64,000 nucleotides of DNA from the NCBI RefSeq assembly GCF_017302985.1, contig NZ_JAFIMU010000007.1, positions 868,001-932,000 of the forward strand, read 5' to 3'. Below, in pieces: positions 1 to 64,000 of the stretch. The position numbers and the translations under genes were made by a program. The DNA comes from Corallococcus macrosporus. Its GTDB lineage: Bacteria > Myxococcota > Myxococcia > Myxococcales > Myxococcaceae. How positions within the stretch are numbered: the first letter of the stretch is position 1; each line of letters begins with the position of its first letter. The notes beneath the pieces are model-generated. The model searched no databases, was not told the origin of the DNA, and saw nothing but the letters and a program-made list of their open reading frames with translations.

Positions 1-1
1 G

Positions 2-256
2 CGCCTGGACCCGGACAGCGTGGAGCGCGTGGGCACGCAGGGCGAAACCACCATCCTCCAGCACGGCACCTGCCGCTTCGGCGACGACCCGGCGGCCTCC
101 GTGCTGGACAAGCACTGCCGCGCCCACGAGGTGCCCAACCTCTACGTCGTGGACGGCAGCTTCATGCCGTCGGGCGGCAGCGTGCCGTCCACGCTCACCA
201 TCGCGGCGAACAGCTTCCGCGTGGCGGACCACCTGGTGCGCACGCTCAAGGGCTGA
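2..256 (+). CDS. GMC family oxidoreductase, C-terminal fragment (5' end outside window)
   Basis: Only the last 84 or so codons are present; the reading frame is open from the window edge. The visible part carries an HGTCRFGDD-type stretch and then NLYVVDGSFMPSGGSVPSTL followed by an A..SFRVADHL helix. This is the C-terminal signature of glucose-methanol-choline (GMC) FAD oxidoreductases, whose catalytic His and Asn or His lie in this region. The usual NP of the GG.NP.LT motif reads SVPSTL here, so the second catalytic residue may differ from the family norm. The substrate cannot be deduced. The gene converges on the lipoprotein gene ending at 279. Confidence 0.8.
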   Translation, partial: RLDPDSVERVGTQGETTILQHGTCRFGDDPAASVLDKHCRAHEVPNLYVVDGSFMPSGGSVPSTLTIAANSFRVADHLVRTLKG

Positions 257-278
257 AGGCCGCGCGCCGCCGCTGCCG

Positions 279-776
279 TCACTGGATGCGCAGCGGCGTC
301 ACGTCCACCTTCACCACGTAGCGCGCCTGCATGTCGGAGTCGAACTCCACCAGGTGGTCACCCACGCCGGTGACGTCCGCCTGCTGCGTGAAGACGCCGA
401 ACTTCTCCATCTGGTCCAACGCCGCGCGGCCCGTGGAGGCCTTGCGCTGCCGTGCGCGGCAGCCCTCCTCGTGCACGGTGATGGCGGTCTCCTCACCCGC
501 GGCCGTCACCTCCTCCAGGTAGAAGCTCACCTTGATGGTGGAGGCCTCCGGCACGCGCACCAGCACCTGCCCGCGTCCGGGGAAGCGTCCCTCGGAGTAG
601 CTCTCCGGTCCGAGGATGCAGCCCGCGTACTCACTGCACACGGGCCAGGACGCCTTGCAGACATCCAGCACGCGCGGGCCGATGAAGTCATCCCGCGAGC
701 CGCCGCATGCGACGAGCATCAATCCCATCACAGCGCCCGCCAGTCGCGAGACATTCCGTGTTACAACACCAGACAT
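279..776 (-). CDS. Hypothetical lipoprotein
   Basis: This 165-residue protein begins with a short hydrophobic segment ending LMLVAC, a lipobox with Cys24, so it is probably an outer-membrane or periplasmic lipoprotein. The mature part has several Cys residues (DVCKASWPVC, GCILG, EGC) and a beta-rich stretch, and ends in a segment predicted to be beta-structured (VVEFDSDMQARYVVKVDVT). I recognise no family. I chose ATG at 776 because an upstream start would run into the divergent gene; only 25 bases separate the two starts. A longer frame exists, but it covers the divergent gene. Confidence 0.7.
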   Translation of the reverse strand: MSGVVTRNVSRLAGAVMGLMLVACGGSRDDFIGPRVLDVCKASWPVCSEYAGCILGPESYSEGRFPGRGQVLVRVPEASTIKVSFYLEEVTAAGEETAITVHEEGCRARQRKASTGRAALDQMEKFGVFTQQADVTGVGDHLVEFDSDMQARYVVKVDVTPLRIQ

Positions 777-801
777 TCTTCTGAACCTCACCGAGGAGTG
801 G

Positions 802-1242
802 ATGTCCATGCGCCTGCGCAACCTGTGGCTGCCTCTCACCATCATCGCCCTGACGGGCTGCGGAGACGAAACCGAGGACCTGCCCAACACGCCGCAGCTG
901 CTCATCGACCGCACGGAGCTGAGCTTCGACACGGAGTTCTCCGCGGGCACCTACGTGGGGGCGACGACCTTCAACACGCTCTACATCGAGAACCGCGGGC
1001 TCCAGACGCTGGAGCTCAACGAGGCCTCCATCTCCGGCCCCAGCGTCTTCACGATGAAGAGGCCGGAGGAGTGGCCGGAGAACGGCCCCCTGAAGCTGGA
1101 GACCTACCAGCGCGCCTTCATCGAGGTCGCCTTCAAGCCCAACGCCGCCAAGGAGTTCACCGGCACGCTCACCCTCAAGTCCAACGCCGCCAACGGTGAG
1201 ACGCGGGAGCTGCCGCTCAAGGGCAAGGGCATCGCCCCGTAG
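802..1242 (+). CDS. Lipoprotein with ASH-like / choice-of-anchor D immunoglobulin-like domain
   Basis: The product is 146 residues with signal peptide and lipobox (TIIALTGC, Cys20). The rest is one Ig-like beta domain of the ASH / choice-of-anchor D type: LSFDTEF..., then NTLYIENRG, LTLKSN and a final LPLKGKGIAP, which is the typical closing strand. Such domains are structural modules in exported proteins. The start at 802 is preceded by GAGGAG at 793-798; ATG at 808 is an alternative. It is divergent from the 279-776 lipoprotein and converges on the large lipoprotein ending at 1302, with a hairpin between them. Confidence 0.8.
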   Translation: MSMRLRNLWLPLTIIALTGCGDETEDLPNTPQLLIDRTELSFDTEFSAGTYVGATTFNTLYIENRGLQTLELNEASISGPSVFTMKRPEEWPENGPLKLETYQRAFIEVAFKPNAAKEFTGTLTLKSNAANGETRELPLKGKGIAP

Positions 1243-1261
1243 TCGCGGCGGCGCCCCCGGA

Positions 1262-1289
1262 GGCGGCGGAGGCGTGAAGCCCCGCCGCC
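1262..1289. terminator. Candidate bidirectional terminator hairpin
   Basis: GGCGGCGG (1262-1269) pairs with CCGCCGCC (1282-1289) around a 12-base loop, between two convergent stop codons (1242 and 1302). No T tract is visible on either side, so termination strength is uncertain. Confidence 0.4.
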
Positions 1290-1301
1290 CGGCCGGCGCT
1301 G

Positions 1302-3599
1302 CTAGCGGGTGAACTGGCAACCGCCCACCCACGTGCCACCGTCCTGCGTGGGCGCCGGGCACGACGTGGGCGAGCCGCCATCCGCCGCCGTGTAGCTGCG
1401 CGGGTAGTCGCCGTAGCCGGTGCGCAGCGTGTAGCCCACGGGCCGGTAGTCCGTGCGCTCCGTGGCGCTCACCGCCACCGAAAGCGTGCCGCCCTTGATG
1501 AAGCGCCGCTCCAGGCAGGAGCACGCGTAGGGCGACACCGTGACGCGCGTGGTGGTGGCCGTCTTCTCCAGTTGATACAGCGCCTGGTAGCTGCTGAGCG
1601 GCGCGCTCGCGGAGGTGTGCCACGCGCGCATGGACGTGGGGCTGTAGGCCAGCGTCAGCGCACCGCCCGTGCTGGTGGTCGTCACCGGCGTGCACGTGCC
1701 GGCGCCACCGTCCGTGCTGTTGCCGTCGCAGAAGGTCAGGTCCAGCGCCAGCCCGTGCGGGGTGCCGCCGTCGGGCAGGTTGTCCACGTCCCACTGCACC
1801 AGCCACGCCGCGTCCTCCGGCGCCGTCCGGTCGGGGAGCTGGTACTTGAAGGTGTCCGTGTCGGAGGCCACCGCGTCGTAGTCCGTGGGGCCGCGCACGC
1901 CCAGGCCCGTGGCGCGGTCGTTGCCGCGCAGGCGGCCGTGGCCGTACGTCAGCTGGCCCTTCGCCTCGAAGGCGGCGTTGCCCACCGGCAGGTTGCCCGT
2001 GCCCACGTCGCCGAGCGTCTTCGCGCGCGGCTGCTCCACGCCGCCGCTGTAGGCCGCGTCCTCCTCCGCGTCCAGCGCCTCCCAGGAGACCTCCAGGCGG
2101 TAGTCGCGGTCATCCGCCCAGTTGTTGCCGTCGTCCTGCACCACGAAGTGGTACGTCAGCTCCGCGCCGTGCGCGGGCACCGGCAGCACGCCCTGGAAGT
2201 TGCTCAGGCCGGGGAAGCGCGCGGGGTCGCTCTCCTCGCGCAGGGACTGGATGCACAGCACGGCCTCCGGGTTGTTGCAGTAGGTCTGCACCAGCCCCGG
2301 CGCGTCGGGGTGCTCGCGCGTGTCACGCGGGCACACGGTGGCGTCGTTGGTGCAGGTGGCGCGCTGCTCCGCGGTGACGGTCGTGGCCACCGTGGTGAAC
2401 ACCAGCACCTGCCGGTCCGCCATCTGGCCCAGCGGCAGGGGCAGCGGGTCGAAGCGCGTGGTGGTGGGCACCTCCACCAGCTTGTAGCGCAGCAGGCTGG
2501 GCTTCGTGAGCGAGGACAGCTTCACGGAGAACCAGTCCCGGTCGGACACGTAGCCCAGCCGGCCCTCGAGGTTCGTGGACGCGCCCGGCGCCCCCAGGTT
2601 GGCCGGGGATGCGCGGGCATAGGTGTCGTTGTCCCCGGACTGGTCGCGCGGATCCGCCTCGTCCACCACGCGCACCTCCACGTCGTAGGGCTGCTTCAGG
2701 TCGCCCGCGGGCACGGGCTCGTTGTTGCCCCGGTAGCCCTTCACCACCAGGGTCCAGGTGCCCGCCAGCTTCACCTTGCGCGCGGTGGCCAGCACGCCCG
2801 GGTGCACCTTGGGCAGCACGTTGCCTTCCGACTCCTTGTCGGTGCCGTTGGGGCGCAAGAGCTCATAGGACAGCCGGTAGTTGGGCGGGGCGCCCTGGGA
2901 CGGCGCGGTGAGGCGCACGTAGGCGATCTTCCCCGCCGTCAGCGGGAAGCTGAAGCGGTCCACGTCGCCGTCCGTGGCCAGGTAGCCCTTGGCGGTGCCC
3001 ACCTGCACGGCGCCCTGCGCCGCCAGCGCGATGGGCGTGGGCGTCACGTCGTTGGGCTCGTTCGTGTCCGGGTTCTCGATGAGCTCCACGGTGAGCCGGT
3101 AGGGGTTGCGCGCGTCGAAGGCGGGGCGCGCGGGGTTCACCGGCGCGTCGCGCACCACGATGACCAACTGCGTGTCCGGCGTGCCGTACGGCAGCACGAT
3201 GTCCACCGGCTTCGGCGCACCCGCGCCGTGCTGGTCCGACTTCGACACCAGCGCGGTGCTCTTGTCCTTCTCCTGCACCGTCACGGACAGGTTCACCGGC
3301 GTGCTGGACGCCAGGTACGTGCCGGTGACGTGCACCAGCGTGCGCGCGTTGGCGGAGGCCGGGATGCGGACGCTGTACCAGTCCTCGTCACCGGCCTTCA
3401 CGTCGCCCGTGAGCGCCAGGAAGCGCTCCACCGGCGTGCCCGGCTTCAGCTCGCAGTCCGCGTTCGTCAGGGCCTCCTCGCGGCTGTTGCAGAGGTCCTC
3501 CACCACGCCCGTGCCGGCATCCGGCGTGTCCTCCCCTTCCGAGGAACAGGCGGCCAGGAGGAGGAGCGCGAGCGGGAGCAGTCGGGTGCGAAGGCGCAT
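1302..3599 (-). CDS. Large secreted lipoprotein with PPC-like beta domains
   Basis: The product is 765 residues. The N-terminus is a clean lipoprotein signal (LLPLALLLLAAC, Cys18), then an acidic stretch. The body is beta-rich and contains repeated units of the kind DWYSVRIPA..., DVDRFSFPLTAGKIAYVRL and DRDWFSVKL. These resemble bacterial pre-peptidase C-terminal (PPC) domains found in secreted proteins. No peptidase motif is visible, so a structural or binding role is more likely. Several Cys pairs lie in the C-terminal half (CTNDATVC, CSCLERR). It is the last gene of the minus-strand VWA/TSP3 cluster, 28 bases after the preceding gene, which suggests co-transcription. No good Shine-Dalgarno sequence is visible before ATG 3599. 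Confidence 0.75.
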   Translation of the reverse strand: MRLRTRLLPLALLLLAACSSEGEDTPDAGTGVVEDLCNSREEALTNADCELKPGTPVERFLALTGDVKAGDEDWYSVRIPASANARTLVHVTGTYLASSTPVNLSVTVQEKDKSTALVSKSDQHGAGAPKPVDIVLPYGTPDTQLVIVVRDAPVNPARPAFDARNPYRLTVELIENPDTNEPNDVTPTPIALAAQGAVQVGTAKGYLATDGDVDRFSFPLTAGKIAYVRLTAPSQGAPPNYRLSYELLRPNGTDKESEGNVLPKVHPGVLATARKVKLAGTWTLVVKGYRGNNEPVPAGDLKQPYDVEVRVVDEADPRDQSGDNDTYARASPANLGAPGASTNLEGRLGYVSDRDWFSVKLSSLTKPSLLRYKLVEVPTTTRFDPLPLPLGQMADRQVLVFTTVATTVTAEQRATCTNDATVCPRDTREHPDAPGLVQTYCNNPEAVLCIQSLREESDPARFPGLSNFQGVLPVPAHGAELTYHFVVQDDGNNWADDRDYRLEVSWEALDAEEDAAYSGGVEQPRAKTLGDVGTGNLPVGNAAFEAKGQLTYGHGRLRGNDRATGLGVRGPTDYDAVASDTDTFKYQLPDRTAPEDAAWLVQWDVDNLPDGGTPHGLALDLTFCDGNSTDGGAGTCTPVTTTSTGGALTLAYSPTSMRAWHTSASAPLSSYQALYQLEKTATTTRVTVSPYACSCLERRFIKGGTLSVAVSATERTDYRPVGYTLRTGYGDYPRSYTAADGGSPTSCPAPTQDGGTWVGGCQFTR

Positions 3600-3627
3600 G
3601 GGGGACTCTGGGGGAGGCTGCGGAAGG

Positions 3628-5418
3628 TCAGGGGACGGGCGAGAGGGTCGGGGCGACGCCGGGGCAGCGGTCCACGAAGTCCTCGGGGTTCACGCGGACG
3701 ACGCCATCCGGAGGCGACTTGATGCCGCCCACGGGGTAGCGCACGGAGTCCACGCGGAAGGTGCGCACCAGCGTGCGCGCGGTCGGGTCATCCGCGGGCA
3801 GCATGGCCACGGAGAGGTAGATGTCGTTGTAGCCCGCGCCGCGCTGCACGGTGCCGGCGTCCACGCCCCCGTCCACGCCGCCGTCGGCGACCATGGCGAT
3901 GGTGGGCGCGAGCAGCACGTTGTCCACGCGGAAGCGGTAGCACTGGCGGCCCTGGTCATCCACCGGGCCGTCCGCCTCCATGCTGTAGCGGTACGCGTCC
4001 GAGGCCAGGTTGGCGGTGTCCACCTGGAGGGGCCGCATGTGCATGCGCGCCTCGCTGCGGTTGGTGAGCCCGTCGGTGTCCGGGTCCTCGTCCAGGTCGC
4101 TGCTGGAGCCCTGCGTGCCGCCGCGCCACTCCATGCCGTCCGGCACGCCGTCGCCGTCGCTGTCCTGGAGCGTGGCGTTGGTGCCGATGAACTGCTCGTC
4201 GCAATCCAGCAGGCCGTCGCAGTCGGTGTCCACGCCGCGCAGCGCGGGCGGGCAGCCCTTGTCCAGGCCGCCGCCGTCCGGCTGCACTTCCTGGGTGGGG
4301 TCGAACTGCACGCCGCGGTCGCGGAAGTACACCTCCACGCCGTCGCTGAAGCCGTCGCCGTCGGTGTCGCGCAGGTTGGGGTTGGTGCCCAGCTCGTACT
4401 CGCGCGCGTCGTCGAGGCCGTCGCCGTCGGTGTCCGCCTCGTCCAGCGGGCTGCCCGGCGGCGCGGAGAAGTTGGAGGCCACGAACTCCTTCACCACGAA
4501 GGCGCGGCGCACCTGGCCGAACTGGAAGTTGAGGAAGTTGATGGGCTCGTTGTTGCGGAAGTCGCGGAAGTTGCCGCCGCCCAGCGTGGCCATCTTCTCC
4601 AGGCGGTCCGCGTTCTGGTTGATGATGAGCAGCGGGCAGCCGCCGTCGCCGAAGCCGCCGTCCTCCGACACCAGGTCGCACACGGAGGGCACGGGCTGCG
4701 TGGGGTTGAAGACGTGCACGGTGTTGAAGCGCACGTCCTCCACCAGGTCGCGCAGCTGGCGGATGCGCACCACCGCGTCGCCGCGGATGAGCTCGTCGTC
4801 CTGGTTGTTCGTGGGCTTGCCGTCCGACAGGAAGATGACCGAGTAGCGCGCCTGCGCCAGGGCCTCGTTCCCGCTGGGCTGCTGCCGCGCCCGCGCGATG
4901 TCCGTGTTGATGAGCGAGTAGATGTCCGACAGCGGCTTGACGAAGTCCGTCGAGTCCCGGTTCGGCGACGTGTCCGTGTTGCGGAACGTGAGCAGCTTCT
5001 CCGTGAGGATGGCCTTCGCGTTGGCGTCCAGCGCCGACACCTGCACGAAGCCGTCCTCCGGCGGCGGCCCCGGGTCCTGCGTGAGGAACGCCGTGGTGCT
5101 GCCCGCGAAGAGCATCACCGCGATGGAGACCTCCGGGTCCTGCGGGAGGTTTTCAATCAGGTCCACGAGCGCCGTGGCGCGCGTGCCGTCCGGGTCGCTC
5201 ACGCGCATGGACTGGCTGGCGTCCATGGCGACGATGATCTTGATGGGCCGGATGACCTCGTTCGCGCCCAGCGTGCAGAACCGCCCGTCCAGCGACACGG
5301 CCCGGTCCGCGGGCACCTCCGTGTCACGGCGCGGGTCGTAGAGGTACGAATCCGTACAGGCCACCACCACGGCGAGCCCCACCAGGGTGAGGGCCCAAAG
5401 ACGTCCCGCGCGGCTCAC
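3628..5418 (-). CDS. VWA-domain lipoprotein with five thrombospondin type 3 modules (paralog 1)
   Basis: The product is 596 residues. The lipobox is VGLAVVVAC (Cys21). A von Willebrand A domain starts near residue 58 with a complete metal-ion-dependent adhesion site, DASQS (Asp66, Ser68, Ser70). It is followed by five acidic calcium-binding modules of the TSP3 form (for example DTDGDGLDDARE, DSDGDGVPDGME) and a C-terminal beta domain beginning QCYRFRVDN. The start is GTG 5418, overlapping the stop of the upstream gene (GTGA), with GGGAGG about 8 bases before it; an in-frame ATG farther upstream would overlap that gene by 43 bases. It is probably an outer-membrane surface protein that binds calcium and a protein ligand or polymer. 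Architecture and N-terminal motif match the genes at 5415-7397 and 8925-10562. Confidence 0.88.
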   Translation of the reverse strand: MSRAGRLWALTLVGLAVVVACTDSYLYDPRRDTEVPADRAVSLDGRFCTLGANEVIRPIKIIVAMDASQSMRVSDPDGTRATALVDLIENLPQDPEVSIAVMLFAGSTTAFLTQDPGPPPEDGFVQVSALDANAKAILTEKLLTFRNTDTSPNRDSTDFVKPLSDIYSLINTDIARARQQPSGNEALAQARYSVIFLSDGKPTNNQDDELIRGDAVVRIRQLRDLVEDVRFNTVHVFNPTQPVPSVCDLVSEDGGFGDGGCPLLIINQNADRLEKMATLGGGNFRDFRNNEPINFLNFQFGQVRRAFVVKEFVASNFSAPPGSPLDEADTDGDGLDDAREYELGTNPNLRDTDGDGFSDGVEVYFRDRGVQFDPTQEVQPDGGGLDKGCPPALRGVDTDCDGLLDCDEQFIGTNATLQDSDGDGVPDGMEWRGGTQGSSSDLDEDPDTDGLTNRSEARMHMRPLQVDTANLASDAYRYSMEADGPVDDQGRQCYRFRVDNVLLAPTIAMVADGGVDGGVDAGTVQRGAGYNDIYLSVAMLPADDPTARTLVRTFRVDSVRYPVGGIKSPPDGVVRVNPEDFVDRCPGVAPTLSPVP

Positions 5419-7397
5419 GGCGACGCGCCTCCCTGCGACGGCGACACGCCGACGCAATTGCCCTGGGTCCTCCAGGGGTCCACCAGTTGATCCGGCCGGC
5501 GGAAGTCACCGTCGTCCATGGCCAGGTCCGGCCCCAGCGGCACGCGCACGCTGGGGGGCGCGTACTGCGCCCACGCGCACGCGGTGCGCCAGACGCCGTA
5601 GTCCGTGGCCACGCCGCTCTCCGGCGCCTCCGCGAACCACACCTTGAACAGGTTGTAGCCCTGCTTCACGCCCGAGCGGTCCGGCGGCGTCACCAACTGC
5701 AGGTTGGACACGGTGAAGTCGTAGCAGACGCCGTTCGTGTCGTTGCCGCCCGGCACCTTCGTCACCTCGTACTGGATGCCGTACTTGTCGTGGAACAGCC
5801 GGTCGCGCCGGGTGGGGTCGCTGCCGGCGCGCAGCTCCTCGTCGTCCGGCACGCCGTCGCCGTCGGTGTCCAGGCCGGCCACGCTCGACTGGAGCGGGTT
5901 GAGGCCGTACTTCGCCTCCACGCCGTCCGGCGAGCCGTCGCCGTCGCTGTCCACGATGCCCTGGCGCGTCTTGAGGTACTCCTCCGCGAACTGCGACAGG
6001 CCGTCCCCGTCCGTGTCCCGGCAGGTGCAGCCGGGCGTCAGCGGGGACTTGGGGTCGCAGCCGCGCGCGTCCAGGTCGTTGCCCGGCTTGAAGCCCTGGT
6101 CCTGGCGCCGGAACTCGAAGCCATCGCTCAGGCAGTCCCCGTCGCTGTCGAGGGTGAACGGGTTCGTCTTGAGCGTGAAGCTGTTGTCCACCGCGTCCGG
6201 GACGCCGTCGCCGTCGCTGTCCAGCACCCGGCCCTCGTCCCCCGGCGCGGAGCTCAGGGGCTCCACCATCAGCGTCTTCATCACGTTGGGCGACGCGAAG
6301 GACGAGTAGTCCAGCGCGCCCAGGCCCAGCTCGGAGATCTCCGCCGTGTCGCTGAACTCCTGGTAGACGCCGTTGCCCATCTCCGCGAAGCGCTTGAGCA
6401 GGAAGGAGGCGATCTTCTTCGCCGCGGCCGGGTACTGCGCCGGCGCGACCTCCGGGTAGGTGCCGTAGATGTCCTGGCAGATGGGGCCGCACGCGCGCAC
6501 GGCCTCCTCGTTGAAGAGCAGCACCGTGTGCATGCGCACGTCGCCCACGTTGTACTGCGTCTTCAGCTCCATCAGCCGGCGCACGTAGCTGAAGAGCTGG
6601 TAGTTCTGGTTGCGGTCCGTGCCCACCTCGAAGCCGGTGATGGCGTCGGTGGTGCTGGTGGCGTTGCAGAAGCTGGAGATGGAGTCGCGCCAGGTGAGGT
6701 CCGGCGTGTCCGGGCCCGCGTAGACGGACAGGTTGTCGTTGCCGGAGCAGCGCGGGTACGGCGTGCCGTCCGTGAGGAACACGACGACGTAGCGCGTGCG
6801 CGGCAGGAGCTCCGGCGTGGCCTGGGACACCGCCTCGATGTCGCTCGCGATGAGGCTGTACGCGTAGCTGAGCGCGCCCTGGTAGTCGGTGCCCTTGCCC
6901 AGCTGCGACTGCAGGCCCTCGATGTAGCCGTTGATGTTGCCCGGCGGCGCGAAGCGGTCGCCACCCGGCGGAGGCCAGGTGTTCTTCACGTTCGTTTCGA
7001 ACGGGGCAATGGCGATGCTGATGTTGCCCTGGCGCGCGTCGTTGATGCGCTTGAAGCCGTTCACCAGGTTCTTCAGGGCGCGCACGCGCGCGGGCTCCGT
7101 GACGCCCGGCGGGATGATGGCCTGCACCTCCGTGCGCTCGCAGAAGCCGCTGCCCTCCTGCGAGCCCGGCGGATCCGACACGCACATGCTGCCGGACTCG
7201 TCCACGACGAGCACCACCTTCACCGGGAAGCCAGTGGGGTTGGCCGGGCGCGTACACACCCGGCCGGTGAGCGTCAGCCGGTCATCCAACTGGGACTGCT
7301 CCTGGGCGCGCGGCTCCAGGAGCGTGTCGGAACAGGACAGCACACCCAGGGCCAGGAGGCCGGTCGCAAGAAGCGGAACCACGAGCTGACGGCGCAT
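5415..7397 (-). CDS. VWA-domain lipoprotein with five thrombospondin type 3 modules (paralog 2)
   Basis: The product is 660 residues with lipobox LLALGVLSC (Cys22). The VWA domain has an intact MIDAS, DESGS (Asp66, Ser68, Ser70), at the same positions as in the downstream paralog. It is longer than usual, with Cys pairs such as ACGPICQD. Five TSP3 calcium modules follow (DSDGDGVPDAVD, DSDGDCLSDGFE, DTDGDGLSQFAE, DSDGDGSPDGVE, DTDGDGVPDDEE), then the C-terminal domain beginning VCYDFTVSN. ATG 7397 is chosen because GGAGG lies about 10 bases upstream. The stop overlaps the next start (GTGA), so translation of the two is likely coupled. Known VWA/TSP3 lipoproteins of myxobacteria include gliding adhesins, but the ligand here is unknown. 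Confidence 0.88.
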   Translation of the reverse strand: MRRQLVVPLLATGLLALGVLSCSDTLLEPRAQEQSQLDDRLTLTGRVCTRPANPTGFPVKVVLVVDESGSMCVSDPPGSQEGSGFCERTEVQAIIPPGVTEPARVRALKNLVNGFKRINDARQGNISIAIAPFETNVKNTWPPPGGDRFAPPGNINGYIEGLQSQLGKGTDYQGALSYAYSLIASDIEAVSQATPELLPRTRYVVVFLTDGTPYPRCSGNDNLSVYAGPDTPDLTWRDSISSFCNATSTTDAITGFEVGTDRNQNYQLFSYVRRLMELKTQYNVGDVRMHTVLLFNEEAVRACGPICQDIYGTYPEVAPAQYPAAAKKIASFLLKRFAEMGNGVYQEFSDTAEISELGLGALDYSSFASPNVMKTLMVEPLSSAPGDEGRVLDSDGDGVPDAVDNSFTLKTNPFTLDSDGDCLSDGFEFRRQDQGFKPGNDLDARGCDPKSPLTPGCTCRDTDGDGLSQFAEEYLKTRQGIVDSDGDGSPDGVEAKYGLNPLQSSVAGLDTDGDGVPDDEELRAGSDPTRRDRLFHDKYGIQYEVTKVPGGNDTNGVCYDFTVSNLQLVTPPDRSGVKQGYNLFKVWFAEAPESGVATDYGVWRTACAWAQYAPPSVRVPLGPDLAMDDGDFRRPDQLVDPWRTQGNCVGVSPSQGGASP

Positions 7398-7432
7398 GCG
7401 ATGCGGACCTCCTGACATGGGTGACACCCTTC

Positions 7433-8755
7433 TTACGCCTTCTTGCGGCGGCGCAGCAGCAGGCCGAGCACGCCCGCGCCCAGGGCCGCGGCGCTACCGC
7501 CCGCGGGCAGCGAGGTGCAGCCGCCGCCGTTGCCGTCGTCCTTGCCCACCTTCACGAAGAGGCTGGACACGGAGGCGCGCTGCTCCGGGAACACGCGGTC
7601 CGCGAAGGCCAGGCGCGTGGACACCTGCAGCTCGTACTCGCCTTCCTTGTCCGGCTGGAAGTTGGGCACGCTGCCGTCCACGTACTGGTACTCCCAGTGG
7701 CGGCTGTAGGTGACGGCGCCCTTGGGGTTCTCCACCACCGCGGTGGAGCCGGAGGGACGCTTCACCACCGTCCAGGTGTACTCGATGGCCGCGCCGTTGC
7801 GGTTGGCGAACAGGGGCGGGCGCACCGCCATGCTCGTCGACTCCACGTTGATGACGCCGCCGGTGCCCACGCTGAAGGGCGCCTTCGGGTCGAGGCAGTC
7901 GTTGGGCTGGTCCTTGTTGAGCACCACGCAGTAGCGCGTGTCGCACGCGTCACCCAGGCCGTCGCCGTCGTCATCCGCCTGGTCGCGGTTGGCCACCGCG
8001 GCGCAGTTGTCCTGGGCGTTGAGGACGGAGTCGTTGTCGCGGTCCGGATCGCAGCTGTCGCCGATGCCGTCCACGTCCGTGTCCTTCTGGTCCGGGTTGG
8101 ACAGGCCGGGGCAGTTGTCCAGGTTGTCGGAGATGTTGTCGCCGTCCGCGTCCACGCGGCACAGGCTCACGTCCGCCGGCAGCTGCTGGTTCTCGTTGGA
8201 GACGAGCGGGCAGTTGTCCTCGCCGTCCTTGCGCCCGTCGTTGTCGTCGTCGTCGTCACAGACGTCGCCCAGGCCGTCCTTGTCGTTGTCCGCCTGGTTG
8301 GCGTTGGGGATGGAGGGGCAGTTGTCCTCGCCATCCGGCTTGCCGTCGCCGTCGTCGTCCGTGTCGCACGCGTCGCCCTGGCCGTCACCGTCGGTGTCCA
8401 GCTGCGTGGCGTTGGAGACGGCCGCGCAGTTGTCGCAGGAGTCGCCGGCCAGGTCGCCGTCGCCGTCCGTCTGGTCGCGGTTGGACGTGAACGGGCAGTT
8501 GTCCTTGTCGTCCGCCTTGCCGTCGCCGTCCGCGTCGTCCGTGTACGACAGCGTCTTGCCGTCGTCCGTGTACGCCACCCAGACGGAACAGCCACAGCCA
8601 CAGCCGCAGCCGCCACCCTCCTCCTTGGGGCGTCCGCACTCGTCTCCGAGGCACTCCGGGTTGTCCGGGTTCTGCTCCTGGGCCTGCACGGTGCGGGGGC
8701 TCAGCACCAGGAAGGCTCCGAGCGCCAACATGGGGGCAATGCGACCGATAGTCAT
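7433..8755 (-). CDS. Thrombospondin type 3 repeat protein with MYXO-CTERM sorting tail
   Basis: The product is 440 residues. A Sec signal peptide ends VQAQEQ. Residues of roughly 60-260 form a run of classic Cys-containing TSP3 repeats (DNCP...N.DQ.D.DGDG.GD.CD pattern, about seven units), which bind calcium in animal and bacterial proteins. A beta-sandwich of PKD-like type follows ([25 protein letters not shown]). The C-terminus is Cys, Gly/Ala-rich hydrophobic helix, then LLLRRRKKA, the tripartite MYXO-CTERM signal that myxobacteria use to place proteins on the cell surface. ATG 8755 has GGAGT 7-8 bases upstream. It is first of a three-gene run with the two VWA/TSP3 lipoproteins downstream (35-base gap, then overlap). 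Confidence 0.9.
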
Positions 8756-8870
8756 GGTGACTCCTTTCACAACCCCTCCCCTAGCAAGAGCCGATCCCAC
8801 TGCTGTAGGAGTTTCAGGGTCAGGAACTTCAAGGGGTTGCGGGCTCGGAAGAGGCTGCTACAGGATGGGT

Positions 8871-8912
8871 GTGGGGGGAACACCCCATTGAGACTGTGGG
8901 GGACACCCCACG
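8871..8912 (-). terminator. Tandem hairpins downstream of the 8925-10562 gene
   Basis: Two near-identical units (8871-8887 and 8896-8910), each of the form GTGGGGG..ACACCCCA, can each fold into a short GC hairpin. They lie directly after the stop codon at 8925 on the minus strand, before the gene starting at 8755. They could be a tandem terminator or a paired regulatory site; there is no clear T tract. Confidence 0.4.
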
Positions 8913-8924
8913 CTGAGGGCCGGC

Positions 8925-10562
8925 TCAGATGCCCACGATGAAGTCGTCGGACGTGAGGGAGATCATGCCCGCCGGGGTGCGGCCGGTGTCCGGGTCGTAC
9001 TTGATCTCCTGGATGAAGAGCGAACCCACGCCGGCGCCGCGCGGATCATTGTCCCGGCCCACCTGGAGGTAGAGGTAGACCTCGTTGGTGCCCGCGGGGA
9101 TGAACTCGCCGGGGAAGAACGGGTGCGGGCGCTCCAGGGTGGGGACCAGGGAGACGTTCTCCACGCGGGTGCGGTAGCAGGCGCGGTCGCTGGTCTCGGT
9201 GGGCGGCAGCGGGACGACGGAGTAGCCGTAGCCGCGCTCGCGGTGGAAGTCGAGGTCGGCGCTGAGCGGGTCGGCGTGGGCCTCCACCTCCGCCACGTTG
9301 GAGACGCCGTCGCGGTCGCTGTCGAGCAGGTCTTCTGGGACGAGCGGGTTGGTCTGCGACAGGGCCTCCACGAGGTCCGGCAGGCCGTCGCCGTCGGTGT
9401 CGCCCACGCAGGGGTCGCTGCCGAGCACGCGCTCCTCGCAGTCGTTGAGCCGGTCGCCGTCGGTGTCCTGCACCACGCTGCAGCCGTTGATGACGTCCAC
9501 GGCGAGCGGGTCCAGGCCCATGCGCAGCTCCACGCCGTCCATCAGGCCGTCCTGGTCGGTGTCGGGGACGACGGGGTCCAGGCCCATGGCGCGCTCCTCG
9601 TCGTCGCCCACGCCGTCGCCGTCGCTGTCGGTCAGCATCTGGCCGTTTCTCACCTGGACGTTGCGGTTGAAGGCGAGGAAGCGCTTCAGCTTGAGCGCGT
9701 TGTCGAGCGAGCCGTAGTCCAGCCGCGCCAGCGCGTTGGGCAGGCCCACGGAGTCCGTCTCCACGGGCGCGCTGCCGCCCGCGTTGGCGATGGCGGCCAC
9801 CTGCAACCGGGTGACGGCGTCCGGCGCGTCGCCGCGGACGTAGACGGGCTGCACGCTGACGTCGCCCGCGCCCAGTTGCTCCACCAGTCCCTTGAGCTCG
9901 CCCACCACGGCGGTCAGCTCGCACTGGCTGCACGAGGCGTTGCACTGGGCCTGGGCCGCCGGGGACGCGTTGCAGCCGGCGGCCTGGGACAGCGCGGTGC
10001 AGCGGCTGTCGATGCCGATGTTGAAGGCCGGGTTGTCACAGCTCACGTCGGAGCTGCGGATGACGGGCGCCACCACGTAGCGCGTGCGCGCGACCTCGCC
10101 CTTGCAGGAGGCCTGCATGTCGCCGGACAAGAGGCTCTTGGACAGCCGCAGCGCGGAGCGGACGCTGATGGGGCCCTGCTGCTGGTAGCTGGCGTAGCGG
10201 GGCAGGACGGCCTGGAACGCGGCGGCGTCCGTGAAGCTGCCCTGCAGGCCGGTGGCCACCGAGTGGAAGGCCACGAGCCCGAAGCGCATCTGCGGGCCGG
10301 TGAAGCGCGAGGTGAGCGTGGTGAGTCCGTCCACCGCGGCGCCCACCACCTCCGGCTCCACACCCGTGCCGCCCTGGAGCGCGAAGACGACCTTCACGGG
10401 GAACGCGTCGCCAGTGGCCTCGGGGACGCAGAGGTCGCCCTCGAAGTTGGCGCGGTCGCGTGAGCCGCCCGCGCGGTCGTCAATCGAATAGAGCCCCGCG
10501 TCGGTGCACGACAGCCACAACGTTGGAATCAGGAGCCAGGCGACCCGGGGGGAGGAACGCAT
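8925..10562 (-). CDS. VWA-like lipoprotein with five TSP3 modules and degenerate metal site (paralog 3)
   Basis: The product is 545 residues with lipobox IPTLWLSC (Cys19). It shares the N-terminal signature of the two downstream paralogs (C-[ST]-D-x2-L, later DR.x.G...C). However, where they have DxSxS, this protein reads LQGGTG (residues 62-67), so the MIDAS aspartate and serines are lost. A VWA-like core (MRFGLVAFHSV), a Cys-rich insertion (NASCSQCEL) and five TSP3 modules follow (DSDGDGVGDDEE, DTDQDGLMDGVE, DTDGDRLNDCEE, DTDGDGLPDLVE, DSDRDGVSNVAE). The end has the shared CYRTRVENV domain. ATG 10562 is preferred over TTG 10601; GAGGT lies about 14 bases upstream. A 169-base gap with hairpins separates it from the next gene. 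Confidence 0.85.
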   Translation of the reverse strand: MRSSPRVAWLLIPTLWLSCTDAGLYSIDDRAGGSRDRANFEGDLCVPEATGDAFPVKVVFALQGGTGVEPEVVGAAVDGLTTLTSRFTGPQMRFGLVAFHSVATGLQGSFTDAAAFQAVLPRYASYQQQGPISVRSALRLSKSLLSGDMQASCKGEVARTRYVVAPVIRSSDVSCDNPAFNIGIDSRCTALSQAAGCNASPAAQAQCNASCSQCELTAVVGELKGLVEQLGAGDVSVQPVYVRGDAPDAVTRLQVAAIANAGGSAPVETDSVGLPNALARLDYGSLDNALKLKRFLAFNRNVQVRNGQMLTDSDGDGVGDDEERAMGLDPVVPDTDQDGLMDGVELRMGLDPLAVDVINGCSVVQDTDGDRLNDCEERVLGSDPCVGDTDGDGLPDLVEALSQTNPLVPEDLLDSDRDGVSNVAEVEAHADPLSADLDFHRERGYGYSVVPLPPTETSDRACYRTRVENVSLVPTLERPHPFFPGEFIPAGTNEVYLYLQVGRDNDPRGAGVGSLFIQEIKYDPDTGRTPAGMISLTSDDFIVGI

Positions 10563-10808
10563 TCGTCGGATTGTAGACCTCAGCTCCCCCACCTGACGCA
10601 AGCAACCCGCGGGGCGGATCCGCGCGAAGCCCCGTCACCGCCCCGACTTTCCACCTCCCCGGGGAACAGGTCGCCGCCAACCGGGCTGGAATGTCCACAT
10701 CCTGCCTGGAACCAATCGCCGACAAATTCCTGGGCTTACCGGGATGGTTCCGATTCCGGGAAGGGGAAAGACATTGCCCATGCTGTCCAATCCCCAAGGA
10801 GCAAGACC

Positions 10809-11120
10809 ATGAAGAAGACGCACATGAAGGTGGGCGGGACCGTGGCGATGTTCGTGCTGGCGCTGGGTGCGACGGGCGCGATGGCTCACAGCGGCGACGT
10901 GCAGGGCCACGACCCGCGCATGGCGGTGGCGATGGAGGAGGTCGTGCTCGTGTCGAAGACGGGCCCCCTGGCCGGCGGCTCCGGCGGCTCCGGTGGCTGC
11001 GGCTTCGTGAGCAACATCCTGGGCAACGTCGCCGGCAACCTGCTGGGCAACACGACGGGCACGCTGCTGGGCATCATCGGCAACGTGTTCGGCGGCGGCG
11101 CGAGCGGCAACTGCAACTGA
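10809..11120 (+). CDS. Small Gly-rich secreted peptide with hydrophobic GN-repeat tail
   Basis: The product is 103 residues. A Sec signal peptide (residues 1-26, cleavage after GAMA) leads to a short polar segment and then a Gly-rich tail. From residue 58 the tail reads GGSGGSGGCGF, then a hydrophobic run with Gly-Asn about every fourth residue (LGNVAGNLLGNTTG), ending GGGASGNCN. Its two Cys residues (64 and 102) bracket the hydrophobic run and could form a disulfide. The look is that of a secreted membrane-active or matrix peptide, but no family is recognised. The start is supported by AAGGAG at about 10796-10801. It is divergent from the VWA cluster across a 246-base region in which I see no clear promoter. 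Confidence 0.75.
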   Translation: MKKTHMKVGGTVAMFVLALGATGAMAHSGDVQGHDPRMAVAMEEVVLVSKTGPLAGGSGGSGGCGFVSNILGNVAGNLLGNTTGTLLGIIGNVFGGGASGNCN

Positions 11121-11180
11121 AGCAGCCCGCCGTCACAACCCCCTGAAGCGATGTAGCCGTTCATTCAAGACGCACCCGAC

Positions 11181-11203
11181 GCCGGAGGTTACGCCTCCGG
11201 CGC
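11181..11203 (+). terminator. Intrinsic terminator after the Gly-rich peptide gene
   Basis: CGCCGGAGG, a five-base loop TTACG, then CCTCCGGCG form a perfect nine-pair stem, followed shortly by CTTT. It lies 60 bases after the stop at 11120 and just before the gene starting at 11226. Confidence 0.6.
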
Positions 11204-11225
11204 TCGGGCTTTGGAGCGAGCCCCC

Positions 11226-11756
11226 ATGCGACACACCCTGACTCCCAGGCACGGGTTGTTGACCGGCCTTGCCGCGGTGCACCTGCTGCTGGTGGCCTGT
11301 GGCGCGTTTCACGTGCCCTTCCTCCAACTCACGGACACCGTGAGGCCCTGGGCGCAGGGCTACGCGCACTGGACGGGCGCGAGCAGTGGCTTCAGCTTCT
11401 TCGCCCCCGGGGTGAGCCCGGCGGTGAAGGTGGCCTTCGACCTGGAGGGGGCGTCCGGCGAACAGCTGCACGACGACTTCCGGTCCGACAACAGCGCGGT
11501 GAACGTGCGCATCCATTCCATGATGTTGCGCTTCGGCCTGCCGGACAGCCGGGACGCGCTGGCCCGCGCGTGGGCCGCGGCGATGTTCGGCCGGCACCCG
11601 GGCGCGCGCTCCGTCACGGTGCGCGTGGAGTCCCTCCAGCTACCCTCCATGGAGGCGCACCTGCGCGGTGAGCGCCCCGTCTGGTCGGAGGCCTACCGCG
11701 CGGTGTTCGAGCGGCGGGTGCCCGCGGCCTTTTCCGCCGGGGAGGTGACGCGATGA
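11226..11756 (+). CDS. Small membrane-anchored protein paired with HTTM protein
   Basis: The product is 176 residues with one N-terminal hydrophobic segment (LLTGLAAVHLLLVACGAF), then a soluble part beginning FSFFAPGVSP. Similar short proteins often sit just before HTTM-domain proteins and are annotated as hypothetical. GGAG at about 11213 supports ATG 11226; a TTG at 11211 is less likely. The stop overlaps the next start (ATGA at 11753), so the two are almost surely made together and may act as a complex. No catalytic motif is visible. Confidence 0.7.
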   Translation: MRHTLTPRHGLLTGLAAVHLLLVACGAFHVPFLQLTDTVRPWAQGYAHWTGASSGFSFFAPGVSPAVKVAFDLEGASGEQLHDDFRSDNSAVNVRIHSMMLRFGLPDSRDALARAWAAAMFGRHPGARSVTVRVESLQLPSMEAHLRGERPVWSEAYRAVFERRVPAAFSAGEVTR

Positions 11757-12736
11757 GCGCTTCGTCTTCGTCATGGAGGTCCGCCGTGGGTCCGAAGCTG
11801 GCAGCGTTCGTGAGCGAGCCCTCCGCGCCGCAGCCGCTGGGCGTGCTGCGCATCGGCGTCGCGGCGCTGCTGCTCATCCAGGCGTGGAGCCTGTCGCAGA
11901 GCCTGCCGGAGCTGTTGGGCAACCGGGGCTGGGTGCCCTGGAGCGTCTCCGAGGCGCTGGCGTCCCCGTCGGTGCCGCGCGTGGACGCGGTGGTGGCCGC
12001 GCTGGCGCCGCTGGGCATCTCCCAGACGGCCGGCATCCAGGCGCTGGCGTTCGTCTACGTGGTGGCGCTGGTGGGGCTGCTCCTGGGTCTGCACACGCGG
12101 CTGTCCGCGGTGGTGGCGTGGGTCATCCACACGGTGCTGCTCAACAGCATCAGCTTCTTCTCCTACGGCGTGGAGACCTTCGCGCACATCAGCCTGTTCT
12201 ACTGCGCGGTGATGCCGGTGGGCGCGGCGTTCTCCCTGGACGTGCGGGCGGGGAGGCGCTCCAGCGCGCCGTCCGCCCTGGCGACGCTGTCGCTGCGCCT
12301 GTTGCAGGTGCACCTGTGTGTCATCTACCTGGCCACGGGGCTGGAGAAGCTGCTGGGGCCAGTGTGGCGGGACGGGACGGCGCTCTGGGAGGTGCTGATG
12401 CAGCCCCAGTACGGCCAGTTCGACTTCGCGTGGCTCGCGGTGGTGCCGTGGATGGTGAAGCTGTCCACGTGGGGCACGCTGGTGGTGGAGGTGGGCTACG
12501 CGGTCTGCGTCTGGCCCCGGCGCACGCGGGGGCTGTGGGTGGCGCTCACCGTGGGCATGCACCTGGGCATCGCGGTGATGATGGGGCTGTGGCTGTTCAG
12601 CGGGATGATGACCGTGCTCACGTTCGCCGCGTTCGGCTGGCCCCTGGTCGCCGAGGCGATGGTCACGCGGGTCCGGGCCATGGCCCTGCTGCCCTTCCAC
12701 TCCGGCCCCGCGCGCCAGGCCTCACAGGGTGAGTAG
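11753..12736 (+). CDS. HTTM domain membrane protein (vitamin K-dependent gamma-carboxylase-like)
   Basis: The product is 327 residues and strongly hydrophobic, with several transmembrane segments. It starts with LRIGVAALLLIQAWSL and contains NRGWVPW, the pattern typical of horizontally transferred transmembrane (HTTM) domains. These share the membrane fold of the vitamin K-dependent gamma-glutamyl carboxylase. A central HLCVIYLATGLEKLLGPVW stretch with W..GTALWEVL is also characteristic. Whether bacterial HTTM proteins carboxylate anything is mostly unknown. It is translationally coupled to the 11226 gene. The last 15 bases overlap the end of the convergent cytochrome gene (stop at 12722). 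Confidence 0.8.
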   Translation: MSASSSSWRSAVGPKLAAFVSEPSAPQPLGVLRIGVAALLLIQAWSLSQSLPELLGNRGWVPWSVSEALASPSVPRVDAVVAALAPLGISQTAGIQALAFVYVVALVGLLLGLHTRLSAVVAWVIHTVLLNSISFFSYGVETFAHISLFYCAVMPVGAAFSLDVRAGRRSSAPSALATLSLRLLQVHLCVIYLATGLEKLLGPVWRDGTALWEVLMQPQYGQFDFAWLAVVPWMVKLSTWGTLVVEVGYAVCVWPRRTRGLWVALTVGMHLGIAVMMGLWLFSGMMTVLTFAAFGWPLVAEAMVTRVRAMALLPFHSGPARQASQGE

Positions 12737-15061
12737 ATAGGCGAGCAGGTCGTTCTGCTCCTCGGGGGTGAGCGCCCGCGCGTTGCCGTGCTCCGGCCCG
12801 GAGGACTCCAGCAGCATGCGCAGCGGGAAGCGCGCGGCCGCCACCAGCCGGTCCCCCTGCACCGCGTAGCCCAGCGTGGCGCTCGTGAGCAGGGGCCACA
12901 CGTCCCAGGTGCCCACCAGCGACGGCGGCGCCGCGCCCTTCACCAGTTGCTGGAGCTCCGGCCGCAGCTCCAGCGCGATGGGCGTGCCCACGTCCTGGTA
13001 CTGGCCCCGGGTGGCGGGGTCCTGATCCAACGTGAAGAGGGGCGCGGGGTGGCAGGCCATGCACCGCGCCTTTCCCTCGAACAGGGCCCGGCCCTTCGCC
13101 GGGTGCCCCGTCTTGCCGTCCGGCATCGTCACCGTCTCCAGCGGCGCGCCGTCCGCGCCCCGGTAGGGGTTGGGCGGCGTGGACAGGAGCGACGTGTAGA
13201 GGGCCAGGGCCTCCACCTCCGAGGGCAGCGGATCCGGGTTGTGGTAGCGGTTGCGCCCGCCCACCGTCTCCGCCGTCTCCGCGAGGCTGCGCGTGCTCGC
13301 GGGCGTGAAGTAGGGCGGCGTGTCCCGGCTGCCCAGCGCCGTCGTCGAGCGGTAGATGCGCATGGGGCGCGTCTTCTCGAAGAAGACGCCGCCCGTGTGA
13401 CCCTCGATGTGGCACGCGTCGCAGCTCATGCCCGTGCGCCCCACGTCGGTGAAGTAGAGCACCTGGCCCAGCCGGCGCTGCTCGCGCGGGCGCACGTCCA
13501 CCACCGGCCACTGCCGCACCACGCGCGCCCTGCCCTGCCGCGCCTCGCTCACGTCCACCACCGCCACCGTGCCCGTGAAGCGGTTGAGCACGTAGAGCGT
13601 GCGCGCGTCCGGGGACAGCGCCAGCGAGCGGGGCCCGGAGTGCAGCTCCAGCCCGGCCCGGCCCTTCGTGCCCAGGTCCTCCACCGGGCGGATGAAGGGC
13701 GTGCCGTCCGGGGGTGGCACGGGCAAGGTCTGGAGCACCGCCTTGCGCGCCGCCGCGTCGCTCGCCGCCAGCGCGTTCGCGTCCACCACCCGCACCTGCC
13801 CCAGCCCCACGTCCGCCGCGTAGAGCAGCCCGGCGCGGTCATCCAGCGCCAGCCCCTCCGTCACGCCCGCGCCGAAGCCGAGGTGGCGCACCACCTCCTG
13901 CCGGTCCAGGTTCAGCACCGCGACGCCGCTGTTGGCGCTCACCTCCATGCGCTGGGCGTTGGGGCCCACGTTCGGCCCCAGGCTCGACATGAAGAGGCGG
14001 TTCAGGCGGTCGCTCACGACCATTCCCCGGGGCGCCTTGCCGCCCATCACCTGCGCGGAGAAGGCCTCCGTGGGCCCGCCGATGATGGGGACGCCCGGGC
14101 CCGGAACCACCGGCGCCAGCTCCCGGCCGTCCGTGTTGTCGAGCAGCACCACCTGACCGGTCTGGAGGCTGCCCACCATGAGCAGCTGGTTCCGCAGCAC
14201 CAGCTCGCGCGGGTTCGGATCCACGTCATGGGCCCACCTCTCGCGGCCATCTTCCAGCGAGAGCGCGTGCACCTTGTCGTGGACGTGCTCGGCGACGAAG
14301 GCCACGCCCTGCGCGGCATCCACCGCCAGGCCCCACACGCCCACGGGCGTGGGGACGACGCGGGCCTTCCGCTCCGGCACGTCCAGCGCGTACAGCCAGA
14401 GCGCCGGGGCGTACTGGTGGGCCACGCCCAGCCAGGGGCGCCCGCTGGCGTCCTTCCACGTCGCGAGCGCGGACGGCCCGTCCCCCACCGCCAGCGGCTC
14501 CACGCGCCCGGACTCCACGTCCAGCGCGAACACCGTGTCCGTGGGCGGTGACGCGACGAAGAGCGTGCGCCCGTCCGGGGACAGCGCCATCGCCATCAGG
14601 TCCGGGAAGGCCGCGTCGTTGACCAGCGTGAGCCGCGCGCTGCCCGTGGGCTTGAGGTCGGTGCCCGCGGCCAGCGACAGCTGCACGTCCGTCTGGAACG
14701 TGCCCTCGGGGAGCCTGAGGTCCGCGGGGAGCCTCGCGTAGGCGTGGCGCGCGTCCGCCACCGTGAGCGGCACCTCGCGGGACAGGGGCGCGCCCAGCAC
14801 CAGCCGCAGGCCCGGCACCAGGTTCTCGCCGTAGAGCGAGAGCGGCTGCGAGGTCTGGTTGCTGGTCAGCTTCGGCCCCACCGCCTGGAGGATGGGGCGC
14901 GGCGGCGCGGGTTGGGGGGGCTCTGGGGCCTCCCGGGGCAGCACGACGATGGCCAGGAGGCCCAGGATGGCCACGCCCGCGAGCCCCACCGCGATCCACT
15001 CCAGCTTGCGAATGTCACCCTTCACGCGTGTGCGAGCCTCCCGCGCGCGAGCATCCTCCAT
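12722..15061 (-). CDS. Beta-propeller / di-heme cytochrome c peroxidase-like fusion, membrane-anchored
   Basis: The product is 779 residues. One N-terminal membrane segment (IAVGLAGVAILGLLAIVVLP) precedes an IPT/Ig-like region. A YncE-type propeller with repeats such as MALSPDGRTLFVA and LALSPDARTLYVLN spans roughly residues 120-500. The C-terminal third is a cytochrome c peroxidase/MauG-like module with two heme c sites, CDACH (about residue 545) and CMACH (about 666), plus CcpA-like context (GQVLYFTD, ALYTSLLSTPPNPY). It probably acts in the periplasm on a redox substrate; the ORF gives no clue to which. ATG 15061 gives the whole anchor. It ends inside the last codons of the convergent HTTM gene. 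Confidence 0.85.
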   Translation of the reverse strand: MEDARAREARTRVKGDIRKLEWIAVGLAGVAILGLLAIVVLPREAPEPPQPAPPRPILQAVGPKLTSNQTSQPLSLYGENLVPGLRLVLGAPLSREVPLTVADARHAYARLPADLRLPEGTFQTDVQLSLAAGTDLKPTGSARLTLVNDAAFPDLMAMALSPDGRTLFVASPPTDTVFALDVESGRVEPLAVGDGPSALATWKDASGRPWLGVAHQYAPALWLYALDVPERKARVVPTPVGVWGLAVDAAQGVAFVAEHVHDKVHALSLEDGRERWAHDVDPNPRELVLRNQLLMVGSLQTGQVVLLDNTDGRELAPVVPGPGVPIIGGPTEAFSAQVMGGKAPRGMVVSDRLNRLFMSSLGPNVGPNAQRMEVSANSGVAVLNLDRQEVVRHLGFGAGVTEGLALDDRAGLLYAADVGLGQVRVVDANALAASDAAARKAVLQTLPVPPPDGTPFIRPVEDLGTKGRAGLELHSGPRSLALSPDARTLYVLNRFTGTVAVVDVSEARQGRARVVRQWPVVDVRPREQRRLGQVLYFTDVGRTGMSCDACHIEGHTGGVFFEKTRPMRIYRSTTALGSRDTPPYFTPASTRSLAETAETVGGRNRYHNPDPLPSEVEALALYTSLLSTPPNPYRGADGAPLETVTMPDGKTGHPAKGRALFEGKARCMACHPAPLFTLDQDPATRGQYQDVGTPIALELRPELQQLVKGAAPPSLVGTWDVWPLLTSATLGYAVQGDRLVAAARFPLRMLLESSGPEHGNARALTPEEQNDLLAYLLTL

Positions 15062-15256
15062 CCGCCCACCGTGTCACGATGACTTCGCACCACGTCTGCT
15101 CGCATGCTGGGGAGGCACCGTGTAGAGGGAATTCCACGCGACCTTTCCAGCCTACCGGCACGAAGCGGGACGGTTCGTGGAGAGTCCGCCCCAGGTGAGG
15201 TGGACTGCCCCCCACACCTGATCTGCACAGGTCATGCGATGGGGCTGGAGTGTGCG

Positions 15257-15287
15257 TTGACAGGTCGGGGCTCGCATCGCTTAACCT
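15257..15287 (+). promoter_or_regulatory. Candidate sigma-70 promoter, possibly giving a leaderless mRNA
   Basis: TTGACA at 15257-15262 is a perfect -35 box. A weaker TAACCT lies at 15282-15287 (spacer 19; TTAACC gives 18). Transcription would then start at about 15293-15295, on top of the ATGATG that begins the next gene, and no Shine-Dalgarno sequence is visible. Confidence 0.4.
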
Positions 15288-15291
15288 GTTG

Positions 15292-15702
15292 ATGATGCGA
15301 CGTTTCCTCCTCTTCTGTGCCGTCGCCAGCGTGCTCGGCTTCGGTCCCCTCTCCCCCTCGAACGATGCCTGGGCCCAGGGGCGCACGCGTGCCTCCAAGG
15401 CGAAGGCCCAGAAGACGGCCAAGGCCAAGAAGGGCTCGAGCAGGACGCCGCCGCGCATCGAGACGAAGTCGAACTCGGCGGTGACGGATCCGGTGACGGG
15501 GGATGCCTCCGCCGCCGCGTCGTCCGCGCCGCCGCAGCGCGGCCCGTCGCGCATCGACTTCGACGACCGGCTCATCCAGGGCCAGACGAACAAGTCCGGC
15601 GCCGTGTATCTGTATGACCGCAAGGAATTGAAGACGCGGTCGATGCTTCGCGAGCGGGACAGCTTCCGCTCCGAGACGCTCGCCACCGTCTACGATCAGT
15701 AG
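15292..15702 (+). CDS. Small secreted basic protein at head of Glt/Nfs-like operon
   Basis: The product is 136 residues. A signal peptide (FLLFCAVASVLGF..., cleavage near DAWAQG) is followed by a Lys/Ala/Ser-rich disordered stretch and a conserved-looking tail, IDFDDRLIQGQTNKSG, then VYLYDRKELKTRSML. I recognise no named family; similar tails occur next to AgmX/PglI-type genes in myxobacteria, from memory only. Two ATGs (15292, 15295) are possible. The next gene starts 40 bases after the stop, with a strong ribosome site, so co-transcription is likely. It probably works in the periplasm with that system. Confidence 0.7.
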   Translation: MMRRFLLFCAVASVLGFGPLSPSNDAWAQGRTRASKAKAQKTAKAKKGSSRTPPRIETKSNSAVTDPVTGDASAAASSAPPQRGPSRIDFDDRLIQGQTNKSGAVYLYDRKELKTRSMLRERDSFRSETLATVYDQ

Positions 15703-15741
15703 GGCCGTACCGCCCATCACCCTTCGAAGGGAGCGTCACCG

Positions 15742-18210
15742 TTGAGCGGCCAGCCCAGCGTCCTGCAAGTCGTCATCCTCCGCGACGGCCTCCTGGTGGG
15801 GACGGAGGTCTTCGTCCCCGGCACCTATGCGCTCGGATCCGATGCGTCGTCGGATCTGCGGCTGGACGACGCGTCCGTGTCGCCGCGCCATGCGTTGCTG
15901 TACTTCCAGAACGGCCGCACCGCGATCCAGGACGCGGGCGGCGGCACCAGCGGCGTCTTCGTCAACGGGCACCAGGTCACGGCCTGTGAGATCCGCTCGG
16001 TGGACGAGGTGCTGTGTGGTCCGTTCGTCCTGAAGACGCGGATCCTCAACCAGCGTCCCGTCGAGACCAAGCCGCAGCCGCCGCCCGAGGTCGCCGCGCT
16101 CCTCGGAGGCGCTGGGGCTCCGCCCGCCGCGCCTCCGCACGTAAACGGCTTCGCGCCGCAGCACGGCGCGCAGGCCGCGCACGCGCAACAGGCGGCCTAC
16201 GCCCAGCAGCAGGCCGCGCTGGCTCAGCAGCAGGCGCAGCAGGCCGCACTCGCCCAGCAGCAGGCGCAGCAGGCCGCGCTGGCGCAACAGCAGGCGCAGC
16301 AAGCGGCGTACGCGCAGCAGCAGGCTCAGCAGGCCGCGCTGGCACAACAGCAGGCGCAACGAGCCGCGCAGGCCCAGCAGGCCGCACACGCGCAGCAGCA
16401 GGCCGCGCTCGCGCAGCAGCAGGCTCAGCAAGCCGCGTATGCACAGCAGCAGGCTCAGCAAGCCGCGCTCGCGCAGCAACAGGCCCAGCAGGCTGCGTAT
16501 GCGCAGCAGCAGGCTCAGCAGGCTGCGTATGCGCAGCAACAGGCCCAGCAGGCTGCGTATGCGCAGCAGCAGGCCCAGCAGGCCGCGCTCGCGCAGCAGC
16601 AGGCCCAGCAGGCCGCGAAGGCGGCTCACGCGCAACAGGTCGCACGCGCGCAGCCCGCGGCTTCGAAGCAGGCCCCCGCTCCCGCCGTCCCCGCGGGCAC
16701 CGTGCCCTCCACGCGGCGCCGTCCTCCTTCGGAGGCGATGCCCAGCCTGCTGGTCGTGGACGACCTGCTCGCGGACGTGGACAGCGACGTCGCCGCGCCC
16801 TCCTCCGGTCCGCTCGTCCTCGACGCGGCCCCGGCCACCCGCCCCACGCACGCGCCGAAGATCGGCCCGGGCAAGAAGGGCGCGGCCCAGCTCTACCTGG
16901 AGCTTTACTGGGGCGCCGTGCGCCGCGACGCGCGCCGCTTCGCCCCGGACGTGAAGAAGCCCGTGAAGGCCGCCGTGGACGAGCTGGCCCCCATGCCGCT
17001 GTGGGGCTTCTCCCTCCCGGAAGGCGACGCCTTCACGCTCGCTGAATCCGTCAACGGCAACTACCGCCTCTTCGTGCCCCCCGGCACCGAGGTGGAGAAG
17101 GCCAACGGCGACGGCCGCTTCACCCCCGTCACCACCGCCGCGCTCGAGTCCGACGGCAGCCGCCGCTTCGTCACCCTGCGCGACGGCGCCGCCGCCCGCC
17201 TCACCCAGGGCAAGATGTCGCTCGTCGCCTACGCGGCCCCCACCCCCGAGCGCGTCTTCGTCAACCCGCTCAAGGGCCTGCCCTGGCTGACCCTCTTCTT
17301 CCTCGCCATCTTCGGCGGAGGCCTGGGCTGGTTCATCGCCACCCGGCCTCAAGGCCCCGCGACCGCGGACTTCACGCAGAAGAACCTGCCCCCCGTCGCG
17401 CTGCGCCTCATCGCCCCCGAGCCCAAGAAGAAGGAAGAGGCCAAGAAGAAGCTGGAGTCGCTCAAGAAGAAGGAGCCCGTGAAGGAGAAGCCCGCCGTCG
17501 CGGAGAAGGCGCCTCCCAAGCCCGTCAAGGAAGTGCAGGTCCCCAAGGCCGTGGCCGCCGCGCCGGAGAGCAAGGCCCTCAAGGCGCTCGCGAAGCTGTC
17601 CGCCGCGGGCCCCGCCGCCAACGACCTGCTGGCCGCCGTGGACAAGCTGGGCAGCGGCCCGGGCAGCAAGAACGCCAAGCAGACCAACTACAAGCTGGCC
17701 GGCCTCATCGGGAAGGCCCCCATCGCCAACGCGGGCCTGGGCACCTTCGGCCTGGGCGGCGGCGGCAAGGGCGGCGGCGCCACCCTGGGCGCGGAGCTCT
17801 TGCGCGGCAAGGGCGGCGGCGGCATCGGCGCGCTGGGCGCGGGCGGCGTGGGCAAGGGCGCGGTCGGCGGCACCGTCACGCGCGCCACCGCGCGCAGCAT
17901 CTCCTCCACGCAAGGCACCGTGGACCGCGAGGCCGTGGCCAAGGTCATCAACAGCCACCTGAATGAAGTGCACGGCTGCTACGAGCGCGCGCTGCTCAAG
18001 GACCCCGGCCTCGCCGGCAAGGTGGTGCTGGAGTGGGCCATCGGGCTCAACGGCCGCGTCGCCTCCGCCAAGACGAAGTCCTCCACCCTCCGCAATGCCT
18101 CCGTCGAGGCGTGCATCCTCAGCAGCCTGAAGGGCTGGCAGTTCCCGGCTCCCAAGGGCGGCCAAGTCATCATCACGTACCCGTTCCTCTTCAACTCGGT
18201 CGGCTACTGA
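15742..18210 (+). CDS. FHA / transmembrane / TonB-like (AgmX/PglI C-terminal) protein, GltG/NfsG-like
   Basis: The product is 822 residues. Residues 1-100 are an FHA phosphothreonine-binding domain (GSDASSDLRLDD, SVSPRH, GVFVNG). Residues of about 150-295 are a long Ala/Gln decad repeat. A soluble domain follows, then one membrane helix (about 513-535, LPWLTLFFLAIFGGG), a Lys/Pro linker and a Gly-rich stretch. The C-terminal 90 residues form an AgmX/PglI-type TonB-like domain (GCYERALLKD ... EACILSSLKGWQFPAP). This is the layout of GltG of the gliding machine and NfsG of the spore-coat machine: cytoplasmic sensor, inner-membrane pass, periplasm-spanning arm. The start is TTG 15742 with AAGGGAG upstream. 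Confidence 0.85.
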   Translation: MSGQPSVLQVVILRDGLLVGTEVFVPGTYALGSDASSDLRLDDASVSPRHALLYFQNGRTAIQDAGGGTSGVFVNGHQVTACEIRSVDEVLCGPFVLKTRILNQRPVETKPQPPPEVAALLGGAGAPPAAPPHVNGFAPQHGAQAAHAQQAAYAQQQAALAQQQAQQAALAQQQAQQAALAQQQAQQAAYAQQQAQQAALAQQQAQRAAQAQQAAHAQQQAALAQQQAQQAAYAQQQAQQAALAQQQAQQAAYAQQQAQQAAYAQQQAQQAAYAQQQAQQAALAQQQAQQAAKAAHAQQVARAQPAASKQAPAPAVPAGTVPSTRRRPPSEAMPSLLVVDDLLADVDSDVAAPSSGPLVLDAAPATRPTHAPKIGPGKKGAAQLYLELYWGAVRRDARRFAPDVKKPVKAAVDELAPMPLWGFSLPEGDAFTLAESVNGNYRLFVPPGTEVEKANGDGRFTPVTTAALESDGSRRFVTLRDGAAARLTQGKMSLVAYAAPTPERVFVNPLKGLPWLTLFFLAIFGGGLGWFIATRPQGPATADFTQKNLPPVALRLIAPEPKKKEEAKKKLESLKKKEPVKEKPAVAEKAPPKPVKEVQVPKAVAAAPESKALKALAKLSAAGPAANDLLAAVDKLGSGPGSKNAKQTNYKLAGLIGKAPIANAGLGTFGLGGGGKGGGATLGAELLRGKGGGGIGALGAGGVGKGAVGGTVTRATARSISSTQGTVDREAVAKVINSHLNEVHGCYERALLKDPGLAGKVVLEWAIGLNGRVASAKTKSSTLRNASVEACILSSLKGWQFPAPKGGQVIITYPFLFNSVGY
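16195..16620 (+). repeat. 30-bp tandem repeat coding an Ala/Gln decapeptide
   Basis: About 13 copies of a 30-base unit code AALAQQQAQQ or AAYAQQQAQQ with few changes. The array lies inside the FHA/TonB-like gene. Such arrays are prone to length change by slippage, and the peptide is predicted as a long helix. Confidence 0.85.
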
Positions 18211-18268
18211 CGCGGGGTCACTCCCCCACCCCACGTCGGCCCCCGCCTCCTGACAGGAAAAAGTCCCC

Positions 18269-18904
18269 GTGCGATTCCTCCTGCTCTCCCTCCTGTGCCT
18301 GGTGCCCGGCCTCGCGCGCGCCCAGGCCGAGGAACTCGAGAACCCTGGCACCGTCTCCGCGGTGCAGGACCGCCTCTACCGCATGCACCACGAGCTCTCG
18401 CTCGGCGTGGGCGTGCTGCCCGCGGACGCCTTCTACAAGGGTCTCATCGGCACCGTCGGCTACACGTACCACTTCAGCGACAGCCTCGCGTGGCAGGTGG
18501 GCCGCGGCACGTACAGCTACAACGTGCAGACCAGCCTGCGCAGCCAGTTGGAGCGCGACTTCGACGCCGCCCCCACCGCCACCGCGTTCGAGGACCAGGT
18601 GCAGTGGATGGTGGGTTCCGACCTCATGTGGAGCCCGCTGTACGGCAAGACGTCCTTCCTCAACTCCAACGTCATCCACTTCGAGGTCTTCCTGCTCGCC
18701 GGTGGCACGGTGGTGAAGGTGGACCGCAGCGACGGCTTCCGTCCCGCCGTCAACCTGGGCCTGGGCGTGCGCGTGTTCTCCACCCAGAACGTGTCCTTCC
18801 GGCTGGACGTCACCAACAACACCGTCTTCGCGGGCGCGGCGCGCATCATCAACGTGCCCACCGTGCAGATTGGGACGGCCTTCAACTTCGGCGCCACGGA
18901 ATGA
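18269..18904 (+). CDS. Outer membrane beta-barrel protein
   Basis: The product is 211 residues. A signal peptide (MRFLLLSLLCLVPGLARAQA) leads to alternating beta strands with aromatic ends: VGYTYHFSDSLAWQVG, FEVFLLAGGTVVKVD, PAVNLGLGVRVF and a final VQIGTAFNFGATE. This is the small outer membrane beta-barrel family found in Glt/Nfs-type systems, where barrels sit with the TonB-like protein. GTG 18269 has AGGAAA upstream. The stop overlaps the next ATG (ATGA at 18901), starting a chain of coupled genes up to 26816. Confidence 0.8.
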   Translation: MRFLLLSLLCLVPGLARAQAEELENPGTVSAVQDRLYRMHHELSLGVGVLPADAFYKGLIGTVGYTYHFSDSLAWQVGRGTYSYNVQTSLRSQLERDFDAAPTATAFEDQVQWMVGSDLMWSPLYGKTSFLNSNVIHFEVFLLAGGTVVKVDRSDGFRPAVNLGLGVRVFSTQNVSFRLDVTNNTVFAGAARIINVPTVQIGTAFNFGATE

Positions 18905-20511
18905 CGTCCCGCCCGCTCATCGTCGCCGCGCTGACCAGCGCCGCGCTCCTCGTGTCCCCGACGGTCGCCCTCGCGGCGCCGGACGCGGGCACGCTGCCCA
19001 TGCCACCTCCACCGGCCGCCGCCGCGAAGGCCCCCGCCGCCACGGACGCGGGCACCGCCGGCCCCACGGACGCGGGCACCACCGCCGGTGCGCCCGCGCC
19101 CGCCAAGGCGGGCGTCGCGGAGGCTCCGCCGCCCCCGCCGCAGAAGGTGCCGCCGGAGACCTTCGACAACGCGCTCAAGGCGTACTTCGACGGCAAGCCG
19201 CGCGACGCCGCGGGCCCGCTGTACGCGTGGCTCCAGGCCACGCCCCGCACGGACGACAACTACGCGTGGGGCCAGTACTTCCTCGCGCGAAGCCTCATCG
19301 ACCTGGGGCTCACCCACGCGGGCGCGACGTACCTGGCGCGCATCGCGCGCGAGCGCTCCAACCCCAACGTGCTGCCGCGCGCGCTGGACGCGCTCAAGGG
19401 CCTGACGGACCGGCCGCACGACGAGGTGATGATCGACGAGCAGGTCTTCGGCGCGCTCGACCTGGGCTTCCTCCCGGATGAGACGGGCGCCTACGCGCAC
19501 TACCAGCAGGGCCTGGTGGACCTGCGCGTGGGCAACGAGCGCTGGGCGAACACGCACTTCTCCAAGCTGCCGGAGACCAGCGCCGAGGCCAGCCGCGCGA
19601 AGTTCGCGCTGCTCGTCACGCGGCTCAAGCAGGTGAAGGATCCGCCGGACGAGATGGTGAAGGACTTCCTCGACCTGTCCCAGGACGAGAAGCTCACCCG
19701 CGAGGCGCGCAACGAGGCGGCGCTCGCGGTGGCCCGCCTGCGCTACGAGAAGAAGGACTTCCCCGGCGCGCTGGACGCGTACGGCAAGGTGAAGCTGCCG
19801 GACCTGGACCCCGGCCGCGCCAGCCTCTATCTGGAAGAAGCGTGGACCCGCTACAAGCTGGGCGACCTGCGCGCGGCGCTGGGCATCCTCACCACGCTGG
19901 ACGCGCCGACCTTCCGCGACGAGTTCATGCCGGACAAGTACCTGCTGCGCGCGCTCATCTTCCGCGACCTGTGCCACTACCTGCCCGCCAAGCGCGCGGC
20001 GAAGGAGCTGACGCGCCGCTACGCGGACTCGCTGGAGTCCGTGCGCAACCGCGAGGACCTGAGCCAGGACGCGCGCCTGCGCCGCGCCGCCAACGCGCAC
20101 GGCAACACCCAGCGCGCCGCGAAGTTCGTGTCGCTGCTGGACCTGGAGGGCGAGCGCCTGGGCCGCTTCGCCGGCAGCTTCGGCGACCGGCTCTTCGGGC
20201 ACCTGACGCGGCTGTATGACCTGTCCCACGCGGAGGCCGTGCGCGTGTACGACGCCCGCCTGCAGGAGGCCGTGCGACAGGAGGCGGACACGCTCCTGCG
20301 CGCCGCGGAGCAGGTGCGCCTCATGGAGTACGAGGTCGGCCTCAAGCTGTACGAGCGCGTGAAGAAGGGCGCCCAGGTGGTGGCGGCGGAAGAGGAAGAG
20401 CTGCTGTCGCCCGCGCAGGTCGCCTTCAAGTTCGACAACGAATACTGGAACGACGAGCTCAAGTCCTACCGGGTCCGCATCGAGAGCCGTTGCATCGAGG
20501 AAACCCCATGA
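18901..20511 (+). CDS. Periplasmic TPR-like repeat protein with Ala/Pro linker
   Basis: The product is 536 residues. A Sec signal (residues 1-25, VSPTVALA) precedes an Ala/Pro/Thr-rich flexible stretch to about residue 85, then helical repeats of TPR type (YAHYQQGLVDLRVGNERWAN, DPGRASLYLEEAWTRYKLGD). The C-terminal 100 residues are a charged, coiled-coil-like helix (VRQEADTLLRAAEQVRLMEY). No enzyme motif is visible; a scaffold in the periplasm fits. Both ends overlap neighbours (ATGA at 18901 and 20508). I see no lipobox. Confidence 0.8.
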   Translation: MTSRPLIVAALTSAALLVSPTVALAAPDAGTLPMPPPPAAAAKAPAATDAGTAGPTDAGTTAGAPAPAKAGVAEAPPPPPQKVPPETFDNALKAYFDGKPRDAAGPLYAWLQATPRTDDNYAWGQYFLARSLIDLGLTHAGATYLARIARERSNPNVLPRALDALKGLTDRPHDEVMIDEQVFGALDLGFLPDETGAYAHYQQGLVDLRVGNERWANTHFSKLPETSAEASRAKFALLVTRLKQVKDPPDEMVKDFLDLSQDEKLTREARNEAALAVARLRYEKKDFPGALDAYGKVKLPDLDPGRASLYLEEAWTRYKLGDLRAALGILTTLDAPTFRDEFMPDKYLLRALIFRDLCHYLPAKRAAKELTRRYADSLESVRNREDLSQDARLRRAANAHGNTQRAAKFVSLLDLEGERLGRFAGSFGDRLFGHLTRLYDLSHAEAVRVYDARLQEAVRQEADTLLRAAEQVRLMEYEVGLKLYERVKKGAQVVAAEEEELLSPAQVAFKFDNEYWNDELKSYRVRIESRCIEETP

Positions 20512-23500
20512 CCGGCCCGTTCACCGGCCTCATCACCGCCGCGCTGCTCGCGGCCGCGGCCCCCGGCCCCAGCGGCCGCGTGGGACCCAACACCAACCCC
20601 ATCGTGTCCAAGGCGAAGGAGCGCGAGGAGCTCATCGCCAAGCTGAAGCGCGACATCTTCAAGGTGGACCGCGCCATTGGCGAGACGGAGAAGCTCATCT
20701 CCAAGAGCCGCAATGCCCCCTACCTGCCGGACCTGCAGTTCCGGCTGGCGGAGCTCTACGTCGAGAAGAGCCGCTACGTGTACTACCTCCAGGCGGAGAC
20801 CCGGCCGGAGGGCGCCACGGGGGCCATCGTCTCCCCGGAGACGCGCCTGATGAAGCAGAAGGCGGTGCAGATGTACTACCGCCTGCTGCGCGAGTACCCG
20901 GACTTCAAGGACGGGGACCAGGTGACGTTCTACCTGGCGCACGAGCAGCGCGAGCTGGGCCAGTTCGACGAGATGCTCAAGACGCTGGGGGACCTGACGC
21001 GCAAGTACCCCAACAGCCCGCTGCGCCTGGAAGCCGAGCAGATCCTGGGCGACCACTTCTTCGACAAGGCGGACCTCGTCGAGGCGGAGAAGCACTACCA
21101 GGCCATCCTGGAGCTGCCGCCGTCGCCGGTGCACGACCTGGCCCGCTACAAGATGGGCTGGATCCGCGTGAACCAGGCCAAGCACGCGGAGGCCGTGACG
21201 TTCTTCGAGGCGGCGGCCGCGAGCGCCCCCCTGCCCGGCGTGGACGTGAAGAAGGCGCTCAACGTCAAGCGCGAGGCCCTGCTGGACCTGGTCTACAGCT
21301 ACACGGAGGCCAAGCCCCCCAAGGGCGCGCTCAACTACTTCGAGAAGCTCAGCGAGGGCCGCGCCACGTACGCGCTCGCGCTGGACAAGCTGGGCAACCG
21401 CTACTTCATCAAGCAGCAGTACGAGTGGGCCATCCCCGCGCTGCGCAAGCTGATGGAAGTGCAGCCCGACCCCGAGCTGGACCTGGAGCGCGGTCAGAAG
21501 CTGTATGACTCGCTCAAGGCCGCCAAGGGCAAGGTGATGCCGGAGCCGGAGGACATCCGCTTCCTCGTGCGCGCCGCGGTGCAGATCAAGACCGACCCGG
21601 AGATGGCGGAGGCGGACCGCAAGAAGCAGCTCGCGGAGACGGAGGAGATGGCGCGCGACCTGTCCACGCAGGTCCACCTGGCCGCGCAGAAGGCGGACTC
21701 GCGCGAGCTGTACGTGAAGGCCGCGGACGCCTACCGCGAGTACCTGGGCCTGTTCCGGCCGGAGCAGTACGTGCGGCCCATCATGAAGAACCGCGCGGAC
21801 GCGCTCTTCGCCGCGAAGGAGTTCCCGGAGGCGGCGCGCCAGTTCGAGGAGCTGGCCCGCTACGAGGACAAGGCCAAGGACAACAAGGCCGTGGACACCG
21901 CCATGTACGGCGCGCTCCTGGCCCACTTCTCCACGCTCAAGCCGGAGGAGGCCCAGAAGCGCAACGCCTTCGAGGTCGCCGACGCGCGGCAGGCGCTGAA
22001 GCTGCTGGGCGCGAACTACGTGTCTCGCTACCCGCAGAGCCCGCACGTGCTGGACGTGAAGTTCAACATCGCGCGCGCCTACTACGAGGACGGCGAGTAC
22101 CCGAAGGCGGCGGAGCTGTTCACCGCGTTCGCGCTGGCGCACCCGAACTACAAGGACGCGCCGGTGGCGGGCAACCTGGCCCTGGACAGCCTGCGGCAGG
22201 TGAACGACTTCAAGAAGCTGGACGAGACGGGCAAGAAGTTCCTCGCGTCCGCGCTGCCGCAGGGCTTCCGCGGAGAGGTGCAGAAGATCCTCGCGCAGAG
22301 CAAGGCGGAGGCCCTGGACGAGCTGGCCCTGCAGAGCGCACAGGAGACGGGCGACGTCATCGAAGGCCTGATGAAGGTCGCGGACGAGAACAAGAACACG
22401 GACATCGGCGAGAAGGCGCTCTACGGCGCGTTCACCGCCGCGCGTGAGAAGCGCGACCTGCCGCGCGAGCGCGAGCTGGGCACGAAGCTGGTGCAGTCCT
22501 ACCCCAAGAGCCAGTACCTGTCGGACGTGCTCCTGACGCTGGGCCGGCACGCGGCGGAAGCAGCGGCCTTCAACGAGGCGGCCGGCTGGTTCGAGCAGGT
22601 GGGCCAGAAGCTGACGGGCGACCTGGCGTCGGTGGACGGCTGGATGGCCGGCGCCCGCCTGCGCATCGCGCTGGGTGAGTACAAGGAAGCGTCCCGCAAC
22701 CTGGAGACGGCCGCCGAGGCCTCGGGCGCGCGCAAGGGCGAGGTGCTGGCCCTGCTCGCCGAGACGCGCCTGAAGCAGAAGGACTACGCCCGCGCGAAGA
22801 CGGCGGCGGAGACGGCCATCAAGCTGGACAAGAACAACGTGGCCGCCGCCGCGGTGCTCGCGGAGGTGCAGGCCACCACGGCGCCCACCGCGCCGCCGGA
22901 CGCGCTCATCTCCACCCTCACCGCCGCGGTGCAGGGCCCCAACGGCCAGACGGAAGAGGCCGCCAAGGGGCTCTGGTACCTGGGCGAAATCCTCTACCGC
23001 GGCTACAAGGACCTGCCGGCGGACAAGGTCGAGGAGAAGGTCGCCGCGCTCCAGGCCATGGAGGGCGTGTACACGCAGGCCGCGTCGCTCGGGTATCCGG
23101 AGTGGGCGGTGGCGTCGCTGTGGAAGATTGCCCTCGCGTACGGCCACATCGCGGACGTGGTGGACCAGACGCCGGTGCCCGGCGGGCTGTCCGCCGCGGA
23201 GACGAAGCAGTTCCAGGACGCGGTGAAGCAGCAGGTGGGGCCTCTCAAGGCCCGCTCCGACGAGGCCTTCAAGGCGTGCCTGTCCCGCGCGGAGTCGCTG
23301 GAGGTCTTCAACGCGGCGGTGGTGGGCTGCCGCAACCGCACGGACGTGGCCGCGCTGCCGGTGCCGCAGCCGGCCGCGCCCACGCAGCCCGCGGCGCTGG
23401 AGGACCTGCGCAAGAAGGCGGAGAGGGTCCTCACCGCCGAGGCGCTGGAGGCCCTGGGCATGGGCTACCTGGACGCGCACCAGTACGGCATGGCGCAGCT

Positions 23501-23780
23501 GACGTTCGGCCGCGTGACGGAGCTGCAGGACACGCGCGCGTCCGCGCACGCGGCGCTGGGCTGGGCCATGCTCAACCTGGGTGACGCGATGGGCGCGCGG
23601 GCGGCGTACGCCAAGGCGCTGGAGGCGGACCCCACCTACGACAAGGCCCGCCTCAACCTGGCCGCGCTGCGCTGCCGCTTCGGCGACACGGACGGCGCGC
23701 GCCGCGAGCTGGCCGTGCTCAAGGACATGGGCACGCTCAACGGCCCGGACGTGGACGCCGGGTGGAAGGCCTGCAAGTGA
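20508..23780 (+). CDS. Large periplasmic TPR protein, GltD/AgmU-like scaffold
   Basis: The product is 1090 residues. A short signal peptide (FTGLITAALLAAAAPGP) is followed almost entirely by TPR-type helical hairpins: YLPDLQFRLAELYVEKSRY, YQAILELPPSPVHDLARYKM, VLDVKFNIARAYYEDGEYP, with a final LGWAMLNLGDAMGARAAYAK. Size and make-up recall GltD (AgmU), the periplasmic TPR scaffold of the gliding machine, but homology is inferred from layout only. The start is fixed by the ATGA overlap; the stop overlaps the next gene (GTGA at 23777). Confidence 0.8.
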   Translation: MTGPFTGLITAALLAAAAPGPSGRVGPNTNPIVSKAKEREELIAKLKRDIFKVDRAIGETEKLISKSRNAPYLPDLQFRLAELYVEKSRYVYYLQAETRPEGATGAIVSPETRLMKQKAVQMYYRLLREYPDFKDGDQVTFYLAHEQRELGQFDEMLKTLGDLTRKYPNSPLRLEAEQILGDHFFDKADLVEAEKHYQAILELPPSPVHDLARYKMGWIRVNQAKHAEAVTFFEAAAASAPLPGVDVKKALNVKREALLDLVYSYTEAKPPKGALNYFEKLSEGRATYALALDKLGNRYFIKQQYEWAIPALRKLMEVQPDPELDLERGQKLYDSLKAAKGKVMPEPEDIRFLVRAAVQIKTDPEMAEADRKKQLAETEEMARDLSTQVHLAAQKADSRELYVKAADAYREYLGLFRPEQYVRPIMKNRADALFAAKEFPEAARQFEELARYEDKAKDNKAVDTAMYGALLAHFSTLKPEEAQKRNAFEVADARQALKLLGANYVSRYPQSPHVLDVKFNIARAYYEDGEYPKAAELFTAFALAHPNYKDAPVAGNLALDSLRQVNDFKKLDETGKKFLASALPQGFRGEVQKILAQSKAEALDELALQSAQETGDVIEGLMKVADENKNTDIGEKALYGAFTAAREKRDLPRERELGTKLVQSYPKSQYLSDVLLTLGRHAAEAAAFNEAAGWFEQVGQKLTGDLASVDGWMAGARLRIALGEYKEASRNLETAAEASGARKGEVLALLAETRLKQKDYARAKTAAETAIKLDKNNVAAAAVLAEVQATTAPTAPPDALISTLTAAVQGPNGQTEEAAKGLWYLGEILYRGYKDLPADKVEEKVAALQAMEGVYTQAASLGYPEWAVASLWKIALAYGHIADVVDQTPVPGGLSAAETKQFQDAVKQQVGPLKARSDEAFKACLSRAESLEVFNAAVVGCRNRTDVAALPVPQPAAPTQPAALEDLRKKAERVLTAEALEALGMGYLDAHQYGMAQLTFGRVTELQDTRASAHAALGWAMLNLGDAMGARAAYAKALEADPTYDKARLNLAALRCRFGDTDGARRELAVLKDMGTLNGPDVDAGWKACK

Positions 23781-24274
23781 GCGCGTCCTTCCGCCTCATC
23801 GCGCCAGTGCTGTTCGCGCTCGCCGCCACCGCGTGTGGTGACGAGGGCGGCAAACTGGAGGGCAGCGTGACGGAGCTGCTCGACCTGCGCTACCAGCGCA
23901 CGGAGGCGGCTCTCGCGGAGGGCACGCTGGCGGTGAGCTTCGTCAAGACGCAGGGCAGCGGGCAGGACGTGGTGTTGAAGGTGAGCGCGCGGGTGGCGGA
24001 CATGCTGCCGGACAACGAATACGCGGGCTCGCTGGACATCGACCTGGCGGAGGCGCTGGAGGACGGCTCGCAGCGGGGCAGCGTGGACCGCAGCGTGCTG
24101 GACGAACCGGTGCGCCCCTTCCCGCAGCTCGTGCGCGGAAACCTCTTCGTGAAGTCCCTTCCGAAAAACCCCGGAGACCGGGTGTCGGGCGAGTTCAACG
24201 TCACGTTCACCAACGGCACCGACGTCTACTCCGGCCGCACCATCTTCAGCCGTTTCGAGGCCACTGCTCCATGA
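23777..24274 (+). CDS. Small lipoprotein of the Glt/Nfs-like operon
   Basis: The product is 165 residues beginning at GTG 23777 (GTGA overlap). The lipobox is PVLFALAATAC (Cys20), so it is a lipoprotein. The body is predicted as a beta sandwich (TLAVSFVKTQG, NLFVKSLPK, GEFNVTFTNG, SGRTIFSRFEAT). No family is recognised. It ends overlapping the ATG of the next gene (ATGA at 24271). Position suggests an outer-membrane-anchored partner of the repeat proteins. Confidence 0.75.
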   Translation: MSASFRLIAPVLFALAATACGDEGGKLEGSVTELLDLRYQRTEAALAEGTLAVSFVKTQGSGQDVVLKVSARVADMLPDNEYAGSLDIDLAEALEDGSQRGSVDRSVLDEPVRPFPQLVRGNLFVKSLPKNPGDRVSGEFNVTFTNGTDVYSGRTIFSRFEATAP

Positions 24275-24909
24275 AGCGCCACCTGCTCCTCAGCCTGTCC
24301 CTCCTGACCGCCGCCTGCGGCCCGAGCTACGGCATGCGCGTGCCGGACACGCTGGTGAAGAAGCTGCCGTACGAGACGCGCATCGAGCTGTTGGAGGCGG
24401 AGAACGACCTGGCGCTGGCCATCGACCGCGTGGACGAGGCGGACAACGAGGTCAACCGCGCGCGCGACAACATCCGCCGGGCGAAGTCCCGCCAGGAGGC
24501 CGCCGAGGACGAGGAGGACCGCGCCCCGGACGCCTCCTCGCGCGAGGTGGCGCAGCTGGCCATCGCGGAGTCCGAGTCCCGCGTGGAGTACCTGCGCGCG
24601 CACCAGCGCCTCAACGTGGGGCTGCGCGAGGTGGAGCAACTGGCGCTGCGCTGCGCCTTCGCCCGCTTCGAGCTGGCGCGGCTGACCGCGGCGCGCAAGG
24701 CGAAGGTGCAGGGCAGTGAGCGCCTGGAGCCGAAGGAATTCGAGGAGCAGGTGTCCGAGTGCGAGGCCGCCGTGAAGGAACAGCGCGCGAACCTCGGGGG
24801 GGACACGAAGGAAGCGCAGGCGGCGAAGGAGGCGTGGGAGGCGAAGAAGGCCGCCCTCGCCAAGAAGACCTTCGACGCGCGCGCCAGCCCGTACGTGGAG
24901 AACCTGTGA
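24271..24909 (+). CDS. Coiled-coil lipoprotein
   Basis: The product is 212 residues with lipobox LSLLTAAC (Cys16). The rest is mostly long charged helix with heptad-like spacing (ELLEAENDLALAIDRVDEAD, EFEEQVSECEAAVKEQRAN), so it is predicted to be a coiled coil reaching from the outer membrane into the periplasm. Two Cys residues (RCAF, SECEA) may form a disulfide. The family is unknown. Its stop codon shares a base with the next start (TGATG at 24907-24911). Confidence 0.75.
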   Translation: MKRHLLLSLSLLTAACGPSYGMRVPDTLVKKLPYETRIELLEAENDLALAIDRVDEADNEVNRARDNIRRAKSRQEAAEDEEDRAPDASSREVAQLAIAESESRVEYLRAHQRLNVGLREVEQLALRCAFARFELARLTAARKAKVQGSERLEPKEFEEQVSECEAAVKEQRANLGGDTKEAQAAKEAWEAKKAALAKKTFDARASPYVENL

Positions 24910-26816
24910 TGACGAAAGCCGGAGTCCTCATCCTCCAGTTGTTGACGGCCCAGGCTCCCGCGCCGGAGGCCCCTCCGCCGGAGAAGCCCGTGGCGGCTCC
25001 GCGCGCGGACAAGCTCCCGGACGACCCGGACGCGCTCTACAAGCTGGGCACCGCCTTCCTGTCGCAGAACCAGGCGCGCCGCGCCGTGGCGCCGCTGACG
25101 AAGCTGGTGGGCCTCACGCCGGACGGCGTGCCCGCCAAGGTAGCGCTGGCGCGCGCGCTGCGGCTGTCGGGGGACGTGCCCAAGGCCAAGGCGCTGCTGG
25201 ACTCGGCGCTGGCGGCCTTCCCGGAGGAGGCCACGCTGCGCTCGGAGCGCGGCCTGCTGGCGCGCATCCAGGACGACACGGACGAGGCCATCACCCAGTA
25301 CTCGGTGGCCACGGAGCTTTCGCCCAAGGACGCGGAGCTGCGCTTCAACCTGGGCGAGGTGCTCCAGCGCGCGAACCGCACGGACGACGCCATCGAGGCG
25401 TACCGCGAGGCGCTGAAGCTGGACGGCGCGCTCCAGGTGGCACGGGTGAACCTGGGCAAGGCGCTGGCGGAGAAGGGCCAGAACGCCGAGGCCAAGGAGA
25501 CGCTGCGCGAGGCCATCCGCCAGAAGGACACCGACGCGGAGGCGCACTACAACCTGGGCGTCGTGCTGATGCGGGAGAACGACGTCACGGGCGCGTTCGC
25601 GGAGTACCAGGCGGCGCTCAAGGCGGACCCGAAGCACGCGCGCGCGCAGAACAACCTGGGCGTGGTGCTGGACGGTCAGGGCAACGCGCGCAAGGCGGCG
25701 GAGGCGTTCCAGAAGGCCATCGCGTTGGATCCGAAGTACGCGGAGGCGCACTTCAACCTGGGGCTCGCGTGCTTCCAACTGGGAGAGAACGCCCGGGCGA
25801 CGAAGGCCTTCGAGAAGGCGCTGCTCCTGGAGCCGCGCCGCGCGAGCGGTCCGTACACGCAGCTGGGCCAGCTGTACCTGGCGCAGGGCAAGAAGACGCA
25901 GGCGGTGTCCGCGTTCCAGAAGGCCATCGAGAAGAGCGCCGACGACGGCAAGAAGACGACGGAGGCGTACCAGGGCCTGGCACGCGCGTTCTTGGAGCTG
26001 GGCAAGGTGGACGACGCGGTGGCCACGCTGAAGACGGCGGTGGAGACCTTCCCGGACGAGCCCGGCGTGCGCGCGGGCTACGGCGACGCGCTCAAGGCCA
26101 AGGGCGACCTGGCCGGCGCCATCGCGCAGTACCTGGCCTGCGTGAAGCTGCAGCCCACGGTGGACAACCGGCTGATGCTGGCGGAGGCGTACGCGAAGAA
26201 GCACGTGGGCGCCCAGGCGCGGCCCCTCTACGAGGCCGTGCTCCAGGAGGACCCGAAGCACCGCGCGGCGAAGCTGGGCCTGGCGGACCTGCTGCTTTCG
26301 ATGGGTGACTACGCGGCGGCGGAGAAGCTGCTGGCGCCCGCGGAAGGCGAGGAGGCGGACACGGCGGCGCTGGCGCGGCTGGGCATCCTGCACTCGCGGC
26401 GCGGCCGGCCGGAGCTGGCGGTGCCGGAGCTGGAGGCGGTGGTGGCGAAGGACCCCGCGCAGTTGGAGGCCCGCGCGGAGCTGGGCTTCCTGTACCTGCG
26501 CGGCGGTGACGAGACCAAGGCGCTGCAGGTGCTGAGCGACGTGCTGGCGGTGGAGCCTCGCAACTCGCTGGGCCTCCTGTACCTGGGGCACACGCTGTAC
26601 CGGCAGGGCAAGCTGCCGGAGGCGGAGAAGGCCTTCCGCGGCTCGGCGCAGGTGGACGCGAGCGCGGGCGAGCCGCACTTCGCGCTCGCGCAGTTGCTGG
26701 AAGCCACCAACCGCAAGCCCGAGGCGAAGAAGGAGTACGAGGCGGCGGTGAAGTTGCAGCCGGACCACGCCGACGCGAAGTCCGCGCTCCAGAAGCTGGC
26801 CGTCGACGTGCCGTGA
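24909..26816 (+). CDS. Tetratricopeptide repeat protein, last gene of operon
   Basis: The product is 635 residues. The N-terminus is moderately hydrophobic (AGVLILQLLTAQAPAP), consistent with a short signal peptide, though no lipobox is visible. The remainder is about 15 canonical TPRs (AEAHYNLGVVLMRENDVTGA, HARAQNNLGVVLDGQGNA, YAEAHFNLGLACFQLGEN). GltE (AglT) of the gliding machine is also a TPR protein but is smaller and lipidated, so equivalence is uncertain. It is coupled to the gene before it, and a hairpin follows the stop. Confidence 0.82.
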   Translation: MTKAGVLILQLLTAQAPAPEAPPPEKPVAAPRADKLPDDPDALYKLGTAFLSQNQARRAVAPLTKLVGLTPDGVPAKVALARALRLSGDVPKAKALLDSALAAFPEEATLRSERGLLARIQDDTDEAITQYSVATELSPKDAELRFNLGEVLQRANRTDDAIEAYREALKLDGALQVARVNLGKALAEKGQNAEAKETLREAIRQKDTDAEAHYNLGVVLMRENDVTGAFAEYQAALKADPKHARAQNNLGVVLDGQGNARKAAEAFQKAIALDPKYAEAHFNLGLACFQLGENARATKAFEKALLLEPRRASGPYTQLGQLYLAQGKKTQAVSAFQKAIEKSADDGKKTTEAYQGLARAFLELGKVDDAVATLKTAVETFPDEPGVRAGYGDALKAKGDLAGAIAQYLACVKLQPTVDNRLMLAEAYAKKHVGAQARPLYEAVLQEDPKHRAAKLGLADLLLSMGDYAAAEKLLAPAEGEEADTAALARLGILHSRRGRPELAVPELEAVVAKDPAQLEARAELGFLYLRGGDETKALQVLSDVLAVEPRNSLGLLYLGHTLYRQGKLPEAEKAFRGSAQVDASAGEPHFALAQLLEATNRKPEAKKEYEAAVKLQPDHADAKSALQKLAVDVP

Positions 26817-26824
26817 CGTGCGCG

Positions 26825-26842
26825 GCGGGGAAGCCTCCCCGC
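26825..26842 (+). terminator. Hairpin after the Glt/Nfs-like operon
   Basis: GCGGGGA, four-base loop AGCC, then TCCCCGC form a seven-pair GC stem 8 bases after the stop at 26816. A second short CCCC/GGGG hairpin follows. There is no strong T tract. Confidence 0.45.
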
Positions 26843-26904
26843 TCCCCCAGGGGTTGAGTCCGTGCTGGAGTGGCACGCTCACGCAGTCCCTGGGGAGGTA
26901 CGTC

Positions 26905-27618
26905 ATGAAGATGCGGATGGGGTTCACCGCGGTGTTGTTGCTGGGGCCACTTTCGGCCGGCGCGGTGAGCCAGAAGCTGCGCTACCGGTTCGAGTCCGTG
27001 TCCGACCCGGTGACCACCGTGGTGGACGACAGCGGCAAGGGCCACACGGGCACGGTGCAGGCGAGTAACGGCGGCACCGTGACGGTGGAGACGCCGGGCT
27101 ACGAGGGCCAGGGCGTGCGCTTCCCGGCCGTCTGTGTCGGGACGACGTGCGCGAAGGCGTTCATCAGCGCGGCGGACTCCGTGTCACTCAACCCGGGCAC
27201 GGCGCTGTTCTCCTTCGGGGCGCGCGTGCGCGTGACGCTCGCGGAGCTGAGCGCGGACCACGGCTCCAACCTGGTGCAGAAGGGGCTCTCCTCCACGGCC
27301 CAGTGGAAGCTGCAGCTGGATGACGCGGTGGGGGGCAAGCCCAGCTGCGTGGTGCGCACCACTGGTGGCGCGGACGCCGTCATCGTGAAGTCGTCGGTGG
27401 GCATCGCGGATGGCGTCTGGCACAAGGTGACGTGTCAGCGCACCAGCACCACGTTGACCATCCTCATCGACAACGTGGCCCGGGGCAGCGCGCTGCTCGC
27501 CAGCACCTACGACATCAACCCCACGGGCCAGTCCGTCGGCATCGGGGCCAAGAGCGCGGGGAACAACAACGACCAGTTCCACGGCGCCATCGACGACGTG
27601 TACTTCAACCTGGACTGA
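26905..27618 (+). CDS. Secreted LamG-like (concanavalin-fold) protein
   Basis: The product is 237 residues. The signal peptide ends near LSAGAVS. A single LamG/concanavalin-type beta-jellyroll domain follows: YRFESVSDPVTT, DDSGKGHTGTV, GVRFPAVCVG, SFGARVRVTL, WHKVTCQRTSTTLTILID and the closing FHGAIDDVYFNLD. Such domains bind glycans or act as structural modules. ATG 26905 has GGGGAGG upstream. The gene converges on the next gene with a seven-base gap. Confidence 0.82.
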   Translation: MKMRMGFTAVLLLGPLSAGAVSQKLRYRFESVSDPVTTVVDDSGKGHTGTVQASNGGTVTVETPGYEGQGVRFPAVCVGTTCAKAFISAADSVSLNPGTALFSFGARVRVTLAELSADHGSNLVQKGLSSTAQWKLQLDDAVGGKPSCVVRTTGGADAVIVKSSVGIADGVWHKVTCQRTSTTLTILIDNVARGSALLASTYDINPTGQSVGIGAKSAGNNNDQFHGAIDDVYFNLD

Positions 27619-27625
27619 GTCCGGG

Positions 27626-28468
27626 CTACTCGCGCGAGCGCATGAGCTCCCCCGGCAGCGGAGGCCCCGTGGGCGCGGGCCGGGGGGACTCCGCGAGCGT
27701 CCGGCCGAAGCGGTAGCGCGCCTCCGCCTGGACGCCGAAGGACTCGCCTCCGGCGCTCGCGAGCAGCACGAGGTCGTCATCGGGGCTCGCGCCCGCGGGC
27801 AGGCCCAGGGTCCAGGGCACTTCGCGCGTGTCCCCGTCCAGGACGATGGGCGCGGTGGGGCCTTCGCGGAGGACCGTTCGCGGAGGTACGCGCAGGGAGA
27901 CCTGCACGGGCGCGGTGAAGCCCGGGCTCCGGTCGAACCGCGCGACGAGCCGCACCGTGTCCGCGCTGACGTCCACCACTCGCCAGGAGACGTGCAGCGG
28001 CGCGGGGATGCGCGCCGTGGCGGGGAGCACCGTGGGCCGTGGCGCCGTGTCGTCCATGGGCGTGGCGCCATCCTCCGGGCCTTGCATGGGCGTGATGGAA
28101 TCGGAGGTTGTCACCGCGTCCGTGGCGTGAGTCTTCACGGAGGCGGGCCGGGATCCGTGGCGCTCCTGCGATGGCGGTAGGACCCATGAATCCATCCCGT
28201 GCGATGGGAGCGCCACCGACCGCGCGGACGCGAGGAGCGTCGGCGACGAGGCGTGGACGGGCTTCTCCTTCGCCTGGGGCGGTGGCTCTGAATCGCGCGG
28301 CGGCTTCCTGCGCCGCACGCGGTCCACGCCGGACGCCATGCTCGCCGATAGTGCTCCGACCAGCGCCAGGGCCAGCACGGCCCCCGCGACGCGCTTGCGC
28401 ATCAAGGGTCGCAGAAGCGTCAGTGACACGGCTCGCCGGCTTCGCGGCATCGAACGAGGAAGCTTCAT
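27626..28468 (-). CDS. Hypothetical exported protein
   Basis: The product is 280 residues. An Arg-rich N-terminus and one hydrophobic segment (AGAVLALALVGALSASMASG) are followed by a basic, Pro-rich disordered linker to about residue 135. A beta domain comes after that (PLHVSWRVVDVSADTVRLVA, VQVSLRVPPRTVLREG) and ends GELMRSRE. No family is recognised; the domain looks like a cohesin- or cadherin-type beta sandwich. The start is uncertain: GTG 28474, ATG 28468 and ATG 28402 are possible and none has a clear ribosome site. Convergent with the LamG gene. Confidence 0.6.
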   Translation of the reverse strand: MKLPRSMPRSRRAVSLTLLRPLMRKRVAGAVLALALVGALSASMASGVDRVRRRKPPRDSEPPPQAKEKPVHASSPTLLASARSVALPSHGMDSWVLPPSQERHGSRPASVKTHATDAVTTSDSITPMQGPEDGATPMDDTAPRPTVLPATARIPAPLHVSWRVVDVSADTVRLVARFDRSPGFTAPVQVSLRVPPRTVLREGPTAPIVLDGDTREVPWTLGLPAGASPDDDLVLLASAGGESFGVQAEARYRFGRTLAESPRPAPTGPPLPGELMRSRE

Positions 28469-28556
28469 GGGCACAGGGGCACAGATGCGGAGCTACCGCC
28501 GCGAGGAGACGTCATGGGCAGACGACACGGGCTCGGCGCTTCCGCTTCGCGGGACG

Positions 28557-30245
28557 TTATGGGCACAAGGGCTCGTGGCTGGGGTACGGGAACGCGGTGG
28601 TGGGCTCCGTGGCCGCGTCCACCAGGGTGCTCGGGAAGCCCTGGCACATCAGCGCGTCCAGGAAGTCCGCGAGGCTCGGTGAGGGCTTGCCCGTGTCCAC
28701 GACGTCCATGAGCGCGCCCTTCTCGTCGCGCTTCCAGGTGTGCCGCGTGTAGCCGCGGGCCCAGGGCGCGCGGTTCATCGCGGGCGCGGCGAGCGCGTCG
28801 TACAGGGGCTGGCTCGACGGTGTGCCGGTGGCCGTGCGGTAGAGGATGGCGGCCACCTCGTTCTCGTCCACGGTCTGGAGCAGTCCTGCTTCCGCGCGAG
28901 GCCGCGTCCAGGGGCTGACCGAGGAGGCTCGCGCGGACAGGTCCACCCAGAACATCGTCCCGGCCTGCCGGTCGAAGTAGCGCGGGCTGCGGCGCGCGTC
29001 CGTGCTGAACCACGTGGCCCAGCCTTCACTCCACGCCTGCCCCGGGAAGGTGGGCACGCCCACGAAGTGCGGACCGCCCTCCTCCGGACTGGTGCCCCGG
29101 CTGGCCATCACCCAGTGCCCCAGCTCGTGCATCACCATCGCGTCCGACCACCACGCCGCATCCGAGTCCCCCGGCAGCCACACCTGTGACTCCCAGCTCC
29201 GCCCCACCGCCGTCACCGGCCACGGCGCGAAGCACGCACCGCAGGACCAGGTCGTGCCGAAGCCCAGCCACGCCACCACGGGCAGACCGTCGCGTCCGCC
29301 GTAACGCTCGCGCATCCGGCGCCAGGCCGTGCCCAGCACGTCGAACACCGCCGCCGCGCCAGAACCTTCGGACTCAGTGAGGGTGAAGATGGATTGGCTC
29401 GACAGCTCGCGCGTCGTGCGCGACCAACTCCAGATGCGAGCCGCTTCACCCGGCACCGTCGCCACGGATTGCTCGCCAGGGAGTCCCGGGTCCGCCACCG
29501 CGTAGGCCACCGCGCCGTCCCGTCCCCGTCCCGCCGCGTACACGACGATGCGGTCGTCCTCACCGAACGAGGACGCCACCTTCAGCGTGAAGCGGCCGGC
29601 GTCGTCCGTCACCTGCGAGTCCAGCACCTTCGAGCCCTGGAACGACACGATGAGGAAGCCGCGCGCGGGCACGGGCTCCCATTCCAGGGCCCATGCGCGG
29701 AACTCCGCGTCAGGGAAGCGGCGTGCGTAGCGCACCGTGCCGCTCAGCGTGGGGCCGGGCGCGCCACAGAAGCCCCGGCCCGGTGTAGCGGTACAGGCCA
29801 CGTCACAGGCCCGAGCGCTCCAACGGCCATTCGTGCACACCTGCAGTGTCCGCGACTCCGTGCATCGCGAGACGCCGTCGACACAGGCACTGCCCGAGAC
29901 GCAGGCGACCTCGGGTGATTCGACACAGGTCGTGTCCTCCGCGCAGTCCTCCCGGTGCACGGCGCCCCCTACACACCGCTCCAGCACCCGGGGCCCCAGG
30001 CACCGTGACGGCGCGGGGAGCTGATCACACGCCAACGCGGGCTGGGGACGCTCCTCGGGAAGGGACGTGACACAGGCCGCGCACGCCGCGCCCTCGCAGT
30101 CGGCGGCACAGGGCGTCAGCTCCGCCCCCGGGTCGCAGCCCGTGAGCCCCAGCAGGGCCATGAGCCCCCAGCACCACACCCAGACACCGCGTCCCACCAG
30201 GAGGAAACCTCGTTCGAAACAACGCGAGCGAAAGACAGCACGCAC
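28557..30245 (-). CDS. Cys-rich lipoprotein metallopeptidase with HExxH motif
   Basis: The product is 562 residues. The N-terminus is long; the lipobox lies at MALLGLTGC (Cys37). A Cys-dense region follows (at least 16 Cys in about 110 residues), then a carboxypeptidase-regulatory-like beta domain (LSGTVRYARRFPD... SQVTDDAGRFTLKV). The C-terminal half holds MVMHELGHWVMASRG (His373, Glu374, His377) and, about 30 residues later, EGWATWFS, whose Glu could be the third zinc ligand as in gluzincins. It is likely a surface or outer-membrane zinc protease. GTG 30245 is the start used here, but GTG 30197 is possible. A 222-base gap with a perfect palindrome lies upstream. Confidence 0.78.
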   Translation of the reverse strand: MRAVFRSRCFERGFLLVGRGVWVWCWGLMALLGLTGCDPGAELTPCAADCEGAACAACVTSLPEERPQPALACDQLPAPSRCLGPRVLERCVGGAVHREDCAEDTTCVESPEVACVSGSACVDGVSRCTESRTLQVCTNGRWSARACDVACTATPGRGFCGAPGPTLSGTVRYARRFPDAEFRAWALEWEPVPARGFLIVSFQGSKVLDSQVTDDAGRFTLKVASSFGEDDRIVVYAAGRGRDGAVAYAVADPGLPGEQSVATVPGEAARIWSWSRTTRELSSQSIFTLTESEGSGAAAVFDVLGTAWRRMRERYGGRDGLPVVAWLGFGTTWSCGACFAPWPVTAVGRSWESQVWLPGDSDAAWWSDAMVMHELGHWVMASRGTSPEEGGPHFVGVPTFPGQAWSEGWATWFSTDARRSPRYFDRQAGTMFWVDLSARASSVSPWTRPRAEAGLLQTVDENEVAAILYRTATGTPSSQPLYDALAAPAMNRAPWARGYTRHTWKRDEKGALMDVVDTGKPSPSLADFLDALMCQGFPSTLVDAATEPTTAFPYPSHEPLCP

Positions 30246-30401
30246 GCCTCGAACCCAGGCAGAGCCGAGCAGACCAAGGCCCCCCTGCCCGCCCGCCCTC
30301 CATCAGGCATCACGGCCCCGAACCGCTGCCCCCTGAATCCGTTCCTACGGATGAGAAGGTGAGAACCCGGCGGGGACCGCCCATCCGCGGCGGACCGGAC
30401 G

Positions 30402-30426
30402 AACTGGTCCGACAGTCGGACCAGTT
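30402..30426. promoter_or_regulatory. Perfect 25-base palindrome
   Basis: AACTGGTCCGAC, one base, then its exact reverse complement GTCGGACCAGTT (12+1+12). It lies 157 bases upstream of the lipoprotein-metallopeptidase start (30245) and 42 bases after the hemerythrin stop (30468); both genes are on the minus strand. It could be an operator (TetR/MarR-type dyad) or a hairpin terminator; there is no T tract. Confidence 0.6.
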
Positions 30427-30467
30427 GGAGACCGCTCGGGCCGGAGGGCCGTTCGGAATCCAGGGAT

Positions 30468-30956
30468 TCAGCGAGAAGGAGCTTCCGTGCGCGCGAGGAA
30501 CGCGGCCAGGAGAGACCTCCGCTCCTCTTCCCCCAGCACTCCATCCAGCGCGGGGAACAGGTACGTCTCCTCGCGCAACGAGTGGTGGTGCTCCAGGTGC
30601 TTGAACGTGCTCTCCATGTCGAACACGCGCAGCACCGCGCGGCGGTAGTCCGGGGCGCTCGCGTCCAGTGCGTCCACGGCGTCCTGGCACTTCACCAGCA
30701 ACTCCCGCATGCGCTGGTGCTCGCCGGTGAAGAGCTCCGGCGCGGCGCCGCGGATCCGTCCGGCGCGGGGCAGCTCCGGGAGCAGCAGCGCTTCCTCCGC
30801 CTCCAGGTGCCGCGTCAGCTCCTCGCGATACCTCGCCAGCCGTTCGCGCGCCGCGGGCAGGTCCATGCCCATCAGCGCCTCCTGGTGCTGGAGGAACAGC
30901 TCTTCCAGGTCGCGGTGGAGCGCACCCAGGCTGACGAAGTCGGTGGGGCCGGACAT
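30468..30956 (-). CDS. Hemerythrin HHE domain protein
   Basis: The product is 162 residues, a single four-helix hemerythrin-like domain. The expected metal-binding His and Glu pattern is present: LHRDLEELFLQHQEAL, LTRHLEAEEALLLPEL, LFTGEHQRMRELL and FKHLEHHHSLREETYLFPAL. Such proteins hold a di-iron site and sense or buffer oxygen, NO or iron. It is cytoplasmic, with no signal. It starts 10 bases after the upstream HELFH protein gene stops, so the two are probably one transcript. Confidence 0.88.
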   Translation of the reverse strand: MSGPTDFVSLGALHRDLEELFLQHQEALMGMDLPAARERLARYREELTRHLEAEEALLLPELPRAGRIRGAAPELFTGEHQRMRELLVKCQDAVDALDASAPDYRRAVLRVFDMESTFKHLEHHHSLREETYLFPALDGVLGEEERRSLLAAFLARTEAPSR

Positions 30957-30966
30957 CGACAGGCCT

Positions 30967-31611
30967 TCAGTGCACCTTGTCGTCGCGCACGTGGGCCTCG
31001 CGGGCCACCCGGGGACGCGGCGTCACCATGCGGGCCACGCCGGAGTAGAGCTGATCCTCCGTGTAGACCTTGCGCACGCGGCGGTGCGACGCGCGCGGGT
31101 GGTACGCCGGGCCCGGACGCTCCAGCCACTGGAGCACCCGCACCTCGCCGGAATACGCCAGGTCCGCGAGCAGCGCCTCCGGGCACAGCTTCAGGTAGCG
31201 GCGCACCAGCGGCCGCAGGCGGCGCCCGAACTCCGCGCCCAGCTTCGCGTGGCGGCGGCCCGCGTGCAGCGTGCCGTCGAAGCGCAGCGAGATGTGGAAG
31301 AGCTCATGCAGCAGCGTCTCCAGCCGCGACTTCGCGGTGGAGCCCCGGAAGAAGAGCGGGCGCAGCGTGATGCAGTACAGGATGCGGCGGCCCCGGATGC
31401 GCACCACCGGCTTGCGCCGCCCCGCCTTGTCGATGCTCTTGCCCCCCTTGAAGCACAGGGGCTTCACCGTGCCGCGCGATGCCCGGCGGGCCTCACCGGC
31501 GACGACGAGGATGCGCCCCACCTTCACGTGGCTGAACTCGGGCATGCGCGCGGCGATGTCCCGGATGAGGGAGCGCAGGGTCCGGTTGAAGTTGGGACGT
31601 CGGGGAGCCAC
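30967..31611 (-). CDS. Putative metallopeptidase with HELFH motif
   Basis: The product is 214 residues, basic, with no signal peptide. The centre holds LETLLHELFHISLRFDG (His102, Glu103, His106), a zincin-type HExxH, with more His (116, 121) and Glu127 in the following 25 residues that could supply the third ligand. It resembles the small putative phage metallopeptidase family. The C-terminus is rich in Arg and has RVRKVYTEDQLYSG. The start is GTG 31611. It is divergent from the LEA-type lipoprotein gene and transcribed into the hemerythrin gene. Confidence 0.7.
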   Translation of the reverse strand: MAPRRPNFNRTLRSLIRDIAARMPEFSHVKVGRILVVAGEARRASRGTVKPLCFKGGKSIDKAGRRKPVVRIRGRRILYCITLRPLFFRGSTAKSRLETLLHELFHISLRFDGTLHAGRRHAKLGAEFGRRLRPLVRRYLKLCPEALLADLAYSGEVRVLQWLERPGPAYHPRASHRRVRKVYTEDQLYSGVARMVTPRPRVAREAHVRDDKVH

Positions 31612-31667
31612 GGTTGGTGGACAGTCTAGCGGAAAACCCCTTGGGACCAGCCCCTGTCCTCCCCAGA

Positions 31668-32510
31668 ATGTCCTCCGTGAATCGCTCGACCTGCCTGATG
31701 GCCCTGGTGTCCGCGCTGTTCGCTCTTTCCTCCGGGTGCGCCTCCGCCCCGGTCCGCTCCGGCGCCCCCCCTGCCCTGACGGCCCAGGAGACCACCGTCG
31801 TCTCCCAGGGGCTCACCGACGCCTCCGTGCGCTACACCGGACAAATCACCGGCACCGCCACCGGCGTGGTGGAGCGCGCCGACTACGAGCTCGTCGCCGA
31901 CGGGCAGGTGGTGAAGAAGGGCTCCGCGAAGCTGGGGGTGCCGTTCGCCCCGGGCACGCCCGCGGACTTCTCCATCGAGGAGAAGTCCGCCTACGTGAAG
32001 GGCCCGGAGGACCTGGCCCGCCTGAGCGCCCAGGGCGGCACGGTGCTCATCGCGCTGCGCGGCACGCTGGTGGTGCGCTCCGGGGAGAGCGAGGACACCC
32101 TGCCCTTCGCCGCCAGCCGCGCCGTGCGCGTGCCCCGGCTGCCGGAGGTCATCGTGGAGAGCCTGGATGCCGCGCGCTACTCGCCGGAGGAGGTGCAGAT
32201 GAACCTGCGGCTGGGCGTGCGCAACCCGAACCCGTTCCCGCTGCGGCTCGACTCGCTGACCTACAAGGTCACGGTGGCGGACCGCCCCCTGGAGGAGGGC
32301 ACGGCGGCCCAGGCGGACACGGTGGACCCGTCCGCCACGGGCGTGTACCCGGTGGAGGTCGCGGTGACGGCGCAGTCCTGGGGCCCGGGCGTCAAGGGGC
32401 TCATCTCCAAGGGCGTGCTGCCCTACAGCATCCAGGGCGAGGTGAAGGGCCCCATGCTGCAGGTCCCCTTCGTCCTGAAGGGTGACGTGAAGCTCAACGT
32501 GTCCCGCTAG
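31668..32510 (+). CDS. LEA type 2 family lipoprotein
   Basis: The product is 280 residues with lipobox SALFALSSGC. Two LEA14-like beta domains follow. The second is clearest: PEVIVESLDAARYSPEEVQM, LRLGVRNPNPFPLRLDSLTY, PYSIQGEVKGP and VPFVLKGDVKLN. Family members are extracytoplasmic, water-stress-type or binding modules. ATG 31668 is chosen to give the signal peptide; a poor ribosome site leaves some doubt. aat starts 14 bases after the stop, so they may share a transcript. Confidence 0.78.
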   Translation: MSSVNRSTCLMALVSALFALSSGCASAPVRSGAPPALTAQETTVVSQGLTDASVRYTGQITGTATGVVERADYELVADGQVVKKGSAKLGVPFAPGTPADFSIEEKSAYVKGPEDLARLSAQGGTVLIALRGTLVVRSGESEDTLPFAASRAVRVPRLPEVIVESLDAARYSPEEVQMNLRLGVRNPNPFPLRLDSLTYKVTVADRPLEEGTAAQADTVDPSATGVYPVEVAVTAQSWGPGVKGLISKGVLPYSIQGEVKGPMLQVPFVLKGDVKLNVSR

Positions 32511-32524
32511 ACTGGCGGGTACGC

Positions 32525-33211
32525 GTGCCCATCTACCTGCTGAGCGACGACGAGCCGGAGCTGTTCCCCCCGCCCTCCAAGGCGGACAAGAGTGGGCTGC
32601 TCGCGGTGGGCGGCGACCTGCGCCCGGAGCGGCTGGTGGCGGCCTACGCGCAGGGCATCTTCCCCTGGTACAGCGAGGGGCAGCCCATCCTGTGGCACTC
32701 GCCCGACCCGCGCTTCGTGCTGGAGCCGGAGAAGATCCACGTGGGCCGCTCGCTGCGCAAGGTGATGAACCGGGGCACGTACACGGTGCGCTACGACACG
32801 GTGTTCGCGAAGGTCATCGACGCGTGCTCGCGCGTGCACCGGCCGGGGCAGGACGGCACGTGGATCACGGATGCGATGAAGCAGGCGTACATCCGGCTGC
32901 ATGAGCTGGGGCTGGCGCACTCGGTGGAGGCGTGGGACGGCGAGGTGCTGGTGGGCGGGCTGTACGGCGTGTCGCTGGGCGCGGCGTACTTCGGGGAGAG
33001 CATGTTCGCGCTGGCGCCGGACGCGTCGAAGGTGGCGTTCGCCACGGCGGTGGAGCGCTTCAAGGGCTGGGGCTTCCAGCTCATCGACTGCCAGGTGGAG
33101 ACGGAGCACCTGGAGCGCTTCGGCGCGGAGTCCTGGCCGCGCAAGCGCTTCCTCGCGGCGCTCGACCAGGCGTTGAAGGAGCCCACGCGGCGGGGGCCGT
33201 GGACGGAGTAG
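32525..33211 (+). CDS. aat: Leucyl/phenylalanyl-tRNA--protein transferase
   Basis: The product is 228 residues, the usual length. It transfers Leu or Phe from tRNA to an N-terminal Arg or Lys and so marks proteins for ClpS/ClpAP (N-degron pathway), in the cytoplasm. The family signature is unmistakable: LLAVGGDLRPERLVAAYAQG, IFPWYSEGQPILWHSPDPR, TWITDAMKQAYIRLHELG, HSVEAWDGEVLVGGLYGVSL, FGESMF and IDCQVETEHL. The start is GTG 32525 with GGCGGG upstream. Confidence 0.97.
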   Translation: MPIYLLSDDEPELFPPPSKADKSGLLAVGGDLRPERLVAAYAQGIFPWYSEGQPILWHSPDPRFVLEPEKIHVGRSLRKVMNRGTYTVRYDTVFAKVIDACSRVHRPGQDGTWITDAMKQAYIRLHELGLAHSVEAWDGEVLVGGLYGVSLGAAYFGESMFALAPDASKVAFATAVERFKGWGFQLIDCQVETEHLERFGAESWPRKRFLAALDQALKEPTRRGPWTE

Positions 33212-33221
33212 GCTCGCGGGG

Positions 33222-34145
33222 ATGGACGTCCACTACACCTGGATTGGCCCCCCTCCGGCGGACCGCAACCGCGACATCAACGCACCGAAGGCGCTGGCGA
33301 CACGCTGCGCGGGTCAGAGCGTCAAAATCTATTTCTGGTGTCTGGATGCGCAGGTCGCGACGTACACGCGCGACTTCGCCGCGCACAAGAACGTCACCGT
33401 GCGAGGCATGGAAGCGTTCCTGGCGAAGGCGGGCACGAAGGCGTATCGCTGGTACTACTGGTACCAGGAGTCGGATGACTGGGCCGTCGCGGCGATGACG
33501 GACATCCTGAACTGGGGCCTGGCGAACGGGACGCCGCCGTCGTACCGGGCCTTCGTGAAGGACGCGTGGTCGCTGTTCCTCATGTACACGTGGGGCGGCT
33601 ACGTGCTGGACGCCGGCGTGGGTCCGCACGGTGGCGGCGCGTTCGCGCTGCCGGAGCCCACTGCGTTCATGGCGCCGTCGCTCACGCGCGATGACGCGCT
33701 GTCCATCCGCCGCTTCCAGCTGTCGCGGCTCGCGGGATGGCAGGCGCAGGGCGACGTGACGCTCAACGACATGCGCGTGGACGAAGTCTGCGGCGCGATG
33801 AACTACGCGAACCCGGACGACGGGGTGACGGAGATGTGTCCCCAGTTGGAGGTGTGGATGCTGGGGAGCCCGCGCTACTCCAAGGGCGCGTGGGCAGCGC
33901 TCAAGCAGTACTGCGTGGTGTGGAAGGAGATGCAGCAGAACAACGCGCTGGTGAGCGCGACCGCGCCGCAGGTGTTCCGCTACCTCATCGCCGGCTCCGT
34001 CTACAACGGCCTGACGCGCACGGCGAAGGGCGGCGTCCAGGCTCCGCACGGCTCGTTCTGGTACAGCACGGACAACAAGGACGGCACGGTGGACGTGCCG
34101 GCCCTGAAGCTGCGCAAGACGTACCACGGCTCCAGCGCTCAGTAG
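33222..34145 (+). CDS. Glycosyltransferase-like protein with degenerate DxD
   Basis: The product is 307 residues, cytoplasmic by sequence (no signal). It opens VHYTWIGPPPADRN, like the IHxxWIG start of GT32/TcdA-type glycosyltransferases. Further on it has DAWSLFLMYTWGGYVLDAG (residues 114-132), which matches the family's D...L...GG.Y.D.D segment. The metal-binding DxD reads DAG (130-132), so the catalytic metal site may be lost or changed. It could be an inactive or unusual member, or an effector. It follows aat by 10 bases and converges on the next gene. Confidence 0.5.
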   Translation: MDVHYTWIGPPPADRNRDINAPKALATRCAGQSVKIYFWCLDAQVATYTRDFAAHKNVTVRGMEAFLAKAGTKAYRWYYWYQESDDWAVAAMTDILNWGLANGTPPSYRAFVKDAWSLFLMYTWGGYVLDAGVGPHGGGAFALPEPTAFMAPSLTRDDALSIRRFQLSRLAGWQAQGDVTLNDMRVDEVCGAMNYANPDDGVTEMCPQLEVWMLGSPRYSKGAWAALKQYCVVWKEMQQNNALVSATAPQVFRYLIAGSVYNGLTRTAKGGVQAPHGSFWYSTDNKDGTVDVPALKLRKTYHGSSAQ

Positions 34146-34151
34146 CGCTGG

Positions 34152-35153
34152 CTACTTCTTGCACGGGGACAGCGTGCGCTTCGCGTGGATGAGGTCCTCT
34201 TCCGTGGGACTTCCGTAGCGCACGGCCTTCGGGGCGGCCTTGAGCTTCTGGTAGTCGTACGCGTAGAGCACGCCCATGTCGCGGCTCAGGATGAAGCGCG
34301 GGCCGTTGAAGTCCCAGAGGCCTCCGAAGAGCTGGCCTCCTGGCTTCAGCGGCGTCAGCGACGTGCTGTCCCGCATCCTCACGAACAGCATCGACAGGTC
34401 GTCCGTGGCCCAGTTGCACGGGTTGCTGCCGTTCCGGTGCAGGTAGGACACCGTCAGGTCGAACGCGCCCTCGCCCTCGTCGCCCGTCACGCCGAAGTAC
34501 TCCCACAGCCGCGCGCACTCCGGCGCCGCGCAGTCCTGCGGCGGGATGTGCTCCGCGTAGTCCGGCGGAATGCCGTCCATCTCCTTCCCCGTCAGGTTCC
34601 GGTTCGGCCGGCGCAACACGCAGCCCGTGGGCTCGTCCTTCTGACGAATGGCGATGGGCGTGCCCGGAAGCCGCCCGGGCGGCAGGACCTCGCACTCCAT
34701 CGCCAGCTCCGCCATCAGGTACGTCTGGCGGTCCTCGTCCGTCCCCATCCGCACCGCCCAGTACGCGATGGGCGTCCCCTTGCAGGCCTTGGACTTCTCC
34801 TTGCCGAACACCCAGATGGGCGCCTTCGTCGTGTCCAGCGCGCCCAGCTTCTTCGCCTGGTCCATGGGCACCGGCTTCACGCCAGAACGGCTGCGCGCCC
34901 CTGCCTGGAAGAACTTGTCCTTCGACGCCGGGATGATGGCCTGGTGCACCAGCCAGCCCAGCCGCTCGATGCCCACCTGCCCCATGGGCGTCATCGGCAG
35001 GAACTCCGGCTTCACCGGGCAGCCCCGGTCCGGCTCCGGCATGTCCACCACCACCGCCGAGCCGTCATCATCCGCCTGCGCCCACGCGGCACCCGGCCCC
35101 ACCGTCAGCGCCAGCACCAGCGCGAGCCTCGCGCGCTTCACTCCGTTCGTCAT
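34152..35153 (-). CDS. Secreted protein of unknown function
   Basis: The product is 333 residues with a clear Sec signal (LALVLALTVGPGAAWAQA). The mature protein is rich in Cys (RGCPV, KACKGT, MECEV, TGCVL, QDCAAPECARL, NPCNW, LSPCKK), suggesting several disulfides. No catalytic motif or family is recognised. Short stretches such as PRFILSRDMGVLYAYDYQKL suggest a compact alpha/beta fold. It converges on the glycosyltransferase-like gene with a six-base gap and lies 48 bases downstream of the stop of the secretin-N-like gene. Confidence 0.65.
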   Translation of the reverse strand: MTNGVKRARLALVLALTVGPGAAWAQADDDGSAVVVDMPEPDRGCPVKPEFLPMTPMGQVGIERLGWLVHQAIIPASKDKFFQAGARSRSGVKPVPMDQAKKLGALDTTKAPIWVFGKEKSKACKGTPIAYWAVRMGTDEDRQTYLMAELAMECEVLPPGRLPGTPIAIRQKDEPTGCVLRRPNRNLTGKEMDGIPPDYAEHIPPQDCAAPECARLWEYFGVTGDEGEGAFDLTVSYLHRNGSNPCNWATDDLSMLFVRMRDSTSLTPLKPGGQLFGGLWDFNGPRFILSRDMGVLYAYDYQKLKAAPKAVRYGSPTEEDLIHAKRTLSPCKK

Positions 35154-35201
35154 TCCGTCGGACCTCCACCCGCGGTTCTACCGCAAGCGGCAGCCCGAAG
35201 C

Positions 35202-35996
35202 TCAGCGCGGCTTCTTCGGAGCCGGCTTGCGCTTCACCGGCGGTGCCACCGGAGCCACCCCGGCATCCGGCGCCACGTCCGACACCGTGGCGTCCACCGC
35301 GTCGTCCTTCACGTCCGGCTTCGGCGGCGCCTCCACCTCCGTGCGGTCCTCCAGCGGCACGCGGCCCACCGCGCGGTTGAAGAGCTCCCACAGCGCCTTG
35401 CGGTGCCCGGCCCGGTCCGTCTTCCCCGACAGCACCAGCCCCGCGCCGCTGTAGCGCACCGTCAGCCCCGGCGGCATCCCCGACTCGAAGTCCTCCAGCT
35501 GCGCCTGGAGCTGCGGCACCGCGAACGTCAGCTCCAGCTCCGGCGCCAGGTACGCGTGCGTCTTGAGGAACGTCCGCAGCGCCAGCCGGCACGCGTTGTC
35601 GTTCACCGTCGCCGTCAGGCTCCGCTCCGCCCCTTGCGTCGCCTTCAGGTCCGGGCAGGCCTTCTTCGCCGCCGCGAGCTGGGCCTCGGTGTTCTGAAGC
35701 TCGATGGGCCCCACCATCACCCGCCACACCGCGAAGCGCCCCTCCGCGTACAGGAGCACCCGCGCGATGCCGGCGTCATGGGGCGTGAGCAGCAGCTCGC
35801 CGCTCTGGGGCAGCGCCTCCGCCGTCACCACGGAGGGCGCGTCGGATTCCGCCCAGTCCACCGCGGTGAGCTTCTGGAAGCGCTCCTTGCCGGGCTCCAG
35901 CGTCACGGCCTGGTCCACCGGCCAGGCCAGGGCCGCCGCGGGCGCCAGAAACGCGCTCAGCAGTCCGCCAATGACGTACATCCGACGTCCCCGCAT
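35202..35996 (-). CDS. Secreted protein with pilus-assembly/secretin N-terminal-like domain
   Basis: The product is 264 residues. The signal peptide ends AAALA. Residues 22-100 (VTLEPGKERFQKLTAVDWAE, LLLTPHDAGIARVLLYAEG) match the small beta domain at the N-terminus of type II/CpaC-type secretins (pilus formation N-terminal region). The middle is alpha/beta with one Cys pair, and the tail is Lys/Pro-rich, ending KRKPAPKKPR. There is no secretin barrel, so it is a free-standing version. ATG 35996 has GGGAGG upstream, within a 55-base gap to the divergent 36052 gene. Confidence 0.65.
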   Translation of the reverse strand: MRGRRMYVIGGLLSAFLAPAAALAWPVDQAVTLEPGKERFQKLTAVDWAESDAPSVVTAEALPQSGELLLTPHDAGIARVLLYAEGRFAVWRVMVGPIELQNTEAQLAAAKKACPDLKATQGAERSLTATVNDNACRLALRTFLKTHAYLAPELELTFAVPQLQAQLEDFESGMPPGLTVRYSGAGLVLSGKTDRAGHRKALWELFNRAVGRVPLEDRTEVEAPPKPDVKDDAVDATVSDVAPDAGVAPVAPPVKRKPAPKKPR

Positions 35997-36051
35997 GGTG
36001 CCTCCCGCCAGGGTGGTATGCCCCTCTAGCACGGGATAAGAACCTCCCCCT

Positions 36052-37449
36052 ATGCCTACCTGGACCCTCTGGGTCGCCTGCCTGGCCCTCTGTTTCATGA
36101 GGTCCCTGGTCGCCGCCGCGGAGTCCGCGCTCTACGGGACGTCCGACCTGCGCGCCCAGGAGCTCGCGGAGGAGAGCAAGACCACCGCCGCCCGCCGGGT
36201 GCTCCGTCACAAGACGCACCGTGAGCCCGCCGCCACCGCCCTGCGCCTGGGCATGGTGCTGTCCGGCTTCCTCGCCGCCGCCATTGGCGCCTTCGTCCCG
36301 CCGCGCATGCTGGACTTCAGCCGCTACGCCGAGGCCACCTGGGTGCCCGTCGCCACGGTGTGCGCGGGCGCCCTCTTCGTGGGCGTGCTGGCCAGCCTCA
36401 TGGAGGTGACGCTGCGCGGCCTGGCCAACGGCAACCCGGAGCGCTGGGCCCTGCGGCTGTCGGGCCTGGTGTCCCTGCTGGTGGCGGTGCTCTACCCGCC
36501 CATGCGCCTGATGCTGGGCCTGCTCAACCTGGGCGCCCGCACCATGGGCCGCACCCTGCGCTTCGAGCCGCCGCCCCCGCCGCTGGAGGAGCTGGAGAAG
36601 CTGCTCGCCGCCCAGGCCGCGCGCAACGAGGTGGACAAGAGCGCCCCGCAGCTCATCCGCTCCATCTTCGAGCTGTCCGACAAGCGCTGCCGCGACGTGA
36701 TGGTCAACCGCACGGACGTCATCTCCGTGGACGTGACCACGCCGCCGGAGGAGGTGCTGCGCATCCTGGCGGAGGAGAACCACTCGCGCATCCCCGTCTA
36801 CAAGGACGACGTGGACCACATCGTCGGCGTGCTGCACGCGCGCGACCTCATCCCGCTGCTCCAGCACCCGGAGCTCATCGTCCTGCAGGACGTCATCCGC
36901 CCCGCCCACTTCGTGCCGTGGATGAAGCCCGTGGGCGACCTCCTGCGCGACATGCAGAAGCGGAAGATCCACATGGCCATGGTCGTCGACGAGTACGGCG
37001 GCTTCATGGGCGTCGTCACGCTGGAGGACATCCTCCGCGAGATCGTGGGCGACATCGGCGACGAGTTCGAGGTGGAGGAGAAGCTCGTCGAGAAGATGGC
37101 CGACGGCACCTCGCTGGTGGACGCCGCCATGGAGGTGGATCAGTTCACGAAGCTCTTCGGCTTCCCGCTGCCAGAGGGCGACTTCGACACGCTGGGCGGC
37201 TACCTGTCCTCGCTCGCGGGCCACCTGCCCGACGTGGGCGAGCGCTTCACGTACAACGGCTGGCAGTTCGTCGTGGCCACCAAGGAGGGCGCCCGCATCG
37301 ACCGCGTGCGGATGTCCCGCCTCAAGAGCGTCGCCCCCGGCACCGCGGACGGCGCGCCCAAGGACGGCGTCCCCGCGCCGAAGGACGACGGCCAGGGCCC
37401 TCCGCGCCCGCCCGCGGACTCCGGCGCGGCGCCCGACGCCAAGAACTGA
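36052..37449 (+). CDS. CBS-domain hemolysin family (CorC/HlyC) membrane protein
   Basis: The product is 465 residues. The N-terminal CNNM-type membrane domain has about four hydrophobic segments ([56 protein letters not shown]). Two CBS domains follow ([14 protein letters not shown] ... [28 protein letters not shown] ... [19 protein letters not shown]) and then a CorC/HlyC-type C-terminal domain ([20 protein letters not shown]). Such proteins are inner-membrane and are linked to Mg/Co ion efflux or repair in other bacteria. The C-terminal tail is Pro/Asp-rich. Confidence 0.88.
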
Positions 37450-37459
37450 AGCAAGCGCC

Positions 37460-37954
37460 TCAGGGCGCCGGGCTGGACTCGCCGCCCGGCATCCACGGGA
37501 TGTCCAGCGAGCGCGCGTCCCGGAAGGGCGCGCGCCGCTCGGAGCCTCCGAAGCGCAGCACCACGCCGCCCTCCACCCGCACCGCGTGCGCGCCGCCTTC
37601 CGGCCGGCTGCCACCGCGCGCCACGGCCAACGGGAAGCGGACCTCCAGGGGGACCTGGCCCCTGCCGTCCAGGGGCACGCCCATCACCTGCTCGCCCGTG
37701 GCCACGCGGCGGCCATCCACGCGCAGGTCGAAGTCCACGCGCGTGAGCGTGGCCGCGTCGGAGGACGGGTTCTCCACCTGGAGCTTCAGCGTGAGCGCGC
37801 CGGAGCCGTCCCGTGTGAAGGCCACGTCCACCGCCTCCACCCGCACCGCCTCGTCGTAGGCGCGCGGTCGGAAGGGCACCACGCCCAGACAGCCGGACAG
37901 GAGGAAGAGGCCCGTGGACAGCCCCAGCCCGAGCACCGCCCGGCGCGAGCGCAT
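37460..37954 (-). CDS. LEA type 2 family lipoprotein coupled to protein kinase
   Basis: The product is 164 residues with lipobox GLFLLSGC (Cys22). One LEA14-like domain follows: AYDEAVRVEAVDVAFTRDG, LTLKLQVENPSSDAATLTRV, DFDLRVDGRRVATGEQVMG, VPLEVRFPLAVARGG. It ends with a typical LEA tail (FRDARSLDIPWMPGGE). The ATG shares a base with the kinase stop (TGATG at 37956-37952), so the two are coupled. It converges on the CBS-domain gene. Confidence 0.8.
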   Translation of the reverse strand: MRSRRAVLGLGLSTGLFLLSGCLGVVPFRPRAYDEAVRVEAVDVAFTRDGSGALTLKLQVENPSSDAATLTRVDFDLRVDGRRVATGEQVMGVPLDGRGQVPLEVRFPLAVARGGSRPEGGAHAVRVEGGVVLRFGGSERRAPFRDARSLDIPWMPGGESSPAP

Positions 37955-38871
37955 CAGCCGCCCAACAGAGGCTGCAGCGCCTCCACCGTCAGGGGCCAGC
38001 CCGCGCGGCGCGCCAGCACCTCCAGCGCCTTGATGAACTCCGCCGCGGACTGGAAGCGGCGGGCGCGGTCCGCGAACAGCGCCTTGCGCGCCACCCGCGC
38101 CGCGTAGTCCGGCAGGTCCGGCGCCAGCGACGACAACAGCGGCACGCGCGCGTCCCGCACCTGGTGCATGAGCTGCGCTTCGTTCTCTCCGGTGAAGAGG
38201 CGGCGGCCGCCCCACAGCTCCCAGAGGATGACGCCCACCGCGTACAGGTCCGTGCGGGCATCCACGGCCTGCCCCAGCACCTGCTCCGGGCTCATGTACG
38301 GCAGCGTGCCGCGCAGCGCGCCGGCGTCGCCGCGGATCATCCCCTCCACCTCCGCCACGCCGAAGTCGGTGAGCTTCACGTCGCCCTGGACGCCCAGCAG
38401 CACGTTGGCGGGGTTCACGTCGCGGTGGACGATGGTGGCGCCGTTCTCCCCCACCTTGGCGCGGTGGATGTAGTCCAGCGCCTTGAGGATGCACCACGCG
38501 ATGTAGCAGGCGGACTCGGGCGGCATCGCGGCGCCCGCCTTGATCAGCAGCTCCTGCATGTAGCCCAGCGTCCGGCCACTCACGAGCTCCTGCACCATGA
38601 GGTAGTCCGGCCCGGCGCGGAACAGCCGGAACGTCCGCACGATGTGCGCGTTGCGCAGGCGCACCGTGAGCTTCGCCTCGTCGACGAAGGCCTTCACGTA
38701 CGCGGGGTCGTTGCGGAAGGACGGGTGCAGCCGCTTGATGACGACTTCCTCGGGCTCGCCCGGGGAGCGCTGCGTCGTCTCACGGGCACGCGCCTGATAC
38801 ACCTCGGCCATGCCGCCGACCGCCAGCCGGCCGACCACTTCATAGCCACCCAGGTCCGGAGCTTCCGCCAC
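37954..38871 (-). CDS. Serine/threonine protein kinase
   Basis: The product is 305 residues, a stand-alone Hanks-type catalytic domain without membrane segment or extra domain. The kinase motifs are intact: Gly-rich loop GRLAVGGMAEVY, Lys46 in VVIKRL, HRDVNPANVLL (Asp151, Asn156), DFG (Asp169) and SPE in place of APE. GTG 38871 is the start. The gene is coupled to the LEA-type lipoprotein downstream. Myxobacteria carry many such kinases, so the pathway cannot be told. Confidence 0.93.
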   Translation of the reverse strand: MAEAPDLGGYEVVGRLAVGGMAEVYQARARETTQRSPGEPEEVVIKRLHPSFRNDPAYVKAFVDEAKLTVRLRNAHIVRTFRLFRAGPDYLMVQELVSGRTLGYMQELLIKAGAAMPPESACYIAWCILKALDYIHRAKVGENGATIVHRDVNPANVLLGVQGDVKLTDFGVAEVEGMIRGDAGALRGTLPYMSPEQVLGQAVDARTDLYAVGVILWELWGGRRLFTGENEAQLMHQVRDARVPLLSSLAPDLPDYAARVARKALFADRARRFQSAAEFIKALEVLARRAGWPLTVEALQPLLGG

Positions 38872-38906
38872 GCGGCAACTTTAGCGCGGATCCGGAGGGG
38901 GCCCCA

Positions 38907-40340
38907 CTATTCCTGCACCAGGGAGTGGAAGAGGGCCTCGTACTTCCGGGCGGACGCGGCCCAGGAGAAGTCCTTCCCCATCCCCCGCACCTGGAAGTCC
39001 CCCAGCCGTGCGGGGTCCGCGTACAGGGAGAGCGCCCGGCGGATGGCGGCCAGGAGCGCCGAGCGGTGGAAGGACTCGAAGAGGATGCCGTTGCCGTCCA
39101 GCCCCCCCTCCACCGTGTCCACCAGCCCGCCCGTGGCCCGGACGATGGGCACCGTTCCGTAACGCAGGGAATACATCTGGTTCAGGCCGCAGGGCTCGTA
39201 GCGGCTGGGCATGAGGAAGAAGTCCGACCCCGCCTCCACCAGGTGTGACAGCGCCGGGTCGAACCCGATGTGCACCCCCACCTGCTTCGGGAAGCGGGCC
39301 TGCAACGCCCGGAGGCCATCCTCCAGGCCGGGCTCGCCGTTGCCCACCGCCACGAACTTGAGGTCCGCCTGGAGCGCCGCGGGCAGCGTCTCCAGGAGCA
39401 GGTCCACGCCCTTCTGCCACGCCAGCCGGCTGACGATGCCGAACACCGGCGCGTTTCCCTCGGTGGGCAGGCCGAAGCGCTCCAGCAGGGCGCGCTTGCA
39501 CACGGCCTTGCCCGTCATGTCGTCCAGGCCGTAGCGCGCCGGCAGCCAGGCGTCCGTGCGGGGGTTCCACTCGTGCGCGTCGATGCCGTTGAGGATGCCG
39601 GTGAGCGCGTGCGAGCGGCGGCGCAGCAGGCCATCCAGCCCGTAGCCCTGCTCCGCCGCCTGGATTTCGCGCGCGTAGGTGGGCGACACGGTGGTGAGCG
39701 CCTCGGAGTAGACGAGCCCCGACTTGAGGAAGTTGAGCTGGTCGTAGAACTCCACGCCCTCCGGGGTGAAGAGGTCCCACGGCAGCCCCAGGTCCTCCAT
39801 GGTCCGCTTGGGGAAGTGCCCCTGGTAGGCCAGGTTGTGGATGGTGAAGACGCACTTCGCCTTCGCGAGCGGCGTCTCCTGGAAGCCGCGGCGCAGCGCC
39901 ACGGGGACGAGCCCCGTCTGCCAGTCGTGCAGGTGGATGATGTCCGGGAAGAAGCGCAGCCGCTGCGCGGCCTGGAGCGCGCCCACGCACAGGTAGGCGA
40001 AGCGGCGGGGGTTGTCCGGGAACTCGCCGCCCGCGTCGCCGTAGAGGCCCTTGCGGCCGCCGTAGAAGGCCTCGTTCTCCAGGAAGAGGACCTCCAGGCG
40101 TTCGGTGAGGCGCGCGGACAGGATGGGGCCGCCCGTCTCACCAAAGGGGAAGCGCAGCACCAGGGACTGGCCGGTGGGCAGCAACTGTCCGGTGTTGCGC
40201 ACGTCCTGGTAGCGGGGCGTGACGATCTTCACGTCGTGCCCCAGGCCGGCAAGGGCCGTGGGCAGGGCCCCGGCCACGTCGCCCAGTCCCCCCGTCTTCG
40301 AGAAGGGGGTGACCTCCGAGGCGATGAAGAGGATCTTCAT
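38907..40340 (-). CDS. glgA: Glycogen synthase (ADP-glucose type)
   Basis: The product is 477 residues, standard for bacterial GlgA. It elongates alpha-1,4-glucan from ADP-glucose in the cytoplasm. Signatures: KILFIASEVTPFSKTGGLGD with the KxGGL donor-binding loop, HLHDWQTGLVPVALR, VFTIHNLAYQG, LNGIDAHEWNP, VSRLAWQKGVDLLLE and MPSRYEPCGLNQMYSLRYGT. ATG 40340 gives the family N-terminus; an earlier in-frame ATG adds only 13 residues. It is divergent from pdxH, with 71 bases between the starts. Confidence 0.97.
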   Translation of the reverse strand: MKILFIASEVTPFSKTGGLGDVAGALPTALAGLGHDVKIVTPRYQDVRNTGQLLPTGQSLVLRFPFGETGGPILSARLTERLEVLFLENEAFYGGRKGLYGDAGGEFPDNPRRFAYLCVGALQAAQRLRFFPDIIHLHDWQTGLVPVALRRGFQETPLAKAKCVFTIHNLAYQGHFPKRTMEDLGLPWDLFTPEGVEFYDQLNFLKSGLVYSEALTTVSPTYAREIQAAEQGYGLDGLLRRRSHALTGILNGIDAHEWNPRTDAWLPARYGLDDMTGKAVCKRALLERFGLPTEGNAPVFGIVSRLAWQKGVDLLLETLPAALQADLKFVAVGNGEPGLEDGLRALQARFPKQVGVHIGFDPALSHLVEAGSDFFLMPSRYEPCGLNQMYSLRYGTVPIVRATGGLVDTVEGGLDGNGILFESFHRSALLAAIRRALSLYADPARLGDFQVRGMGKDFSWAASARKYEALFHSLVQE

Positions 40341-40411
40341 GAGTCCCGCCATTGCGTGCGAGTCCCGACAGGGAGTCAACCGCGAACGTGCGCACGGAAG
40401 CCGTGTTTCCT

Positions 40412-41011
40412 ATGGTGCGCCGCGTGACGACGATTCCTGCCGACCCCATCCAGCGCTTCGCGGACCTCTTCGCCCAGGCGAAGGCCGCAATTCCCGTGGA
40501 CCCCAACGCCATGGTCGTGGCGTCCGTGGACGACCAGGGCCGCCCCAGCTCACGCGTGGTGCTGCTCAAGGACTTCGATGCGCGGGGCTTCGTCTTCTTC
40601 ACCAACTTCACCAGCCGCAAGGGGCGCCAGCTCCAGGCGCACCCGTACGCGGCGCTGTGCTTCTTCTGGCAGCCCCTGGAGCAGCAGGTGCGCATCGAGG
40701 GCCGGGTGGAGCAGGTGACGGACGCGGAGGCCGACGCGTACTTCCAGAGCCGCGCGCGCGGCAGCCAGATTGGCGCGTGGGCCAGCCTCCAGAGCCAGGA
40801 GCTGCCCTCGCGCGAGCTGCTGGAGCAGCGCGTGGCGGAGGTGGAGGCGCGCTTCCAGGGCCGCCCGGTGGAGCGCCCGCCGCACTGGAGCGGCTTCCGC
40901 GTGGTGCCGGACCGCATCGAGTTCTGGCACAGCCGTCCCAGCCGGCTGCACGAGCGCAACCTGTACCTGCGCGACGGCGCGGGCTGGAAGACGCAGCTGC
41001 TCTATCCGTGA
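40412..41011 (+). CDS. pdxH: Pyridoxamine 5'-phosphate oxidase
   Basis: The product is 199 residues. It is an FMN enzyme that oxidises pyridoxamine or pyridoxine phosphate to pyridoxal phosphate. The family signature is complete: [95 protein letters not shown] and the C-terminal [23 protein letters not shown] 40412 is used; GTG 40424 is almost as likely. It converges on the CapA-like gene with a 22-base gap. Confidence 0.96.
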
Positions 41012-41033
41012 GCCCTTGAGCCCGTGAGCCAGC

Positions 41034-43460
41034 TCAGGGCACGCGGTGCTCGCGGAAGGTGACGCGCAGCGTGTACGTGCCCGCCGGGGCCTCCACGCGC
41101 ACGAAGTCCCGCGCGTGCGGCGTCGCCTGGGTCAGCGTGCCGCCCGTGGCCTGCTTCTCCCAGGCCACCAGCGCCAGGTCGTCCACCGCCGTCACGCCCT
41201 GGCCGGACTTCGGCGCCGCGGTGTTGAGCGTCAGGTCCAGGGCCCAGGGGGCGTTCCACAGGTTCGGGCCAGGCGGGTCGGCGGGGAAGTTCAGGTCCTC
41301 CGCCACCAGCGTCCAGTCGTAGGTGCCGCCGTCGTGGCGCAGCAGCGTCTGCTCTCCGAAGAGGGTGTAGGACTCCACGGGCACGTACTGCACCTTCGCG
41401 GAGAAGGCGCCGCCGCCCTGCCCCTTCAGCCACGCCACCGCCGTGAGGTCGCGGTTGGGCGGGCCTTCCGCGAAGCCCGGCGGACGGAAGCGGTTGACCA
41501 GCTTCACCGCCGCGCTCCGCTCGCCCGACGCCCGGCGCTGGCAGAGGGCCGCGGCGCCCCGGTGCGGCCCGTCCTGGCAGACGTAGCCGGCATTCGGCCC
41601 CACGCTCCAGCGCGCCGCCTCGTTGGCGTCGTCGTCCACGTCGTGGTCCTCGAAGTCGCCGTGCAGCAGCACGTCGCGTCCGGCCTTGAGCTTCACGGCC
41701 GTGCCCTCCGCCGTGCCCGTGAGCCGGGCCACCGCGACGGATTCGCCCTCGTGGCGCAGGGGCCGCAGGTCCACCGTGGCGCGGCCGTTGGCGTCCACCG
41801 TCACCGGCACGTCCACCGTGCGCTCGCTCACCGTGGCCTGGGTGCCTTCGGGGAGCAGCTCGCCCCAGGAGGGCTGGGGCACCAGCTCCACGCCGCCCTC
41901 GCGGGACAGCTCCGCCAGGTTGCGCAGGAAGCCCTCCGCCAGGTCGCCCGCGACGGGCCGGGGGCGGTAGTCCTCGATGTAGACGGGCACCGCGCGGGCG
42001 CGGTCCACGTGCGCGCCCGTGGCCTCCACCTCCGCCATGAGGCCCACCATCGTCTCCATGCGGTCCTGGTCGAAGGCGAAGTTGCCCAGCGACTGCGCCA
42101 TCAGCACGCCTTGGTGGCGCGCGAAGCCCTGCGGGATATGCGGGTGGTGCGCGATGACCAGCCCCGCGCCCGCGTCCACCAGGTCGCGCATCCGCTGCGC
42201 CGTCGGGGTGGAGGGCCGGACGCTGTACTCGACGCCGGTGTGCAGCACCGCCACCGGCACGCGCCCCTGCGCCCGCTCCGCGCCCAGGAGCGCGGACACC
42301 CGCGTCATGTTCCGAGCGTCCGCCGCGCCGCCCTGGTTGGGGCCCGCGACGTACTGCTGATCATGCGCGCTGCCGGTGATGGAGCACATGGAGACCAGGC
42401 TGTAGCTCGTGCCCGCCAGCGGCACGCGCGCCGGGACGAAGGCCTGGTCCTCGTTCTGGCCCGCGCCGCTGTAGGCCATGCCCGTGGCGGCCACGTGCGA
42501 CAGCGTGTCCGCCAGGCCCGGCGCCAGGTAGTCGTAGACGTGGTTGTTGCCCAGGCTCACGTAGTCCACGCCCAGCCACGGCAGCGCGGGCATGGAGCCG
42601 GGCAGCGTGAAGAACGCGTAGGCCTTCTCGTCGTGGGGCGTGGACGGCTGGTCCGTCACCGGCGTCTCCAGGTTCACGGCGCGGAAGTCCGCCGCCTGGA
42701 AGTACGGCCGCACGTGCGTGAAGACGGCCTTCGTGCCCGGCAGCGGATCCGACACGCGGATGAGCGCCGCCGGGTCGTCCTGGGGCATCTGGTTGCGCGG
42801 CGTGGTGTCGTCCGGATCCAGGAAGCGCCGGCCCAGCGACACGTCACCCGCGAAGAGCATCCGCACGCCATCCTTCGGCGACAGGCGCACCGGAGGCAGC
42901 GTCACGCGCTTCTCCGTCAGGCCCCGGCGCAGCTCCACCGCGACCACCGCCGGACGGAAGCCCTCCGCCTCCACCGTGAGCAGCCGGTTGTGACGGGGCA
43001 GCACGGGGAAGCGGAAGTGGCCGGCCTTGTCCGTGCGCGCCTGCGCGTCCCCTACCTTCACCACGACGTCCGCGACCGGCGCGCCCGCGGTGGAGACCAG
43101 CGAGCCCTCCAGCGCGATGCCGGTGCACGCGTAGTCGCGCCGGGCGGAGCGCTCGGCGTCGGGGAGGGAGGCATCCGCCGCGGGCTCCGGCGCGCAGGCC
43201 GTCAGCACCGGGGACTCCTCCTCCGGGGGCGGCTCCTCGGCCGTCTCGTCGGGAGGGGGTTCCTCGCCGGGAGGCGGCTCCTCGTCGGGCGGGGGCGTCT
43301 CCTTGGGAGGTGTCTGGTCGTCCGGAGGCGTCACCGGCGTCTGGGGCTCATCGCCCGGCGTCACGGCGTCCTGTCCCTGCTTCGGCGTGGACGTGCCGGA
43401 ACCACACGCCACGAGCAACGCCGCCACCCACCCCACGGGCCACCACCGCCGCCACGCCAT
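41034..43460 (-). CDS. CapA-family (poly-gamma-glutamate synthesis type) lipoprotein
   Basis: The product is 808 residues. The lipobox ends LVAC (Cys19). A Pro/Glu/Asp-rich linker (residues 20-85) precedes a carboxypeptidase-regulatory-like beta domain (GIALEGSLVSTAGAPVADVV). The metallophosphatase-like CapA domain follows with FAGDVSLGRRFLD, GVDYVSLGNNHVYDYLAPG, VLHTGVEYSVRPS, GLVIAHHPHIPQGF and LMAQSLGNFAFDQD. The last 300 residues look like carbohydrate-binding beta sandwiches. CapA takes part in poly-gamma-glutamate capsule retention in bacilli; here it is an outer-membrane or periplasmic protein of unknown substrate. Confidence 0.85.
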   Translation of the reverse strand: MAWRRWWPVGWVAALLVACGSGTSTPKQGQDAVTPGDEPQTPVTPPDDQTPPKETPPPDEEPPPGEEPPPDETAEEPPPEEESPVLTACAPEPAADASLPDAERSARRDYACTGIALEGSLVSTAGAPVADVVVKVGDAQARTDKAGHFRFPVLPRHNRLLTVEAEGFRPAVVAVELRRGLTEKRVTLPPVRLSPKDGVRMLFAGDVSLGRRFLDPDDTTPRNQMPQDDPAALIRVSDPLPGTKAVFTHVRPYFQAADFRAVNLETPVTDQPSTPHDEKAYAFFTLPGSMPALPWLGVDYVSLGNNHVYDYLAPGLADTLSHVAATGMAYSGAGQNEDQAFVPARVPLAGTSYSLVSMCSITGSAHDQQYVAGPNQGGAADARNMTRVSALLGAERAQGRVPVAVLHTGVEYSVRPSTPTAQRMRDLVDAGAGLVIAHHPHIPQGFARHQGVLMAQSLGNFAFDQDRMETMVGLMAEVEATGAHVDRARAVPVYIEDYRPRPVAGDLAEGFLRNLAELSREGGVELVPQPSWGELLPEGTQATVSERTVDVPVTVDANGRATVDLRPLRHEGESVAVARLTGTAEGTAVKLKAGRDVLLHGDFEDHDVDDDANEAARWSVGPNAGYVCQDGPHRGAAALCQRRASGERSAAVKLVNRFRPPGFAEGPPNRDLTAVAWLKGQGGGAFSAKVQYVPVESYTLFGEQTLLRHDGGTYDWTLVAEDLNFPADPPGPNLWNAPWALDLTLNTAAPKSGQGVTAVDDLALVAWEKQATGGTLTQATPHARDFVRVEAPAGTYTLRVTFREHRVP

Positions 43461-43569
43461 CCACCCCTCCGCCGCGAACGTCCTCGCGACGAGATGGGGA
43501 CGAGGGCAGACGGGCGCCAGGGAAGGCCTCGCACCCCAGGGCTGCTTGCCTGCCCCCGGGGGCCGGGCC

Positions 43570-43589
43570 GGTGTTCACCGGGGAACACC
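43570..43589 (-). terminator. Hairpin downstream of csgA
   Basis: GGTGTTC (43570-43576) pairs with GAACACC (43583-43589), six-base loop, 20 bases after the csgA stop. No T tract follows on the minus strand. Confidence 0.35.
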
Positions 43590-43609
43590 CGCCCTGTCCC
43601 TTCCGTCCA

Positions 43610-44299
43610 CTACCAGGGGACTTCCGCGCCCTCGTAGTCGAAGAACCGGCCGGAGTGCTCCAGCGAGATGCTGTCGATGACCCTGAGCATCCCGCGCACG
43701 GACTCCTCCGGCGGCAGCGGCGCGTCCTGCCCGCCCATGTCCGTCTGCACCCAACCCGGATGCAGCAGCACGCACGCCAGCCCCTCGCGGCGCAGGTCGT
43801 TGGACATGGAGCGCACGCCCATGTTCAGCGCGGCCTTGGACATGCGGTAGGCGTACGCGCCGCCCTCCGTGTTGCTGGAGAGCGACCCCATGCGCGACGT
43901 GACGTGCGCCACCTTGCGCCCCGCGCCGGTCCGCAGCGCGGGCAAGAGCGCGGAGGTGATGCGCAGCGGCCCGAGCGCGTTCACCTCGATGGTGCGCGCC
44001 AGGTCCTCGAAGTCCAGCTCGTGCAGCCCCACCCACTGGCCGGACACGCCCGCGTTGTTGATGAGCACGTCCACCGGCTCGCGGGAGACACGCTCCGCGA
44101 ACGCCTGGACGCTCGCCGCGGAGGTGACGTCCAGCGGGTGGATCCTCAGGCGGTTGCCTGCTTCCAGCAGCAGCGGCTCCAGACGGCGCGCCAGCTCCGG
44201 GGCCCGCACACCGGCGTCCACGGTTTCCCCCCGTCGCAGCAATTGCTGAACGAATTCGAAACCGATGCCACGGCTGGCACCTGTGATGACATAGCGCAT
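43610..44299 (-). CDS. csgA: C-signal protein CsgA (short-chain dehydrogenase)
   Basis: The product is 229 residues, the length of Myxococcus CsgA p25. The SDR fold is complete: TGASRGIG nucleotide loop (Thr6), LINNAGVSG, catalytic Ser135 in HVTSRMGS, and YAYRMSK (Tyr151, Lys155). Positions 6, 135 and 155 coincide with residues mutated in studies of M. xanthus CsgA, as I remember them. The C-terminal HSGRFFDYEGAEVPW also matches my recall of CsgA. CsgA is needed for the C-signal that drives rippling, aggregation and sporulation. The start at ATG 44299 has AAAGG upstream. It is divergent from hemG (104 bases), which also fits a CsgA locus. Confidence 0.88.
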   Translation of the reverse strand: MRYVITGASRGIGFEFVQQLLRRGETVDAGVRAPELARRLEPLLLEAGNRLRIHPLDVTSAASVQAFAERVSREPVDVLINNAGVSGQWVGLHELDFEDLARTIEVNALGPLRITSALLPALRTGAGRKVAHVTSRMGSLSSNTEGGAYAYRMSKAALNMGVRSMSNDLRREGLACVLLHPGWVQTDMGGQDAPLPPEESVRGMLRVIDSISLEHSGRFFDYEGAEVPW

Positions 44300-44310
44300 G
44301 CCTTTATTAA

Positions 44311-45804
<1,494 letters not shown>

Positions 45805-45914
45805 GCGACCGCTCACCCCGGACTCGCGACGGCCGGGGGCACCCCTCCCCGAAGGGTCCCTGGGGCGGTGTCACAGTGCGTGGGCATGTTTCACGGACAC
45901 CGGAGAAAGCCCCC

Positions 45915-46028
45915 ATGTTCTCACTGCGCTCGCCGCTCCTGTTCGTGCTCGCCGTCGTCTTCTTCCCCGCGGTCCTCGCCGGGACGCTCGTCCTGGACCT
46001 CATGCCCGCGCCCGTCCCCCAGCGCTAG
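45915..46028 (+). CDS. Small single-pass membrane protein
   Basis: This 37-codon frame has a hydrophobic core (PLLFVLAVVFFPAVLAGTLV) and the Pro-rich tail PAPVPQR. GGAGAAAG lies about 10 bases before ATG 45915. It precedes the LytS-type kinase gene by 31 bases. It could be a real small inner-membrane protein or a leader; conservation is untested. Confidence 0.5.
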   Translation: MFSLRSPLLFVLAVVFFPAVLAGTLVLDLMPAPVPQR

Positions 46029-46059
46029 CGGGCGGGACGGTGTAGCCTTCCGCTTCCGC

Positions 46060-47118
46060 ATGCAGGAGACGTCGCCGGAAGGCTCCATCGTTCGCGCCAC
46101 GCTGCGCGCGCTCGTCGCGCCGTGGCGGCTGGCGCCCATCGTCCTGGTGTCCCTCCCGCTGCTGGCGGCCCAGGTGCGCTGGAGCGTGGAGCCGCGCGCG
46201 TTCTGGATTGGCCTGCTGCTGTGCCTCCTGTGCGTCGTGGTGGCGCCCGTGTCGTACCGGGTGCTGTTCCCGGAGGGGCTGGACCTGAGCCACGGAGGCA
46301 TCCGCCTGCTGCTCTACGCGGCGGTGGGCAGCGGCGTGGTGCTGTCGGTGGGCTACGCCCTGCCGCGCGTCACGCTGATGCAGGACATGTTCCTGTCGGA
46401 GCCGTACAACCTGGCCATCTGCGGCGGCTTGTTCCTCGTCGCGGGCTGGGGGCTGGGGCGCGACATCGGCTTTGAAGAGACGCTGGCGCGCGAGCGGGCC
46501 CGCGCCACCCGCTTCGCCTGGGAGGCCGAGCAGGCGCAGCTGCTGGCCCTGCGCAGCCACCTGGATCCGCACTTCCTCTTCAACACGCTCAACGCCATCG
46601 CGGAGTGGTGCCGCGAGGACGGCGCCGTCGCGGAGGCCGCCGTGCTGCGGCTGTCCACGATGCTGCGCTCGGTGCTCGCGGGCGTGCGCAGCGTCAGTTG
46701 GCCGCTGGCGCAGGAGCTGGAGTTGATGCGCACGCTCTTCGAGCTGCACCTGCTGCGCGACCCGGACCTGTTCCAGCTGCGCATGGACGTGGCGGACGGG
46801 CTGGCGGACGTGCCCGTGCCGCCGCTGGTGCTCTTGCCCCTTGCGGAGAACGCGGTGAAGCACGGCCCGGCGGCCGGCCACCGCGGCCTGCTGACCGTCG
46901 AGGTCACGGCGCGCGACGGGGCGGTGGTGGTGAGCATCGACAACCCGGGCGCATCCAAGGGCCCGCGCGAGGGCAGCGTGGGCCTGCCCACCGTGGAGCG
47001 GCGGCTGGCGCTGGCGTACGGCGGCCACGCCCTCTTGTCCCTGGAGAGCGCCGACGGGCGCACCCGTGTCACCGTCACCCTGCCCCGCCAGGGCCCCCAA
47101 CCCGGAGTCCTCACGTGA
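46060..47118 (+). CDS. LytS-type sensor histidine kinase
   Basis: The product is 352 residues. The N-terminal 130 residues hold about four membrane helices. A short linker leads to the His_kinase (LytS/YehU) domain: LRSHLDPHFLFNTLNAIAEW, with His171 as the phospho-acceptor. An HATPase domain follows with LAENAVKHGPAAG and SVGLPTVERRLALAYGG. Such kinases pair with LytTR regulators, and here one is encoded directly downstream with overlapping codons (GTGA at 47115). ATG 46060 is chosen; upstream frame shows no signal-like or domain content. Confidence 0.88.
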   Translation: MQETSPEGSIVRATLRALVAPWRLAPIVLVSLPLLAAQVRWSVEPRAFWIGLLLCLLCVVVAPVSYRVLFPEGLDLSHGGIRLLLYAAVGSGVVLSVGYALPRVTLMQDMFLSEPYNLAICGGLFLVAGWGLGRDIGFEETLARERARATRFAWEAEQAQLLALRSHLDPHFLFNTLNAIAEWCREDGAVAEAAVLRLSTMLRSVLAGVRSVSWPLAQELELMRTLFELHLLRDPDLFQLRMDVADGLADVPVPPLVLLPLAENAVKHGPAAGHRGLLTVEVTARDGAVVVSIDNPGASKGPREGSVGLPTVERRLALAYGGHALLSLESADGRTRVTVTLPRQGPQPGVLT

Positions 47119-47891
47119 GAGAGCCCCTGCGCGTCCTCATCGCCGACGATGAACTGCTGGCCAGGAAGCGCCTGTCGCGCCTGCTGGCCGCGCTGCCGGA
47201 CGTGAGCGTTTGCGGCGAGGCGGTGGATGGGGACTCGGTGCTCGCGGCGGTGCGCGCGGGCGGCGTGGACGTGGTGCTGCTGGACATCCACATGCCGGGG
47301 CTGAGCGGGCTGGACGCGATGGCGCTGCTGCCCGAGGGCGGCCCCCACGTCATCTTCTGCACCGCCCACGCGGAGCACGCGGTGAACGCCTTCGAGCACG
47401 GCGCGGTGGACTACGTCCTCAAGCCCGTGGAGGCGGCGCGGCTTCAGAAGGCGCTGGAGCGCGCGCGGGCGCGGCTGCCGGCGCGGGTGAAGTCCGCGCC
47501 CGTGGCGCAGCCGGCGGTGCCCACCGGAGAGAAGCCCGCCTTCGCGCGGCTGCCCATCCCGACGCGGCAGGGACTGGTGCTGGTGTCACCGGACGCCATC
47601 TCCCACGCGTCGCTGGAGGACGAGCTGGTGACGGTGTTCACCGCGCAGGGCGACTTCCTCACCGACTTCACGCTGAACGAACTGGCGGACAAGCTGCCCC
47701 CGGAGCACTTCCACCGGGTGCACCGCCGCGCGCTGCTCAACCTGTCGCACGTGACACGGCTGGAGCCGCTGGAGACGGGCGGCTACCTGGCGCGCACGGC
47801 GCGGGGTCACGCGGTGGAGGTGAGCCGCCAGTCCGCGCGCGAGCTGCGCCGCATGCTGGGCCTGCGCAAGGGCGCGGAGGACGAGGGCTGA
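47115..47891 (+). CDS. LytTR-family response regulator
   Basis: The product is 258 residues. The receiver domain has IADDE, phospho-acceptor Asp57 in VVLLDIHMPGLSG, Thr in FCTAHAEHAV and Lys in VLKPV. A linker leads to a LytTR DNA-binding domain (LEDELVTVFTAQGDFLTDFT, EHFHRVHRRALLNLSHVTRL). GTG 47115 overlaps the kinase stop. It should bind direct repeats near its target promoters; the targets are not known. It converges on the lipoprotein gene ending at 47926. Confidence 0.92.
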   Translation: MREPLRVLIADDELLARKRLSRLLAALPDVSVCGEAVDGDSVLAAVRAGGVDVVLLDIHMPGLSGLDAMALLPEGGPHVIFCTAHAEHAVNAFEHGAVDYVLKPVEAARLQKALERARARLPARVKSAPVAQPAVPTGEKPAFARLPIPTRQGLVLVSPDAISHASLEDELVTVFTAQGDFLTDFTLNELADKLPPEHFHRVHRRALLNLSHVTRLEPLETGGYLARTARGHAVEVSRQSARELRRMLGLRKGAEDEG

Positions 47892-47925
47892 AGCCACGCG
47901 CCCTTCGCGCCGGGGCCGCGGGCCT

Positions 47926-49392
47926 TCAGTTCCAGACGAACAGCCGGTGCACCTGCGCCGCGTCGTCGCCCAGCGTGTCCATCAGGGCCTGCTTCGCGGG
48001 CGCGGGCAGCTCCGCGCCGCCACGCGCGCAGCGGGCCGCGTCCTCGAGGGCGAACGAGGGCGCGTCGCAGAACGACTCCTGCCAGCGCGACAGGAGCGAC
48101 GCGAAGAAGGTCTGCTCGTAGCCGCGCAGCTGGCCGTCCAGCCAGCCCTCCTTGCTGGGGCGCTCGAACTTCTGCGGGCGCACGCCGCCGGGCTCGAAGG
48201 TGATGTTGTGCTCGATGCCGGTGGCCTCCAGGGACTGCTCCGCCTTCACTGCCAGCGGCGCGTGCCGCTCCTGGAGGATGCCCTGGGCCACCACCGCGAA
48301 GTGGTACTCCACGCCCCGGCGCTGCGCGCGGTAGTCGAAGGAGCGCGACACGTCGCGGTACTTCGTCACCTCCACCGTCGTCTTGTACTCCACCGTCTTC
48401 TTCTGCTGGACCAGGCGCTTCTTCATCACGCCCTTCTCCTCGTAGGACTCCTCCACCGTGTACGGCACCTCCGCCGTCGCGGTGCGGTCCTCGTGGTCCG
48501 TGTACGGCACGCGCTCCGTCCACGGCGCCGTCAACTGCACGGGCTCGCTGATGCGCCGCTCGCTCATGCTGCCGGCGATGGTGAGGGGCGCGTGGCGCTG
48601 GGACGCCTCCGAGTACCAGGGCGAGGCCTCGAACGCGCCCGACAGCCGCGTCATCAGGTACTGCACCACGTCGTTGCTGATGCCATCCACGGACACCTGC
48701 CACGTGGGTACGCCCAGCGCCTCCGGGAACATCTCCGCGCGGGGCGCCGGCTGCTGGTAGTGGCCGCAGTAGCGCGACACCAGCTCCGTCCAGTGCTGCG
48801 CGCCGCCGGACAGCGACTGCTTCAGCTTCGCGCACGTCGCCGCGCCGCCCTGCGCCACCGCCTCCTCCACGTCGCGGCGGATGGGCGCCATCTCCGGGTT
48901 CCCCAGCAGCGTGCGCTTGCGGTCCATGCGCGCCTCCGCCGTCAGCGCGTGGCCCTGCTTCGCCGGGTCGATGATGAGCTGGCGCAGGTGCCGGTGCGTG
49001 CCCGCCATCTCCTCCAGGAGCGAGCTCTCCATGCCGCCGTCCAGCTTGGAGTTCCACTTCGCCTTGTAGGTGAAGAACTGCTCCAGGTTCACTTCCGCGT
49101 CCTCGTCCCGCCCCTCCACGCGCGCCTGCCGCGCCTGGGTGAGCAGCTGCGACAGGCCGCGCCAGCGCAGGTCCTCCAGCGACGCGCGGTACTCCGGGTT
49201 GTTGGGCTCGTCGTTGACGAGCTTCACGTAGACCTCGGCCGCCTCCACGAAGCGGCCCTTCTCCGCCAGGTCATTGGCGTGGCCCCGGGTGGTCGAGCAG
49301 GCGGTGAGTGCGCCCGCGCACAGCAGCGCGGGCACGAGGAAGGACTTCCGGCGAGCGCCGGAGCGGAACGAAGCGAACAGGGAAGCAATCAC
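47926..49392 (-). CDS. Lipoprotein of unknown function
   Basis: The product is 488 residues with lipobox LCAGALTAC. Residues 35-100 are TPR-like (LAEKGRFVEAAEVYVKLVN). A later beta-rich part has repeated VPYT/VEYKT units (ERVPYTDHEDRTA, EVPYTVEESYEEKG, KKTVEYKTTVEVTKYRD). The end has a Cys pair (SFCDAPSF, AARCARG). No family is recognised. The start is GTG 49392 with AAGGGTG upstream; a candidate promoter lies at 49454-49484. It is probably anchored in the outer membrane. Confidence 0.75.
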   Translation of the reverse strand: MIASLFASFRSGARRKSFLVPALLCAGALTACSTTRGHANDLAEKGRFVEAAEVYVKLVNDEPNNPEYRASLEDLRWRGLSQLLTQARQARVEGRDEDAEVNLEQFFTYKAKWNSKLDGGMESSLLEEMAGTHRHLRQLIIDPAKQGHALTAEARMDRKRTLLGNPEMAPIRRDVEEAVAQGGAATCAKLKQSLSGGAQHWTELVSRYCGHYQQPAPRAEMFPEALGVPTWQVSVDGISNDVVQYLMTRLSGAFEASPWYSEASQRHAPLTIAGSMSERRISEPVQLTAPWTERVPYTDHEDRTATAEVPYTVEESYEEKGVMKKRLVQQKKTVEYKTTVEVTKYRDVSRSFDYRAQRRGVEYHFAVVAQGILQERHAPLAVKAEQSLEATGIEHNITFEPGGVRPQKFERPSKEGWLDGQLRGYEQTFFASLLSRWQESFCDAPSFALEDAARCARGGAELPAPAKQALMDTLGDDAAQVHRLFVWN

Positions 49393-49453
49393 GGGAACGG
49401 CACCCTTCAGCGCGAGGCGAGTGGCCCCGCAGGCTGACCGACAGGATGCCGCG

Positions 49454-49484
49454 ATTATTCACCGCGACGGCCCCATCCCGACAA
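49454..49484 (-). promoter_or_regulatory. Candidate sigma-70 promoter for the 47926-49392 lipoprotein
   Basis: On the minus strand TTGTCG (49484-49479) and AATAAT (49459-49454) lie 19 bases apart. The -10 box matches five of six consensus bases. A 5' leader of about 55 bases would result. Confidence 0.35.
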
Positions 49485-49528
49485 GGCCCCCCAGGGTGAC
49501 CCGGGGCCCCCGAGGCTCCGGAGAACCC

Positions 49529-51016
49529 TCAGCGATCCACCGGCCAGGTGTGCACCGGCAGCCCCTCCTCGGACAGCTCCAGGTAGCGCTCCATCATGGC
49601 CGCCAGCGCGTCCTGGCGGGGCATGTGCGCCTCCAGCCGCTCCAGCACCGCCCGCTGCCAGCGCGCCCCGGTCCGCTGGAGCGCCACCCGCCGGGAGATG
49701 ATGTCCAGGAGCGCATCCGCCTCCGCCGCGTCCACCCCGGCCTCCACCAGCCCGCGCCGCGCCACCGGCAAGAGCTGCTTCACCAGCTCCACCGCCGGCA
49801 TCACCCGGGGGCTGGGCGCCGCCTCCGCCGGCCACAACAGCGTCGCGTCCAGGCCGTGGCGCGCCGCCTGCTTGAAGTTGCGCCGCGCCTGCCAGAAGGG
49901 CAGCGCCGGCAGCAGCGCGTCCACCCGCCCCGCGAGCCCCAGCGTCAGCCCCAGCAGGAACGCGCCGTTGGCCACCATGTCCACCGGCGTGGGACCCGAC
50001 GGCAGCGCGCGGAACTCGATGCGCATGTGGCCTTCGCCCTGCGGATCATAGACGGCCCGGTTCCACGACCAGACCGTCCCGTGGTGCAGCCGCAGCTCCT
50101 CCAGCTTCGGCAGGCCTCCGGCGGCCACCACCTCCAGCGGGGACTCGTGCCCCATCACCGGCAACAGCGGCGGGTAGAGCGCGACGGCCTCCGCGAACAG
50201 CTCGTGCGGGCCCTCGCGCACCCAGCCATGGCCGAACGTCACGCGCGGGTGCAGGTGCGCGGCCTCGTCGCTGTCGCTGCGGTCGTCGGTGGCCTGCTGG
50301 AAGAGGGCCACGCGCGTCTCCTCCCACAGCCGCTTGCCCAGGAACACCGGCGAGTTGCCGCACGCGGCCAGCACCGGCGCGGTGGCGAGCTGCGCGGCGT
50401 TGTAGACGTGCGCGAAGTCCTCCAGGGCCACGCGCAGGTGGAACTGGAGCGACGTGTTGGCCCCCTCCAGCGTCACGTCCTCCCAGGTGAGGTTGAGCGT
50501 GTCGTCACCCGCGATGGCCACCTGGAAGGGCCCGTCGCGCCGCTTGCGGATGGCGGTGGACAGCGCCCGGTAGCGCGCCTGCGGGGTGAGCGCGTTCTTC
50601 CCCAGGTCCGCCTGCCGCAGCGTGGGCAGGATGCCCACCGCCGCCACGCGCGCGCCCTCCGTCGCCGCCGCGCGCTTGAGCTCCGCCAGCACGTCGTCCA
50701 ATTGGGCCTGGAGCCCCGTGAACGGCCGTCCCGCCAGCGGCGAGGGACGCAGGTTCATCTCCATGTTGAAGCGGTTGAGCTCCAGCGTGAGCCGGTCGTC
50801 CTTCGACTTCGCCAGCACCTGCTGGTTCACCGGCAGCGGCGAGCCCGCGCCGTCCACCAGCGCCACCTCCAGCTCCGCGCCCATCGTCACGGGCCCCGCG
50901 CCGAAGCCGGGACGCCGCAGCACCTGCCGCAGCGCCTCCAGGCTCTCCGCGAGCCGCGCCACGAACCGCGCATGCTCCTCCGGGGTGAACTCCTCCTGCT
51001 GGATGGCCAGACCCAT
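49529..51016 (-). CDS. Glutamate--cysteine ligase family enzyme (GCS2)
   Basis: The product is 495 residues, cytoplasmic. It contains the ATP-grasp-like GCS2 core: GAELEVALVDGAGSPLPVNQ, LTLELNRFNMEMNLRP, TSLQFHLRVALEDFAHVYNA, GNSPVFLGKRLWEETRVALF, LHHGTVWSWNRAVYDP and HMRIEFRALPSGPTPVDMVA. Members make gamma-glutamylcysteine or ligate Glu to other amines; the size and sequence fit the larger myxobacterial form. ATG 51016 is the first with good fold. It is divergent from rlmN. Confidence 0.85.
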   Translation of the reverse strand: MGLAIQQEEFTPEEHARFVARLAESLEALRQVLRRPGFGAGPVTMGAELEVALVDGAGSPLPVNQQVLAKSKDDRLTLELNRFNMEMNLRPSPLAGRPFTGLQAQLDDVLAELKRAAATEGARVAAVGILPTLRQADLGKNALTPQARYRALSTAIRKRRDGPFQVAIAGDDTLNLTWEDVTLEGANTSLQFHLRVALEDFAHVYNAAQLATAPVLAACGNSPVFLGKRLWEETRVALFQQATDDRSDSDEAAHLHPRVTFGHGWVREGPHELFAEAVALYPPLLPVMGHESPLEVVAAGGLPKLEELRLHHGTVWSWNRAVYDPQGEGHMRIEFRALPSGPTPVDMVANGAFLLGLTLGLAGRVDALLPALPFWQARRNFKQAARHGLDATLLWPAEAAPSPRVMPAVELVKQLLPVARRGLVEAGVDAAEADALLDIISRRVALQRTGARWQRAVLERLEAHMPRQDALAAMMERYLELSEEGLPVHTWPVDR

Positions 51017-51169
51017 AGGCCCTGCACGATTGGCACGACGCGGCACGCTCGCACGCGAGGTGTCACCCGCTGGACGCGTGCGCGTGCTCCGAGGGCTGCT
51101 CCCCTGGCCGCTCCCCGGGCCGGCGACCCTGGGTGCGCCAGCGGCGGGTGTGTTATCCCAGGCCCCGTC

Positions 51170-52246
51170 ATGCCGGATGCCACCCTCGACCTCCACGACC
51201 TGCCCCGCCCCGCGCTGGATGAGCGGCTCGCCGGCTGGGGCTTCAGCCCCCAGTACCGCGAGCGCGTGTGGACGGGCCTGTACCGCGACGGCGTGACGGC
51301 GCTGGACGACATGACGGGCCTGCGCCCGGACCTCCAGGCCGTGCTCAAGGAGCGCGCGCACCTGGGCGTGCTCGCCACGCACCATGAGAGCTTCAGCAGC
51401 GACGGGCTCACCCACAAGCTGCTCCTGCGCCTGCACGACGCGCAGACCATCGAGACGGTGCTGATGCGCTTCAAGGGCCGCGCCACCGTGTGCGTGAGCA
51501 CGCAGGCCGGGTGCGCCATGGGCTGCGTCTTCTGCGCCACCGGACAGATGGGCCTGTCGCGCCACCTGACGCCGGGCGAAATCGTGGGCCAGGTGCTCCA
51601 CGTCACCCGCGTGCTGCGCGCGCAGGGGGAGGCCTTGCGCAACATCGTGCTCATGGGCATGGGCGAGCCCCTGCACAACTACGAGCACACCATGGCCGCG
51701 GTGGACATCCTCGTGGACCCCAAGGGCCTGGCGCTGGCGCCGCGCTTCATCACCCTGTCCACCGTAGGCGTGGTGCCCGGCATCCTCCGGCTGGCGGACG
51801 AGGCGCGCCCGGTGCAGCTCGCGGTGAGCCTCCACGGCGCGACGGACGCCGAGCGCGCCGCGCTGGTGCCCGCGGGCCGCCGCTGGCCGCTCCAGGAGTT
51901 GATGGACGCGTGCCGCTACTACGTGGCGAAGCGCAAGCGCCGCATCTTCTTCGAGTGGACGCTCATCTCCGGCCGCAACGACACCGCGGAGCACGCGCAC
52001 ACGCTGGGGCAGCTCTTGCACGGGATGGACGCGCACGTGAACGTCATCCCGCTCAACCCCACGGTGGGCTACGACGGCGGGCCCAGCGTCCCCGACGCGG
52101 TGCGCGCGTTCCAGGACGTGCTCACGTCGCACGGTGTGCCCAGCACGGTGCGCCAGCGCCGCGGCATCGACATCGACGCGGGCTGTGGCCAGCTCAAGGC
52201 CGCCGTGGAGCGCAAGCCCCGCCGCTCCCTTCCCGTCGCGTCCTGA
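51170..52246 (+). CDS. rlmN: 23S rRNA / tRNA adenine-2-methyltransferase RlmN-like radical SAM enzyme
   Basis: The product is 358 residues. Radical SAM cluster motif CAMGCVFC (Cys115, 119, 122), GEPLHNY, VSLHGATDAERAALVPAGRR, RIFFEWTLISGRNDT and the C-terminal methyl-carrier Cys339 in DAGCGQL are all present. It methylates A2503 of 23S rRNA (and A37 of some tRNAs in E. coli). It might be a Cfr-like paralog, but length and residues fit RlmN. The start at 51170 is inferred. Confidence 0.92.
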   Translation: MPDATLDLHDLPRPALDERLAGWGFSPQYRERVWTGLYRDGVTALDDMTGLRPDLQAVLKERAHLGVLATHHESFSSDGLTHKLLLRLHDAQTIETVLMRFKGRATVCVSTQAGCAMGCVFCATGQMGLSRHLTPGEIVGQVLHVTRVLRAQGEALRNIVLMGMGEPLHNYEHTMAAVDILVDPKGLALAPRFITLSTVGVVPGILRLADEARPVQLAVSLHGATDAERAALVPAGRRWPLQELMDACRYYVAKRKRRIFFEWTLISGRNDTAEHAHTLGQLLHGMDAHVNVIPLNPTVGYDGGPSVPDAVRAFQDVLTSHGVPSTVRQRRGIDIDAGCGQLKAAVERKPRRSLPVAS

Positions 52247-52446
52247 GCAACGTGCGGGGTCGCGCGGCACACCACCCGACCTGCCGTGTCACCCTGGAGC
52301 GCTAGTGTCCGCGCCGCCCGCACGTGCGTAACGAGGTGTGGGCGGGAAGCGGATGTTCATGGGCCCTTGCGTGGCATGGGCTCGTGGGCACATTCTTCAA
52401 GACGGCTTCCACGCAACCCCAACGGCTTCTCTGGCGGAGGTGGGCA

Positions 52447-52833
52447 ATGCTTTCCATCCAGGAGCACGGCACGGTGGAAGAGGCGAGCAACAACCTGCTC
52501 GACTTCATCCTGATCCCCGACAACTGGCTCGAGCAGGCGCTCCCGCAGCCCGAGGGCTCCTCCACATGGCCGGCATCGGACACCCAGTACCAGCGCCGCG
52601 TGGGCCCGCTGCGCATCTGTGCGTCGGTGGACGTCGCGCCGTCGCTGGACGTGACGCTCCACATCGCGTTCCGCGCGCCGGGGCTCACGCCCCTCAAGGC
52701 GGCGGACCACCTGGAGAGCTTCCTCAAGCAGCGCCTGCCGCTCACGCCCAACAGCGAGTGGCAGGTGGAGGTGGACGAGCGGCGGTGGATCCACTTCTCG
52801 CGCCGCTACGCGGGCACGCACCTGCTGGCTTGA
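52447..52833 (+). CDS. Hypothetical protein
   Basis: The product is 128 residues, cytoplasmic by sequence. It is a small alpha/beta protein (LRICASVDVAPSLDVTLHIA, LKAADHLESFLKQRLPLTP, WQVEVDERRWIHFSRRYAG). No family is recognised. ATG 52447 has GGAGGTGGG upstream. It converges on the cyclase gene with a three-base gap. Confidence 0.7.
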   Translation: MLSIQEHGTVEEASNNLLDFILIPDNWLEQALPQPEGSSTWPASDTQYQRRVGPLRICASVDVAPSLDVTLHIAFRAPGLTPLKAADHLESFLKQRLPLTPNSEWQVEVDERRWIHFSRRYAGTHLLA

Positions 52834-52836
52834 GGG

Positions 52837-54447
52837 TTACGGCGCCAGCCGGTAGTGCCGCAGCGGCTGCGCCACGTTCTTCACCGGCGTCTCCGTGAGG
52901 CCGCCGAAGTGGAGCTTCCGCACGAAGGGCTCCTGCGACTGCTTCAGCGCTTCGTGCACGCTCTCCATCACCAGCGTCTCCCGGTAGCCCGCCAGGGACT
53001 GCAGGCGCGCGGTCTGGTTCATGCCGCTGGAGAACGCGGTGTAGTTGCGGTTGGGCCCGAAGAGGCCGCAGTTCGCGGTGGCCAGGTTCACGCCCACCGC
53101 CACGCCCAGCCCCGGCAGCTTCACCCGCTGGCACAGCGCGGCCACCTCCTCGCGCGCGCCCAGCTCCGCGGTGAAGGCCTGGATGTCGATGGCGGCGCGC
53201 ATGGCGGCCTCCGCGCGGCGCACGCGGTCCGTCTGGAAGAAGGGCGGACCGAAGAGGCCGATGACGCAGTCACCCACCATCTTGTCGAACACCCCGCCGC
53301 GCGCCCAGATGCAGTCCACGGCGCGCGCGCTCCACTCGTCCACGAAGCGGCCGATGCTGCGCGGGCTGTCGAAGCCCTGCTCGCAGATGCGGGTGAAGCC
53401 GTTGATGTCCGCGAACAGGATGCCCACCTCCTGCTCCTGCGCGCGCAGGTGCCGCGCGTAGTCCGGGTCCTCCAGCAGCGCGTCGATGGCGCCCGTGGGG
53501 AAGAACTGCGACAGGTGGATGCGCTCGCGGTTGTAGTCCAGGAGGCGCTGGCTCAGCGTGGAGGCCAGCACGCGGATGAGGTCCATCGCGTACGCGGAGA
53601 AGCCCTCGTTGCTCCAGACGACAATCTTGCCCAGCGGCTCGCTGCGCGTGGCCGCGGAGATGAGCACGGCCTCCGTGGTGCGCCCGTCGAACAGGCGCTT
53701 GAGCACGCCCGCGTCCCCGTGCAGCAGCCGCGTGCCGTGCTGGTGCAGCAGCGACTCCAGCGGGGCGCTGGGCTGCTCTCCGCTCTCGTACTCCAACTGC
53801 CCGTGCCGGTACGTGCGGTAGTGCAGCACGTGCGGCTGCACGGCGTCGCGGTACAGGAGGAGGAAGCCCGGCAGCCGCACCCGCTGCGCCAGCGTGCGCA
53901 CCGCGTGGTCCATGCCCGCCTCGAAGACGGGGTTGGCCAGGTGCTCGTTGCACTGGAGGATGACCTGGTGCTTCTCCGACGCGGTGTGGACCAGCATCAG
54001 CACCGTGTCCAGCTCCTCCGCCACCACGTCCAGCGCGCGCAGGCGCCGCGCGGTGGTGTTCGCGTCGCCCGGCGGCCCCGCGTAGAGCACGCCCAGCGTG
54101 CCCACCGGTGAACCCGCCACGTCCAGCGTCTGCGTGAGCAGCGTGCCCGTGTCGTGGACGCTCTGGCCCGTGGGCCCCGCCAGCAGGCTCCCGGGGAAGC
54201 CGCCGCCCCAGTCGCCCTCGTGCCACGTCTGCTCCACCAGCTCCTCGTCGCGCGTGGTGACGGCGATGCCGCGCGCGCCCAGGTGCGACAGCAGCGTGGG
54301 GAAGCAGCGCCGGAAGCACTGGGTGAGCGTCTCACGCTCGCGGAGGCTCTCCTCCAGGAGGTCGTCCGTGACACGTCCCAACTGGCGCAGGAACCGGTAC
54401 TCCTCCAGGGACAACTCAGCGGGTGGGGACGTAGGCGCCGGGGTCAT
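52837..54447 (-). CDS. Adenylate/guanylate cyclase with GAF-like domains
   Basis: The product is 536 residues, soluble. The first 330 residues look like two GAF-type sensor domains (LLSHLGARGIAVTTRDEELV..., TGTLLTQTLDVAGSPVGTLG; HAVRTLAQRVRLPGFLLLY...). The C-terminal class III cyclase domain has ILFADINGFT (metal Asp), FDKMVGDCVIGLFG (second metal Asp) and AVGVNLATANCGLFG. It would make cAMP or cGMP; substrate-selecting residues were not assigned. ATG 54447 is the start. Confidence 0.88.
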   Translation of the reverse strand: MTPAPTSPPAELSLEEYRFLRQLGRVTDDLLEESLRERETLTQCFRRCFPTLLSHLGARGIAVTTRDEELVEQTWHEGDWGGGFPGSLLAGPTGQSVHDTGTLLTQTLDVAGSPVGTLGVLYAGPPGDANTTARRLRALDVVAEELDTVLMLVHTASEKHQVILQCNEHLANPVFEAGMDHAVRTLAQRVRLPGFLLLYRDAVQPHVLHYRTYRHGQLEYESGEQPSAPLESLLHQHGTRLLHGDAGVLKRLFDGRTTEAVLISAATRSEPLGKIVVWSNEGFSAYAMDLIRVLASTLSQRLLDYNRERIHLSQFFPTGAIDALLEDPDYARHLRAQEQEVGILFADINGFTRICEQGFDSPRSIGRFVDEWSARAVDCIWARGGVFDKMVGDCVIGLFGPPFFQTDRVRRAEAAMRAAIDIQAFTAELGAREEVAALCQRVKLPGLGVAVGVNLATANCGLFGPNRNYTAFSSGMNQTARLQSLAGYRETLVMESVHEALKQSQEPFVRKLHFGGLTETPVKNVAQPLRHYRLAP

Positions 54448-54480
54448 GTGCGCCCCTTGTACCGCCGCCGGGAGGAACTG

Positions 54481-55335
54481 TCACAGCGCCGGCACGTGCT
54501 TCGTGCCGCCCACCACGACGCCGTCCTGGACCTCGATGAGCCAGTAGCCCTCCTTCCCCGCCTGGGTGGAGGAGCCCGCGCCGAACAGGTGGGGCCGCTC
54601 GGGGGTGGCCGGGTGGTGGTAGCGCTGGTGGATGTGGCCGTGGAGCACCGCGAAGCGCGGCCCCGGCAACAGCTTCAGCAGCGCGTCCGCGTCATGCAGC
54701 CCGTGGTGCCAGCCGTCCGCGTGGTTCGCGGAACTCCGGGGCGCGTGGTGCACCACCACCAGGATGGCGCGGCCGTCCAGGCGGGCGTCCTTCAGCAGGG
54801 CCGCCAGGCCTTCGAGCTGCGCGGGGCCCACGCTGCCGTAGGACAGGCCGGGCGTGGGCAGCGGGCGCGCGGAGCACAGCCCCACCACCGCGGCGCCCTC
54901 GCCCACCAGCCGCACGAAGGGGAACGCGCCCTCGCGGCGGTACTCGGGCAGGTCGCTCTCCAAGAGGTCCCCGAAGTGCTGGGCGAAGCGGCCCGAGCGG
55001 GCGGCGCCGGGGGTGAAGACGTCGTGGTTGCCGGGGATGACGGTGCAGCGCGCGGGCGTGGGGGCCAGGGGCGCCAGCGCGGCGCGGGCGGCGCGGAACT
55101 CGCCTTCGAGCGCGTAGGCGGTGAGGTCGCCGGACAGGATGAAGTGGTCCACGCCGTGCGTGCCCGCCTCGCGGGCGATGGTGGAGAGCGTGGCCTGCGC
55201 GTTCCGGTAGGCCTTCGCCCGGCCTCCCGCCGTCAGCTCCACGAGCGCCACCCAGCGGCGCCAGCCCAGCTTGCGCAGCGGCAGGGCGAAGTAGTCCTCG
55301 GTGATGTGGACGTCGGAGCAGTGCAGGAAGCGCAT
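54481..55335 (-). CDS. Metallophosphoesterase (calcineurin-like)
   Basis: The product is 284 residues. All metal-binding motifs are visible: SDVHIT, GDLTAYALEGEF, GNHDVF, VVHHAPRSSANHADGWHHGL and LHGHIHQRYHH. This is the cAMP phosphodiesterase/CpdA-like group of class III enzymes, so it might degrade a cyclic nucleotide; that is inference. Just downstream, on the same strand, is a class III cyclase gene (33-base gap), which supports the idea. It is divergent from gluQ. Confidence 0.9.
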   Translation of the reverse strand: MRFLHCSDVHITEDYFALPLRKLGWRRWVALVELTAGGRAKAYRNAQATLSTIAREAGTHGVDHFILSGDLTAYALEGEFRAARAALAPLAPTPARCTVIPGNHDVFTPGAARSGRFAQHFGDLLESDLPEYRREGAFPFVRLVGEGAAVVGLCSARPLPTPGLSYGSVGPAQLEGLAALLKDARLDGRAILVVVHHAPRSSANHADGWHHGLHDADALLKLLPGPRFAVLHGHIHQRYHHPATPERPHLFGAGSSTQAGKEGYWLIEVQDGVVVGGTKHVPAL

Positions 55336-55408
55336 GGAGGCAGTCACATCCCACGGAACGGAAGGAAGCAACGGGGCATTCTCTCCCAGCCCGCCGGGCG
55401 GGGAAGTT

Positions 55409-56362
55409 ATGGTTCTGGCCACGATGCGAGGACGCTTCGCCCCCAGCCCCACCGGCCGCATGCACCTGGGCAACGTGAGAAGCGCGCTCCTGGGCTGGCT
55501 CCAGGCCCGGGCCGCGGGCGGCGCGTTCCTCCTGCGCATCGAGGACCTGGACCGCGCGAGGTGCCGCCCCCAGTTCCTCCAGGACCTCTACGAGGACCTG
55601 CGCTGGCTGGGCCTGGACTGGGACGAGACGCCCCTCGTCCAGAGCGAGCGCGACGGCGTCTACCGCGAGGCCCAGGCGAAGCTCGAGCGCGAGGGGCTCA
55701 TCTACCCGTGCTTCTGCACGCGCACGGAGATCGCCCGCGCGGCGAGCGCCCCCCACGGCCTGTCCGACGAGGGCCCGCGCTACCCGGGCACGTGCGCGAA
55801 CCTCACCGCCGGGCAGATCTCCGAGCGCTCCCGCACGCGCGCCCCCGCGTACCGCTTCCGCGCGCGGCCCGGCGAGGTGCGCTTCGTGGACGCGTTGATG
55901 GGCCCCCAGGTCCAGGACGTCCAGGCGCTGGTGGGAGACTTCGTGGTGCGCCGCAACGACGGCGTGGCCAGCTACCAGCTCGCGGTGGTGGTGGACGACG
56001 CGGCCAGCGGCATCACCCACGTGCTGCGCGGGGACGACCTGCTGCCCTCCACGCCGCGGCAGCTCCAGCTCTACGCCGCGCTGGGCCTGGGCGCGCCCGC
56101 GTTCCTCCACGTGCCGCTGGTGCTGGGCGAGGACGGCAAGCGGCTGGCGAAGCGCGACGGGGCGTTCGCGCTCGCGGAGCTGCGCGCGCGCGGCCGGCCT
56201 CCCGAGCACGTCCTGGGGCTGCTCGCCGCCTGGAGCGGCCTGGGTGACGGCGGCCCGGTGACGCTGCCCGCGCTCGTCGCGCGCTACCGCACGGACGTGC
56301 TCCCGCGTGCGCCGGTGGTGGCGCGCGAGGCACTGCTCCTCGACGCGCTCGGCCTGCGCTGA
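55409..56362 (+). CDS. gluQ: Glutamyl-Q tRNA(Asp) synthetase
   Basis: The product is 317 residues, short of GltX because the anticodon domain is absent. It activates glutamate and attaches it to queuosine of tRNA(Asp). It has RFAPSPTGRMHLGNVRSAL (HIGH-type), LLRIEDLDRARCRP, a zinc-type CFC...C cluster (YPCFCTRTEI ... PGTCANL) and LAKRDGAFALAEL (KMSKS-type). ATG 55409 has GGGGAA upstream; ATG 55424 is possible. Confidence 0.92.
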   Translation: MVLATMRGRFAPSPTGRMHLGNVRSALLGWLQARAAGGAFLLRIEDLDRARCRPQFLQDLYEDLRWLGLDWDETPLVQSERDGVYREAQAKLEREGLIYPCFCTRTEIARAASAPHGLSDEGPRYPGTCANLTAGQISERSRTRAPAYRFRARPGEVRFVDALMGPQVQDVQALVGDFVVRRNDGVASYQLAVVVDDAASGITHVLRGDDLLPSTPRQLQLYAALGLGAPAFLHVPLVLGEDGKRLAKRDGAFALAELRARGRPPEHVLGLLAAWSGLGDGGPVTLPALVARYRTDVLPRAPVVAREALLLDALGLR

Positions 56363-56370
56363 GGCTCACC

Positions 56371-56406
56371 CGGCCGTCCGTCCCACCCTCCCGGACGGGG
56401 CGGCCG
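56371..56406 (+). terminator. Hairpin after gluQ
   Basis: CCGTCCG (56374-56380) pairs with CGGACGG (56392-56398), and flanking CGGCCG repeats extend the stem with bulges. It lies 9 bases after the stop at 56362. No T tract. Confidence 0.4.
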
Positions 56407-56464
56407 TGAGGCAGTGAAATGAAGCGGCGGCACTGGTGCACACCTTCATCCCAGACACGTACGT

Positions 56465-56489
56465 CCTGGCCGTGCCGCACGCGGCCAGG
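56465..56489. promoter_or_regulatory. Inverted repeat upstream of the 56519 gene
   Basis: CCTGGCCG (56465-56472) and CGGCCAGG (56482-56489) are exact reverse complements, nine-base loop, 30 bases before ATG 56519. It could be an operator or a leader hairpin. Confidence 0.4.
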
Positions 56490-56518
56490 CGACTCACGGG
56501 AAGCGAGGGTGGAGTCCA

Positions 56519-57463
56519 ATGGCAGCCATTGTCGAAAGCGAACGCGCCGGCGTCATCCCAGCGGTGCCGGGCAGTGCGTACAAGCTGAGCTGGGGGGCCA
56601 TCTTCGGTGGCACCTTCGTCGCGCTCGGCGTCTGGATCTTGCTCTACACGCTGGGGCTCGCGCTGGGCCTGTCTTCAGTGGATCCCTCCAACGCGGGGAG
56701 CGCGAAGTCCGCGGGCATCTTCACCGGCATCTGGAGCGTCATCGTCCCGCTGGTCGCGCTCTTCGTGGGCGGCATGGTGGCCGCGCGCAGCGCCGGCATC
56801 GTGGACAAGGCGGGGGGCGCGCTGCACGGCGCGGTGCTCTGGGGCGTGACGACGCTCCTGGGCGTCTTCCTGGTGGGCATGCTGCTGTCGAACGTGCTGG
56901 GCGCGGTGTTCAACGTGGGCAAGACGGCGGTGAGCGCGGGCGGCTCCGCCGCGGCGGGCGCCGTGTCGGAGGGTGGCGGCGCGGCGAAGGCGTTCGGCCT
57001 GGACGCCAACGACGCGCTCGGGCCCGTGAACCAGCGGCTGAAGCAGGAGGGGAAGCCCACCATCACCGCGAACCAGCTGGAGGCGGCGACCAAGGACATC
57101 GTCACCGAGGGCGTGCGCCAGGGCCGCATGGACCGCGAGCTCCTGGTGAGCAACATCGCGCAGAACACCAACCTGTCGCGCCAGGACTCGGAGGACGTGG
57201 CCACCCGCGTGGAGCAGCAGGTGGACCAGGCCAAGAGCAAGGTCGGTCAGGTGGGCCAGCAGGTGCAGCAGGGCGCGCTGACGGTGGCGGACCGCTCCGG
57301 CCGCGTCTTCTGGGGCATCTTCGCGGGGCTCTTGCTGGGGCTCGTCGCGTCGGTGCTCGGCGCCACGCTGGGCGTCAGCCGCAAGCAGCGCATCCGCGCG
57401 GAAGGGGCGGTGGTGACGCCGCCCACGCCCACGCCCACGTCGCGGCGCGAGGTGTACCCGTAG
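56519..57463 (+). CDS. Multi-pass membrane protein
   Basis: The product is 314 residues. Three N-terminal hydrophobic helices (LSWGAIFGGTFVALGVWILL, IWSVIVPLVALFVGGMVAA, LHGAVLWGVTTLLGVFLVGM) precede a soluble, Gln/Val-rich helical segment (about residues 170-255) and one more membrane helix (VFWGIFAGLLLGLVASVLGA). The SWGAIFGGT start is common in membrane proteins annotated as PhnA-like or hypothetical. GGAG at about 56511 supports ATG 56519. Function unknown. Confidence 0.75.
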   Translation: MAAIVESERAGVIPAVPGSAYKLSWGAIFGGTFVALGVWILLYTLGLALGLSSVDPSNAGSAKSAGIFTGIWSVIVPLVALFVGGMVAARSAGIVDKAGGALHGAVLWGVTTLLGVFLVGMLLSNVLGAVFNVGKTAVSAGGSAAAGAVSEGGGAAKAFGLDANDALGPVNQRLKQEGKPTITANQLEAATKDIVTEGVRQGRMDRELLVSNIAQNTNLSRQDSEDVATRVEQQVDQAKSKVGQVGQQVQQGALTVADRSGRVFWGIFAGLLLGLVASVLGATLGVSRKQRIRAEGAVVTPPTPTPTSRREVYP

Positions 57464-57535
57464 CCTCGGGCGCTCGCGTGCATCCCCGCTTCACGGTCCA
57501 CCGTGAGGCGGGTATGACACGCGGGCTCCCGGCCC

Positions 57536-58180
57536 ATGGCGTCCTCGAACCGCACCCTCCTCCGCTGGCTCCTCATCCCCGCCGTGAGCCTGGGGCTGTT
57601 CCTGCTGCTCACGCTGGGGGCCGCGTGGGTGACGCGCTTCATGGACGCACCGGAGCCCTCTGGACCGGCCGCGCCACCGCCGGTCCTCCCGCCGCGCGTG
57701 GCCGTGCCCTCCGAGCCGTCCCGGCCCGAGCCCCCCACCGCGCCGCTCCCCCGCCCCGCCGCGCCGGTGCGCGAGCCCCCCCGGGCCCCCCCTCCCCGCG
57801 AGGATTGGGACGCCCCCGACCCGCGCCGCGTGGAGGCGGTGGAGCCGGTGGTGGAGGCCTCCTCCGGCCGCATCGACGCGGAGGACATCCGCCTGGCCGT
57901 CCAGGCGGTGACTCCGCTCGTGCAGCAATGTTTCCAGGACGCCGCACAACGCAACCGGGGCACACAAGAAGTGAAGCTGCGCTTCACCGTGGAGGGCGAG
58001 GGCTCCGAGGGGAAGATGAACCGGGGCGTGCTCGTCTCCAGCACCATCCCGGACCCCATGGTGCAGGCGTGCGTGCTGGACTCGCTCCTGGACGCGCGCT
58101 TCCCGGCGCCCCACCTGGGCGGGTCCGCGACGGTGCTCTACCCATTCCGTTTCACGGTGCCGGGGGACGCTGGCCCGTGA
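57536..58180 (+). CDS. Membrane protein with AgmX/PglI C-terminal (TonB-like) domain
   Basis: The product is 214 residues. One N-terminal membrane helix (LLIPAVSLGLFLLLTLGAAW) precedes a Pro-rich linker (residues 40-95). The C-terminal domain (110-214) matches the end of the 15742 protein: QQCFQDAAQRN, VKLRFTVEGEGSEG, VQACVLDSLLDARFPAPHLG and VLYPFRF, including the two conserved Cys. It looks like a bitopic, TonB-like arm without a cytoplasmic sensor. It lies 73 bases after the 56519 gene, so they may be co-transcribed. Confidence 0.82.
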   Translation: MASSNRTLLRWLLIPAVSLGLFLLLTLGAAWVTRFMDAPEPSGPAAPPPVLPPRVAVPSEPSRPEPPTAPLPRPAAPVREPPRAPPPREDWDAPDPRRVEAVEPVVEASSGRIDAEDIRLAVQAVTPLVQQCFQDAAQRNRGTQEVKLRFTVEGEGSEGKMNRGVLVSSTIPDPMVQACVLDSLLDARFPAPHLGGSATVLYPFRFTVPGDAGP

Positions 58181-58223
58181 GGTCGGGTTGCGCGTAAGGT
58201 TCAGCCCCCTTCGCCCCCTCGAC

Positions 58224-59063
58224 ATGCCCGTCACCGTCGAACAGCTCGCGCCTTCCCACACGGACGCCCTGCGTTCGCTCCTGGCGAAGGATCCCGTCCA
58301 CAACCTCTACCTCTTGGGGTTGCTGGAGGAGTTCGGCATCGCGGCGCCGGAGCGGCAGGCGGCCTTCGCCTTCCACGGCCGCTTCGACAGCGGCGTCCTC
58401 ACCGCGGCCGTCTTCGTCGGCGGCGAGGGCGGGCTCGTGGTCCCCAGCGCCAGCGACGCCAGCGCCACGGGCGTCATCGCGGACGCGCTCGCGGCCAGCC
58501 TCAAGCTGCGCGCCACCGTGGGGGACAAGGCCGCCGTGGACGCGCTGGTGCGCAGCCTCTGCGAGGGCAAGCCGCGCCTGTCGCGCACCCAGCGGCTGTT
58601 CAGCGTCTCCGCGGACGACCTGGGCCCCTTCACCAACCCCACCCTGCGCCTGGCCCGCGAGGAGGACGTGCCCCGCCTGCTGCCCCTGGCCCAGGGCTAC
58701 GTGCGCGAGCTGTTCGAGCGCGACCCGCTGGCGGAGGACCCCACGCACTACGAGGCCCGCGTCCTCCAGCGCGTGCGCCAGCGCCGCACCTACGTCCTGG
58801 AAGAGGGCGGCGAGCTCGTGTTCAAGGTGGACATCGGCTGCCGCTCGCAGTTCGGCGCGGAGCTGGAGGGCATGTACACGCCCCCGTCCCGCCGCCGCCA
58901 GGGCCACGCCACGCTGTGCCTGGGACAGATTTCCCGGCACCTGCTGTCGTCACTGCCCCGGCTGGCCCTGCGCGTGGACGAGCGCGACGAGAGCACCGCC
59001 CGCATCGCGCGCAAGGTGGGCTACCACGCCGGCCGCACCCAGCGGCTCGTGCTGGTGGAGTAG
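58224..59063 (+). CDS. GNAT family N-acetyltransferase
   Basis: The product is 279 residues, soluble. The N-terminal half is a degenerate GNAT-like fold and the C-terminal half is a standard GNAT domain: LRLAREEDVPRLLPLAQGYV, TYVLEEGGELVFKVDIGCRS, GMYTPPSRRRQGHATLCLGQ (acetyl-CoA loop, RRRQGHA) and the closing KVGYHAGRTQRLVLVE. ATG 58224 is used; no clear ribosome site is seen and TTG 58188 is an option. The acetyl acceptor is unknown. Confidence 0.85.
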   Translation: MPVTVEQLAPSHTDALRSLLAKDPVHNLYLLGLLEEFGIAAPERQAAFAFHGRFDSGVLTAAVFVGGEGGLVVPSASDASATGVIADALAASLKLRATVGDKAAVDALVRSLCEGKPRLSRTQRLFSVSADDLGPFTNPTLRLAREEDVPRLLPLAQGYVRELFERDPLAEDPTHYEARVLQRVRQRRTYVLEEGGELVFKVDIGCRSQFGAELEGMYTPPSRRRQGHATLCLGQISRHLLSSLPRLALRVDERDESTARIARKVGYHAGRTQRLVLVE

Positions 59064-59251
59064 CCCCCGGAGCCACACAGGCAACACCTGTCCGTTGCTC
59101 CCGGGACAACAGGGATTGCCAAAAAGACGCGCAAGCAACTGAAACCACGTCATCCCTGGTGAGGGCATGGCGCTTGCTCCCATGCCTTGCGGCGCGCGCG
59201 TTCGCGAGCCCGGCGGCCCCAATCACCGCCGCATCCCACGGGAGCAGTTCA

Positions 59252-59701
59252 ATGAAGCGTTTCCAGACGTTGGCGAAGGTGTGCGCGTTCGGTGTGGTGG
59301 CGTTGAGCGCGGGGACCGCGGCCGCGTGGCAGTACTACCCGGGCGCCGCGTTCAAGGCCGCGTATGCGTCCGACGCGTCGTGCTTCAACGTGAGCAGCTA
59401 CTCCGGGCTGGTCAACAACTGTACGACGACGCGTCTGGCGATCGCCACGGTGCCCATGTGGACGGTCGGCTACCACCCGACGACGGTGCAGATCTACGGC
59501 AACAACAGCTGGTGCGAGACGACCACGGTCAACGGCGTGGGCAACGGCGCGCACCTGGGCGCGACCACGTACACGGTGGCCGGCCCCATGGCGTGGCAGA
59601 CCATCAACACGGGCGACCGCTACGTGTGGGAGGACTTCGCCATCGTCTTCCGCTGCGGCCTGCAGTCGGGCGGCATCATCGGCGGCTTCACCATTGACTG
59701 A
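59252..59701 (+). CDS. Small secreted Cys-containing protein
   Basis: The product is 149 residues. A clear Sec signal (VCAFGVVALSAGTAAA) leads to a beta-rich mature protein with four Cys (DASCFN, NNCTTT, SWCETT, FRCGLQ), likely two disulfides. No family is recognised. GGGAGCAG lies before ATG 59252. The 188-base gap upstream shows no clear promoter. Two hairpins follow the stop, so it is probably a single-gene transcript. Confidence 0.75.
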   Translation: MKRFQTLAKVCAFGVVALSAGTAAAWQYYPGAAFKAAYASDASCFNVSSYSGLVNNCTTTRLAIATVPMWTVGYHPTTVQIYGNNSWCETTTVNGVGNGAHLGATTYTVAGPMAWQTINTGDRYVWEDFAIVFRCGLQSGGIIGGFTID

Positions 59702-59703
59702 CG

Positions 59704-59769
59704 CACGGGCCTGTCCCGTGTGACGCGGGCCGCGCGAAGGCTTCACCTTCCTCCCCTTCGCGCGGCCCG
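59704..59769 (+). terminator. Strong tandem hairpin terminator
   Basis: A six-pair hairpin CACGGG/CCCGTG (59704-59720) is followed by a perfect 15-pair stem CGGGCCGCGCGAAGG (59726-59740) and its complement (59755-59769), 14-base loop, then TTCCTCCTCTC. Confidence 0.75.
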
Positions 59770-59806
59770 TTCCTCCTCTCCGCCTTCTGCCTTCCGTGAG
59801 CGCCCC

Positions 59807-60466
59807 ATGTCCTCCCGGCTCCAGACCATCCTCGCCCTCGTCAACACCGCCGCCATCGCGGGCGTGCTGTTCGCGCTCGTGAGCCACCAGCAGTCGTCGG
59901 AACAGGAGCTGGAGGACCTGCGGGCCCAGGTGCGCAAGAGCGCGGCGAGCACCGACGCGAACCTGGCCGAGCGCCGCGCCGCCGCGCAGACCGCGATGCG
60001 CATGTGGGCGACCCAGGCCGCGCAACCCTCCGCCCCGCGCGCGCAGCCCCAGGCCCAGTCCCCTGGCGCCACGGAGGAGGACGGCGCGGAGGCTCCGGAC
60101 GCAGTGCCTCCGCCGCCGCCCCTGCGCCCGCCGCCCCCGTCCTTCGAGCAGTCACACTCGCGCGTGATGACCGCCTTCGCCGAGGAGCCGGTGGACAACG
60201 ACTGGAGCGGCCGGGCCACGCAGACGCTCAACGAGACCCTGCGCCAGCACCTGCCCTCCAGCTCGCGCGTGAAGGCGCTGGACTGCCGCGCCACGCTCTG
60301 CCGCGTGGAGCTGGTGCACCGGAGCGCGGCGGACAGCGCGCCGTTCCTGATGAACGGCCTGCGCGCGTGGCCGGGCTCCGTCTTCGTGGCCAGCGAGGCG
60401 CAGGAGGGCACGGACTACGTCGTCACCCTCATCGCCGCGAAGGAGGGCACGCGCCCGCCGCTGTAG
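59807..60466 (+). CDS. Hypothetical membrane-anchored protein
   Basis: The product is 219 residues. One N-terminal helix (ILALVNTAAIAGVLFALVS) is followed by a charged coiled-coil (EQELEDLRAQVRKSAA), a Pro/Ala-rich linker, and a C-terminal domain with two Cys (LDCRATLCRVELVHRSAADS). It is probably bitopic in the inner membrane with a periplasmic domain. No family is recognised. Confidence 0.65.
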   Translation: MSSRLQTILALVNTAAIAGVLFALVSHQQSSEQELEDLRAQVRKSAASTDANLAERRAAAQTAMRMWATQAAQPSAPRAQPQAQSPGATEEDGAEAPDAVPPPPPLRPPPPSFEQSHSRVMTAFAEEPVDNDWSGRATQTLNETLRQHLPSSSRVKALDCRATLCRVELVHRSAADSAPFLMNGLRAWPGSVFVASEAQEGTDYVVTLIAAKEGTRPPL

Positions 60467-60567
60467 CCCGCGCGCCGCCCGCACGTCCCGGGAGGAGGCA
60501 GGCCCGGCCCGCCGCGTGTGACTCCGGCGCGCACGGCGCCCGGCGGATGCCCTACAGTCCGCCCGCG

Positions 60568-61194
60568 ATGAGCAGCCGCCCCACACCCTCCCGCCGCCCC
60601 CTCTCCGGAGCGGGCCCCGTCATCCTCCACGCGCCCACCGACCCCGGCTGGCTGCCGCTGGCGCTCGCGAACTTCGACGCGGTGCTGGTGGACCACGCCC
60701 ACTGCGAGAAGAAGGCCGCCGCCAACGCGCTGTCCATGCTCCAGGCCTACCCGGACCTGCCGGGCCTGCCCTCGCAGATGGCCCGCCTGGCCCGCGAGGA
60801 GAGCGCCCACCTGGCGCGCGTGCTGGACCTGATGGCCGCGCGCGGCCTCACCCTCACCAAGGACGCCGGCGACCCGTACGCGCAGGGCCTGCAGAAGCAC
60901 GTGCGCACGCCCGCACCCGAGCGGCGCGTGGACCGCCTGCTCGTCGCCGCCATCATCGAGGCGCGCTCGTGCGAGCGGCTGTCCCTGCTCGCGGAGGGGC
61001 TCACCGACCCGGCGCTCGCCCGCTTCTACGGAGAGCTGGCCCAGTCCGAGGACGGCCACCAGTCCCTCTTCCACCGCCTGGCCGTCACCGCGTCCAACGG
61101 CGACGAGGCGTCGGTGGACGCGCGCCTGCAGTACCTCCTCGCGCAGGAGTCGCGCGTGCTCGCGGACGTGGGGCTGCGCGCGGCCATCCACTAG
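60568..61194 (+). CDS. miaE: tRNA-(ms2io6A) hydroxylase
   Basis: The product is 208 residues. It is a di-iron ferritin-like enzyme that hydroxylates the isopentenyl group at A37 of tRNA. The metal ligands fall in VDHAHCEKKAAANALSML, REESAHLARVLDLM, AAIIEARSCERLSLLAEGL and SEDGHQSLFHRL. Its stop overlaps the stop of the convergent transporter gene in a CTAG palindrome (61191-61194). Confidence 0.92.
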   Translation: MSSRPTPSRRPLSGAGPVILHAPTDPGWLPLALANFDAVLVDHAHCEKKAAANALSMLQAYPDLPGLPSQMARLAREESAHLARVLDLMAARGLTLTKDAGDPYAQGLQKHVRTPAPERRVDRLLVAAIIEARSCERLSLLAEGLTDPALARFYGELAQSEDGHQSLFHRLAVTASNGDEASVDARLQYLLAQESRVLADVGLRAAIH

Positions 61195-62984
61195 AACGGC
61201 CACACCCCGGGGACGGCGAAGACGAGGAACACCACCAGCACCGCGGTCAGCGGCGTGCCCAGCCGGAAGAAGTCCGTGAAGCGGTAGTGCCCGGGCCCGT
61301 AGACGAGCACGCAGCTGGGCTCCAGCGGGGTGATGAACGAACAGCTCGCCGCCAGCGTGATGCCCATGGCGAAGGGGCGCACGTCCACGCCCAGCTGCGT
61401 CGCCGCGTTGAGGGCCACCGGCAGCACCACCAGCGCCGCGGCCTGGTTGCTCATGGGCGCGGACAGCACGATGGTCAGCACCATCAGCAGCGCCAGCACC
61501 GCGCGCGGCCCGCCGTACGCGCCCAGCCGCGCCACGTGCTCGCCGATGAACTTCCCCGCGCCGCTCACCTCCATGGCCAGCCCCAGCGCCATCATGCACC
61601 CGATGAGCAGCACCACCCGCCAGTCCACGCGGAACGCGGTGCGCGCATCCACGCACCCGGTGGCGATCATCAGCAGCATGCCGGTGAGCCCCGCCAGGGA
61701 CAGCGGCACCAGGTCCAGCGACCCCGCCGCCAGCGCGCCCAGGAAGATGACCACCGCGAGCAGCGCCTTCGCGTAGCGCGGCGGCTCGTACTCGTGGCCC
61801 TCCAGCACCATCAGCGTGTGGCCCGGCGCCAGCTCCGCCACCTTCTGCCGCGGGCCGCGCAAGAGCAGCACGTCCCCCACGGACAGGGGCAGCGTGGACA
61901 GCGAGTGCTCCTCCCGCGCGCGTCCCAACAGCTGCAACTTCGTGAGCCGCTGGATGCCGGGCCGGCGGTGCAGCCCCAGCGCCACCAGCCCGAAGCGCTC
62001 CACGAACAGCGTCTCCCGCAGGCTGCGCCCCACCAGCGGACTGCCAGGGGGAACGCCCACCTCCGCGAGCATCGACTCCGGCCCCTCCAGCTCCGCGTCC
62101 GACAGCCGCACGTCCGGCCGCAGCGCCAGCCCCCGCAGATCCTTCACCCGCAGGATGTCCTCGCGCCGGCCCTCCACCAGCAGCCGCTCCTCGCCCGTCA
62201 GCACGTATGCCGGCTTCGCGTTGAGCGTCTCGCCGCCCAGCACCACGCCAATCACGCGCAGGCCCAGCCCTTCCGTCAGCTCCGCCAGGGGCTTGCCCAC
62301 GTAGCTCGAGTCCCCGGGCACCACGGCCTCCGTGAGGTACTCGCGCAGCGCGAAGCCCTCCGTGCCCGGCTTGCCCTCGCGCGCGGGCAACAGCCGCCGC
62401 CCCAGCAGCACCACCACCGCGATGCCGATGAGCACCACCGGCAGCCCCACCGGGGCCAGCTCCGTCACGCCAATGGGCGCCATCCCCTGCCGCTTCAGCG
62501 CCGCGGACACCACCAGGTTCGTGGACGTGCCGAACAAGAGCACCGTGCCGCCCAGCATGGACGCGTACGCCAGCGGCAGCAGCACCTTGCTGCGCGGCAC
62601 CTTCGCCCGCTGCGCGGCGCCAATGGCCACCGGCAGGAAGGCCGCCGTCGTCACCGTGTTGGAGATGAACGCGGAGAAGAACGCCACCACGCCCATCATC
62701 GCCAACACGAACACCTGGGGGCCGAAGCGCGCGAAGAACGCCATCCGCTGCCCCACCACCTGCACCACGCCCGTGGCGGCGAGCCCCTGCGTCATCGCCA
62801 GCAGGGTGAAGATGAAGATGACCGTGTCGTTGCTGAAACCCTCGAACGCCTGCGCCGGCGTCAGCACCCCGGACAGCGCCAGGAGGCACACCACCCCCAG
62901 CGAGGTGAACTCGATGGGGATTGAATCCAAGGAAAACAGGACCAACGCGACGACAATGACGGCCAGGACGAGGGCAATGGACAT
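61191..62984 (-). CDS. SLC13/DASS-type permease with two TrkA-C domains
   Basis: The product is 597 residues with about 11 membrane helices. The two SNT-type helical hairpins are visible: AFISNTVTTAAFLPVAIG near the start and LSAPMSNQAAALVVLPVALN near the end. Two cytoplasmic RCK/TrkA-C domains sit between them (PLAELTEGLGLRVIGVVLGG ... LLVEGRREDILRVKDLRGLA; GRSLRETLFVERFGLVALGL). These carriers move dicarboxylates, citrate or sulfate with sodium; the substrate is not fixed. It is divergent from pckG. Confidence 0.9.
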   Translation of the reverse strand: MSIALVLAVIVVALVLFSLDSIPIEFTSLGVVCLLALSGVLTPAQAFEGFSNDTVIFIFTLLAMTQGLAATGVVQVVGQRMAFFARFGPQVFVLAMMGVVAFFSAFISNTVTTAAFLPVAIGAAQRAKVPRSKVLLPLAYASMLGGTVLLFGTSTNLVVSAALKRQGMAPIGVTELAPVGLPVVLIGIAVVVLLGRRLLPAREGKPGTEGFALREYLTEAVVPGDSSYVGKPLAELTEGLGLRVIGVVLGGETLNAKPAYVLTGEERLLVEGRREDILRVKDLRGLALRPDVRLSDAELEGPESMLAEVGVPPGSPLVGRSLRETLFVERFGLVALGLHRRPGIQRLTKLQLLGRAREEHSLSTLPLSVGDVLLLRGPRQKVAELAPGHTLMVLEGHEYEPPRYAKALLAVVIFLGALAAGSLDLVPLSLAGLTGMLLMIATGCVDARTAFRVDWRVVLLIGCMMALGLAMEVSGAGKFIGEHVARLGAYGGPRAVLALLMVLTIVLSAPMSNQAAALVVLPVALNAATQLGVDVRPFAMGITLAASCSFITPLEPSCVLVYGPGHYRFTDFFRLGTPLTAVLVVFLVFAVPGVWPF

Positions 62985-63250
62985 GGCGTAGGTGCGTCCC
63001 TCTCAAGTTGGGCACGCCATGACGCGTTGACAGTGCGTGCCGCACCGCGCCGTTTACTGATGGGCGACCGGGCGCTGATAAGTGGAATTAGGCCAGAGCG
63101 GTCGAAAGTCCGGTTGACTGCCCGACGTCGGTTGCTTTTGGGGCCCCGGTCCAGAAGGTTTGGTGTTCCTTCCGCTGTAGGGTTTCCCCCCCTCGCACAG
63201 AAGCGGGAACGCGGGACACCCCACGCATGAGACACCCCGAGGAGACCTCC
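62985..63250. other. 266-base intergenic region between permease and pckG
   Basis: The two genes are divergent. TTGACA at 63027-63032 and TTGACT at 63113-63118 could be -35 boxes, but no convincing -10 box lies at normal distance from either. No hairpin or ORF is clear. Confidence 0.4.
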
Positions 63251-64000
63251 ATGGCTTCGACGCAAGCGGCCGCCGCCACCGAGCAGGCGCCCACGAAGAA
63301 CCCCACGCTGCTGGCCTGGGTGGCCAAGATGGCCGCGATGACCCAGCCGGACCGCATCGTCTGGTGTGACGGCTCGGAGGCGGAGAAGCAGCGCCTCACG
63401 GAGCAGGCCGTGAAGGACGGCACGCTCATCCCGCTCAACCCCCAGAAGCGCCCCGGCTGCTATCTGCACCGCTCCAACCCCAACGACGTGGCGCGCGTCG
63501 AGCACCTCACGTTCATCTGTACGCCCAACAAGACGGACGCGGGCCCCACCAACAACTGGATGGAGCCGGAGGCCGCCTACACGAAGCTCTCCCAGTTGTT
63601 CGAGGGCTGCATGAAGGGCCGCACCATGTACGTGGTGCCCTACGCCATGGGCCCGCTGGGTGGCCCGTCCACGAAGATTGGCGTGGAGCTGACGGACAGC
63701 GACTACGTGGTCCTCAACATGCGGATCATGACCCGCATGGGGAAGGCCGCGCTGGACATGCTGGGCGACAGCGACGACTTCAACCGCGGCCTGCACTCCA
63801 CGGGCGACGTGAACCCGGACCGCCGCTACATCTGCCACTTCCCCCAGGACAACACCATCTGGAGCTTCGGCTCCGGCTATGGCGGCAACGTGCTGCTGGG
63901 CAAGAAGTGCCTCGCGCTGCGCATCGGCAGCTACCTGGGCCGTGAGGAGGGCTGGCTCGCGGAGCACATGCTCATCCTGGGCGTCACCTCTCCCAAGGGT
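63251..64000 (+). CDS. pckG: Phosphoenolpyruvate carboxykinase (GTP), N-terminal part
   Basis: The first 250 codons are present; the gene runs out of the window. The GTP-type enzyme turns oxaloacetate into PEP in gluconeogenesis. Family segments: [93 protein letters not shown] and [24 protein letters not shown] at 63241-63244 supports ATG 63251. Confidence 0.95.

Follow-up and report, generated by a model that had tools for sequence, protein, structure and literature searches.

A 64,000-nucleotide stretch of Corallococcus macrosporus DNA, analysed whole and called the window here, carries the true Corallococcus orthologue of csgA, which underlies contact signalling in fruiting myxobacteria. 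As a gene identification this finding is ordinary, and the window gene serves as a reference point for its relatives. Corallococcus has the residues of the Myxococcus xanthus protein, whereas close fruiting relatives differ at them or have no csgA, which gives the window gene its value for comparison. We put a probability of about 0.9 on its being a functional csgA orthologue that, by analogy with M. xanthus, would be induced on starvation and encode p25, a Sniffer-like short-chain dehydrogenase (SDR) serving as an enzyme, as a precursor cut by PopC, or as both.

The csgA gene and its product

The features discussed below are as follows.

40352–41011, plus strand: pdxH (pyridoxamine 5'-phosphate oxidase), ancestrally next to csgA and convergent with it; start codon provisional
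41034–43460, minus strand: PGA_cap (CapA-like) lipoprotein, 808 aa, separating csgA from pdxH in most Corallococcus
43610–44299, minus strand: csgA, 229 aa, Sniffer-like short-chain dehydrogenase (Pfam, homology, AlphaFold model)
44300–44403, no strand: csgA–hemG divergent intergenic region, 104 bp, used for upstream-region comparison
44404–45804, plus strand: hemG/hemY-type protoporphyrinogen oxidase, divergent from csgA; counterpart of MXAN_1293

A sequence-only reading of this DNA had proposed csgA from a length of 229 residues, Thr6, Ser135, Lys155 and the C-terminal motif, giving no strand. Each of these characters was confirmed at exactly 43610–44299, on the minus strand; read on the plus strand, the same interval is not a gene. 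The product begins MRYVITGASRGIG and ends GRFFDYEGAEVPW. Translation starts at the ATG at 44299, and 'MRYVITGASRG' is common to the syntenic orthologues at equal distance. A longer version from a TTG at 44374 (254 aa) was ruled out, as orthologues start at MRY. An internal start is likewise not supported: neither Corallococcus nor the M. xanthus-group genomes compared have an equivalent of the internal Met that we take to begin a 166-aa p17 form in M. xanthus.

Pfam assigns the protein to the short-chain dehydrogenases. It has the TGxxxGIG and YxxxK motifs and a full-length match to Sniffer and carbonyl reductases, as expected of a Sniffer-like classical SDR. A residue check found T6, R10, S135, Y151 and K155 all intact, the first two in the coenzyme pocket and the other three as catalytic residues. 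The AlphaFold model (pLDDT 95) has carbonyl reductases as its best fold matches, including Drosophila Sniffer (1sny, TM 0.95).

The match at positions 6, 135 and 155 is thus present, but as proof of csgA it is weak because nearly any SDR shows it. Each of the seven unrelated window-genome SDRs that were checked has Thr, Ser and Lys at the equivalent positions, as do 70 of 74 distant relatives, and the C-terminal Trp/Gly pattern is likewise found across the wider subfamily. The numbering itself (6/135/155) discriminates better than these identities alone: it occurs in 53 of 73 syntenic orthologue loci (duplicates included) but in none of the nine belonging to the nearest paralogue.

Orthology and copy number

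Identity, tree position, single copy and synteny with hemG and pdxH establish the orthology of the window gene, not the three residues, and on those grounds the identification as csgA was borne out. The protein is 98% identical to that of Corallococcus exercitus, the closest named relative. Alignment to Myxococcus CsgA, which the sequence-only reading had suggested as a check, gave 75% identity over 228 aa with an M. xanthus-group orthologue (L108); this protein and another from the genus Myxococcus (L114) match the C-terminal stretch of M. xanthus CsgA. Identity is 87–98% within Corallococcus and 70–78% to Myxococcus, Pyxidicoccus and Citreicoccus, and csgA is retained with its conserved locus in 16 of 16 Corallococcus genomes. 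This conservation, along with the presence of popC and popD, argues against a housekeeping Sniffer/PRK06953-like SDR carbonyl reductase that has no signalling role in Corallococcus and was co-opted in Myxococcus only. That alternative draws on an SDR subfamily widespread in non-fruiting bacteria, on the shared fold of CsgA and carbonyl reductases, on a genome of the deeper genus g21 (G081) that has csgA at the same locus without popC or popD, and on one fruiting genus that lives without csgA. We consider it improbable and favour a functional csgA orthologue.

A genome-wide search of the window genome (9.81 Mb, 17 contigs, 99.99% complete) returned the window gene as the single full-length CsgA match, at 499 bits. 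The next-best match is an ordinary SDR, partial, at 36% identity and 75 bits; a closer CsgA orthologue elsewhere in the genome, which the sequence-only reading had named as grounds for rejecting its call, was not found. In the CsgA tree, the syntenic orthologues form one group (support 0.81) that includes the window gene. That another gene of this genome is the true CsgA and the window gene a paralogue has almost no probability left: several Myxococcus and Corallococcus species do have a second CsgA-like gene, 51–54% identical and away from hemG, but the window genome has no second copy, its gene occupies the hemG/pdxH locus and clusters with the syntenic orthologues, and the search rules the idea out save for a gene in an assembly gap.

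The second gene, paralogue B, occurs away from hemG in some Myxococcus, Pyxidicoccus, Citreicoccus and Corallococcus genomes (L019, L020, L022, L024, L161 and L176–L179). Its product (L019, L022, L176 and others) shares the SDR residues of window CsgA at 51–54% identity, but it differs in genomic place, in falling into a separate clade and in numbering (6/134/154).

The hemG–csgA–pdxH locus

The arrangement of csgA divergent from hemG and convergent with pdxH is conserved in Myxococcus, Pyxidicoccus, Citreicoccus, Stigmatella-like and Archangium-like genomes and g21. In M. xanthus, csgA (MXAN_1294) is divergent from MXAN_1293 (PMC4320627). The PGA_cap lipoprotein gene, whose product also has a carboxypeptidase-regulatory-like domain, is lineage-specific and lies outside the C-signal system: it is absent from this place outside Corallococcus and also in one genome (G030, L098) in which pdxH directly adjoins csgA. 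On the other side, hemG is followed by a pair of genes for a LytS-type histidine kinase and a LytTR response regulator (45868–47891, plus strand), conserved there across Myxococcaceae. We also observed a Myxococcus-type csgA locus in BNCN01000002.1, titled 'Comamonas sp. KCTC 72670'; this record falls in the genus Myxococcus and is probably mislabelled.

The region upstream of csgA holds a conserved element, TTTTGCCA...GCGCGTTAAT, which Corallococcus and Myxococcus share and whose end lies ~5–9 bases before the ATG. On the minus strand of the window, the conserved element has TTTGCCA (44330–44336) followed by TTAATA (44305–44310), 5 nt before the csgA ATG. Given this spacing, it is probably the promoter of a csgA mRNA that is leaderless or nearly so. 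Regulation of csgA in M. xanthus requires DNA to −930, partly within MXAN_1293 coding DNA (PMC4320627). The first 280 codons of hemG showed no drop in synonymous variation that would point to csgA control DNA inside that gene. A strict MrpC motif (TGTYN8RAC) was absent from the 1 kb upstream of csgA in both Corallococcus and the M. xanthus group, with scattered matches elsewhere.

popC, popD and a proposed mechanism

Two models of CsgA action have been put forward in M. xanthus. In one, cleavage of CsgA p25 by secreted PopC yields the p17 signal; in the other, intact CsgA is a cardiolipin phospholipase (PMC11559036, PMC4880591, PMC6434023). The choice between PopC-made p17 and CsgA lipase is still debated (PMC11559036). 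According to work cited in that paper, CsgA, Sniffer and HSD10 are reported cardiolipin phospholipases, releasing diacylglycerol from cardiolipin.

We searched for popC with a query from an M. xanthus-group genome (G077), a 475-aa protein of 50.9 kDa with a C-terminal subtilase domain (published mass, 50.8 kDa). The popD of that genome was placed at a TTG in the next ORF, which lies exactly 1437 nt after the start of popC, as PMC4320627 implies for popD. The window genome has a popC 86% identical to the query, in which the catalytic Asp, His and Ser are all intact. Just downstream is a popD (69% identity), which encodes the inhibitor of the PopC processing protease. With both genes present, the p17 and phospholipase routes are each possible in this Corallococcus.

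We infer expression, PopC cleavage and signalling of CsgA in this species from M. xanthus. By that analogy, starvation would induce csgA from the divergent hemG/csgA promoter region. Its product, p25, would be a Sniffer-like NAD(P)-binding SDR serving as a membrane enzyme with lipid substrates (the cardiolipin phospholipase model), as the PopC-trimmed precursor of the p17 C-signal, or as both; cutting by PopC to p17 is probable. CsgA would thereby couple cell contact to aggregation and sporulation.

Cystobacter without csgA

The genus g6 (four genomes, G031–G034, including fruiting Cystobacter fuscus DSM 52655) has no csgA at the pdxH–hemG locus or elsewhere, and its best CsgA matches are partial SDRs at 35–38% identity that lack the CsgA C-terminus. 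At its loci (L127–L130 and L184–L187), the neighbours pdxH, hemG and the histidine kinase are retained, and only a few tens of bases separate pdxH from hemG at the position expected for csgA. A HemG+PdxH+PopC tree puts g6 together with the Archangium-like genomes (presumably Archangium, g3) at 100% support; a larger HemG+PdxH tree agrees, with weak support at that node. Because these sister genomes and the deeper g21 have csgA in place, the gene pattern marks its absence from g6 as a loss, not a primary absence.

All four g6 genomes retain popC (73–74%) and popD, and the PopC catalytic triad is intact in the three genomes checked. The reverse combination appears in g21 (G081 and G082), which has the pdxH–csgA–hemG locus (L133, L158): a search of G081 found neither popC nor popD alongside its csgA. 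Together, these genomes make csgA and popC–popD separable, and csgA probably occupied this locus before the PopC system arose. The g6 genomes, keeping popC–popD without csgA, suggest that PopC has another substrate or role in Cystobacter.

Altered CsgA in the Stigmatella group

Ser6 together with Thr135 occurs in 10 of 10 orthologue loci of g7 and g8 (eight genomes, G035–G042), which we take to be Stigmatella. All eight genomes also encode a seven-residue insertion beside the active site, after position 135 and before the catalytic Tyr (L118, L144, L147, L149, L151, L153, L157 and L163). These proteins, including that of G037 (one contig of 10,260,756 bp, presumably Stigmatella aurantiaca DW4/3-1), are encoded at the same locus as window CsgA, share 58% identity with it and keep the active-site Y and K. 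Lee and colleagues, in Genes Dev in 1995, reportedly abolished M. xanthus CsgA activity with substitutions at T6, R10, S135 (S135T) and K155. Some other SDRs tolerate Thr at the position of the SDR Ser, so Stigmatella CsgA may have kept its chemistry.

We give slightly better than even odds to a joint reading in which csgA is not fixed in Myxococcaceae fruiting: PopC would have another substrate or role in Cystobacter, and the Ser6/Thr135 CsgA of Stigmatella would work by altered chemistry or without any, for example purely as a PopC-cut precursor. Our literature search turned up no report of csgA loss in g6 or of Ser6/Thr135 in Stigmatella, and no paper connecting csgA with Cystobacter fuscus; the comparative genomics of Huntley 2011 and 2014 may mention the loss. 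These natural variants, Ser6/Thr135 on one side and popC–popD without csgA on the other, separate the predictions of the p17-signal and lipase models. The Cystobacter and Stigmatella cases thus make it testable whether CsgA is an enzyme, a precursor or dispensable.

Comparison with known systems

M. xanthus CsgA (MXAN_1294, p25/p17) has the same length of 229 residues as window CsgA, the same T6, R10, S135, Y151 and K155 positions and the same C-terminus, and M. xanthus shares with the window genome a divergent hemG and a genomic popC–popD. The differences lie in 25% of residues between the M. xanthus-group and window proteins, and in the extra CapA-like gene that separates csgA from pdxH in most Corallococcus. 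Drosophila Sniffer (1sny) and the bacterial proteins 5tqv and 5wqm, carbonyl reductases by annotation, share the full-length SDR fold, the catalytic residues and the C-terminal Trp, yet they are only 31–38% identical to window CsgA and lack the developmental locus.
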